A stretch of DNA of 34,575 nt from Chlorobiaceae bacterium (GTDB lineage Bacteria; Bacteroidota; Chlorobiia; Chlorobiales; Chlorobiaceae), in NCBI GenBank assembly GCA_013334485.1, contig JAAXXL010000024.1, positions 1 through 34,575 of the forward strand. Reading direction: 5' to 3'. Both the position numbers and the translations under genes were made by a program. The notes under the pieces were generated by a model. It made no database searches. It saw nothing but the letters and a program-made list of their open reading frames with translations, and was not told the origin of the DNA. Positions 1-34,575 of the stretch are shown piece after piece; the first letter of the stretch is position 1, and the number at the start of each line of letters is the position of its first letter.

Positions 1-768
1 AAGATGGTTGATTTATGGCTGAAGAGTTTCATCAAGAAGCATGATGTGGATTTTGTTGTCTGCAACGGAGAGAACGCTCATCACGGCAAGGGGATGAGTC
101 TTGAAGCGCTCAACCAGCTTGTTGCCGCCGGGGTCAATGTGGTGACGGGAGGGAACCATACCTGGAGCAATTTCAACTTTTTCGATACCCTTAAAACCCA
201 TCCCCAGGTACTGCGTCCGCTCAACTACCCGAAAGGTACCTACGGCAAGGGCTATGGCATATACAAGCTTCCCAACGGACTTGGTGACATTGCTGTGGTC
301 AATCTTCAGGGAAGAACCTTCATGTACTCCATCGATTGTCCTTTCAGAACTGCCGACTGGGTGATCAAGCAGATCAAGGAGCAGAACAAGGATTCAGTCA
401 GGTTTATTTTTGTCGATTTTCACGCCGAGGCTACTGCTGAGAAAATCGCTCTCGGCTGGTACCTTGACGGTCGGGTTTCAGCCGTGATCGGTACCCACAC
501 CCATGTGCAGACCGCTGATGAGCGAATTCTGCCGAAAGGGACAGGATACTGCTCCGATGCAGGCATGACCGGGCCTCACAACTCGGTTATCGGTATGCAG
601 ATCAAGTCGGCTACTGACAGAATGCTCTACCAGACGCCTCACAAGTACGAGTGCGCAGAGGATGATGTCCATTTTGCCGCTGTACTTCTCTCGCTTGACC
701 ACTCTACCGGCAAAACCCTCGGAATCGAGCGGATATTCTATCCCGAGTACGACCGCGGTGTGGTGTAG
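1..768 (+). CDS. YmdB-like metallophosphoesterase, 5' end cut by the window
   Basis: This is the C-terminal ~255 residues of a TIGR00282/YmdB-type calcineurin-like phosphoesterase. Characterised members hydrolyse 2',3'-cyclic nucleotides in the cytoplasm. Visible metal-site motifs are NGENAHHGKG, GGNHTW, DFHAEAT and GTHTHVQTAD, in the usual order. Family members are about 260-270 residues and begin with a MRILFIGD-type strand. That strand and its first metal-binding Asp are missing here, and base 1 is in frame with the ORF, so the true start lies upstream of the window. The ATG at base 4 is only an internal Met. It ends at TAG 766-768 just before a hairpin terminator. The family assignment is secure; the physiological substrate in this organism is not known. 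Confidence 0.9.
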   Translation, partial: KMVDLWLKSFIKKHDVDFVVCNGENAHHGKGMSLEALNQLVAAGVNVVTGGNHTWSNFNFFDTLKTHPQVLRPLNYPKGTYGKGYGIYKLPNGLGDIAVVNLQGRTFMYSIDCPFRTADWVIKQIKEQNKDSVRFIFVDFHAEATAEKIALGWYLDGRVSAVIGTHTHVQTADERILPKGTGYCSDAGMTGPHNSVIGMQIKSATDRMLYQTPHKYECAEDDVHFAAVLLSLDHSTGKTLGIERIFYPEYDRGVV

Positions 769-789
769 GAAAGATCGATTGTTATCAAC

Positions 790-817
790 AAAAAAGCCCT
801 CATGAGAGGACTTTTTT
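790..817 (+). terminator. Intrinsic terminator after the phosphodiesterase gene
   Basis: An A-run, then GCCCTC, a short loop ATGA, GAGGAC and a T-run form a stem with one mismatch, starting about 20 bases after the TAG at 768. It has the shape of a Rho-independent terminator for the plus-strand gene. Confidence 0.75.
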
Positions 818-853
818 GCTTTCGTGGGTGTGGATTTCGTATAGAGTCCGGTG

Positions 854-902
854 TGTCATCTCGAACGTAAGAGAGAGATCTCTCCTTTCAATCGAGATGA
901 CA
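854..902. repeat. Inverted repeat downstream of fbp; degenerate REP-like copy and possible terminator
   Basis: The 11-bp arms TGTCATCTCGA (854-864) and TCGAGATGACA (892-902) are perfect inverted repeats. The interior contains the 12-bp palindrome GAGAGATCTCTC (873-884). It lies between the convergent ends of the phosphodiesterase gene and fbp, so it may terminate fbp. The outer sequence resembles the ends of the TCATCCCGA...TTCGAAATGACA repeats elsewhere in the window. Confidence 0.6.
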
Positions 903-924
903 TAATGCGCAATCCATAATCGAT

Positions 925-1926
925 TTATCTCAATCCCTGCTCGAACTCCTCTGCTATAATCACATCCTCTTCGCTTCCGATATAGAGCGGAGTGCGCTGA
1001 TGAAGTGTGGTTGGCTGAATGTCAAGGATGCGGTTTCTGCCGTCCGTTGCCCGGCCACCTGCCTGCTCGCAGATAAAGGCAAGCGGATTGGCTTCATACA
1101 TAAGCCGGAGCTTTCCCTTGGTGTGCTTTGTTGTTGGAGGATAGACGAAAACACCTCCGGTCAGCAGGTTGCGGTGGAAGTCGGCGACAAGTGAGCCGAT
1201 GTAGCGGGTGCTGTACGGCCGTCCGGTTGCAGGATCCTCCTCCTTGATATAGTCGAGATATTTTTTTGTCCCCTCGTTGAACTGAGAGTAGGAGCCTTCA
1301 TTGATCGAGTAGTATTTGCCCCGTTTCGGGGTGACAATGTTATCGTGGGAGAGCAGAAACTCGCCGATGGTCGGGTCGTAGGTAAAACCGTGGACTCCAT
1401 GACCGGTGGTGTAGACCATGACCACTGAAGAGCCATAGATGACGTACCCGGCGGCAACCTGTTCGTAACCGTGTTGCAGGCAGTCGTTGATGTTTGCCTT
1501 GCAGGGGTCGTCACCTTTCAGCCGATAGATGGAGAAGATGGTTCCGACACTGACATTGACATCAATATTCGAGGAGCCGTCGAGCGGATCGAACAGGAGG
1601 ACATAGCTTCCTGTCTCGTTTTTCGGCGGTATAATGATCCCTTCGTTCTCCTCTGAGCCCATGACGGCAAACCGTCCATGCTGGCCGATGGCGGAGATGA
1701 TTTTTTCATTGGCGAACAAGTCAAGTTTTTTGACCTCTTCCCCCTGGACATTGGTGCTTCCTGCTAAACCGAGAATATCAACCAGTCCTGCACGGACAAC
1801 CTCTCTTCTTACCAGTTTTGCCGCAAAGGCGACATCAGTGAGCAGGTCGGTAAGCTCGCCGTGTGCTTCGGGGAAATACTTCTGTTGTTCGAGGATATGT
1901 CGTTCAATGGTAATCAAATTGCTCAT
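925..1926 (-). CDS. fbp: Fructose-1,6-bisphosphatase, class I
   Basis: This enzyme hydrolyses fructose 1,6-bisphosphate to fructose 6-phosphate in gluconeogenesis in the cytoplasm. The 333 residues match the usual class I length (E. coli 332). Clear landmarks are the metal-binding motif [18 protein letters not shown], the upstream GSEENEG, the [17 protein letters not shown] segment and the substrate-binding [20 protein letters not shown] region. The ATG at 1926 has an AGGA about 13 bases upstream and the N-terminus ([11 protein letters not shown]) aligns with the family, so the start is credible. It is divergent from recJ with about 180 bp between them. In an autotroph using the reductive TCA cycle it would serve sugar synthesis from fixed carbon; that role is inference. 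Confidence 0.96.
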
Positions 1927-2108
1927 GCGCTTTGTTCCTGATGGTTAGTTGGAAAGGAATAAATCAGAGATGTGAAAGTTAAATGTAGAAATATTCATCT
2001 CCTCTTTCAAATAGGTCAGGGGTGACTTTACTGCTGTTTTTGTAAAGAAATGGCGAAGTGTTATATACCTTGACTCATTTTTACAGCAAGCACTCTCTTC
2101 TCTCACTC

Positions 2109-3827
2109 ATGAAACGATACCGCTGGAATTTACTCTCTCCTGATGAGCAGGTTGTTTCTGCTCTTTCAGAGTCTATCAATGTCAGCCAGCCTGTTGCAAG
2201 AGCATTGTGCAATCGCGGTGTTACGACGTTTGACGGGGCAAAGGATTATTTCCGTTCCTCTATTGAACATCTCCCATCACCTTTTCTCATGCAGCAGATG
2301 CAGTGTGCGGTTGACCGCATTATGGAGGCAATCAGAGTGCAGGAGAGGATCATGATCTATGGCGATTATGATGTTGACGGAACAACCGGTACGGCGATGC
2401 TTTTTCTCTTTCTGAAAGAGCAGGGCGCACAAGTTTCATGGTACATCAACGACCGGTTTACCGAAGGGTATGGTTTATCCTCCGAAGGTATTGACTCTGC
2501 TGTCGGGCAGAAGGTGAGGCTCATTATTACTGTTGATTGCGGTATACGGGCGAATGCGGAGATAGGGAGGTGCAGGGAGCTTGGTATTGATGTGATTGTT
2601 TGTGATCATCATGAGCCGGATGATCTCCCTCCGGCTTATGCTATCCTCAATCCGAAGGTTCCGGGATCAACCTATCCATTCCGCGAACTATGCGGGTGTG
2701 GTGTTGCCTTCAAGCTGATTCAGGCAATCGTCCTCAATTCAGGAGACGAGAGCGAATGCTGGCTAAAATATCTTGATTTTGTTGCGATTGCTACTGCGGC
2801 TGACATGGTCTCTCTCGAAGAGGAAAATCGGACCCTGGTTCGTGAGGGGTTGAAAAGAATGCGGAAACTGCCGAGAGGTAATTTCAAGGCAATGTTTTCA
2901 CTCATGAAGGTTGACCAGTCAGAGATTGGCATGTTTCATATTGCTTTTGGTATTGCACCGCGTATCAATGCTGCCGGTAGAATGCACTCGGCAGAACTTG
3001 CCATGGAGTGGCTGCTTTCTGAATCTGAGGCCGTTGCTATCTCTCATGCCAGGGCACTTGAAGAGGTGAATGTGCGTCGAAGGGAGGTTGATGGCGACAT
3101 CATGACAAAGGCGGAAAAAATGGTTGCAAGCCATTTCGCCTCATATTGCTCTTCGATTGTGCTCTATGATGAGTCATGGCATCTTGGGGTTCTTGGTATT
3201 GTGGCATCCAAAATGCTCGAAAAACATTATCTCCCGACCGTGATTCTTGGCAGCATGAACGGATTTATCAAAGGATCGGTCAGGAGTGTCGAAGGGTTCA
3301 ATGTCTATGAGGCTTTACAGGAGTGCAGTGACTGGCTCGAACAGTTTGGAGGCCATAATCAGGCCGCCGGCGTTACACTCCGTCCGGAAAATCTTGCGGG
3401 ATTCCGTAAAAAGTTCAATGAGGTGTGTGCGGCAGGCCTCTCCCTGGGTGAGCGGCAGAAAGTGCTTGCCGTAGATGCAGAGCTTCCGCTTGAGGAGATA
3501 ACATCGAACTTTCTCAATGTACTCGCTCAGTTTGCGCCCTTTGGATATGGTAACCGAGAGCCACTTTTTGTTTCACGGGAGCTCCAGCTTTTTGGCTCTC
3601 CCAGGCTTCTTCGCCAGCGGCATGTGAAATTTTCGGTCAGAGATAGCGGTGGTCGGGTTTTTGACGTTATCGGCTTTGATCGCCCTGATATTTACGACGA
3701 ACTATCCTCACTATCCCGTCCGGTATTTGTAATGATCTACTCCGTTGAAAAAAGGATGTGGAATAATCGGGAGCAGATGCAGATCAAGTTGCACGACCTT
3801 GAACTTCGGAACAAACCGAAGAGCTGA
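2109..3827 (+). CDS. recJ: Single-stranded-DNA-specific 5'-3' exonuclease RecJ
   Basis: RecJ degrades single-stranded DNA 5' to 3' in RecF-pathway recombination and mismatch repair. DHH-family motifs are clear: YGDYDVDGTTGTAM (motif I), VDCGI, DHHEPDD (motif III) and the DHHA1-side NAAGRMHSAE. The C-terminal part (FAPFGYGNREPLF and beyond) is the usual OB-type domain. From ATG 2109 the protein is 572 residues, typical for RecJ. The frame is open to a GTG at 2058, which would add 17 residues without family similarity that I can recognise, and neither start has a strong Shine-Dalgarno. MKRYRWNLL is the more RecJ-like N-terminus, so I chose 2109. The stop is followed at once by a truncated MITE-like repeat. 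Confidence 0.94.
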   Translation: MKRYRWNLLSPDEQVVSALSESINVSQPVARALCNRGVTTFDGAKDYFRSSIEHLPSPFLMQQMQCAVDRIMEAIRVQERIMIYGDYDVDGTTGTAMLFLFLKEQGAQVSWYINDRFTEGYGLSSEGIDSAVGQKVRLIITVDCGIRANAEIGRCRELGIDVIVCDHHEPDDLPPAYAILNPKVPGSTYPFRELCGCGVAFKLIQAIVLNSGDESECWLKYLDFVAIATAADMVSLEEENRTLVREGLKRMRKLPRGNFKAMFSLMKVDQSEIGMFHIAFGIAPRINAAGRMHSAELAMEWLLSESEAVAISHARALEEVNVRRREVDGDIMTKAEKMVASHFASYCSSIVLYDESWHLGVLGIVASKMLEKHYLPTVILGSMNGFIKGSVRSVEGFNVYEALQECSDWLEQFGGHNQAAGVTLRPENLAGFRKKFNEVCAAGLSLGERQKVLAVDAELPLEEITSNFLNVLAQFAPFGYGNREPLFVSRELQLFGSPRLLRQRHVKFSVRDSGGRVFDVIGFDRPDIYDELSSLSRPVFVMIYSVEKRMWNNREQMQIKLHDLELRNKPKS

Positions 3828-3828
3828 A

Positions 3829-3882
3829 GGGCTCCTCTATTTATTTGTTCCAAAACCTGATTACTGCGTTGGGCGGTGCTCT
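3829..3882. repeat. Truncated copy of the MITE-like element (family 1)
   Basis: The stretch from GGGCTCCTCTATTTATTTGT to TTGGGCGGTGCTC matches the left third of the element at 19469-19610. The right part and right terminal repeat are absent. It sits between the recJ stop and the end of the convergent flippase-like gene. Confidence 0.7.
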
Positions 3883-3902
3883 GCTGTTTCTGTTTTAGCC
3901 GA

Positions 3903-4796
3903 TCACGTTTCCAGTTGATCAGGCACACTTTTTTCATGCCTGATTTTGCCGAGGATTCCGCCAAGTGATGAGATCGCAGAGATAGCAAAGAAAATGAGCG
4001 ACAGGGCTATGCCGGTTCCTGTTGCAAGGTGTATGGCATTGAGCATATAGTAGAAGGTGATTTCGCGTGCTCCGGCCCCTCCAATGGTGATCGGCAGGAT
4101 TGTGGCTACAGCCGAAATCAGAAAGATTGCCAGGTAGTCGATGATATTTGCGTTCTGCGAGAGAGCCTTGAGAATGAAATATGCCGATACAACCTGGGTA
4201 ACCTGAACAAGCATTGACTCTATTGCCGTGATCGTGAATATTCCGAGAAACTGTTTGTAGAAGAGCTTGTTCAGCAAAATCGACAGGGGATAGATACCCG
4301 CGAGCAGCACCCATGTCCAGGGAATCAGATCGGGAAACAGTGTGGCATAACTGCTTGGTAGCAGGAGAATGATTGAAAGAAAAACAAGTGCGACCATCCC
4401 GCAGATTCTGTCCCACAGGACGGCGTGAAAGATGTTGATTGTTTTCAGCCCGTGGTTTTTCTTCAAAACAAAGATTTTGTAGCCATCCCCGCCGATACCT
4501 CCCGGAAGAAACAGATTGTAGAACATGCCCAGATAGTAGAGCTTGAGGTTGTAGATGAAGGAGAGTTCAAGACCTATCGCCCTGAAAAAGCGGTTCAGGC
4601 GTATGGCATTGAAAACCTTGGAGATGTTGAAAAAAAGAAGGGAGAGCAGAAGGTACCACGGGTTTGCACTGCTGATAATATCGGCCAGTTGTTTGATATC
4701 GGTCTTTTTCAGCACCAGATAGAGGGCCAGAGAGGTGAAAAGAAGCTGAATCAGGGGTTTGAGCAGCTTTTTCAGACGGGTGTTACTGTTTGCCAA
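3903..4796 (-). CDS. Flippase-like / lysylphosphatidylglycerol synthase TM-region family membrane protein
   Basis: A 297-residue polytopic inner-membrane protein of the UPF0104/LPG_synthase_TM (flippase-like) family. Family marks visible are the N-terminal LKKTDIKQLADIISSANPWYL stretch, NAIRLNRFFRAIGLELSF, the GGIGGDGYKIFVLKK loop and the late TIGGAGARE motif, with about seven hydrophobic segments. There is no catalytic lysyltransferase domain, so lysine transfer to lipid is unlikely. The start overlaps the 3' end of the upstream glycosyltransferase gene by 14 bases, indicating translational coupling. In glycosylation operons such proteins are proposed to help move polyprenyl-linked sugars or lipids across the membrane. 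The family call is firm; the function here is inferred only from its neighbours. Confidence 0.85.
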   Translation of the reverse strand: MANSNTRLKKLLKPLIQLLFTSLALYLVLKKTDIKQLADIISSANPWYLLLSLLFFNISKVFNAIRLNRFFRAIGLELSFIYNLKLYYLGMFYNLFLPGGIGGDGYKIFVLKKNHGLKTINIFHAVLWDRICGMVALVFLSIILLLPSSYATLFPDLIPWTWVLLAGIYPLSILLNKLFYKQFLGIFTITAIESMLVQVTQVVSAYFILKALSQNANIIDYLAIFLISAVATILPITIGGAGAREITFYYMLNAIHLATGTGIALSLIFFAISAISSLGGILGKIRHEKSVPDQLET

Positions 4797-5715
4797 TGAT
4801 CTTTCTGATGATATAGGGTTTCTTGTTCTGTGACTCGTAATAGGTACGCATGATGAATTCAGCTATAAACCCGGTCGTAATAAGCTGTATGCCGATAAAG
4901 GTCATGATGATGCCCAAAGATAGCAGTGGTCGTCCGCCGATCTCCTCGCCCATAATTTTCACAACGAGCAGGTAGAGGTTCAGTGCCAGACCGATAAACA
5001 GCGAAGAAAATCCAAGCGAACCGAAAAGGTGCATCGGCTTCTGGCTGTATTTCTGAAAGAATACCATGAAGAGCAGATCACTCATCACCTTGAAGGTTCT
5101 GCCTATTCCGTATTTTGACTTGCCGAACTTTCTTGCATGGTGCCGGACATCGACTTCTGCCATATTAGCCCCGTAAAGCTGAACAAGAACCGGAATAAAC
5201 CGGTGAAGCTCACCGTACAGGCCGAGATTTTTAGCGACATCCTTTTTGAAAACCTTCAGGGTGCATCCATAGTCACGGATGTGAACATTGGTGAGTGTCC
5301 GGATAAGGGCATTTGCGATCGTGCTGGGGATTTTTCGCAACACCATGCCGTCCTGTCGTCCGGCCCTTCTGCCTGCCACAACATCCAGATCGTTGTCATA
5401 AAGGTAGCGCATCATCATCGGAATATCTGCAGGATCGTTCTGCAGGTCACCGTCCATGGTTGCAATCAGCTCCCCCTTTGCGTGATCAATTCCTGCGGCC
5501 ATGGCGGTTGTCTGCCCGTAATTTTTGTTCAGGACAACCAGTTGCAGGTTAGCGGGGGCATTTCTCTGGATTTCAGCTACCGTGCCGTCGCTGGAGCCAT
5601 CATCAACCAGAACGACTTCGTGATCGATGTCGCCGAGAGATGAAGCGAGGGCAGCAAACAGCGGTTTGATGTTCTCAACCTCATTCATGACAGGGATGAC
5701 AACAGAGAGCTTCAT
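4783..5715 (-). CDS. Family 2 glycosyltransferase, ArnC/DPM1-like, membrane-anchored
   Basis: A GT2 transferase that probably loads a sugar onto a polyprenyl phosphate on the cytoplasmic face. The N-terminal GT-A domain shows LSVVIPVMNEVENI, VLVDDGSSDGT, LNKNYGQTTAMAAGIDHA and the DXD-like MDGDLQNDP, followed by VAGRRAGRQD. Two C-terminal membrane helices and an N-rich basic tail are typical of the ArnC/GtrB/DPM group. The frame is open to 5796, but the family start MKLSVVIPV is at ATG 5715, giving 310 residues and placing the start 10 bp after the stop of the upstream ArnT-like gene. Donor sugar cannot be read from the sequence. It would supply the lipid-linked sugar used by that upstream transferase. 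Confidence 0.9.
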   Translation of the reverse strand: MKLSVVIPVMNEVENIKPLFAALASSLGDIDHEVVLVDDGSSDGTVAEIQRNAPANLQLVVLNKNYGQTTAMAAGIDHAKGELIATMDGDLQNDPADIPMMMRYLYDNDLDVVAGRRAGRQDGMVLRKIPSTIANALIRTLTNVHIRDYGCTLKVFKKDVAKNLGLYGELHRFIPVLVQLYGANMAEVDVRHHARKFGKSKYGIGRTFKVMSDLLFMVFFQKYSQKPMHLFGSLGFSSLFIGLALNLYLLVVKIMGEEIGGRPLLSLGIIMTFIGIQLITTGFIAEFIMRTYYESQNKKPYIIRKIIGKQ

Positions 5716-5725
5716 GATATTTGCT

Positions 5726-7273
5726 TTATTGCTTTGTTTTGACCAGCACAATACCGCGTTTGCTATAGAGCATGGCCGGGCTGTCAAGAGTTCCAAGTTG
5801 CTTGACCGTTGTCAGAACAACCTCTCCCGGCAGCGGGTCGCGCCTTTCAGCAAAAGATTCCGAATATACGAAAAATGAGGGGTAATAGACTTTCCACATC
5901 ACGATTTTATACCCCTCTCTTTTGGCAAGAAGTGCAGCCTCCTTTACCGGTTCCTGGAGGAGTTTACCGGCAATCGGCATAAGATGGATATTGATGATCA
6001 GTGCAAAAATCACTCCCACAGCAACAAGTTTGTTTTCGGCAGAAAACCGGGGCAAGAACTGTATAGCCACTATTCCGATAAGGGCGGCAGAGATTACTAT
6101 GATGTGCGACAGACCGGTAAGTTCAATACCCGAAGCAATCACAGCAAGCAGGTAGGTGTCGGTGGTGTAGCTCATGGCTGTGCGGGCAATAACCGGAAGG
6201 AGTGCAAGCAGCGCAAGGAGTATCATCGGCCAGAGTACAAGCATGCGTGGATGGCGGCTCATCGGCAAGGCCCTTGCCATGAGCATAAAGAGAGGTGTGT
6301 AGCCGTAGATGACGTAGTGAGGCAGTTTTGTGCCAGAGAGGGAGAAAAAGATAAAGACAAAACCGAACCAGATCAGAAGAAAGCGGTTCTCACGGTTGGC
6401 AAAGAGTTTTTTCAGGTTGAAAAGTACCGTAAAGAGGAGCCCTGTGAAGGGCATTAACCCGACGATGAGTACCGGAAAATAGTAGAAGAGGGAGCCGGAA
6501 TGGCCCTCAAACGAGGTGTTGAAACGGCTGATATTGTGTTTGAAGAAAAATCCTTCAATAAAGGCCATGCCCTGTTCACGGTATTCAAGAACATACCAGG
6601 GAAGCGCAACTGCGAGAAAGATGATGATTCCCACAGGAGAGAGGCATGCACGCAACCATTTTTTCAGCTCTCCCTCAACAAGAGAGACAATGAAAAATAC
6701 GGCAACCGGAATGATGATGGCTATCGGCCCTTTGGTGAGCATGCCGAGCCCTGCCATGGCAAAGGCAAGATAAAGTGCCCGCTTTGAGCCGGTTTCAAAG
6801 TGACGGTAGAGGGCAAACATGGTGATGGCAAGCAGGCAGTTCAGCAGTGCATCAGCAATGGCTGCCTTGGCGATAACGTTGATTTGCAGGGAGAGTATCA
6901 TCAATGCTGCGGCAAGAAAGGCCTGCCGGTTGCCGGAGAGTTTGCGCATGACAACAAAAATTGATGCAGCCCAGGCAGTTCCTGCCAGAGCGGAGGGGAG
7001 GCGGAATGCAAACTCGTTCAGTCCGAACATTTTGACCGATATCAGTTGGAGCCAGTAGATCAGGATTGGTTTATCAAAACGGGGAGCACCATTCAGCCAT
7101 GTGGTCAGATAATTTTTGCTGACCATCATCTCGCGTGTTGCTTCGCTGAAAGCCCCTTCGTCAACGTCAAAGAGCGGAGCAGATCCGAGACCTGCAAAGA
7201 AACTGACAGCAACAAGGAGTCCGAGTGCGGCCAGAAAACGGGTTGTTTCAGATTTGGGGATATTCAACTGCAT
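5726..7273 (-). CDS. ArnT-like / GT39-GT83 family polyprenyl-phosphate-sugar transferase
   Basis: A 515-residue integral membrane glycosyltransferase of the dolichyl-phosphate-mannose-protein mannosyltransferase superfamily, closest in layout to ArnT. The first periplasmic loop carries the expected acidic pair in FDVDEGAFSEATREMM and is followed by RFDKPILIYWLQ. Around ten to twelve hydrophobic segments follow, then a short C-terminal soluble domain. These enzymes transfer a sugar from a polyprenyl phosphate to lipid A, another lipid or protein on the periplasmic side. The start overlaps the upstream PAP2 gene by 26 bases and the GT2 gene begins 10 bp downstream, so the three are almost certainly one transcript. 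The acceptor is unknown. Confidence 0.88.
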   Translation of the reverse strand: MQLNIPKSETTRFLAALGLLVAVSFFAGLGSAPLFDVDEGAFSEATREMMVSKNYLTTWLNGAPRFDKPILIYWLQLISVKMFGLNEFAFRLPSALAGTAWAASIFVVMRKLSGNRQAFLAAALMILSLQINVIAKAAIADALLNCLLAITMFALYRHFETGSKRALYLAFAMAGLGMLTKGPIAIIIPVAVFFIVSLVEGELKKWLRACLSPVGIIIFLAVALPWYVLEYREQGMAFIEGFFFKHNISRFNTSFEGHSGSLFYYFPVLIVGLMPFTGLLFTVLFNLKKLFANRENRFLLIWFGFVFIFFSLSGTKLPHYVIYGYTPLFMLMARALPMSRHPRMLVLWPMILLALLALLPVIARTAMSYTTDTYLLAVIASGIELTGLSHIIVISAALIGIVAIQFLPRFSAENKLVAVGVIFALIINIHLMPIAGKLLQEPVKEAALLAKREGYKIVMWKVYYPSFFVYSESFAERRDPLPGEVVLTTVKQLGTLDSPAMLYSKRGIVLVKTKQ

Positions 7274-7871
7274 TGAGTCGCGCTTTGAAATATTGGTTAT
7301 AGATCAGAACTGTTGAGGCGATGCCGAGGAACGAGCCGGCAATGACGTCGCTGATGTAGTGTTTGGTGAGCAGTATACGGCTGAATGCGATCAGGATTGC
7401 AGCACAAAAAAATGCAATTTTCCAGCGGGGATAATATGTTGCAAGCACAATTGCTGCACTGAATGCGGTAGCCGAATGCCCGGAAGGAAAAGAGGTCCAC
7501 TCGGCTTCTGTATGGAAAAAGTCAAACAGATAGAGTTGGTCACTGAACCAGAGTTTTGGGCGCGCCCGTCCGGTTAAAAATTTGATGATGTCAGCCGCTA
7601 TTCCCGACACGGCAACCGAGGTGAAGAGATAGAGGCCTCTCAACGCTATGAGCGGTTTATTGTTACGTAAAACGATAAAGAGCAGAATGCCGGGAATCAG
7701 GTACCATTGTGATTCACCAAAGAGCGTTATGAAACTGAAAATTCTGTAGGCCAGACCTCCTTTCTGTTCATTAAACCACAAGGCAGTCTGAATATCGGCA
7801 ACCGTATAGCTTATTATGCAGAGCAGGAGTACCAGGCAGAAGGAGAGACTCCATCGAAGATAATTGTTCAT
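7248..7871 (-). CDS. PAP2-family membrane phosphatase
   Basis: A 207-residue membrane phosphatase of the type 2 phosphatidic-acid phosphatase (PAP2) superfamily. All three catalytic motifs are present in order: KFLTGRARP, PSGHSATAF and SRILLTKHYISDV (the SRx5Hx3D form). About five to six hydrophobic helices surround them. Relatives dephosphorylate undecaprenyl pyrophosphate, phosphatidate or lipid A phosphates on the outer face of the inner membrane. As first gene of the operon with ArnC- and ArnT-like transferases and a flippase-like protein, it could recycle the polyprenyl carrier or expose a lipid site for modification; this is inference. It is divergent from purU with 114 bp between the starts, where both promoters must lie. 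Confidence 0.88.
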   Translation of the reverse strand: MNNYLRWSLSFCLVLLLCIISYTVADIQTALWFNEQKGGLAYRIFSFITLFGESQWYLIPGILLFIVLRNNKPLIALRGLYLFTSVAVSGIAADIIKFLTGRARPKLWFSDQLYLFDFFHTEAEWTSFPSGHSATAFSAAIVLATYYPRWKIAFFCAAILIAFSRILLTKHYISDVIAGSFLGIASTVLIYNQYFKARLNAVEYPQI

Positions 7872-7985
7872 GAATGTTGTTACATTTTCTTGCCGGGTTT
7901 GACGCTTGCAGTTGAAAATACATTAAATTTCTTCGCTGTACACATGCCTCAGCGGCGCAAGAGAATCCAATCAACAAAATAATTT

Positions 7986-8855
7986 ATGATTTCTGACACT
8001 ATTCCTGAGAATGTTGTTTTGCTGCTTTCCTGCGCTGATCGTGCGGGTCTGGTTTCGCGTATATCCCGATTTATCTATGAGCGTGACGGAAATATCCTTG
8101 ATCTTGACGAGCATGTTGATCCTGTCGAAAAAACTTTTTTTATCAGGGTTTCATGGCGATATGAAAGCGCTTCATTTTCGCTTTCTGAACTTGAAGCGGC
8201 ATTCAGGCCTCTCGGAACAGAGTTTGACGCTTCATGGCAGATCCGGTTGAGCGGTCGAAAAACCCGCACAGCAATTTTTGTTTCCCGCTATGACCACTGC
8301 CTGCAGGAGCTTCTCTGGAGGCATAGTATCGGAGAGTTTCCGGTCGATATTGCGTTGATCATTTCAAACCATCCTGATCTTGCTCCGCTTGCTGCTCACC
8401 ATGGTATCCCTTTCCATGTATTCCCTGTCAGCCGCGATAACAAGGATGAGATGGAGCAGCATGAACTCGATCTGCTTGAGAACAACGCCATTGACATCAT
8501 CGTGCTTGCCCGTTATATGCAGGTACTCTCTTCGCGTTTTGTTGACCGTTATCCTGCCAGGATTATCAATATTCACCACTCATTTCTGCCTGCGTTTGTC
8601 GGGAGCAGTCCATACCGGCAGGCATATGAACGGGGAGTCAAGATTATCGGAGCCACAAGCCACTATGTTACTGAAGAACTCGATCAGGGGCCGATTATCG
8701 AGCAGGATATTATGCGGGTGAGTCACAAGGATACGCTTGATGATCTTGTCAGAAAAGGACGCGACCTTGAGCGGCTTGTGCTTGCTAAGGCTCTGCGTCT
8801 GCACTCCGAACACCGGATACTGGTGAACGGCAGGAAAACGGTGGTGTTTGAGTGA
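7986..8855 (+). CDS. purU: Formyltetrahydrofolate deformylase
   Basis: PurU hydrolyses 10-formyltetrahydrofolate to formate and tetrahydrofolate, supplying formate and balancing one-carbon pools in the cytoplasm. The first ~85 residues form an ACT-type regulatory domain (VLLLSCADRAGLVSRISRFIYERDGNI...). The remainder is the formyltransferase-fold catalytic domain with INIHHSFLPAF and DQGPIIEQD, which hold the conserved His and Asp of the family. The length of 289 residues is standard. It is followed after 54 bp by the CDF transporter gene on the same strand, possibly in one transcript although the two functions are unrelated. Confidence 0.95.
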   Translation: MISDTIPENVVLLLSCADRAGLVSRISRFIYERDGNILDLDEHVDPVEKTFFIRVSWRYESASFSLSELEAAFRPLGTEFDASWQIRLSGRKTRTAIFVSRYDHCLQELLWRHSIGEFPVDIALIISNHPDLAPLAAHHGIPFHVFPVSRDNKDEMEQHELDLLENNAIDIIVLARYMQVLSSRFVDRYPARIINIHHSFLPAFVGSSPYRQAYERGVKIIGATSHYVTEELDQGPIIEQDIMRVSHKDTLDDLVRKGRDLERLVLAKALRLHSEHRILVNGRKTVVFE

Positions 8856-8909
8856 ATGTTTTCAGTATAGTTGAACAGGAAATTCTAAAGAGCTTCAAAC
8901 TTTGCTTTT

Positions 8910-9842
8910 ATGAGCAGTAAATCGTCAGGTGAGTCTATCAGTCATGCACATGATCACGATCATCACCACCACCATCATGCATCGGGAAACATCCGGACTG
9001 CATTTTTCCTGAACCTCGGTTTTACCGTTGTCGAAATAGTTGGCGGAATCCTGACCGGCAGTACGGCAATTCTTGCTGACGCAGTGCATGACCTTGGGGA
9101 CTCCATTGCTCTTGGTCAGGCATGGTATTTTGAGAAAATATCCGATACCTCGAGCAGCTCCCGATACTCCTATGGTTACAAGCGGTTTTCGCTTCTTGGC
9201 GCACTGATCAGTACTGTGGTGTTGCTCACCAGTTCGCTTTTTGTGCTTTTGAAGGCAATCCCAAGGATTTTTGAACCTCAGCATCCTGATGCAGGAGGTA
9301 TGATAATCCTCGCCATTGCCGGAGTGGCCGTTAACGGGATCGCCATGGCAAAGCTCTCCAAAGAGAAAGGGATGAATGCACGGGTTGTTGCGCTCCATCT
9401 CCTCGAAGATGTGCTTGGATGGGTAGCTGTGCTTGTTGTGGCAGTCATTCTGCTTTTTTGGGATGTTCCGGTGCTTGACCCGATACTTGCCATTCTCATT
9501 ACCCTCTATATTCTTGTAGGAGTTATCAAAAATCTCAGGGCTATGATTCCTGTTTTTCTTCAGGCAGTGCCCGATCAGCAGGATCTTGCGGTAATCACCC
9601 GTGAAATTGAGGAATTGGCGCATATCCATGCCGTACACCATGCCCATATCTGGTCACTGGACGGGGTACACTCCGTTTTTACCGCTCACCTTGAAGTTGA
9701 TACCATGCTTGATGCTGAAAGCTATATGCAGCTCAAGGAGAGGATCAGAACGCTGGTTGAGCGCCACGGTCTCTATCACTCCACCGTTGAGATAGAGTAT
9801 CCCGGAGAGGCTTGCCGCAACACCCTTGCAGAGCGCCACTAA
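8910..9842 (+). CDS. Cation diffusion facilitator (CzcD/ZitB-like) divalent metal exporter
   Basis: A 310-residue inner-membrane metal/proton antiporter of the CDF family. The N-terminus has a His-rich metal-binding stretch (HAHDHDHHHHHHA, about residues 13-25). Six transmembrane segments follow, with the metal-site pairs in LADAVHDLGDS (TM2) and LHLLEDVLGW (TM5, HxxxD). A cytoplasmic C-terminal domain contains HAVHHAHIWSLDG, typical of the ZitB/CzcD branch. The TM5 HxxxD pattern suggests zinc or cadmium rather than iron or manganese. It follows purU by 54 bp and is the last conserved gene before the accessory region; a MITE-like repeat begins right after its stop. Confidence 0.92.
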   Translation: MSSKSSGESISHAHDHDHHHHHHASGNIRTAFFLNLGFTVVEIVGGILTGSTAILADAVHDLGDSIALGQAWYFEKISDTSSSSRYSYGYKRFSLLGALISTVVLLTSSLFVLLKAIPRIFEPQHPDAGGMIILAIAGVAVNGIAMAKLSKEKGMNARVVALHLLEDVLGWVAVLVVAVILLFWDVPVLDPILAILITLYILVGVIKNLRAMIPVFLQAVPDQQDLAVITREIEELAHIHAVHHAHIWSLDGVHSVFTAHLEVDTMLDAESYMQLKERIRTLVERHGLYHSTVEIEYPGEACRNTLAERH

Positions 9843-9844
9843 AA

Positions 9845-9972
9845 ATCTGTTACGCGATTTGATTGCATCGTTGGGCGGTACTCGAATTCCTCATGTACTC
9901 CGTGTACACTCCGGTTTCTCCGTTCCGTCCGCCTCGCCCTCAACCCGCTCACGACGATTATTAGAGGTGCCC
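9845..9972. repeat. MITE-like element (family 1), left end degenerate
   Basis: The core shared with 19469-19610 is clear: GCGATTTGATTGCATCGTTG, GGCGGTACTCGAATTCCTCA and the GTGTACACTCCGGTTTCTC region, ending in GCTCACGACGATTATTAGAG and GTGCCC. The right terminal repeat (TTAGAGGTGCCC) is preserved; the left terminal repeat is worn. Together with the REP-like copy and hairpin downstream it fills the 343-base gap before the first NACHT gene. Confidence 0.75.
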
Positions 9973-9995
9973 ATCTCCCTCCCATTATTGGTATG

Positions 9996-10031
9996 GTCAT
10001 CCCGATGACGACCTGTCCGCAGAGGGATACC
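9996..10031. repeat. REP-like repeat (family 2), left half only
   Basis: The sequence beginning GTCATCCCGATGACGACCTG and continuing to GCAGAGGGATACC matches the left half of the copies at 17205-17302 and 18157-18252. The right half with TTCGAAATGACA is missing. Confidence 0.7.
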
Positions 10032-10036
10032 GCTTA

Positions 10037-10074
10037 CCGGCAACTATGGTACGTATTTCAGTTACTATTGCCGG
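10037..10074 (+). promoter_or_regulatory. Inverted repeat upstream of the first NACHT gene
   Basis: The arms CCGGCAA (10037-10043) and TTGCCGG (10068-10074) are separated by 24 bases, about 110 bp before the start codon at 10186. It could be an operator, part of a leader hairpin or a repeat remnant. No convincing -35/-10 pair was identified with it. Confidence 0.3.
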
Positions 10075-10185
10075 AAATCTGCATCAAAATCGCTGTTATT
10101 TTTTACAAGCAATCTTCAATGATGGAAAAAATACTTAGTTTTTCAGCTTGCACCTGAAACTACTGAACGTTACCCCTCTTGCATC

Positions 10186-13100
10186 ATGATGGCTGATAAA
10201 CGGGTCAAAATTGTCAAGGTACTTATCGCTTCTCCCGGCGATGTTGTTGCAGAGCGCAAGATTGCACAGGAGGTTATCAATGAGTGGAACAATCATAATG
10301 CGGAGAGGTGTGGAGTGACACTTCAGGCGATACTGTGGGAAACAGATACAGCTTCGGAGATGGGGGCGAGGACACAGGAGATTATCAATGAACAGATTGT
10401 CAACGATTGCGATTGTGCCATCGGCATTTTCTGGAATCGCATTGGCACCGATACAGGTGTTGCTCCCGGCGGTGCGGTTGAAGAAATCGATTTGTTGCAG
10501 CGAAAGGACAATCGTGTCATGCTCTATTTTTCGGGAGTAAAAGTAGACTCGAATACGCTCGACCTGGATCAGTTAGCAAAGCTCAGAAAATACAAGGCAT
10601 CGTTACAGAAAGAAGCGCTCATAACGGAGTATGAGGAACTTCATGAGTTTAAGGCAGCGCTTCTGCGTCAGCTTGGCCTACAGGTTCGTCGCTGGTTCTG
10701 TGACGATGGAGGGCGCGATGGGAGTGAGGAAAGTCGTTCCGATAATATCGAGATGTTGCGATGGTACCATGCTGCGCTGAAAGAGGAGGTGGGATATATC
10801 CGTATGCTTGGAATGCCGGACGTGGAGAGCATCAAGATCAATCTCAATGACGATACCTTTGTGCCGCTTCGCTTTTCCGGAAGCCAGCGTCGTAATGAAG
10901 CCGGGCATGCAGAAAAGATGGAGCCTTTGCTTCACAAGGAAGGGGAACTCCATGAACCTGACAGGGTTATGCAGCAGGCATTCCGGCAAACGCGGATGCT
11001 GCTCGTCATCGGTGACCCTGGGGCAGGAAAGACAACCCTGCTCAGCTACTACGTCTTGTCTGCTCTTGACGGAAACCGCTGTAGCCGACTTGGATTTTCA
11101 GTGCCGCTGAAGGTCTTTTACCTCAAGTTGCGTGAAATTGAACTGGAAATAAAACAGGCAAAGCACAAAGGCGAACCAGCATTTCTTCACCATAATCTCG
11201 CTCAATGGGCAGTAAAAAAGCATAAAAATATTGAACCGGAACAGTTTAAAAATTGGCTTGATGAGGGTACCTCGCTGGTTTTGCTTGACGGTCTCGATGA
11301 AATCAGCGATCAACAGAAGCGAATAGCCGTTTGCAGATGGATTGACGGCGCTGTTGATGGTTTTCAAAAAGCCTTTTTTGTGGTGACATCCCGTGGTACC
11401 GGATATCGAAAGGAAGATGGCATTGAGCTTGAGTGTGATTACGAGCGTGCCGATGTTCAGGATTTTTCGACGGAGCAGCAGGAGCGGTTTTTAAGGAACT
11501 GGTTCAGGGCTGCTTTTTTGCGTGAACTTGGAGAGGGCACTGAATGGCAGAAAGAAGCTGACGAGCGGACAAAAAAAATTATCGAACACCTTGAAAAGTC
11601 AAGTAACAGGGGGTTGCGTCAACTGGCCGCCATACCCATGATTCTCCAGATTATGGCCATTCTCTGGAAAGAACGGGACTATTTGCCGGAAACCCGTGAA
11701 AAACTCTACAGTGTTGTTCTTGATTATCTGCTTGAACAGAGGGATAAACGCAGGGGAATCTATCTTCTCTCAGCCAACCTGTCTCGTAAGGTGCTTGGGC
11801 CTGTTTCGTTCTGGATGCAGAAGGAGCGGAAAAGCGATGCGGTGGAGAGGGCGAAGATGCAGAAAAAAATGAAGGAGCGGCTCGACAGGCTCAAAAATCC
11901 ACCTGATGTTACTGCCTATTGCGATTTTCTTGTCAAACGTGCAGGATTGCTCGTCGAGTATGGTAAGGATTATCTCTTCCGCCATAAATCGTTCCGTGAA
12001 TACCTCGCCGGAGTGGAGCTTCTGAAAAAAGTTCATCAAAGACCAGGCTGTCTCGATACGCTGATTGCAGGTTTTGATAGTGACTGGTGGGACGAACCAT
12101 TGCGGTTCTTTATTGCACAGAGTGATGATAAGGTGTTTGATCTTTTCATGAAAAAGCTTTTTGCGTCACCAGTCAGTGATGATCTTTTGCAAAAGAAAAT
12201 GGAGTTGATTCGTACTCTGATTGATGAAGCACCACTGAAAAAGGTTGACGCACTTTGCAAGCAACTATCTGCTTCGGAAAATTCAGCCACTCGGCAACTG
12301 TTGATTCTTGAGTGTATTGAAGCTGTTAACAAGTCTGATGCGCTTGATAAATTACTGGAGTTCAGGGCAAAGAAGCTTGCCGTCAATGATGATGTTTTTA
12401 GCCGTCAAGAGACGGTTATTCTTGCTTTTGGCGGCCAGCCATTGAAACGTGAATCCGAAAAAAGTGTCAGCGGCAAGCTCCTGTCAAGACGCAATGAGCA
12501 TGAACAGAACGCAGAGTATATCCTGATACCCGCAGGGAGCTACATCTACTCGGCAACAAAAAAAGAGGTTACAGTTGAGGAACTCTATGTTGCGAAATAT
12601 CCGGTAACCAACCGCCTCTATCGATCATTCATTTCCTCGCTGCAGGTAAAAGATTCAAACAGTGAGTTATTTAGAGCCAGGCTGGACTTCATCGCAACGA
12701 ATAACATCTGGGATACCGGATTTGGTGATTACTTCAAGGAAGGAAAGGGTGATCTTGCCACTCTTTTTCGTTCAAAGCGTGATGACGATCGTAAATTTGG
12801 CGGAGATGACCAGCCGGTGGTCAGTATTACCTGGTATGCAGCACAAGCCTATTGTCTGTGGCTTTCGCTGCTTGAAGGGAGCAGGGATAATCTCTACAGT
12901 TTGCCGACTGAAATCGAGAGGGAGTGGGCTGCGGGTGGTCAACGTAACAAGCCGAAAGAGGTGCTGAACGTGACTCCCTATCCCTGGGGCAAAGATGATC
13001 CAACACCAAAACATGCCAATTACGGGAGTAATATCGGTTCTACGACACCTGTAAGTCGTTATCCTGAAGGGATGACTCCTGAAGGGTTGTACGATATGGC

Positions 13101-13284
13101 AGGCAATGTGTGGGAGTGGATGGAGAACAGGGCAGACAAGGATAAAGACGTCCGTGCGTTGCGCGGCGGTTCGTTGGACGACGATGCCGGTGATCTGCGT
13201 GGCGATTCCCGGACCTACCTCGATCCGGCCTACAGGAACTACCTTATCGGTTTTCGAGTTGTCCGCCCTGGTCACTTTTCCTGA
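10186..13284 (+). CDS. DUF4062-NACHT-FGE conflict-type NTPase, copy 1, with DGR-like variable C-terminus
   Basis: A 1032-residue cytoplasmic multidomain protein. Residues ~7-110 are a DUF4062-type domain (KVLIASPGDVVAERKIAQEV, then GIFWNRIGTDTGVAPGGAVEEI). A NACHT NTPase follows, with Walker A GDPGAGKTT at 276-284, Walker B LLDGLDE at 366-372 and the NACHT-associated FRHKSFREYLAG near 598-609. From ~777 to the end is a formylglycine-generating-enzyme/sulfatase (C-type-lectin-like) domain with YVAKYPVTNRLYRSFI, LPTEIEREW and MAGNVWEWM. NACHT proteins of this shape are STAND-type switches in phage defence or self/non-self recognition; the target here is unknown. The last ~36 codons carry the DGR-type variable region. 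There is no catalytic Cys evidence for a true FGE enzyme, so a binding role is likelier. The start is ATGATG with no good Shine-Dalgarno; ATG 10189 is equally possible. Confidence 0.9.
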   Translation: MMADKRVKIVKVLIASPGDVVAERKIAQEVINEWNNHNAERCGVTLQAILWETDTASEMGARTQEIINEQIVNDCDCAIGIFWNRIGTDTGVAPGGAVEEIDLLQRKDNRVMLYFSGVKVDSNTLDLDQLAKLRKYKASLQKEALITEYEELHEFKAALLRQLGLQVRRWFCDDGGRDGSEESRSDNIEMLRWYHAALKEEVGYIRMLGMPDVESIKINLNDDTFVPLRFSGSQRRNEAGHAEKMEPLLHKEGELHEPDRVMQQAFRQTRMLLVIGDPGAGKTTLLSYYVLSALDGNRCSRLGFSVPLKVFYLKLREIELEIKQAKHKGEPAFLHHNLAQWAVKKHKNIEPEQFKNWLDEGTSLVLLDGLDEISDQQKRIAVCRWIDGAVDGFQKAFFVVTSRGTGYRKEDGIELECDYERADVQDFSTEQQERFLRNWFRAAFLRELGEGTEWQKEADERTKKIIEHLEKSSNRGLRQLAAIPMILQIMAILWKERDYLPETREKLYSVVLDYLLEQRDKRRGIYLLSANLSRKVLGPVSFWMQKERKSDAVERAKMQKKMKERLDRLKNPPDVTAYCDFLVKRAGLLVEYGKDYLFRHKSFREYLAGVELLKKVHQRPGCLDTLIAGFDSDWWDEPLRFFIAQSDDKVFDLFMKKLFASPVSDDLLQKKMELIRTLIDEAPLKKVDALCKQLSASENSATRQLLILECIEAVNKSDALDKLLEFRAKKLAVNDDVFSRQETVILAFGGQPLKRESEKSVSGKLLSRRNEHEQNAEYILIPAGSYIYSATKKEVTVEELYVAKYPVTNRLYRSFISSLQVKDSNSELFRARLDFIATNNIWDTGFGDYFKEGKGDLATLFRSKRDDDRKFGGDDQPVVSITWYAAQAYCLWLSLLEGSRDNLYSLPTEIEREWAAGGQRNKPKEVLNVTPYPWGKDDPTPKHANYGSNIGSTTPVSRYPEGMTPEGLYDMAGNVWEWMENRADKDKDVRALRGGSLDDDAGDLRGDSRTYLDPAYRNYLIGFRVVRPGHFS
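13151..13275 (+). other. DGR-like variable region 1 (VR1) with invariant flanks
   Basis: The variable part is 13174-13245 (24 codons). The upstream flank from 13151 to 13174 and the downstream flank from 13246 are almost identical to copy 2 (16909-16932 and 17004 onward). Between them the two genes differ at 19 bases, 18 at codon positions 1 or 2. The six adenine-free codons (CTG, CGT, TCC, CGG, CTC, CCG) are unchanged. The GC-rich downstream flank 13249-13275 (encoding GFRVVRPGH) sits where an IMH element would be. This is the pattern left by adenine-directed mutagenic retrohoming. I infer it from two copies only; the template itself is not in the window. Confidence 0.85.
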
Positions 13285-13381
13285 AATTCTGGCATTCTGT
13301 TTTCTGGATATCTGAGCCCTTTTCATGTCAGCGTGAACTTTATCCATGTTAACGCGATGTCTTTTATGGTTGTCCCGACCT

Positions 13382-13411
13382 CCCTCCATGTCATCCCGAC
13401 AGAATGGAGGG
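13382..13411. repeat. Hairpin with REP-like core between NACHT copy 1 and the Avd-FGE gene
   Basis: The arms CCCTCCAT (13382-13389) and ATGGAGGG (13404-13411) enclose GTCATCCCGACAGA, a fragment of the family 2 repeat, and GATCTCG follows as in other copies. It may act as an attenuator or terminator after the first NACHT gene. Confidence 0.55.
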
Positions 13412-13455
13412 ATCTCGTTATGCCGGATAGTGAATAATTTGTAAAGAATACCATT

Positions 13456-14004
13456 ATGCCGAATAATGAGATGATCATTGTTAAAAAAGCCTATGACTTT
13501 TCGAAATGGCTGTTGCAGCATACCGGGAAGTTTCCCAAGAGTTACCGGTTCAGTGTTGCTGTGCGTATTGAAAATGCGGTGCTGGAGTTCACCGAAATTC
13601 TTGCGGTTGCCAACATGGAAACTGATGGCAGGAATCCAGGTTTGTATCGTCTGCCTACAGAGGTTGAGTGGGAATATGCTGCCAGTGGAAAGGAAAGGAG
13701 ACCTTACCCCTGGGGTACCCCGGCGCCAACATCACATCGAGCAAATTTCAAGAGCAGGAAAGAGGCAACAACGCCTGTTGGACGTTATCCTGAAGGTGCT
13801 ACACCTGACGGGTTATGTGATATGGCTGGCAATGTCTGGGAGTGGATGAGTAACTGGAATGCGCAGGAAAAAGAGAAGTTTTTTACGCGAGGAGGTTCGT
13901 GGGACACTTCTCCTGATTATCTCCGTTGCACAGTTTCCGGGTTCCAGAGACCGGTCTACAGATCTTCCGATATTGGTTTTCGTGTTGTGCGTTCTGCCAT
14001 CTGA
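13456..14004 (+). CDS. Avd-FGE chimera: N-terminal half of a DGR accessory protein joined to an FGE domain
   Basis: A 182-residue protein in two parts. Residues 1-53 (IIVKKAYDFSKWLLQHTGKF, then PKSYRFSVAVRIENAVLEF and TEILAVANM) read as helices 1-2 of the Avd/four-helix-bundle family. The spacing matches bacteriophage BPP-1 Avd: an I-V start, Y, a long helix, a F/I-P-[KR] turn, then an EL-rich helix ending in A. A complete Avd has ~120-130 residues; the second half is missing. From ~54 the protein is the C-terminal half of an FGE/sulfatase domain (YRLPTEVEWEYAASG, MAGNVWEWM, TRGGSW, IGFRVVR). Position after a VR-bearing gene is where avd sits in DGRs. It lies 56 bp before NACHT copy 2. It may be a scar or a working fusion. 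Start alternatives are ATG 13456 and ATG 13471. Confidence 0.75.
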   Translation: MPNNEMIIVKKAYDFSKWLLQHTGKFPKSYRFSVAVRIENAVLEFTEILAVANMETDGRNPGLYRLPTEVEWEYAASGKERRPYPWGTPAPTSHRANFKSRKEATTPVGRYPEGATPDGLCDMAGNVWEWMSNWNAQEKEKFFTRGGSWDTSPDYLRCTVSGFQRPVYRSSDIGFRVVRSAI

Positions 14005-14060
14005 ATTGTCGGATTATCCGAAAAATATCGATCAAGTCCTCGAAAGTAACGGACAAAAAA

Positions 14061-17042
14061 ATGAAAAGTATAATGGCTGATAAACGGGTCAAAATTGTCA
14101 AGGTACTTATCGCTTCTCCCGGCGATGTTGTTGCAGAGCGCAAGATTGCACAGGAGGTTATCAATGAATGGAACAATCAGAATGCAGCGGATCGAGGTGT
14201 CACCCTTCAGGCTGTTTTATGGGAATCGGATGCTGCTCCTGATTTCGGTGACAGAGTGCAGGGGGTTCTCAATAAACAGATTGTTGATCAATGTGATTTT
14301 GCTATCGCTGTTTTCTGGACACGGATTGGTACCGATACAGGAGTAGCTCCCGGCGGAGCCGTTGAGGAGATAGAGCGGATGCGAAACCAGAATAAACTGG
14401 TCATGCTTTATTTCTCCAATGCGCGAGTTGATCTTAAAATGCTCGACGTAGAGCAGTTAACAAAGCTCAAACAATACAAGGAATCGTTGCAGAAAAAGGC
14501 ACTTGTAACGGAGTATGACGAGCTTCATGAATTTCGTGCAAAGCTTCTTCGTCAGCTTGACAAGCAGGTTCGCCAGTGGTTTTGTTCAATAGAGTCTGGT
14601 GATGTTTCTCAATCAGTTGATAGTGATTCCGTGCGAGCATTGCTTCGTTACCACTTGACTTTGCAAAAGGAACTCGGAAACATCAATCTATCGGGATCAC
14701 CCGCAATTGAGAGCTTTTCTGTCAGGCTGAAGGATACCTTTGTTTCGTTATCTCTTTCAGCCACATCACGCTGTGAAACACGTCTGCATGCAGGAGATAT
14801 GCAGAGTGAACCAGAAAAAGAGGATCGCGCCAGCACACCTGAACGGGTAATGGAGTTTGTTTTTCAGCATCATCCCCTGTTGCTTGTTATCGGCGATCCC
14901 GGTTCCGGAAAAACCACCCTGCTCCAATATTACGCGCTCTCCTGTCTCGACAATGGTCGGCACAGGGAGTTTGGTTTTAGTGAGCCGGTCAATGTTTTTT
15001 ATCTGCCGCTGCGTGACCTCGTTAAAACCGAAAAAGGCTATGCGTCACTACCGGCAAGTCTCTCGCTGTGGGCTCAAAAATATTTTCTTGAAATTGATGA
15101 ATCCCTCTTTAGAGAATGGCTTAAGGAGCCATCAACCCTTGTGCTTCTTGACGGGCTTGATGAAATCAGCGATGTTCATGACCGTGTAGCGGTTTGTCAA
15201 TGGATTAACTACACCGTTTCAGGGTTTGCCAATGCGCGGTTTGTGGTGACCTCAAGAAGTACAGGTTACCGAAAGGGCGATGGCATTGAGCTTGAAGCAA
15301 GTCATCTGCGGGCTGATATCATGGATTTTACAGGGGCGCAGCAGGCAGAGTTTTTACATCTCTGGTTCAGGGCTGCGTTTCTTGGCGAGCTTCCACCAGG
15401 TTCAAGGGATGATGCAAAGTGGAAAAGCCGACAGGAACAGATTGCTCTCAACAAAGCCAATGCCATTATTGCCTACTTGGCACAGGATAAAAACAAAAGT
15501 TTACGCTCGCTTGCAGGTATCCCCCTGCTCTTGCAGATTATGGCTATGCTCTGGAAAGATCGGGAATATATGCCGGGCAGCCGAGTGAAGCTTTACGATG
15601 CAGCATTGAACTATATGCTCGATTATCGTGACCGGCGCAGGGGAATCTATCCACTGCTTGCTGCAGAGGATGCAAGGCGGGTGCTGAGTCCGGTTTCTCT
15701 CTGGATGCAGGAGGAGCTGAAAAAGGATGAGGTTGATAGCGCTGAGATGCAGTTGAAAATGCAGGAGATGCTTGATACCCTCTACAATTCATTGCCTGCT
15801 GATGAATTCTGCCGCAATCTTGTTGACAGGGCAGGGGTTTTGGTTGACTATGGCAGCAGGGAATATGTGTTCCGCCACAAATCATTCCGGGAGTACCTGG
15901 CGGGAGTACAGCTCGTTAAAAACATGCATCGTCCAGATTATCTTGATGATCTGGTTACTCATTTCGGCGATGACTGGTGGCAGGAGGTGTTCCGCTTTTT
16001 TATCGGTTATGTTGAGGATGCGGAGCTGTTCGACAGCTTTATGCAGAAGCTATTTGATTCGCCGGTTACGGACTCATTGACCCAGAAACAGCAGGATTTG
16101 CTTGTTACCCTTGTCGAGGAGGCTCCCCAGAGGAAGATCACTGCCCTGCAAAAGAAGTTGTTTGACCCGAAAACCACTCAAAACCGGCAGCAATACATCC
16201 TGGAGTGCCTGAAAACCATCGGCAAGCAGGCAGCACTTGATACTGTCAGAACGTTTACTGAAACCGGTTTGAAAAATGTTTTGCTCGACAAGCTTGGTGC
16301 AGAATATATCCTGCTACAGGGTGGAAGTTTCACCTTTTCCCTGACAAAAAAGTCTGAAGTTGTGCCTGACCTCTATGTCGCAAAATATACGGTTACCAAC
16401 AGGCTCTACCGGCAATTCATCAACTACCTGCAGTCAGAAACGGTGCCCGAAAGCAATGCTCGGTATAAGGAGAAGTTGCAGGCAATGGCGAAAAGTATCG
16501 AGGGATTCAGCGACTTCATCCAGGGCAAAAATGATCTCGCAATGCTTTTCCGTTCTGAATCGGACGATGACAAGCGATTCAACAAAGATGACCAGCCGGT
16601 GATGGACATAAGCTGGTATGCGGCCAAAGCCTATTGTCTGTGGCTCTCAATGCTTGAAGGCCGCACGGATGATTATTACCGCTTGCCGACGGAGCTGGAG
16701 TGGGAGTATGCTGCGGCTGGAAAAGAGGGACGAAAATATCCATGGGGCAATGCAGAACCAACTGCAAAACTCGCTAACTATAATAAGAATGAAGGCGCTA
16801 CAACCCCGGTTGGTCGTTATCCTGAAGGGGCGACTCCTGAAGGGTTGTACGATATGGCAGGCAATGTTTGGGAGTGGATGGAGAACTGTTATAACAATGA
16901 TAAAGAGATCCGTGCGTTGCGCGGCGGTTCGTGGTACTACATTACCGATTATCTGCGTTGCGTTTCCCGGATCTTCCTCATTCCGGCATACAGGTACTTC
17001 TATATCGGTTTTCGAGTTGTCCGCCCTGGTCACTCTTCCTGA
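14061..17042 (+). CDS. DUF4062-NACHT-FGE conflict-type NTPase, copy 2, with DGR-like variable C-terminus
   Basis: A paralogue of the 10186-13284 gene with the same domain order: DUF4062-type N-terminus, NACHT with Walker A GDPGSGKTT (~278-286), Walker B LLDGLDE (~362-368) and FRHKSFREYLAG (~604), then an FGE/C-type-lectin domain from ~748 with YVAKYTVTNRLYRQFI, LPTELEWEYAAAG and MAGNVWEWM. It is 993 residues from ATG 14061, which has a GGA about 7 nt upstream; ATG 14073 aligns with copy 1 and is the alternative. The frame is open to 13926 but that extension overlaps the preceding gene and has no homology to copy 1. The proteins diverge considerably in the middle, yet the first 95 bases of the homologous part and the 3' flank are nearly identical at the DNA level. 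It is likely an NTP-driven recognition protein with a variable binding face. Confidence 0.9.
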   Translation: MKSIMADKRVKIVKVLIASPGDVVAERKIAQEVINEWNNQNAADRGVTLQAVLWESDAAPDFGDRVQGVLNKQIVDQCDFAIAVFWTRIGTDTGVAPGGAVEEIERMRNQNKLVMLYFSNARVDLKMLDVEQLTKLKQYKESLQKKALVTEYDELHEFRAKLLRQLDKQVRQWFCSIESGDVSQSVDSDSVRALLRYHLTLQKELGNINLSGSPAIESFSVRLKDTFVSLSLSATSRCETRLHAGDMQSEPEKEDRASTPERVMEFVFQHHPLLLVIGDPGSGKTTLLQYYALSCLDNGRHREFGFSEPVNVFYLPLRDLVKTEKGYASLPASLSLWAQKYFLEIDESLFREWLKEPSTLVLLDGLDEISDVHDRVAVCQWINYTVSGFANARFVVTSRSTGYRKGDGIELEASHLRADIMDFTGAQQAEFLHLWFRAAFLGELPPGSRDDAKWKSRQEQIALNKANAIIAYLAQDKNKSLRSLAGIPLLLQIMAMLWKDREYMPGSRVKLYDAALNYMLDYRDRRRGIYPLLAAEDARRVLSPVSLWMQEELKKDEVDSAEMQLKMQEMLDTLYNSLPADEFCRNLVDRAGVLVDYGSREYVFRHKSFREYLAGVQLVKNMHRPDYLDDLVTHFGDDWWQEVFRFFIGYVEDAELFDSFMQKLFDSPVTDSLTQKQQDLLVTLVEEAPQRKITALQKKLFDPKTTQNRQQYILECLKTIGKQAALDTVRTFTETGLKNVLLDKLGAEYILLQGGSFTFSLTKKSEVVPDLYVAKYTVTNRLYRQFINYLQSETVPESNARYKEKLQAMAKSIEGFSDFIQGKNDLAMLFRSESDDDKRFNKDDQPVMDISWYAAKAYCLWLSMLEGRTDDYYRLPTELEWEYAAAGKEGRKYPWGNAEPTAKLANYNKNEGATTPVGRYPEGATPEGLYDMAGNVWEWMENCYNNDKEIRALRGGSWYYITDYLRCVSRIFLIPAYRYFYIGFRVVRPGHSS
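16909..17033 (+). other. DGR-like variable region 2 (VR3) with invariant flanks
   Basis: This is the counterpart of 13151-13275. The variable part is 16932-17003, followed by an identical 30-base segment (17004-17033) and then further near-identity past the stop codon to about 17073. Variable codons include TGG, TAC, TAC, ATT, ACC, GAT, TAT where copy 1 has TTG, GAC, GAC, GAT, GCC, GGT, GAT. Most differing pairs imply AAC or AAT in a template. Only one difference (GCA/GCC) is at a third position. Confidence 0.85.
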
Positions 17043-17136
17043 AATTCTGGCAATCTGTTTTCTGGATATCTGGAAAGAAGCAAGTGGAAAGGGATGAGTG
17101 TCGAGAGCTGAGAAGAAGAGAAGACGAGGATTTTTT

Positions 17137-17165
17137 GCCACGAAAAACACGAAATTGCACGAAAG
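17137..17165. repeat. CACGAAA-type repeat (family 3)
   Basis: GCCACGAAAAACACGAAATT followed by GCACGAAAGG has the periodic CACGAAA units found again at 30338-30426 and around 33996-34040. It lies in the 372-base non-coding stretch 17043-17414, which otherwise holds a family 2 repeat, the homologous tail of NACHT copy 2 and an A/T-rich leader. Confidence 0.55.
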
Positions 17166-17204
17166 GAAGATAGCGAGGTTTGCCTGCAAATTCTTGCATT
17201 ACTT

Positions 17205-17302
17205 TGTCATCCTGATGACGACTTGTCGGCAGAGGGACTTGATTGTGTGGCATTGAAGTCAATGATTTCTCATCCCGACGCAGTCGGGAATTCGAAATGA
17301 CA
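17205..17302. repeat. REP-like repeat (family 2), full length
   Basis: It begins TGTCATCCTGATGACGACTT and ends GGGAATTCGAAATGACA. The outer ends are inverted (TGTCAT / ATGACA), with an inner CCCGACGCAGTCGGG hairpin. It is the same element as 18157-18252, so the restriction endonuclease gene is bracketed by two direct copies. Confidence 0.75.
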
Positions 17303-17414
17303 GGGAGGGTGGAGCAGGAGTGAGGGAATTTTAATTTTTTTTGAGTGAGTGATATTTTTCTGAAAGTATTGCACATGCACAGATGGCAACAAGAACTGAA
17401 AAGAGAGTTGCAGA

Positions 17415-18149
17415 ATGAGACCGATTTTTTTGAGTGAACTATCGGATTTTATTGATGAGGGAATTGGCATCATGAATCGGAAAAGAAAAGAGGTTCTTGA
17501 TGCAATGAGTCTGTCGGAGCTACTGGAGCAGCAAAATCCCTATCTCTTTGTTTTACAATCTGTTCAGGTTGTATCAGGGATTGTCCGGGGTCTGGTGGAT
17601 GCCCATATCTCTTCGAACGAGGAGACTGTTTTTGGTGACTGGCTTGAGGGGTTGGCTATTTTTATAAACGGCAAGGTTTATGGTGGATGGAAATCCGGTA
17701 TCCAGGGAGTGGACCTTGAGTTTGACAAGGATGGCAAGCGCTACATTGTCAACATCAAATCGGGGCCAAACTGGGGGAACAGCAGCCAGATTGCCAAAAT
17801 GAAGTCCGACTTCAGAACAGCGGCAAGAACCCTGCGTACCAGTAATTCAGGTGTTCAGATTGTAGCTGTCAATGGCTGCTGCTATGGAAAGACAAAAACA
17901 CCAGATCAGGGTGACTACTTCAAATATTGCGGACAGACCTTCTGGGAGTTTATCTCCTCATCTCCTACGCTTTTCACCGAACTCATTGAACCATTGGGGC
18001 ATATGGCCCGAGAGAAAAACGATGAGTTTCTGCAATCCTATGCCTGCATGCTCAACAGGTTCACCCGGCAATTCGGTGATGAGTTTTGTGAAGAGAGCGG
18101 TGCCATCAACTGGAAAAAGCTGGTTGAGTTCAACTCTTCTGCAACCTGA
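17415..18149 (+). CDS. PmeII-type type II restriction endonuclease, no methyltransferase alongside
   Basis: A 244-residue protein matching the PmeII-family restriction endonuclease pattern. The PD-(D/E)XK core reads GVDLEFDKDGKRYIVNIKSG followed by PNWGNSSQIAKM, with the acidic residues of VDLEF and the Lys of IKSG as likely active-site groups. Later it has a Cys/Gly segment (NGCCYGKTKTPDQGDYFKYC) and GQTFWEFIS, which are also family-like. It would cut DNA at an unknown site. No methyltransferase ORF lies on either side: upstream is NACHT copy 2, downstream a lipocalin. Protection must come from elsewhere, or the enzyme is inactive or not a classical restriction enzyme. ATG 17415 has a weak GAGAG upstream; ATG 17472 is an alternative. 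Two family 2 repeats bracket it. Confidence 0.75.
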   Translation: MRPIFLSELSDFIDEGIGIMNRKRKEVLDAMSLSELLEQQNPYLFVLQSVQVVSGIVRGLVDAHISSNEETVFGDWLEGLAIFINGKVYGGWKSGIQGVDLEFDKDGKRYIVNIKSGPNWGNSSQIAKMKSDFRTAARTLRTSNSGVQIVAVNGCCYGKTKTPDQGDYFKYCGQTFWEFISSSPTLFTELIEPLGHMAREKNDEFLQSYACMLNRFTRQFGDEFCEESGAINWKKLVEFNSSAT

Positions 18150-18156
18150 CACACTC

Positions 18157-18252
18157 TGTCATCCCGATGACGACTTGTCGGCAGAGGGATCTCTTGTGAG
18201 CCATGAACGAGAGAGATTTCTCACCCCGAGTTCTTCGGGATTCGAAATGACA
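18157..18252. repeat. REP-like repeat (family 2), full length
   Basis: It begins TGTCATCCCGATGACGACTT and ends GGGATTCGAAATGACA. The interior has CCCCGAGTTCTTCGGG, a short hairpin. It lies between the endonuclease stop and the lipocalin start. Confidence 0.75.
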
Positions 18253-18330
18253 CCAAAGCAACTCTCAGCCGCCGCTATCGGTTATAACTGGTATCTCGTG
18301 CCGAAACAGCTATAACCGGAGCCATGGGTG

Positions 18331-18843
18331 ATGAAAAAACTCTTTTTGCTTGGATTTCTTCTGCTTGCAGGATGCACCGGTATCCCGCAGGGAATTACTG
18401 TTGTCGATAATTTCGCACTCGATCGTTATCTGGGCAAGTGGTATGAAATCGCCCGTATTGATAACCGCTTTGAAAAGGGAATTGACAGGGCGACAGCCGT
18501 TTACTCTCTTGCAGAAGATGGGAGTGTGAAGGTCGTGAACAGCGGATACAAGGTGAAGAAAAAGGAGTGGAAAACAGTTGAAGGGCGGGGGGTGTTTATT
18601 GATGATACGACCAAAGGAGCTTTGAAGGTTTCATTTTTCGGCCCTTTTTATGCGAGTTACAATGTGATCGACCTTGACAGGGAAAACTACTCCTGGTCAG
18701 TTGTCTGTGGACAAAATCGTTCATATTTCTGGATTCTTTCTCGAACACCGGTGATGGAACAGTCCCTTTTTGATAAACTTCTCGGGAACGCAGGATCTAT
18801 GGGATTTGATACATCGAGGATTCACAGGGTGTCACATTATTAA
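18331..18843 (+). CDS. Lipocalin-family lipoprotein (Blc-like)
   Basis: A 170-residue bacterial lipocalin. The N-terminus KKLFLLGFLLLAGC is a lipoprotein signal with lipobox LLAGC, so the mature protein starts at Cys15 and is likely anchored in the outer membrane. Lipocalin signatures are LGKWYEIARIDNRFEKG (the GxW motif) and YFWILSRTP near the end, as in E. coli Blc. Blc-type proteins bind lysophospholipids or fatty acids and are linked to membrane maintenance under stress. A GTG three bases before the ATG is the only other nearby start. It is not obviously in an operon; its stop overlaps a small minus-strand ORF by a few bases. Confidence 0.9.
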   Translation: MKKLFLLGFLLLAGCTGIPQGITVVDNFALDRYLGKWYEIARIDNRFEKGIDRATAVYSLAEDGSVKVVNSGYKVKKKEWKTVEGRGVFIDDTTKGALKVSFFGPFYASYNVIDLDRENYSWSVVCGQNRSYFWILSRTPVMEQSLFDKLLGNAGSMGFDTSRIHRVSHY

Positions 18844-18953
18844 CCTTTTCGCTTGTTCAGCAATACGGCCAGAGCAACTCCGCCGGCAAAAATATACCAC
18901 CCGATAACGATCTGAATATCATGAGGAATCGATTCCGGTATAGTAAGTGGCAT
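18840..18953 (-). CDS. Possible 37-residue single-span membrane peptide
   Basis: From ATG 18953 the ORF encodes a short polar start, one hydrophobic helix (IVIGWYIFAGGVALAVLL) and the basic tail NKRKG, a plausible inner-membrane small protein. A TTG at 19046 would extend it to 68 residues with unconvincing sequence. No Shine-Dalgarno is visible, and it converges on the lipocalin stop with a 4-base overlap. I do not recognise the family. It is supported only by its membrane-like composition. Confidence 0.3.
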   Translation of the reverse strand: MPLTIPESIPHDIQIVIGWYIFAGGVALAVLLNKRKG

Positions 18954-19169
18954 GAGTGTTGAGTTGAAAGTCGTTTGCGGTAAAACGGGAGAGGTATATT
19001 TACTTTTCAGGTGTAAAAGCGGCAAATATACTTTTATTAAGGTCAAAGTACGTTAATTTTGATCTATTTCAAATCAGAATACTCTTGATAAACGTATTAT
19101 TTTTAGCGATTTTAAGCAGGTTTTTATCAGAATTGGGAGAATGAGCAAATTTAAACAAAAAGGTAAACA

Positions 19170-19460
19170 ATGTCAGAATTGATTTTGGTTGCAAAAGTGG
19201 TGGCAAAAAAAGAGTCAGTTGAACTGGTCAAAAGTGAATTGCTCAAACTTGTTGCTGTTGCCCGGGAGGAGGAGGGGTGCAAAACGTACTTATGTCATGA
19301 AGATAACAACGACCCTGCGGTGTTTATGTTTTATGAAGTATGGGAGAGCCAGGCTCTGCTCGAAAAGCACATGGCTACAGAGGGTTTCAAAGCCTACCAA
19401 AAAGCTGTAGATGGTCATATTGCCGAGAAGGTTTTCAATAAACTGACACTGCTTGCGTAA
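19170..19460 (+). CDS. ABM-domain putative quinol monooxygenase (YgiN-like)
   Basis: A 96-residue protein with the antibiotic-biosynthesis-monooxygenase (dimeric ferredoxin-like) fold. It starts LILVAKVVAKKESVELVKSE and has EEGCKTYLCHEDNNDPAVFM and YEVWESQALLEKHMATEGF, the usual conserved elements. Relatives such as YgiN act on quinols without cofactor. An AAGG sits upstream of the ATG. A flavodoxin-fold quinone reductase gene lies 0.3 kb downstream on the other strand; together they could form a quinone redox pair, but the shared function is inference. Confidence 0.85.
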   Translation: MSELILVAKVVAKKESVELVKSELLKLVAVAREEEGCKTYLCHEDNNDPAVFMFYEVWESQALLEKHMATEGFKAYQKAVDGHIAEKVFNKLTLLA

Positions 19461-19468
19461 AAACATCT

Positions 19469-19610
19469 GGGCACCTCTATTGATTTGTTCCGAAACCCGA
19501 CTACTGCGTTGGGCGGTGCTCTAAATCCTCATGCACTACGTGTACACTCTGGTTTTTGCGCTCCGTCCGCCTTGTTTTCTGGCTTCTCACGACAATCAAT
19601 AGAGGTGCCC
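19469..19610. repeat. MITE-like element (family 1), best-preserved copy
   Basis: A 142-bp element bounded by GGGCACCTCTATTGATTTGT (19469-19488) and ACAATCAATAGAGGTGCCC (19592-19610). These match as inverted repeats apart from one extra T. The interior contains CGTTGGGCGGTGCTC and TACGTGTACACTCTGG, shared with the other copies. No ORF of transposase type is inside. The next copy begins directly after it. Confidence 0.85.
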
Positions 19611-19740
19611 ATCCTTAATCTATCACGCGATTCGATGGCTTCGTTGAGCGGTGCTCGGAATCCTCATATACTCGCATGTACATTCCGGTTCCTGCGCTCC
19701 GTTCGCCTTGCCCTCAAACCGCTCACTACAATTTATAACT
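19611..19740. repeat. MITE-like element (family 1), second copy in tandem
   Basis: It matches the neighbouring copy over TCACGCGATTCGATGGCTTC, TTGAGCGGTGCTCGGAATCC and the GTACATTCCGGTTCCTGCGC region, ending CTCACTACAATTTATAACT. Both terminal repeats are worn. With the first copy it fills most of the 323-base gap 19461-19783. Confidence 0.75.
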
Positions 19741-19783
19741 GTTTTTAAAGTGCAGTAATTGGCTATCGTCGGAGTATACCAGA

Positions 19784-20362
19784 TTATGCCTTGCTGCCAT
19801 AGGAATGTGCCGAGGCAAGCCACTTTTTGCGCTTTTGCGGGGTTGCGGTTTTGATGGGGCCGAAGTTTGAAACCTTCACCGGTTTGATACCGCAGAACTC
19901 AAGAATGGTGCGTTTCATCTGATTGTGCCCCGGCATCCGATAGACAAACTTGTAGTACCATAGCGGAGTGTCCATGGTGACGAGCAGATGCGCCGATCGA
20001 TTGGAGAGCAGACGATCCCACATTGCCGATCCATCCCTGAATTTGAAGGCAAAGCCGGGAAGAAAAATCCGGTCAATAAACCCTTTCAGCAAGGCAGGCA
20101 TTGCCCCCCACCAGACAGGATAGACGAAGACAAGATGCTCCGCCCATTTGATTGCCTCCTGGGCGGAAACCAGATCAGGCTCAAGCGGTTGAATTGAGTT
20201 GTAACCGTTGTGGAGTATCGAATCGAAAGAGAGCGTACCGGGATTGAGTAATTGTACCTCGTTGCCAGCAGTTCTGGCTCCAAGCACATAAGCGTCAGCA
20301 AGTGCGCCACAGAAGCTCTCTTTTGCCGGATGACCAAGAATGACAAGAATTCGTTTGCTCAT
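19784..20362 (-). CDS. Flavodoxin-fold NAD(P)H:quinone oxidoreductase-like protein
   Basis: A 192-residue protein of the NQO1/MdaB/KefF-type flavodoxin_2 family. The N-terminal SKRILVILGHPAKESFC holds the FMN/FAD phosphate loop, and the central LVFVYPVWWGAMPALLKGF followed by DRIFLPGFAFKF is the characteristic active-site segment. These enzymes perform two-electron reduction of quinones with NAD(P)H, avoiding semiquinone radicals. The length matches the family. It is transcribed alone on the minus strand, convergent with the ABM gene across two MITE-like repeats. Confidence 0.87.
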   Translation of the reverse strand: MSKRILVILGHPAKESFCGALADAYVLGARTAGNEVQLLNPGTLSFDSILHNGYNSIQPLEPDLVSAQEAIKWAEHLVFVYPVWWGAMPALLKGFIDRIFLPGFAFKFRDGSAMWDRLLSNRSAHLLVTMDTPLWYYKFVYRMPGHNQMKRTILEFCGIKPVKVSNFGPIKTATPQKRKKWLASAHSYGSKA

Positions 20363-20672
20363 GCAGATTTAAACTTCATTGGCAATTATCACTTTTTTAA
20401 TTTAATAATTCGATTTGATACTGAAGGCGGGTTTATTGTCATGCTGTAACAAGTGAAAAGGAATTGGATTTTTTACTGCAAAGTCTCCTATCTTTCGGGA
20501 TTGGCATAATGGTGGAAATTGCTCGATCCTTTCACTTCTTTTGCCCTTTTGATTCTTTATCGGTAAAAATCGTTAAATGCACGTGCAGGGTTTTTGTTGT
20601 TTTAAGATTGTGGTAATTTGCGTAGTTATCACGATAGTTGTTTTGTTTGTCAATCGGAGGAGACGATAGCTT
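20363..20672. other. Non-coding gap between the quinone reductase and the toxin-antitoxin genes
   Basis: This 310-base A/T-rich stretch has no convincing gene. It should contain the minus-strand promoter of the quinone reductase and the plus-strand promoter of the toxin-antitoxin operon. Visible structure is limited to the palindrome TGCACGTGCA (20578-20587), a hairpin with arms GTGGTAA (20610-20616) and TTATCAC (20626-20632, one G-T pair), and GGAGGAG (20656-20662), a strong ribosome binding site for the antitoxin. The hairpin is a candidate operator for antitoxin autoregulation. Confidence 0.4.
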
Positions 20673-20915
20673 ATGCAAGTTGTAAAATGGGGTAATTCGC
20701 TGGCGGTCAAATTTTCTGCCAGGATAGTGAAAGCTTTTGATTTGAAAGAAGGAGAAGAGATAGATCTTCAGCCCACAGCAACAAAAGCTTTTACTATTAG
20801 CAAAAAGAAACCAGAAAAAGAGTTGCTGCTGCGCTTGCACCAGTTTCGGGGACGGTTGCCTGTTGATTTCCATTTTGACAGGGAGCAGGCTCATGAACGG
20901 GATGATATCCAGTGA
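20673..20915 (+). CDS. AbrB/MazE-type antitoxin
   Basis: An 80-residue protein with a SpoVT-AbrB swapped-hairpin N-terminus: QVVKWGNSLAVKFSARIVKA followed by FDLKEGEEIDLQP, the usual 'WGNSLAVRIP' antitoxin signature. The C-terminal half (EKELLLRLHQFRGRLPVDFHFDRE) would wrap the toxin. ATG 20673 has a strong GGAGGAG 10 bp upstream. Its stop overlaps the GTG of the PIN gene (GTGA), a classic coupled toxin-antitoxin layout. It is expected to repress its own promoter and neutralise the PIN nuclease. Confidence 0.9.
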   Translation: MQVVKWGNSLAVKFSARIVKAFDLKEGEEIDLQPTATKAFTISKKKPEKELLLRLHQFRGRLPVDFHFDREQAHERDDIQ

Positions 20916-21307
20916 ATAAGCCGTTTATAGATAGCAATATCGTCTTGTATCTTTTGTCTGGTGATGCAGCCAAAGCTGATAGGGCAGAAGAGATCGTTAC
21001 TGCTGGTGGCTTAATGAGCGTACAAGTGCTCAATGAAGTTGTATCGGTTTGCCGACGTAAGCTCAAGATGCCATGGGAAGAGATTGAGTTTTTGCTGTTG
21101 GCAGTTAAAACTTTTTGTGAAATTCACCCTCTCACTGTGGCTTCTCACGACAAGGCCGTTGAAATTGCCAAACACTTTCAGTTTTCATTTTACGATGCTC
21201 ATATCGTAGCATCAGCTATTCTGTCAGGTGCAGAGCTTCTGCTTTCAGAAGATATGCATACAGGTATGCGGATTGACGGGCTAACTATTCAAAATCCTTT
21301 CAGCTAA
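20912..21307 (+). CDS. PIN-domain RNase toxin
   Basis: A 131-residue PIN-domain protein of the VapC-like group. The expected acidic residues are visible: D7 in FIDSNIVLYLL, E42 in QVLNEVV, D95 in FYDAHIVASA and D114 in LLSEDMHTG. Such toxins cut specific RNAs when not bound by the antitoxin. It starts with GTG inside the antitoxin stop codon, so translation is coupled. The pairing of an AbrB-type antitoxin with a PIN toxin is common (VapBC/MazE-PIN arrangements). Confidence 0.92.
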   Translation: MNKPFIDSNIVLYLLSGDAAKADRAEEIVTAGGLMSVQVLNEVVSVCRRKLKMPWEEIEFLLLAVKTFCEIHPLTVASHDKAVEIAKHFQFSFYDAHIVASAILSGAELLLSEDMHTGMRIDGLTIQNPFS

Positions 21308-21501
21308 CCCAAACCAAACTGGTAACCTGAAACCTTCTGTGGATATGGATGGAAATGTCAAAATATGGTTTTATAAAAGGTCAGATTTTCTTGAGGTTAT
21401 GTTTGCTGTTAAAGCAGGATATTTCAAGGACACATACCTATGTGAGAATTCGTGATTCCCCTAATACCTGAAATCTCAATAGATAACTTGTAGATCCTCA
21501 A

Positions 21502-22863
21502 ATGCCTATGAACTCGACAAGTATTGGTAATGAGTTTGAGGACAGAATATACTGTTTCTTTAAAAAGGAAATAGATAGTGGGCAATTCTGGGCCAAGCCG
21601 GAATCTTGCAAGCTTTTCAGAAAAAAAGGCTATCACTCTAAGGATCGTGAAGCATTGATTATTTTTGATGTTTCTGTTGAAATTTTTCTTCCTGGATCTG
21701 AAGAGTACTCGTGTCTCGTGCTTTTTGAGTGTAAAAACTATACGCATTCTGTTCCAGTTAACGATGTTGAAGAGTTTTTTCAAAAAGTGCAGCAGGTTGG
21801 TGCTGCAAATTCAAAGTCGGTTTTGGCAAGTAACGCCGCTTTTCAATCAGGAACCAGAACATTTGCGAAATCAAAAGGTATCGGTCTTTTTCGGTACCGT
21901 GATCCTTCGTGTTGCAAATGGGAGTTAAAACGCTCATTTGCAGAAAGTCTGCGTGTCAAAATGATCGACCCCATAGATCTTGTGGAACAGGGTTTGTCAG
22001 AGCCTGCTCTTACAAACGAAGTCTTTTCTTTTTACTTCCAATCTCCGGTTCGCGTAACCAATTCGCTTTATGACTTTTTCGAAGATCTTGTTATTGATAA
22101 TGGATTTACATCAAGTTTGCTTAGTAAAGTTATAAATCAGCATAACCACTTATCGAGTCGGGTTCAATATCTTGAGAAAAATGAACTTGAAGAACGATGT
22201 GGGAAGTTTCTTCGGGATATTAATTATCAATCAGGAGAAGTTTCTCTTGATTTGATTTGCGCAAATGAGCGGGATCGTTGTGGGTTACAAGTTATTTTTG
22301 ATACTCCTCTGAGTAATGCCAAAGGGTGGAAACCAGTGCTTGGTTGTATAAACTTTTATCCACTTCAGATAAATATTTACGCACAAAAAATACCAATACA
22401 TGGACGAGAGCGATTCACCCTGGCTCATGAACTCGCCCATCACCTTCTTCAACATGATCAATATATGGTTAGGGAAACATGTGATGAAGGAGATTTTATT
22501 TTGCCAAGTCAAACTTTACAAGGTGAATCCGATATATCAAGAATGGAATTTCAAGCAAACTATTTTGCTGCATGTCTCTTAATGCCCGGACAGAATTTTG
22601 TTGCTGAATTCCATCGCATACTCCGTTTGCTTGATATACCAGATAAAGGATTCGGTGCGTTGTATGTTGACAATCAGCCATGTAATTTTCATAACTGTAA
22701 TCTTGTCATTAGTAATCTTATGCACCATTACGGTGTTTCACGGGCAGCAGCAAAGATTCGACTTGAGGGATTTGGATTACTTCGAGATACAAGAGTCAAC
22801 ATGGCATCGAGTTCTTCACATTCCATCTTTAAAGGTGTATTTGGAGAAGAGCTATTTGATTAA
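21502..22863 (+). CDS. Fusion of a PD-(D/E)XK nuclease-like domain with an ImmA/IrrE metallopeptidase
   Basis: A 453-residue protein in two parts. The N-terminus (~1-130) looks like an Mrr/restriction-endonuclease-like fold: IIFDVSVEIFLP with D56, then LVLFECKNY giving the E76-x-K78 pair, followed by a helix with a Gln (EEFFQKVQQVGA) and a core strand SKSVLASNAAFQSGTRTFAK. The C-terminus is an ImmA/IrrE (DUF955) zinc peptidase: FTLAHELAHHLLQH with HELAHH at 309-314 and the third-ligand helix MEFQANYFAACLLMP with E349. ImmA/IrrE enzymes cleave repressors to trigger responses. No XRE-type repressor gene is adjacent. It ends 8 bp before the convergent cydC stop. Each domain call is good; the joint function, probably defence or stress, is inference. 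Confidence 0.8.
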   Translation: MPMNSTSIGNEFEDRIYCFFKKEIDSGQFWAKPESCKLFRKKGYHSKDREALIIFDVSVEIFLPGSEEYSCLVLFECKNYTHSVPVNDVEEFFQKVQQVGAANSKSVLASNAAFQSGTRTFAKSKGIGLFRYRDPSCCKWELKRSFAESLRVKMIDPIDLVEQGLSEPALTNEVFSFYFQSPVRVTNSLYDFFEDLVIDNGFTSSLLSKVINQHNHLSSRVQYLEKNELEERCGKFLRDINYQSGEVSLDLICANERDRCGLQVIFDTPLSNAKGWKPVLGCINFYPLQINIYAQKIPIHGRERFTLAHELAHHLLQHDQYMVRETCDEGDFILPSQTLQGESDISRMEFQANYFAACLLMPGQNFVAEFHRILRLLDIPDKGFGALYVDNQPCNFHNCNLVISNLMHHYGVSRAAAKIRLEGFGLLRDTRVNMASSSSHSIFKGVFGEELFD

Positions 22864-22871
22864 TTGGAGTA

Positions 22872-24593
22872 CTATCCCATCTCAGTCGAGTGCTGCAGCT
22901 CCCACATTCTGCGGTAAAGCCCTTCTCTGCTCATGAGGCGCTCATGAGCGCCCTGTTCGAAAATCCTTCCTTTATCAAGTACGATGATGTTGTCGTACTG
23001 ATCCATGGCCTTCAGTCTGTGCGTGATGGTGATCATTGTTTTGCCTCTGCTTATAGCCGCAAGGGTTTCAGTAACCTCTTTTTCAGTGATGCCGTCAAGG
23101 TTAGCGGTTGCCTCATCGAGGATGATAATCGGCGCGTTTTGCAGCACAACACGGGCAATGGCGAGTCGCTGGCGTTCGCCTCCGCTCAGTTTCATGCCGT
23201 GCTGGCCGATCCATTCGTCAAGTTTTGAGGAAAAGCCGCTGAGCCCACAGAGAGAGAGGGCATTACGAAGTTCTTCGTCTGTTGCATCGGGCTTTGCAAG
23301 CAGAAGGTTTTCGCGGATGGTTTCGGCGAAGAGGTAGGTGCGCTGTGAGACAAGGGCAATATTGCGCCTGAGTTCTTCGCTGTCAAAGCGGCTGATGCTG
23401 ATCCCTCCGATGGAGATCTGCCCTTTTGAACTGTTCCAGAAGCGCATGAAGAGTGAGGTAATGGTTGATTTTCCTGCACCGCTCGGCCCGACAATGGCGA
23501 TGTGCTGACCTGCAGGAACAGAGAAGGTTATGGAATCAAGCGCTTTTGAGCGGTTGCCCGGATAGGTAAAGCTCAGGTTTTCCGCCTGTATGGCAAGGTT
23601 TGCCGGAAAATTTACCGGAACAGTCGGGCTTGTAGTTTCAGGCTTGGCGTCAAGGATTTCAAAAAGGCGGTTGCCTGCATGCCTGTCGGCTTCAAGATGC
23701 TTTACTGCTGCCGGAAGCGGGATAAAGGGTTCAAAAGAGGCCATGACAGCAAGCGTGATGACCGCCAGTGAGATCCCGTTGATTCCACCGGTTGATACCT
23801 TTGGAATGAGTGCCCAGAGTATGGTGATGACGGCACCATTCATAAGCAGGCCGGTAAGAGACTCCTGCAATCCCTCTACGAGGGCGTTTTTTCTCTGGAG
23901 TTGCAGTTTGGCTGCTTCGGTAGTTCGCATTGCCTGAAGATGTCCGGCAAGTCGTCCATAAACCTGAAGCTCCCCAACCCCCTGGAAGAGGTCAAGCGCA
24001 AGCAGTTGCTGATCGGTTTTGCGGTTCATGATACCGACCGAAAGCCCCCGGCTGAGCTGCATGGTCAGGAGCGGTACTCCGAGTCCTGCCAGCAGGTGAA
24101 AACCGAGAATGAGCAGAGCTGCCTGCAAGGAGTATGCTCCCGCGAGAAACCACATGAGCAGGGCAACAAGCAGCGCGGTAATCGGGGGCGCAAGGACCCT
24201 TGTGTAGATGTTCTCAAGGCTCTGGATATCATCAACAACCCGTTGAAGCAGGTCACCGCTTTTGAAGTGCATGAGTCGAGCGGGAGCAAGCGGTTCAATG
24301 GCATCATAAAACCAGAGGCGGAGTTTGGCCAGTATTTTAAATGTGGTGTTATGGGAGACGAGGCGCTCAGCGTAGCGCAGCACTCCACGGGCAAGGCCGA
24401 AAAACCGCACGCCGACAATGCCGAGCTGCAGTGCAGCCATCGGTGGTTGCAGGGCGGCTTTTGCGATGATGTAGGCAGAGGTCATCAGGAGGCCTATTCC
24501 GCTTCCGGTTGTGGCAAAGCCGATCAGTGCTGCAAGTGCCATCCACCAGAAGTAAGGCCTGACGATAGCGGTCAGTCGAATAAATGTTCTCAT
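22872..24593 (-). CDS. cydC: Heterodimeric thiol-exporting ABC transporter subunit CydC
   Basis: A 573-residue ABC half-transporter (fused membrane and ATPase domains) needed for cytochrome bd assembly. CydDC exports glutathione and cysteine, or related thiols, to the periplasm. Six N-terminal helices are followed by Walker A GPSGAGKST, signature LSGGERQR and Walker B IIILDEATANLD. It starts 4 bases inside the end of cydD, so the two are translationally coupled. It is the last gene of the operon cydA-cydB-cydD-cydC. Assignment as CydC rather than CydD rests on gene order and the N-terminal sequence and is fairly safe. Confidence 0.9.
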   Translation of the reverse strand: MRTFIRLTAIVRPYFWWMALAALIGFATTGSGIGLLMTSAYIIAKAALQPPMAALQLGIVGVRFFGLARGVLRYAERLVSHNTTFKILAKLRLWFYDAIEPLAPARLMHFKSGDLLQRVVDDIQSLENIYTRVLAPPITALLVALLMWFLAGAYSLQAALLILGFHLLAGLGVPLLTMQLSRGLSVGIMNRKTDQQLLALDLFQGVGELQVYGRLAGHLQAMRTTEAAKLQLQRKNALVEGLQESLTGLLMNGAVITILWALIPKVSTGGINGISLAVITLAVMASFEPFIPLPAAVKHLEADRHAGNRLFEILDAKPETTSPTVPVNFPANLAIQAENLSFTYPGNRSKALDSITFSVPAGQHIAIVGPSGAGKSTITSLFMRFWNSSKGQISIGGISISRFDSEELRRNIALVSQRTYLFAETIRENLLLAKPDATDEELRNALSLCGLSGFSSKLDEWIGQHGMKLSGGERQRLAIARVVLQNAPIIILDEATANLDGITEKEVTETLAAISRGKTMITITHRLKAMDQYDNIIVLDKGRIFEQGAHERLMSREGLYRRMWELQHSTEMG

Positions 24594-26329
24594 GCTACCG
24601 TCTCCTGTTGCAACTGCATGGCGTGACGGTAGAAGCCTCCGGCTTTGAGCAGCTCATCATGGGTGCCGATTCCGGTGATCTTTCCCCCGGAAATAACGAT
24701 GATTTGCTCTGCCTTCATGATGGTTTCAAGGCGGTGGGCAATGACCAAAGTTGTGCGGCCATGCATGAGTTTCTCTATTGAGCTGCGAAGTGCAGCTTCA
24801 AGTTCCGGATCGGTATGCGACATCGGTTCATCAAGTATCAGCAGGGGGGCGTTTTTCAGAAATGCCCTTGCCAGAGCAACCCTTTGCGCTTCTCCTCCGC
24901 TCAGTCGTGAACCCTGTTCACCGATCATGGTTTCCACTCCGTTTGGCAGTGTGCTGACAAAGCTCGTGAGTCCGGTTTCTTTCAGAGCAATCGAAAGCTC
25001 TTTTTCGGTTGCCTCTGGCCGTGCAAGCAGAATATTCTCTTTCAGTGTTGCATTGAAGAGGTAGGGGTGCTGTGGAACCCAGGAGATCTCTTTGTGCCAC
25101 TCCTCAAGGAGGATCTCATGAATCGGGGTGCCGTTCAAGGTGATGGTGCCAGCGGCAGGCTCCTGGAATCGAAGAAGGAGATTGATGAGGGTGCTTTTTC
25201 CCGAACCACTTGGTCCGATGATGGCTGTGGTTTTACCTGCGGGAATGGTTGCTGTTACTCCATCAAGAGCTGCGCTTTCAGAGCCGGGATAGCTGTAGGA
25301 GAGATTGTTCAGGAGCAGAGGGTATCTGCCGAATGGTTCCGCTGTGATAGAAGAAGCTTTCTGCTTGATGGCAGGGGCAGGCTGCTCAAGAATGGCGAAA
25401 ATCTCTTTCGATGCGCTGACGCCCTCCATTCCTGCATGGAATTTTGTGCCGAGCTGGCGCAGGGGAAGGTAAAAGTCAGGGGTTAGCAGCAGAACAAAAA
25501 GTGCAGGTTGAAAGCCAATAGCTCCTTTCATGATGCGCAGCCCGATCCCAACGGCAATGACTGCTGTGCCGATTGTTCCTACCAATTCAAGAGTGAGTGA
25601 AGAGAGAAAAGCAACTTTTAGTACCCGCATGGTTGCAAGCCGGAAGTTTTCTCCGGACTCTTCAATTGCGCTCCGCTGCTTTTTGCTCTGTGCAAAGAGT
25701 TTGAGTGTAGGGAGTCCCTGCAGGACATCGAGAAAGAATCCGCTCATTCTGCTCATGGTTTTCCACTGCTTTTCAGTCATGGCGCTGGCCGATTTTCCGA
25801 TAAGTATCATGAAGAGGGGAATGAGTGGGGCGGTTGCAAGCAGGATGAGACCCGAAATCCAGTCTCCGGGAAAGATACAGCTCACAATCAGGAGGGGTGT
25901 GAAGAGGGCAAAAAAGATCTGAGGTATGTACTGACTGTAGTAGGCATCAAGTGCTTCTACTCCTTTGAGCAGTGTTGTGCTGAGTCTGCCACTTTGTACC
26001 GAACGGGTGTAGACCGGCCCGAGTGATCCCACTTTTACCGTCAGGCGGTTGAAGAGTTTTTCCCGGATTCTGAGTGTTCCCCGGTTGGCTTCAGTGTGGG
26101 AACTCCAGTTGAAAAGCATGCGAAGGATGCTGAAGAGCCCGAAAAATCCGAACAGGGGTACAAGCGTGACAATGCCGATTTTCTGTATAAACGCACCATC
26201 GATAATCGCGCTCAGGTAATAGGCCTGTGCGATCAGCATGACGGAAGCGATGCATCCTGAGATTATCGACAGAATAAACGGCGCTCGTTCTTCTTTAAGG
26301 AGTTGAAATAGTCGCCGGTCTATGTTCAT
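24590..26329 (-). CDS. cydD: Heterodimeric thiol-exporting ABC transporter subunit CydD
   Basis: A 579-residue ABC half-transporter, partner of CydC. The membrane domain begins with FILSIISGCIASVMLIAQAY, resembling CydD. The ATPase domain has Walker A GPSGSGKST, signature LSGGEAQR and LLILDEPMSHTDPE; the D-loop region differs from the CydC copy. It lies 91 bp downstream of cydB. Without CydDC, cytochrome bd does not acquire its haems properly in E. coli. Confidence 0.9.
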   Translation of the reverse strand: MNIDRRLFQLLKEERAPFILSIISGCIASVMLIAQAYYLSAIIDGAFIQKIGIVTLVPLFGFFGLFSILRMLFNWSSHTEANRGTLRIREKLFNRLTVKVGSLGPVYTRSVQSGRLSTTLLKGVEALDAYYSQYIPQIFFALFTPLLIVSCIFPGDWISGLILLATAPLIPLFMILIGKSASAMTEKQWKTMSRMSGFFLDVLQGLPTLKLFAQSKKQRSAIEESGENFRLATMRVLKVAFLSSLTLELVGTIGTAVIAVGIGLRIMKGAIGFQPALFVLLLTPDFYLPLRQLGTKFHAGMEGVSASKEIFAILEQPAPAIKQKASSITAEPFGRYPLLLNNLSYSYPGSESAALDGVTATIPAGKTTAIIGPSGSGKSTLINLLLRFQEPAAGTITLNGTPIHEILLEEWHKEISWVPQHPYLFNATLKENILLARPEATEKELSIALKETGLTSFVSTLPNGVETMIGEQGSRLSGGEAQRVALARAFLKNAPLLILDEPMSHTDPELEAALRSSIEKLMHGRTTLVIAHRLETIMKAEQIIVISGGKITGIGTHDELLKAGGFYRHAMQLQQETVA

Positions 26330-26420
26330 TGATCATGGAGTTGTTGAGTGACAAAAGCGCAATAATTCTACAGAATAAAAAAGTTCGATGCAACCGCAGC
26401 ATTCTTTTGCGGCTCTGTTT

Positions 26421-27416
26421 TTAGTATTCAAGTTCCGAGTCTGTCGCAACTCTCTCCCGGAATACCCAGTAGCTCCAGCTCTGGGCAATGATGACGAGGG
26501 GAGTAAATATCAGAGCCACGACACTGAGGATGCCGAGTGTATACTCACTTGAAGAGGCGTTATAGATGGTCAGGCTCCAGGCCGGGTTGAGGTTTGAAAC
26601 CAGTACTCTCGGGTAAAGGTTCATGAAGATGGCGGTGGAGGTACAACCTATAGCAAGGGAGGTCATTATGAATGCTACTCCGGATCTCTTTTTTTGCAGC
26701 AGAAGTATAACCGGCGCAAGAGAGAGCAATGAGAACAGTGGCAGTATACCTGATTTTATTGAGGTAACGGTTCCGCTGCAGGCAATACAGATAATCATGG
26801 AGAGCGTTGCCGGAGCCCAGATTTTTTTTGCAATACCGACAGCTCTTTCTTTCACTCTTCCGGATGTTTTCAGTGTGAGAAAGAGTGCGCCGTAAAGAGT
26901 AAAGGTTAAGGCAGAGGCTGCGCCACCGGCAAGAGCAAAGGGGTTCAGAAGGTTTGAGAGCGCACCGGTATAGTTTCCGGATGCATCAACAGGCACTCCA
27001 CTGATGAAATTGGAGAGAATTATACCCCAGAGCAGTGCAGGAACAAGACTTCCGCCAAAGATAATCCACTCTGATACTCTTTTCAGGTCAGGGTTACTGA
27101 ACTTGCTGCGGAATTCAAAGGCCGCACCCCGAAAAATCAGCGAGATCAGCATCAGAAAGAAGAGGGGATAAAAACCGCTGAAGAGCGTGGCATACCATCC
27201 CGGAAATGCTGCAAACATAGCCCCGCCTGCGCTTACCAGCCACACTTCGTTGCCAAGCCAGAAGGGACCGATGGTGTTGATGACGCTACGGCGCTCACGG
27301 TCATCACTGCCCATAAACGGGAGGAGGATGCCTGTGCCGAAATCAAAACCTTCAAGCAGAAAGAGTATGGTGAAAAGTAGCGCAATAAATATGAACCAGA
27401 TCGAGTGTAAATCCAT
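26421..27416 (-). CDS. cydB: Cytochrome bd ubiquinol oxidase subunit II
   Basis: A 331-residue polytopic membrane protein, shorter than E. coli CydB (379) but within the family range. The N-terminus IWFIFIALLFTILFLLEGFD followed by FGTGILLPF is diagnostic, as are GPFWLGNEVWLVSAGGAMFAAFP and RGAAFEFR. About eight helices are visible. With CydA it forms the O2-reducing quinol oxidase. It begins 20 bp after the cydA stop, a tight operon spacing. Confidence 0.95.
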   Translation of the reverse strand: MDLHSIWFIFIALLFTILFLLEGFDFGTGILLPFMGSDDRERRSVINTIGPFWLGNEVWLVSAGGAMFAAFPGWYATLFSGFYPLFFLMLISLIFRGAAFEFRSKFSNPDLKRVSEWIIFGGSLVPALLWGIILSNFISGVPVDASGNYTGALSNLLNPFALAGGAASALTFTLYGALFLTLKTSGRVKERAVGIAKKIWAPATLSMIICIACSGTVTSIKSGILPLFSLLSLAPVILLLQKKRSGVAFIMTSLAIGCTSTAIFMNLYPRVLVSNLNPAWSLTIYNASSSEYTLGILSVVALIFTPLVIIAQSWSYWVFRERVATDSELEY

Positions 27417-27436
27417 TATTTGAAGTTCGTTACAGT

Positions 27437-28792
27437 TTATTCCGGAGCGTTGATTCCTGCCACAGCATACTTTCTCAACAACCAGACATCGGTGAAGGTA
27501 AGCAGGAAATAGATCATGATAAACCCCCCGAGTGAGAGCATTAATTCAGTGCTGCTGACTACTGAAGAAGGTGTGAGACCATCTTCGGTTTTCAGAAGAC
27601 CGAAGACAAGCCAGGGTTGCCGGCCCATTTCGGCAAGTATCCAGCCAGAGGAGTTTGCAATCCAGGGCAGGAGAGATGACCAGAAAATCAGATTGCCGAT
27701 TCTTGGAGAGAAAGTATAGTTGCCTTTGATTACACGGTAGAGCACAAAGAGGGAGGAGAAGAGCATCAGTGTACCTGCTCCAACCATAAATCTGAAACTC
27801 CAGTATGCAGTTATTACAGAGGGGATGTAGTTGCCTGGTCCGTACTTTATTTCATAGGTTTTCTGTAGCTCCCTGATCCCTTTTACTTCACCTTCAAAGC
27901 GGTCGTAAGCGAGAAAAGAGAGCAGGCGGGGAATCCGGATGGCAAAAATATCCCTGAGTTCTTTTTCATCCCCTATGGTGAGTAGTGAAAAACTTGCCGG
28001 ATTTTCGCTCTCCCAAAGCGCTTCAGCAGCAGCGACTTTCATTGGCTGGGTTTTCAGGAGATCCTGCATCTGCGCATGTCCGGCAAGCGTAACAAGCAGG
28101 GTACCTGTTACTGCGTAAAATGCTCCGAATTTCAGGGAGGTTTCAAACGCTGCACGCTCTTTTGTACCGCGCATCAGATGCCATATGCTGATTGCGATTA
28201 CCAGAAATCCTCCGGTGACCACGCCTCCGGCAAGCACATGCGGAAACTGCTTCCATACATGGGGATTGAAGATGAAGGCAAAAAAATCCGCCATCTCCGC
28301 CCTTGAGCCGTCTGCGGCCATTTTATAGCCGACCGGTGACTGCATAAAGGAGTTCGCTACGAGTATCCAGAATGCCGAGAGGACCGAGCCGATTGCGACA
28401 ATCCAGATGGTGGCAGCATGCAGTGCCTTGGGCAGCTTGTTCCAGCCGAAGAGCCAGATACCGATGAAGGTTGATTCAACCGAGAATGCAAGCAGCGCCT
28501 CAATTGCGAGCGGTACGCCGAAAATGTCGCCGACAAAGCGGGAGTACTCCGACCAGTTCATACCGAACTGAAACTCCATCACAATTCCGGTAACCACACC
28601 CACGGCAAAGTTGATGAGAAACAGATTTCCCCAGAACTTTGCAAGCTGTTTATAACGCTCGTTACCGGTTCTGACGTAAGCGGTTTCAAGGATTGCCGTG
28701 AAGATTGACAGACCAAGCGTCAGCGGTATAAAGAAAAAGTGAAAAACAGCGGTAAAGGCAAATTGAGTACGTGCAAGAAAAAGGGTATCCAT
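27437..28792 (-). CDS. cydA: Cytochrome bd ubiquinol oxidase subunit I
   Basis: A 451-residue haem-bearing subunit. The N-terminal ARTQFAFTAVFHFFFIPLTLG carries the high-spin haem ligand His (H18, equivalent to E. coli H19). MEFQFGMNWSEYSRFVGDIF, LAIEALLAFSVESTF and the AEMGRQPW motif are also present, and VWKQFPHVLAGG holds another conserved His. The Q-loop is of the short type. Cytochrome bd reduces O2 to water with quinol and has high oxygen affinity; in a strict anaerobe it would serve oxygen removal. It is first in cydABDC and is divergent from the AAA ATPase gene. Confidence 0.96.
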   Translation of the reverse strand: MDTLFLARTQFAFTAVFHFFFIPLTLGLSIFTAILETAYVRTGNERYKQLAKFWGNLFLINFAVGVVTGIVMEFQFGMNWSEYSRFVGDIFGVPLAIEALLAFSVESTFIGIWLFGWNKLPKALHAATIWIVAIGSVLSAFWILVANSFMQSPVGYKMAADGSRAEMADFFAFIFNPHVWKQFPHVLAGGVVTGGFLVIAISIWHLMRGTKERAAFETSLKFGAFYAVTGTLLVTLAGHAQMQDLLKTQPMKVAAAEALWESENPASFSLLTIGDEKELRDIFAIRIPRLLSFLAYDRFEGEVKGIRELQKTYEIKYGPGNYIPSVITAYWSFRFMVGAGTLMLFSSLFVLYRVIKGNYTFSPRIGNLIFWSSLLPWIANSSGWILAEMGRQPWLVFGLLKTEDGLTPSSVVSSTELMLSLGGFIMIYFLLTFTDVWLLRKYAVAGINAPE

Positions 28793-28814
28793 AAAAAAAT
28801 ATTGAACTGAACTG

Positions 28815-28852
28815 CGAGAAAAAAGCGGTTACTACTCGCACTCGTTTTCTCG
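28815..28852 (-). promoter_or_regulatory. Inverted repeat in the cydA leader
   Basis: The arms CGAGAAAA (28815-28822) and TTTTCTCG (28845-28852) are a perfect 8-bp inverted repeat with a 22-base loop, ending 23 bp before the cydA start. It could be an operator or a leader RNA hairpin. No Rex, Fnr or ArcA consensus was recognised with confidence. Confidence 0.4.
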
Positions 28853-28893
28853 TGATAAAACGGGTTTAAAATAGTCCGTTTTTGCTTAAAAAC

Positions 28894-28922
28894 GTAATCT
28901 ATTTTCTGATAACTTTTGTCAA
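28894..28922 (-). promoter_or_regulatory. Candidate cydA promoter
   Basis: On the minus strand a perfect -35 TTGACA (28922-28917) is followed after 17 bases by GATTAC (28899-28894), a weak -10. It lies about 100 bp before the cydA ATG in the 310-base divergent gap 28793-29102. The gap holds no gene that I can support. Confidence 0.35.
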
Positions 28923-29064
28923 ACTGCAGGAAGGTTCGATAAAAGGGAAGATAAACATTAAGCGGGAAAACGGCGAAAAGCAATAAGCGGGTGCAGCGAT
29001 AGCTTTTTGTGATAAGTAGTGATCTCTACGAAGCAGTTGTAGATAATAATTTATTCGCTATATT

Positions 29065-29084
29065 TTGTAAAATACGTTTTACAA
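29065..29084 (+). promoter_or_regulatory. 20-bp palindrome just upstream of the AAA ATPase gene
   Basis: TTGTAAAATACGTTTTACAA has perfect 8-bp arms (TTGTAAAA / TTTTACAA) around TACG, ending 18 bp before the ATG at 29103. It has the size and symmetry of a dimeric repressor site. The ATPase gene has no Shine-Dalgarno, so the promoter must be very close. Confidence 0.5.
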
Positions 29085-29102
29085 AAAACGATAATTATTG
29101 TA

Positions 29103-30320
29103 ATGGAAAGCTTTTTCAGAGAGCAGTATCGGTTGGTTGCATCTGTGAGCGCGGTGAAGCGATATCTTTATAGCAGTATTGACTGGAGTGAACGCTGTAT
29201 CGGAATTCTTGGTGCACGAGGCACGGGAAAGACAACCTTGATGTTGCAGCATGTCAGGGAGCGGTATGGTGATACTTCTGATCGAGCACTCTATATTTCG
29301 GTTGACAGCCCCTACTTCCAGGCACATAACCTTTTCGAGTTTGCTCGGGATTTTCATCAGTTCGGCGGTGAACTTCTCCTTATTGATGAGATTCATAAAT
29401 ATCCTGACTGGTCACTCGACATCAAGGCGATTTACGACTCCTTTCCGAAGTTGAACGTGGTTTTTTCTGGTTCCAGCCTTTTGCAGATATCCAAACAAAA
29501 AGCGGATTTAAGTCGACGGGCCATCATTTTCAACCTGCATGGGCTCTCTTTCAGGGAGTATGTCAACTTCACTCAGGAAAAAGAGTTCGCGGCTTTTTCG
29601 CTGGAGGATATTCTTGCACACCATCGCCAGATTGCCGAAACCCTCTGTGGTGAGATCACGGTACGACGACTGTTTCGCGATTATCAGCAGATCGGGTATT
29701 ATCCATTTTTTCTCGAGAGTCAGGGTACGTATCTCTTTCGGCTCCGGGAGGTTATTAACCACATCCTTGAGGTTGATCTTCCTCTCGTGCATCGAATTGA
29801 AGCGCGGCAGCTTTCAAAGCTTAAAAAGCTGCTCTACTTGCTGGCGACAAGCGTTCCGTTTACTCCGAATATCTCAAAATTGGCTGAAGCAACAGAAATA
29901 TCCCGGCCACGTCTCTACGAATATCTGGAAAGTTTGCAGGATGCAAGGCTGCTTAATCTGGTGCGTAGCCAGGGGAGAGGATATGAGGTGCTGACAAAGC
30001 CAGACAAGATCTATCTTGAAAACAGCAATCTGATGTATGCTATTTCAGAAAATGTCAATATCGGAGCACTGCGCGAGCTCTTTTTTGTCAATCAACTGCG
30101 CAATGCCAGTGCCCTTCATCCAGGCCTTGTTGAAAACACCATTGAACTTTCAGCCAAAGGGGATTTTATTTTCAAATCTCAGTATACCTTTGAAATAGGC
30201 GGAAAAGGGAAAGGGTTCCGCCAAATCAGCGGGGTTGAGAACAGTTTTATTGTTGCTGATGATATTGAAACAGGGTTTCAGAACAAAATCCCCCTCTGGC
30301 TTTTTGGATTTCTTTACTGA
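29103..30320 (+). CDS. AAA_14/DUF4143-type ATP-binding protein
   Basis: A 405-residue P-loop ATPase of the widespread prokaryotic AAA_14-DUF4143 type. Walker A GARGTGKTT is at 37-45, Walker B LLLIDEIHKYPDW at about 91-103 with D95-E96, and the sensor strand VVFSGSSLLQISK follows. RAIIFNLHGLSFREYVNF is the family's next landmark. The C-terminal part (SKLAEATEISRPRLYEYLES, a winged-helix-like segment, and RELFFVNQLR) is the DUF4143-like region, though the final nuclease-like core FKSQYTFEIGGKGKGFRQIS lacks an obvious complete PD-(D/E)XK set. Its role is unknown. It is a single gene, divergent from cydA. Confidence 0.85.
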   Translation: MESFFREQYRLVASVSAVKRYLYSSIDWSERCIGILGARGTGKTTLMLQHVRERYGDTSDRALYISVDSPYFQAHNLFEFARDFHQFGGELLLIDEIHKYPDWSLDIKAIYDSFPKLNVVFSGSSLLQISKQKADLSRRAIIFNLHGLSFREYVNFTQEKEFAAFSLEDILAHHRQIAETLCGEITVRRLFRDYQQIGYYPFFLESQGTYLFRLREVINHILEVDLPLVHRIEARQLSKLKKLLYLLATSVPFTPNISKLAEATEISRPRLYEYLESLQDARLLNLVRSQGRGYEVLTKPDKIYLENSNLMYAISENVNIGALRELFFVNQLRNASALHPGLVENTIELSAKGDFIFKSQYTFEIGGKGKGFRQISGVENSFIVADDIETGFQNKIPLWLFGFLY

Positions 30321-30337
30321 TGATCAAGTAAATATTT

Positions 30338-30426
30338 AACCACGAAAAGAACGAAACACACGAAATGATATCAAAGGAGAGAAATCGGTTTTTCTTTTTT
30401 TCGTGCCTTTCGAGTATTTCGTGGTT
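30338..30426. repeat. CACGAAA-type repeat (family 3) with perfect inverted ends, between convergent genes
   Basis: AACCACGAAA (30338-30347) and TTTCGTGGTT (30417-30426) are a perfect 10-bp inverted pair. The interior repeats ACGAAACACACGAAA and ends TTTTTTTCGTGCCTTTCGAG. It sits exactly between the ends of the AAA ATPase and the PSD-like gene, so it may serve as a bidirectional terminator. Confidence 0.7.
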
Positions 30427-30445
30427 CAAAAACCTTTTACGGTCT

Positions 30446-31732
30446 TCATTTCCTCAATGTCACTCTGCCGTACTCTTCTCCCATCAGCAGGTGTTTAAAG
30501 TTGCCAATGCTCTCTTTCGGGGCGGTTAAGGAAAAATCAACCTTCTTTTGAAAGAGCATCACAAAGTCAGAACCGCCGAAAAGGAAATATCCGAGCATAT
30601 CACCCTTTTTGATGGCAGTGCCCACCTTGACACTCTTTTCAAAATTAACAGAGCAAACCTGCGACATTCCGATCGGCAGCAAAGCTACCACTCCATACTT
30701 CGGGGTATCGATAATGACGCAGCCACGGGTCTCAATATTCTGCCAGCCGGGGGTGTTTGCATCCAGAGCATATTTTTTCGTGCCGGGATCCCATGTCAAA
30801 TAACCGCCAACCGCATCATCACTCTGAATGGTGCGCACCTCTTTAATGGTTCCGTCAAGCGGAAAATGGTAGCGGTGATAATCGTTTACATCAAGAAAGG
30901 TGTGTGTGAGTGTTCCACCAGCAAATGCATTTTTATATGCGCTCCCTTCACCCAGAAGTGCAGCTACGGACTTGAATACACCGGATTTGATGACGACACC
31001 TTTGTTTGCAACAATGTTGGAGACTTTGTCAATTCTCCATACCCCCTGAGGCTTGGAGTCGGCCGGGGATGCTACGACTGAAGGGTTATTCGGAGAGGCA
31101 ATCGGTCGCTGATCGGGCGATTTCAGGTAGCGAGCAAAAAAGTCATTGAATGTCTTCCAGTTTGAGGGGGCCTCATACCACCCCTTGTTCAGTCCGAATC
31201 GATCATCCTCCAGAGCCTTTTTGTAGTAGGCATCGTTCCATGACCCCTCCTTGCTCAGATAGAGTCCCCACTCCTTGGTGAAGTTGATCAGCCAGGTTCG
31301 ATAGGGTTCATGGTACTGCAGTGAGTTATTGTAATACCCTTTGTTTTTTAACCCGGCAAGCGGTTGATCATTGACGAAATAGAAGTAATCGAGACTTTGA
31401 TCAATCTGATCGTAGAGAGATGACCATGGTATGTTCGGTATGATTGACCAGGGCATTGCTTTTGCCGCCCAATCAATAAAATTGTAATACTCCTCCAGCG
31501 TCCTGACCGGGTTGGTTACCCTGTCCGGATTGATTCTGGTAGTTTTATCGATGGACTCGACAAGCATATTCCGCAGTTCCGAATTATGCTCTACCATGGT
31601 GATCAACTCCTCCGTTATCGGCTCATGCTTTACCGATCCGGAGTTGATCTCGGCGGCAAGGGCGCTGAAGCTCAGACATGTGCAAAGCGTGACAACAGAG
31701 AGTATCCTGACCAGAAAATTCCTCTTTTTCAT
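30446..31732 (-). CDS. Exported phosphatidylserine-decarboxylase-like protein
   Basis: A 428-residue protein with a clear Sec signal (KKRNFLVRILSVVTLCTCLS, cleavage after about SALAAE), so probably periplasmic. Residues ~35-190 resemble the PSD-associated N-terminal domain (EEYYNFIDWAAKAMPWSIIP). The decarboxylase core follows: FARYLKSPDQRPI, HRYHFPLDGTIKE with a conserved His, RGCVIIDTPKYGVVALLPIG, and FGGSDFVMLF near the end. GGS takes the place of the LGST-type self-cleavage motif that creates the pyruvoyl group in Psd. An export signal is unlike classical membrane-bound Psd. A GGAG lies upstream of ATG 31732. The substrate may be phosphatidylserine or another amino compound. Confidence 0.82.
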   Translation of the reverse strand: MKKRNFLVRILSVVTLCTCLSFSALAAEINSGSVKHEPITEELITMVEHNSELRNMLVESIDKTTRINPDRVTNPVRTLEEYYNFIDWAAKAMPWSIIPNIPWSSLYDQIDQSLDYFYFVNDQPLAGLKNKGYYNNSLQYHEPYRTWLINFTKEWGLYLSKEGSWNDAYYKKALEDDRFGLNKGWYEAPSNWKTFNDFFARYLKSPDQRPIASPNNPSVVASPADSKPQGVWRIDKVSNIVANKGVVIKSGVFKSVAALLGEGSAYKNAFAGGTLTHTFLDVNDYHRYHFPLDGTIKEVRTIQSDDAVGGYLTWDPGTKKYALDANTPGWQNIETRGCVIIDTPKYGVVALLPIGMSQVCSVNFEKSVKVGTAIKKGDMLGYFLFGGSDFVMLFQKKVDFSLTAPKESIGNFKHLLMGEEYGRVTLRK

Positions 31733-31775
31733 AAATCGTCTCCGTTTGAAAAATGTGTATTTGCCTGCTGTTGTT

Positions 31776-32768
31776 TCACGATGATTTTCGGTTCAAGATA
31801 CTCAGCACGATCTGAACCATGGTATCTTTTTCTTCCGGTTTCGAGATCGCAATCAGTAGCGTCAGGGCAGCAAGGCCATCGGCACTTATGATCCGTCCAG
31901 CTTTTGAGCGATATAGAATGTTATTCTTTTCAAGGAAATAGAGGAACAGGGCTGCTGCGATGCGTTTGTTGCCATCCACGAAGGAGTGGTTCTTTACTAC
32001 CAGATAAAGAAGCATAGCGGCTTTGTGCTCAATTGTGGGGTACAACTCGTTTCCGTCAAAACTTTGATAGATCTGGCGTACCGAGCTCTCAAAGCTGGAG
32101 TCTTTAGGCTTTCCGAAAACACCGGAGTCAAATTCCCTACGCATGGCTTCCACTACGATAAGAAACTCCTGTTTTTCGATCACTGTTGCCGGAGTTCGTG
32201 TATTGCCTTCCTTCGGAAGGGTTTCATGGTCGTAATCATCAAGGATTTCGAGGCCTCTTGCAAAATCAGAGAGCACCTGCATTATTGCTCGCGCTTCGTC
32301 AATAGTGTCAACCTGCTCAAACAAGGATCGTTCGACCATTGCGATTGACTCTTTTAGTTCCTCAATACGCTGTTGTTGTTCAAGCAGCCTTTTCTGATTG
32401 ATGGTATAGCCTTGAATAAGGTGCTCCTTGAGGATCCTGTTAGCCCAGATGCGGAACTGTGTGCCGCGTTTTGAATTGACTCTGTATCCGACAGAGAGAA
32501 TCATGTCGAGGTTGTAGAACACCACCGGTTTGTCTGAATTTGCAATGTGCATTTTTTGCACATTGCTTTTTTCCGCCAGCTCTCCAGTTTTAATGATATT
32601 CTTGATGTGGCGTCCAATTACGGTTCTGTCCCGTTCAAAAACAAGAGCGATTTGTTGCTCGCTCATCCAGATGGTTTCATTTTCAAGCCTTGCTTCGGTA
32701 AGGATATTTCCATCTGGAGCTGTATAAATGATCAACTCTCCTTTTTCCAGGAGGGTATTATTTTTCAT
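31776..32768 (-). CDS. RhuM-Fic fusion protein
   Basis: A 330-residue protein joining a RhuM-type N-terminal domain (EARLENETIWMSEQQIALVF, the DNA-contact-like GRHIKNIIKTGEL, and VVFYNLDMILSVGYRVNSKR) with a central coiled helix and a C-terminal Fic domain. The Fic motif HSFVDGNKR at 261-269 matches HxFx(D/E)GN(K/R)R, so AMP or phosphate transfer activity is plausible. No inhibitory (S/T)xxxEG motif was recognised within it. ATG 32768 has AAAGGAG 5 bases upstream (32774-32780 on the plus strand); the longer frame from 32795 lacks that. The PSD-like gene starts 43 bp after its stop. Such fusions often act as toxins. Confidence 0.87.
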   Translation of the reverse strand: MKNNTLLEKGELIIYTAPDGNILTEARLENETIWMSEQQIALVFERDRTVIGRHIKNIIKTGELAEKSNVQKMHIANSDKPVVFYNLDMILSVGYRVNSKRGTQFRIWANRILKEHLIQGYTINQKRLLEQQQRIEELKESIAMVERSLFEQVDTIDEARAIMQVLSDFARGLEILDDYDHETLPKEGNTRTPATVIEKQEFLIVVEAMRREFDSGVFGKPKDSSFESSVRQIYQSFDGNELYPTIEHKAAMLLYLVVKNHSFVDGNKRIAAALFLYFLEKNNILYRSKAGRIISADGLAALTLLIAISKPEEKDTMVQIVLSILNRKSS

Positions 32769-32825
32769 GGAAACTCCTTTGTAATCATAGATCATCGCAT
32801 CATTCCCGTAACCCGGTTTTGTGCA

Positions 32826-33044
32826 TTACCACTCTAATTTATCAAGTGTCACTCCATTTTCCGGGGGTTCGTTTTTAGCTTCGTGGAGGCTCTGAACCAT
32901 GCCGTTGATGCTTCTGAGATATTCATCATCACTTACATACTCGGATTGTTCGAGTATTTTTATTTCACTTGATGTAAAATGCTCAAGTAACTGGATAAAT
33001 TTTTCGTTGACGCTATCATCAATTTTCAGTGTTACGGTTTTCAT
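32826..33044 (-). CDS. Small acidic protein preceding RhuM-Fic, candidate antitoxin
   Basis: A 72-residue acidic protein: a strand-like start (KTVTLKIDDSVNEKFIQLLE) then an acidic helix (SSEIKILEQSEYVSDDEYLR) and a C-terminal tail. The start is ATG 33044 with GGGAG a few bases upstream. The beginning resembles ribbon-helix-helix antitoxins (TVTLKIDDSV) but I cannot assign a family. It ends 57 bp before the RhuM-Fic start on the same strand, the usual antitoxin-toxin order. The pairing is inference. Confidence 0.65.
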   Translation of the reverse strand: MKTVTLKIDDSVNEKFIQLLEHFTSSEIKILEQSEYVSDDEYLRSINGMVQSLHEAKNEPPENGVTLDKLEW

Positions 33045-33184
33045 CGTATTCTCCCAGGAATTATTGCCAGACTATCCGGATGAATAATACGCAAATTTCA
33101 AATCGCGTAAAACAACAGGACAATATTACCTGTTATCGCGGTTGCGCAAATAACCCCATGATGGGGTGCGAAAAATCCCAAAGG

Positions 33185-33205
33185 GGGGCGTATGCAATAC
33201 GCCCC
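33185..33205. repeat. Hairpin at the end of the TauE/SafE-like gene
   Basis: The arms GGGGCGTAT (33185-33193) and ATACGCCCC (33197-33205) form a perfect 9-bp stem with a 3-base loop, touching the minus-strand stop codon. It is followed on the minus strand by TTTGGGATTTTT, so it may act as a terminator. GGGGCGTAT-type hairpins are also common dispersed repeats. Confidence 0.6.
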
Positions 33206-33882
33206 TACAGCGCCATCACAACAAACCATACTCCTGTGGCAATCATAATCAGGCTGGCAAACCGGTAAAAGCGTTTGCGGGTGGTTTGGCTGATGGTGTT
33301 GACTACCTTTCCGACCAGAATCAGGGCAGGGGCGGTGCCGATGCCGAAGAGGAGCATCATGAGGGCACCCAGGAGCATACCAGCAAAGGGGTTCTCCGCA
33401 TCCATAGCGGCTCTTGCGGATGCGAGCAGGGCGGTGTAGGTGAGGCCGCAGGGGAGAAATCCGAGGACGATACCCATCGGGTAGTAGCTGCCGATTGAGC
33501 GGGGGGCCTTGAAGAGCGACATGATCTTTTGCATCACGCTGCCTCCGGGGAGGCAACCACTGCTTTTAGCGGGCAGCGGCAGCCACTCTGCGGTTGAGAG
33601 CCCCATAAGGATGATGGTGAGCCCTGCAATGATCATGATAGTGCGCTGGAGAGTCTCAATGGAGGCGGCAAGCAGCAGAAATGAGCCGGAGAGACCTACA
33701 ATACCTCCAAGTAGGGTGTAGGTTGTGACCCTGCCGAGGTTGTAGAGCAGAAGATGAAGCAGACCTTTTCGGGTTTCGCCGACCGAGAGAGCGCCGACAA
33801 CCGGGCCGCACATGCTGATGCAGTGGCCGAATCCTCCGGCTAATCCGGAGAGCAGCATGGCCAGCAGTGGTGCAATAGTCAT
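33205..33882 (-). CDS. TauE/SafE-like (UreH-type) membrane protein of the cbb3/copper assembly group
   Basis: A 225-residue polytopic membrane protein of the sulfite-exporter TauE/SafE-like, UreH_2 family often found beside ccoGHIS genes. The first helix carries LLSGLAGGFGHCISMCGPVV, with the HCxxMCGP motif thought to bind copper. Later landmarks are LLYNLGRVTTYTLLGGIVG and GIVLGFLPCGLTYTALLASA (a Pro-Cys-Gly motif). About six helices are visible. The frame is open to 34038, but that extension is translated MITE-like repeat; the family start is ATG 33882. A role in copper handling or maturation of cytochrome oxidase is likely from context. Confidence 0.85.
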   Translation of the reverse strand: MTIAPLLAMLLSGLAGGFGHCISMCGPVVGALSVGETRKGLLHLLLYNLGRVTTYTLLGGIVGLSGSFLLLAASIETLQRTIMIIAGLTIILMGLSTAEWLPLPAKSSGCLPGGSVMQKIMSLFKAPRSIGSYYPMGIVLGFLPCGLTYTALLASARAAMDAENPFAGMLLGALMMLLFGIGTAPALILVGKVVNTISQTTRKRFYRFASLIMIATGVWFVVMAL

Positions 33883-33883
33883 A

Positions 33884-34078
33884 GGGGCATCTCTATTAAT
33901 TTGTTCCGCGATTCGATTGCTTTGTTGGACGGTGCTCGAAAAGAGAACAAGGACTTCAGGGACTGCAAGGACGAAGAGAACAGTTGGATGGTTTTCCTTG
34001 GCGCAATTTCGTGTGATTTCGTCTGTTTTGTGGTTCAAAAATCTTCAAACTGCTCACGACAATTTATAGAGATGCTCA
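33884..34078. repeat. MITE-like element (family 1) containing a CACGAAA-type insertion
   Basis: The ends GGGGCATCTCTATTAATTTG (33884-33903) and ACAATTTATAGAGATGCTC (34059-34077) are inverted. The left core GCGATTCGATTGCTTTGTTG and GACGGTGCTCG matches the family, and CTGCTCACGACAATTTATAG is the right core. Between them is an unrelated segment with TTTCGTGTGATTTCGTCTGT and GTGGTTC (family 3-like). The element fills almost the whole ccoS-tauE gap. Confidence 0.75.
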
Positions 34079-34080
34079 GT

Positions 34081-34266
34081 TTATTTTTTTCCTTCCCTTT
34101 TCGCAGCTTGGGCTGTTTTTGCCGTTACATCGTCATCGTCGAGCATTCGGTACTTGGGTGCCTCGGGGTCGTCAAACTGTCCGCTTTTCACCGCCCAGAT
34201 AAAGAGGAACCACGCCGCTACACCGACAAACAAGCCTATACCGATAAGATAAAATGTGGTGTACAT
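34081..34266 (-). CDS. ccoS: Cytochrome cbb3 oxidase assembly protein CcoS
   Basis: A 61-residue single-span membrane protein with the CcoS pattern: one N-terminal helix (FYLIGIGLFVGVAAWFLFIW) followed by AVKSGQFDDPEAPKYRMLDD, the conserved FDD-E-P---L-DD box. CcoS is required for cofactor insertion into cbb3 oxidase together with the copper ATPase CcoI. It starts 10 bp after the P-type ATPase stop, and the two are in one operon. No cbb3 structural gene is inside the window. Confidence 0.92.
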   Translation of the reverse strand: MYTTFYLIGIGLFVGVAAWFLFIWAVKSGQFDDPEAPKYRMLDDDDVTAKTAQAAKREGKK

Positions 34267-34276
34267 GGTTGCGCTG

Positions 34277-34575
34277 TCAAGTTTTTTTTAATCGCAATGA
34301 GTTACTCACTACCACCAGCGAACTTGTAGCCATCAGCAGTGCCGAGATGATGGGGTGCAACACACCCGTGACGGCAAGCGGCAGGGCTATCAGATTATAC
34401 GCAAAGGCCCAGAAAAGGTTCTGACGGATGACGGAAAAGCATTTCGATGAGCTGTCAATGAGGGTGCTGATGAGCCGGAGGTCATCCTTGAGAATGGCCA
34501 CTCCAGCACTTTCGAGCGCTATGCCCGATGCCTGGCCGACGGTCACTCCCGTGTCGGCTTCTGTGAGGGCAGGGG
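34277..34575 (-). CDS. Copper-translocating P-type ATPase (CcoI/CopA-like), C-terminal part only
   Basis: The frame enters from the right edge and ends at 34277. The visible end reads PALTEADTGVTVGQASGIAL, then ESAGVAILKDDL, matching the hinge region ('ADVGIAMGSGTD...ESADIVLL') of heavy-metal P1B ATPases. Two final membrane helices (FWAFAYNLIALPLAVTGVL and ISALLMATSSLVVVSNSLRL) follow. The conserved PALTEAD-type hinge and the linkage to ccoS favour CcoI, which feeds copper to cbb3 oxidase. The GTG at 34546 is internal and not a start; most of the gene lies outside the window. Confidence 0.88.
   Translation of the reverse strand, partial: PALTEADTGVTVGQASGIALESAGVAILKDDLRLISTLIDSSSKCFSVIRQNLFWAFAYNLIALPLAVTGVLHPIISALLMATSSLVVVSNSLRLKKT

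Follow-up and report, generated by a model that had tools for sequence, protein, structure and literature searches.

Do the two neighbouring NACHT-FGE genes of a Chlorobiaceae bacterium, which end in a pair of variable regions (VR1 and VR2), still serve as targets of a diversity-generating retroelement (DGR), or has the machinery that diversified them been lost? The window analysed here, a stretch of 34,575 nucleotides corresponding to contig C108 of a draft genome (130 contigs, 95.9% complete), had been interpreted from its sequence alone as encoding a receptor with a diversifiable sensor. Our data point to a later stage in the life of such a system: with a probability of about 80%, the two genes are former targets of one DGR, which are now orphaned and probably frozen.

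Gene 1 (10186-13284, plus strand) encodes 1032 aa, and gene 2 (14061-17042, plus strand) encodes 993 aa when counted from the ATG at 14061, the reading frame being open from a TTG at 13926. In both proteins a NACHT/STAND NTPase is fused to a C-terminal FGE/C-type-lectin (CLec) domain, with Pfam matches above the cut-off for NACHT (1.8e-12 in gene 1, 1.2e-10 in gene 2) as well as for FGE-sulfatase (1.1e-32 and 2.7e-43, respectively). The variable regions form the very end of each FGE domain, which is where the sequence-only reading had placed them. The N-terminus of gene 1 is weakly DUF4062-like (0.027, below the cut-off) and matches part of the PADLOC candidate PDC-S60 (3.7e-28); the corresponding N-terminal match of gene 2 to PDC-S60 reaches 2.2e-27. 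By sequence, the FGE domain with the variable region also matches the 294 aa chain of TvpA (PDB 2y3c; 8.6e-11), a DGR variable protein of solved structure, and a fold of this domain predicted from 21 sequences has pLDDT values below 50 over residues 158-250, which contain the variable region.

Direct alignment of VR1 (13174-13245, plus strand) with VR2 (16932-17003, plus strand) shows that 19 of the 72 bases differ and that 18 of these changes fall on the first or second position of a codon (P = 0.005 against random placement). The codons CTG, CGT, TCC, CGG, CTC and CCG stay the same in both copies. The flanks are nearly identical: the 23 bases before 13174 are shared without a difference, and the 70 bases past the last variable site (13245-13314), which extend beyond the stop codon, hold two differences. 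This pattern, including the six unchanged adenine-free codons, reproduces what had been described from the sequence alone. The shared, IMH-like 3' flank ATCGGTTTTCGAGT follows VR1 at 13246-13314 (plus strand) and VR2 at 17004-17072, and its core is common to templates and targets of the genus (ATATCGGTTTTCGAG, the shared 3' flank). Folding of the stretch 3' of the window variable regions gave no significant hairpin of the BPP-1-type hairpin/cruciform kind that was sought there.

For the central claim, that the variable sites are those at which a template carries adenine, we relied on the templates of the genus in place of the cognate one, using a set of 8 templates and 31 equally long variable-region or related blocks. 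At 14 of the 19 window sites most genus templates have adenine (P = 7e-4); the other five are not adenine in these templates, namely codon 1 (position 2), codon 5 (position 1), codon 10 (position 1), codon 11 (position 2) and codon 19 (position 3), counted from the TTG/TGG codon. Judged by the genus templates, the window genes combine variation at template-adenine sites, a C-terminal CLec/FGE domain and conserved flanks, as DGR targets do. Because the genome in addition contains a DGR-type reverse transcriptase (RT), an Avd gene and an adenine-rich template, the proposed origin by DGR mutagenic retrohoming is supported. Ordinary positive selection on the binding surface of duplicated genes, together with gene conversion of the flanks and no involvement of a DGR, can also concentrate changes at codon positions 1 and 2, and the five sites that the adenines of known templates do not explain would fit such a scenario. 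Yet in many relatives this stretch forms a proven template/variable-region pair, with 172 of the 173 differences in 11 same-locus pairs falling on template adenines, and the two genes enclose a remnant of Avd, so that we consider selection without a DGR highly improbable.

At the non-adenine sites of codons 1, 10 and 11, all 35 other variable regions and templates carry a single base. Codon 1 is TTG in VR1 and TGG in VR2; the G is invariant in the 35 others, hence VR1 alone departs and has lost a conserved Trp. This exception had already been noticed and is real, and it most likely reflects an ordinary mutation in VR1. Codon 10, which had escaped notice, reads GGC in VR1 and TGC in VR2, with T in 35 of 35 others; again VR1 alone departs, here with the loss of a conserved Cys, and by this alignment it is an exception of the same kind. 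At codon 11 both window copies depart from the 35 others. Since each round of retrohoming would bring such sites back to the template sequence, VR1 has probably not been overwritten since the mutations at codons 1 and 10 arose. The departures at codons 5, 11 and 19 may simply stem from a different, lost template. Still, the five sites without adenine in the genus templates, and a lost template that is itself out of view, count against the reading of the two genes as orphaned targets.

What happened to the machinery at this locus is suggested by an open reading frame between the two receptor genes (13456-14004, plus strand), which the sequence-only reading had not mentioned. In it, about the first 54 codons of a bAvd gene (13456-13617, plus strand; Pfam bAvd 1.6e-5, covering 1-60 of the 107 profile positions) run on into the C-terminal portion of a third FGE gene (13618-14004, plus strand; Pfam FGE 1.5e-27). 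Both halves match an intact DGR locus in the relative G033 (contig C30, locus L089), the bAvd remnant at L089:6987-7148 with 86% and the FGE remnant from position 10226 with 81%. In G033 the order is NACHT-FGE, bAvd, template, RT, a small antitoxin-like gene, a 462-aa FGE protein, NACHT-FGE and lipocalin, and a lipocalin gene also lies downstream in the window. Relative to G033, about 3.08 kb are absent, from within Avd through the template and the RT into the beginning of the FGE gene, and the two halves meet in frame between AACATG and GAAAC. The window locus hence seems to derive by deletion from an intact DGR locus like that of G033, whereby the two loci need not be strict orthologues, as G033 differs upstream of the locus. 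The third FGE gene's own loop is nearly unchanged between the window and G033 and is not diversified, and serves as an internal contrast with the same fold at the same locus. Its full-length counterpart in G033 (L089:9220-10608, 462 aa) combines this conserved, non-diversified FGE domain with a weak CAP12/Pycsar TIR-like N-terminus (0.003, below the cut-off).

The deletion might be an artefact of assembly, or might be present only in part of the population, with other cells keeping the complete DGR. The genome is a draft, and intact and degraded variants of one DGR locus have been seen together (Dore 2024, PMC10907252). Against this speak the in-frame junction, for which G033 has no long repeat common to both deletion ends, and the fact that the assembly contains no second close RT, no second full Avd of this type and no second matching template elsewhere; we therefore regard either variant as decidedly unlikely. 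Among the matches listed, none of the other 64 genus genomes has the fused Avd/FGE arrangement as one match. As it stands in the assembly, the window does not hold a complete DGR locus: no RT adjoins the targets, no matching template was recovered and Avd is truncated.

The remaining DGR components lie elsewhere in the genome. Its one DGR-type RT, with the motifs PIGNLTSQ and YVDD, is located on contig C102 (L017, 295-1332), with none in the window, and the close relatives found with it are from Chlorobiaceae. In these otherwise well conserved Chlorobiaceae DGR RTs the position directly following the catalytic YVDD is occupied by G, C, F or Y. At the end of contig C122 we find a NACHT-FGE target together with a bAvd gene (Pfam bAvd 1.5e-18) and an adenine-rich template. 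Compared with this template, the variable region of C122 has 15 differences and that of C102 has 12, each of them at a template adenine. Thus, the RT and the template expected somewhere in the genome do exist, but the RT is not beside the window targets, and we rejected the C122 template as the source of the window pair on account of 9 shared non-adenine mismatches to both variable regions. Searches of the draft assembly with VR1, with an adenine-filled consensus template and with a strict pattern recovered no template other than that of C122; a cognate template for VR1 and VR2 could sit in a gap of the 95.9% complete draft. The reading of the sensor at this locus as diversifiable is hence not supported, with template and RT deleted relative to G033. 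An RT on contig C25 (497 aa reading frame) was dismissed as a DGR RT, being group II intron RT-like by size and having no template or target found alongside. A second bAvd-like gene (G000:C40:10622-10939, L086) gives a weak match of 4e-4, below the cut-off.

Besides, the C122/C102 DGR itself appears damaged. Contig C122 terminates and C102 starts in the ends of an IS element (L006:2299-2442, L017:1-78) with the terminal repeats TCCTGACTTCTGCCAA and TTGGCAGAAGTCAGGA, which is flanked by a 17-base duplication, CAATATCGGTTTTCGAG, and a second copy of its left end is found on C89. Since G007 shows uninterrupted sequence here, C122 and C102 are neighbours, and the IS element explains the break between the contigs. 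Its insertion separates the template's 3' end from the RT, at a place where, in phage BPP-1, a spacer serves to recruit the complex of RT and Avd and to prime cDNA synthesis (PMC12875486). By analogy with BPP-1, the remaining DGR is therefore probably disabled too. This bears on the idea that VR1 and VR2 are still diversified in trans by a cognate template missing from the assembly together with the C102 RT and the C122 Avd. Trans action on remote targets has been proposed for Thiohalocapsa PB-PSB1 (PMC10907252), and the genome retains both the RT and a full-length Avd; moreover, there is the shared 3' flank ATATCGGTTTTCGAG, and the assembly is incomplete. However, no second template was found in the assembly, the IS element interrupts the remaining DGR between template and RT, and retrohoming would have repaired the non-template changes of VR1 at sites invariant in 35 of 35 others, which makes diversification in trans unlikely.

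Past activity of the C122/C102 DGR can be read from a comparison with a relative. G007, the relative with the nearest RT (95% identical), has a template identical to that on C122, and the other two targets of the window genome differ from their G007 orthologues exclusively at template-adenine sites (20 of 20 and 14 of 14 differences; P = 4e-11 and 3e-7). An identical template combined with variable regions that differ only at its adenines shows that this DGR was active since the two species separated. Across the genus, a target- or template-like stretch occurs in 35 of 65 genomes and a close RT (at least 70% identical) in only 17, in a survey in which several genomes are incomplete and some matches weak. 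Based on these counts, orphan targets may be common in the genus. We can imagine further, albeit tentatively and at less than even odds, that both window genes are retained as working receptors whose DGR-made binding faces became fixed after loss of the mutator, a situation that might be common in the genus.

Returning to the two genes as orphaned targets, the following course of events would account for the data. Before the deletion, an RT-Avd complex would have copied the now lost template with errors opposite adenines, and the resulting copies, once inserted at the 3' end of each gene, would have remodelled the ligand-binding side of the FGE (C-type-lectin) domain. Ligand binding would cause the NACHT NTPase to oligomerise and thereby activate the N-terminal domain, in analogy to the bacterial NACHT/Avs anti-phage receptors. 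The deletion of about 3.08 kb then presumably removed template and RT and fused Avd in frame to the downstream FGE gene. Since then, VR1 and VR2 would be frozen and subject to ordinary mutation only, and VR1 already lacks two conserved residues. The locus would thus illustrate one fate of hypervariable bacterial immune-type receptors, in which the mutator disappears while the receptors persist. Combined with the G000/G007 comparison, it offers a manageable set of cases in green sulfur bacteria for finding out what such sensors bind and whether DGR diversity is kept, fixed or lost.

The receptors also lie in a larger inserted block. An empty-site comparison shows that G007 and G003, which match the window on both sides, lack 10029-18156, the block with both receptors, the deletion scar and an EcoO109I-like gene; in these two genomes, a cation-efflux gene and a lipocalin gene border the empty site. 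Repeats of 33 bases with 94% identity flank the block (about 9995-10028 and 18157-18190), and this repeat also occurs elsewhere in the window. The same interval holds other NACHT-FGE genes in G030 and G047, and a DGR-type target adjoins the lipocalin gene in G033 and G057; from this distribution the site looks like a hotspot for such receptors and for defence. The EcoO109I-type restriction endonuclease (17415-18149; Pfam 2.8e-78) has no methyltransferase recognised alongside, and two C5-methyltransferase genes are found elsewhere in the genome, on C119 and C22. A further window gene (21502-22863) encodes a protein with Mrr-type restriction and IrrE/M78 peptidase domains.

In the context of known systems, the hypervariable NACHT receptor is an idea that is already published (PMC10907252), and the window pair is a decayed example of these DGR-diversified receptors. 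Dore et al. (2024, PMC10907252) described NACHT/STAND proteins with CLec or FGE domains that are diversified by DGRs, often as a pair of targets at one locus, named Chlorobi as carriers among others, and also reported incomplete loci, probable trans action and transposon damage; links of DGRs to NTP-dependent conflict systems had been reported in 2020 (PMC7159879). DGR 3 and 6 of Thiohalocapsa PB-PSB1 (clade 5D, PMC10907252) share with the window two neighbouring NACHT/STAND NTPase targets with the variable region in the C-terminal CLec/FGE domain, whereas in the window the Avd-template-RT cassette is deleted, an in-frame Avd/FGE scar is left and the cognate template was not found. The DiGReF list of 2012 contains Chlorobium phaeobacteroides DSM 266 (2 VRs) and Pelodictyon phaeoclathratiforme BU-1 (4 VRs) (PMC3521204), which, going by that list, belong to the same family and likewise have several variable regions per RT, but are complete DGRs. 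The intact Chlorobiaceae loci G033:C30 (L089) and G007:C7 (L090) have the same gene families and order and a near-identical 3' flank core, and in contrast to the window both retain template, Avd and RT. TvpA of Treponema denticola resembles the window proteins in its FGE/C-type-lectin domain with a C-terminal variable region, with no NACHT domain reported in the matched chain. Finally, the Avs/bNACHT anti-phage STAND proteins have the same arrangement of an N-terminal domain, a central STAND NTPase and a C-terminal putative sensor; in the window genes, unlike in these, the putative sensor is an FGE/CLec domain, a type of sensor for which no experiment is reported (PMC10907252).
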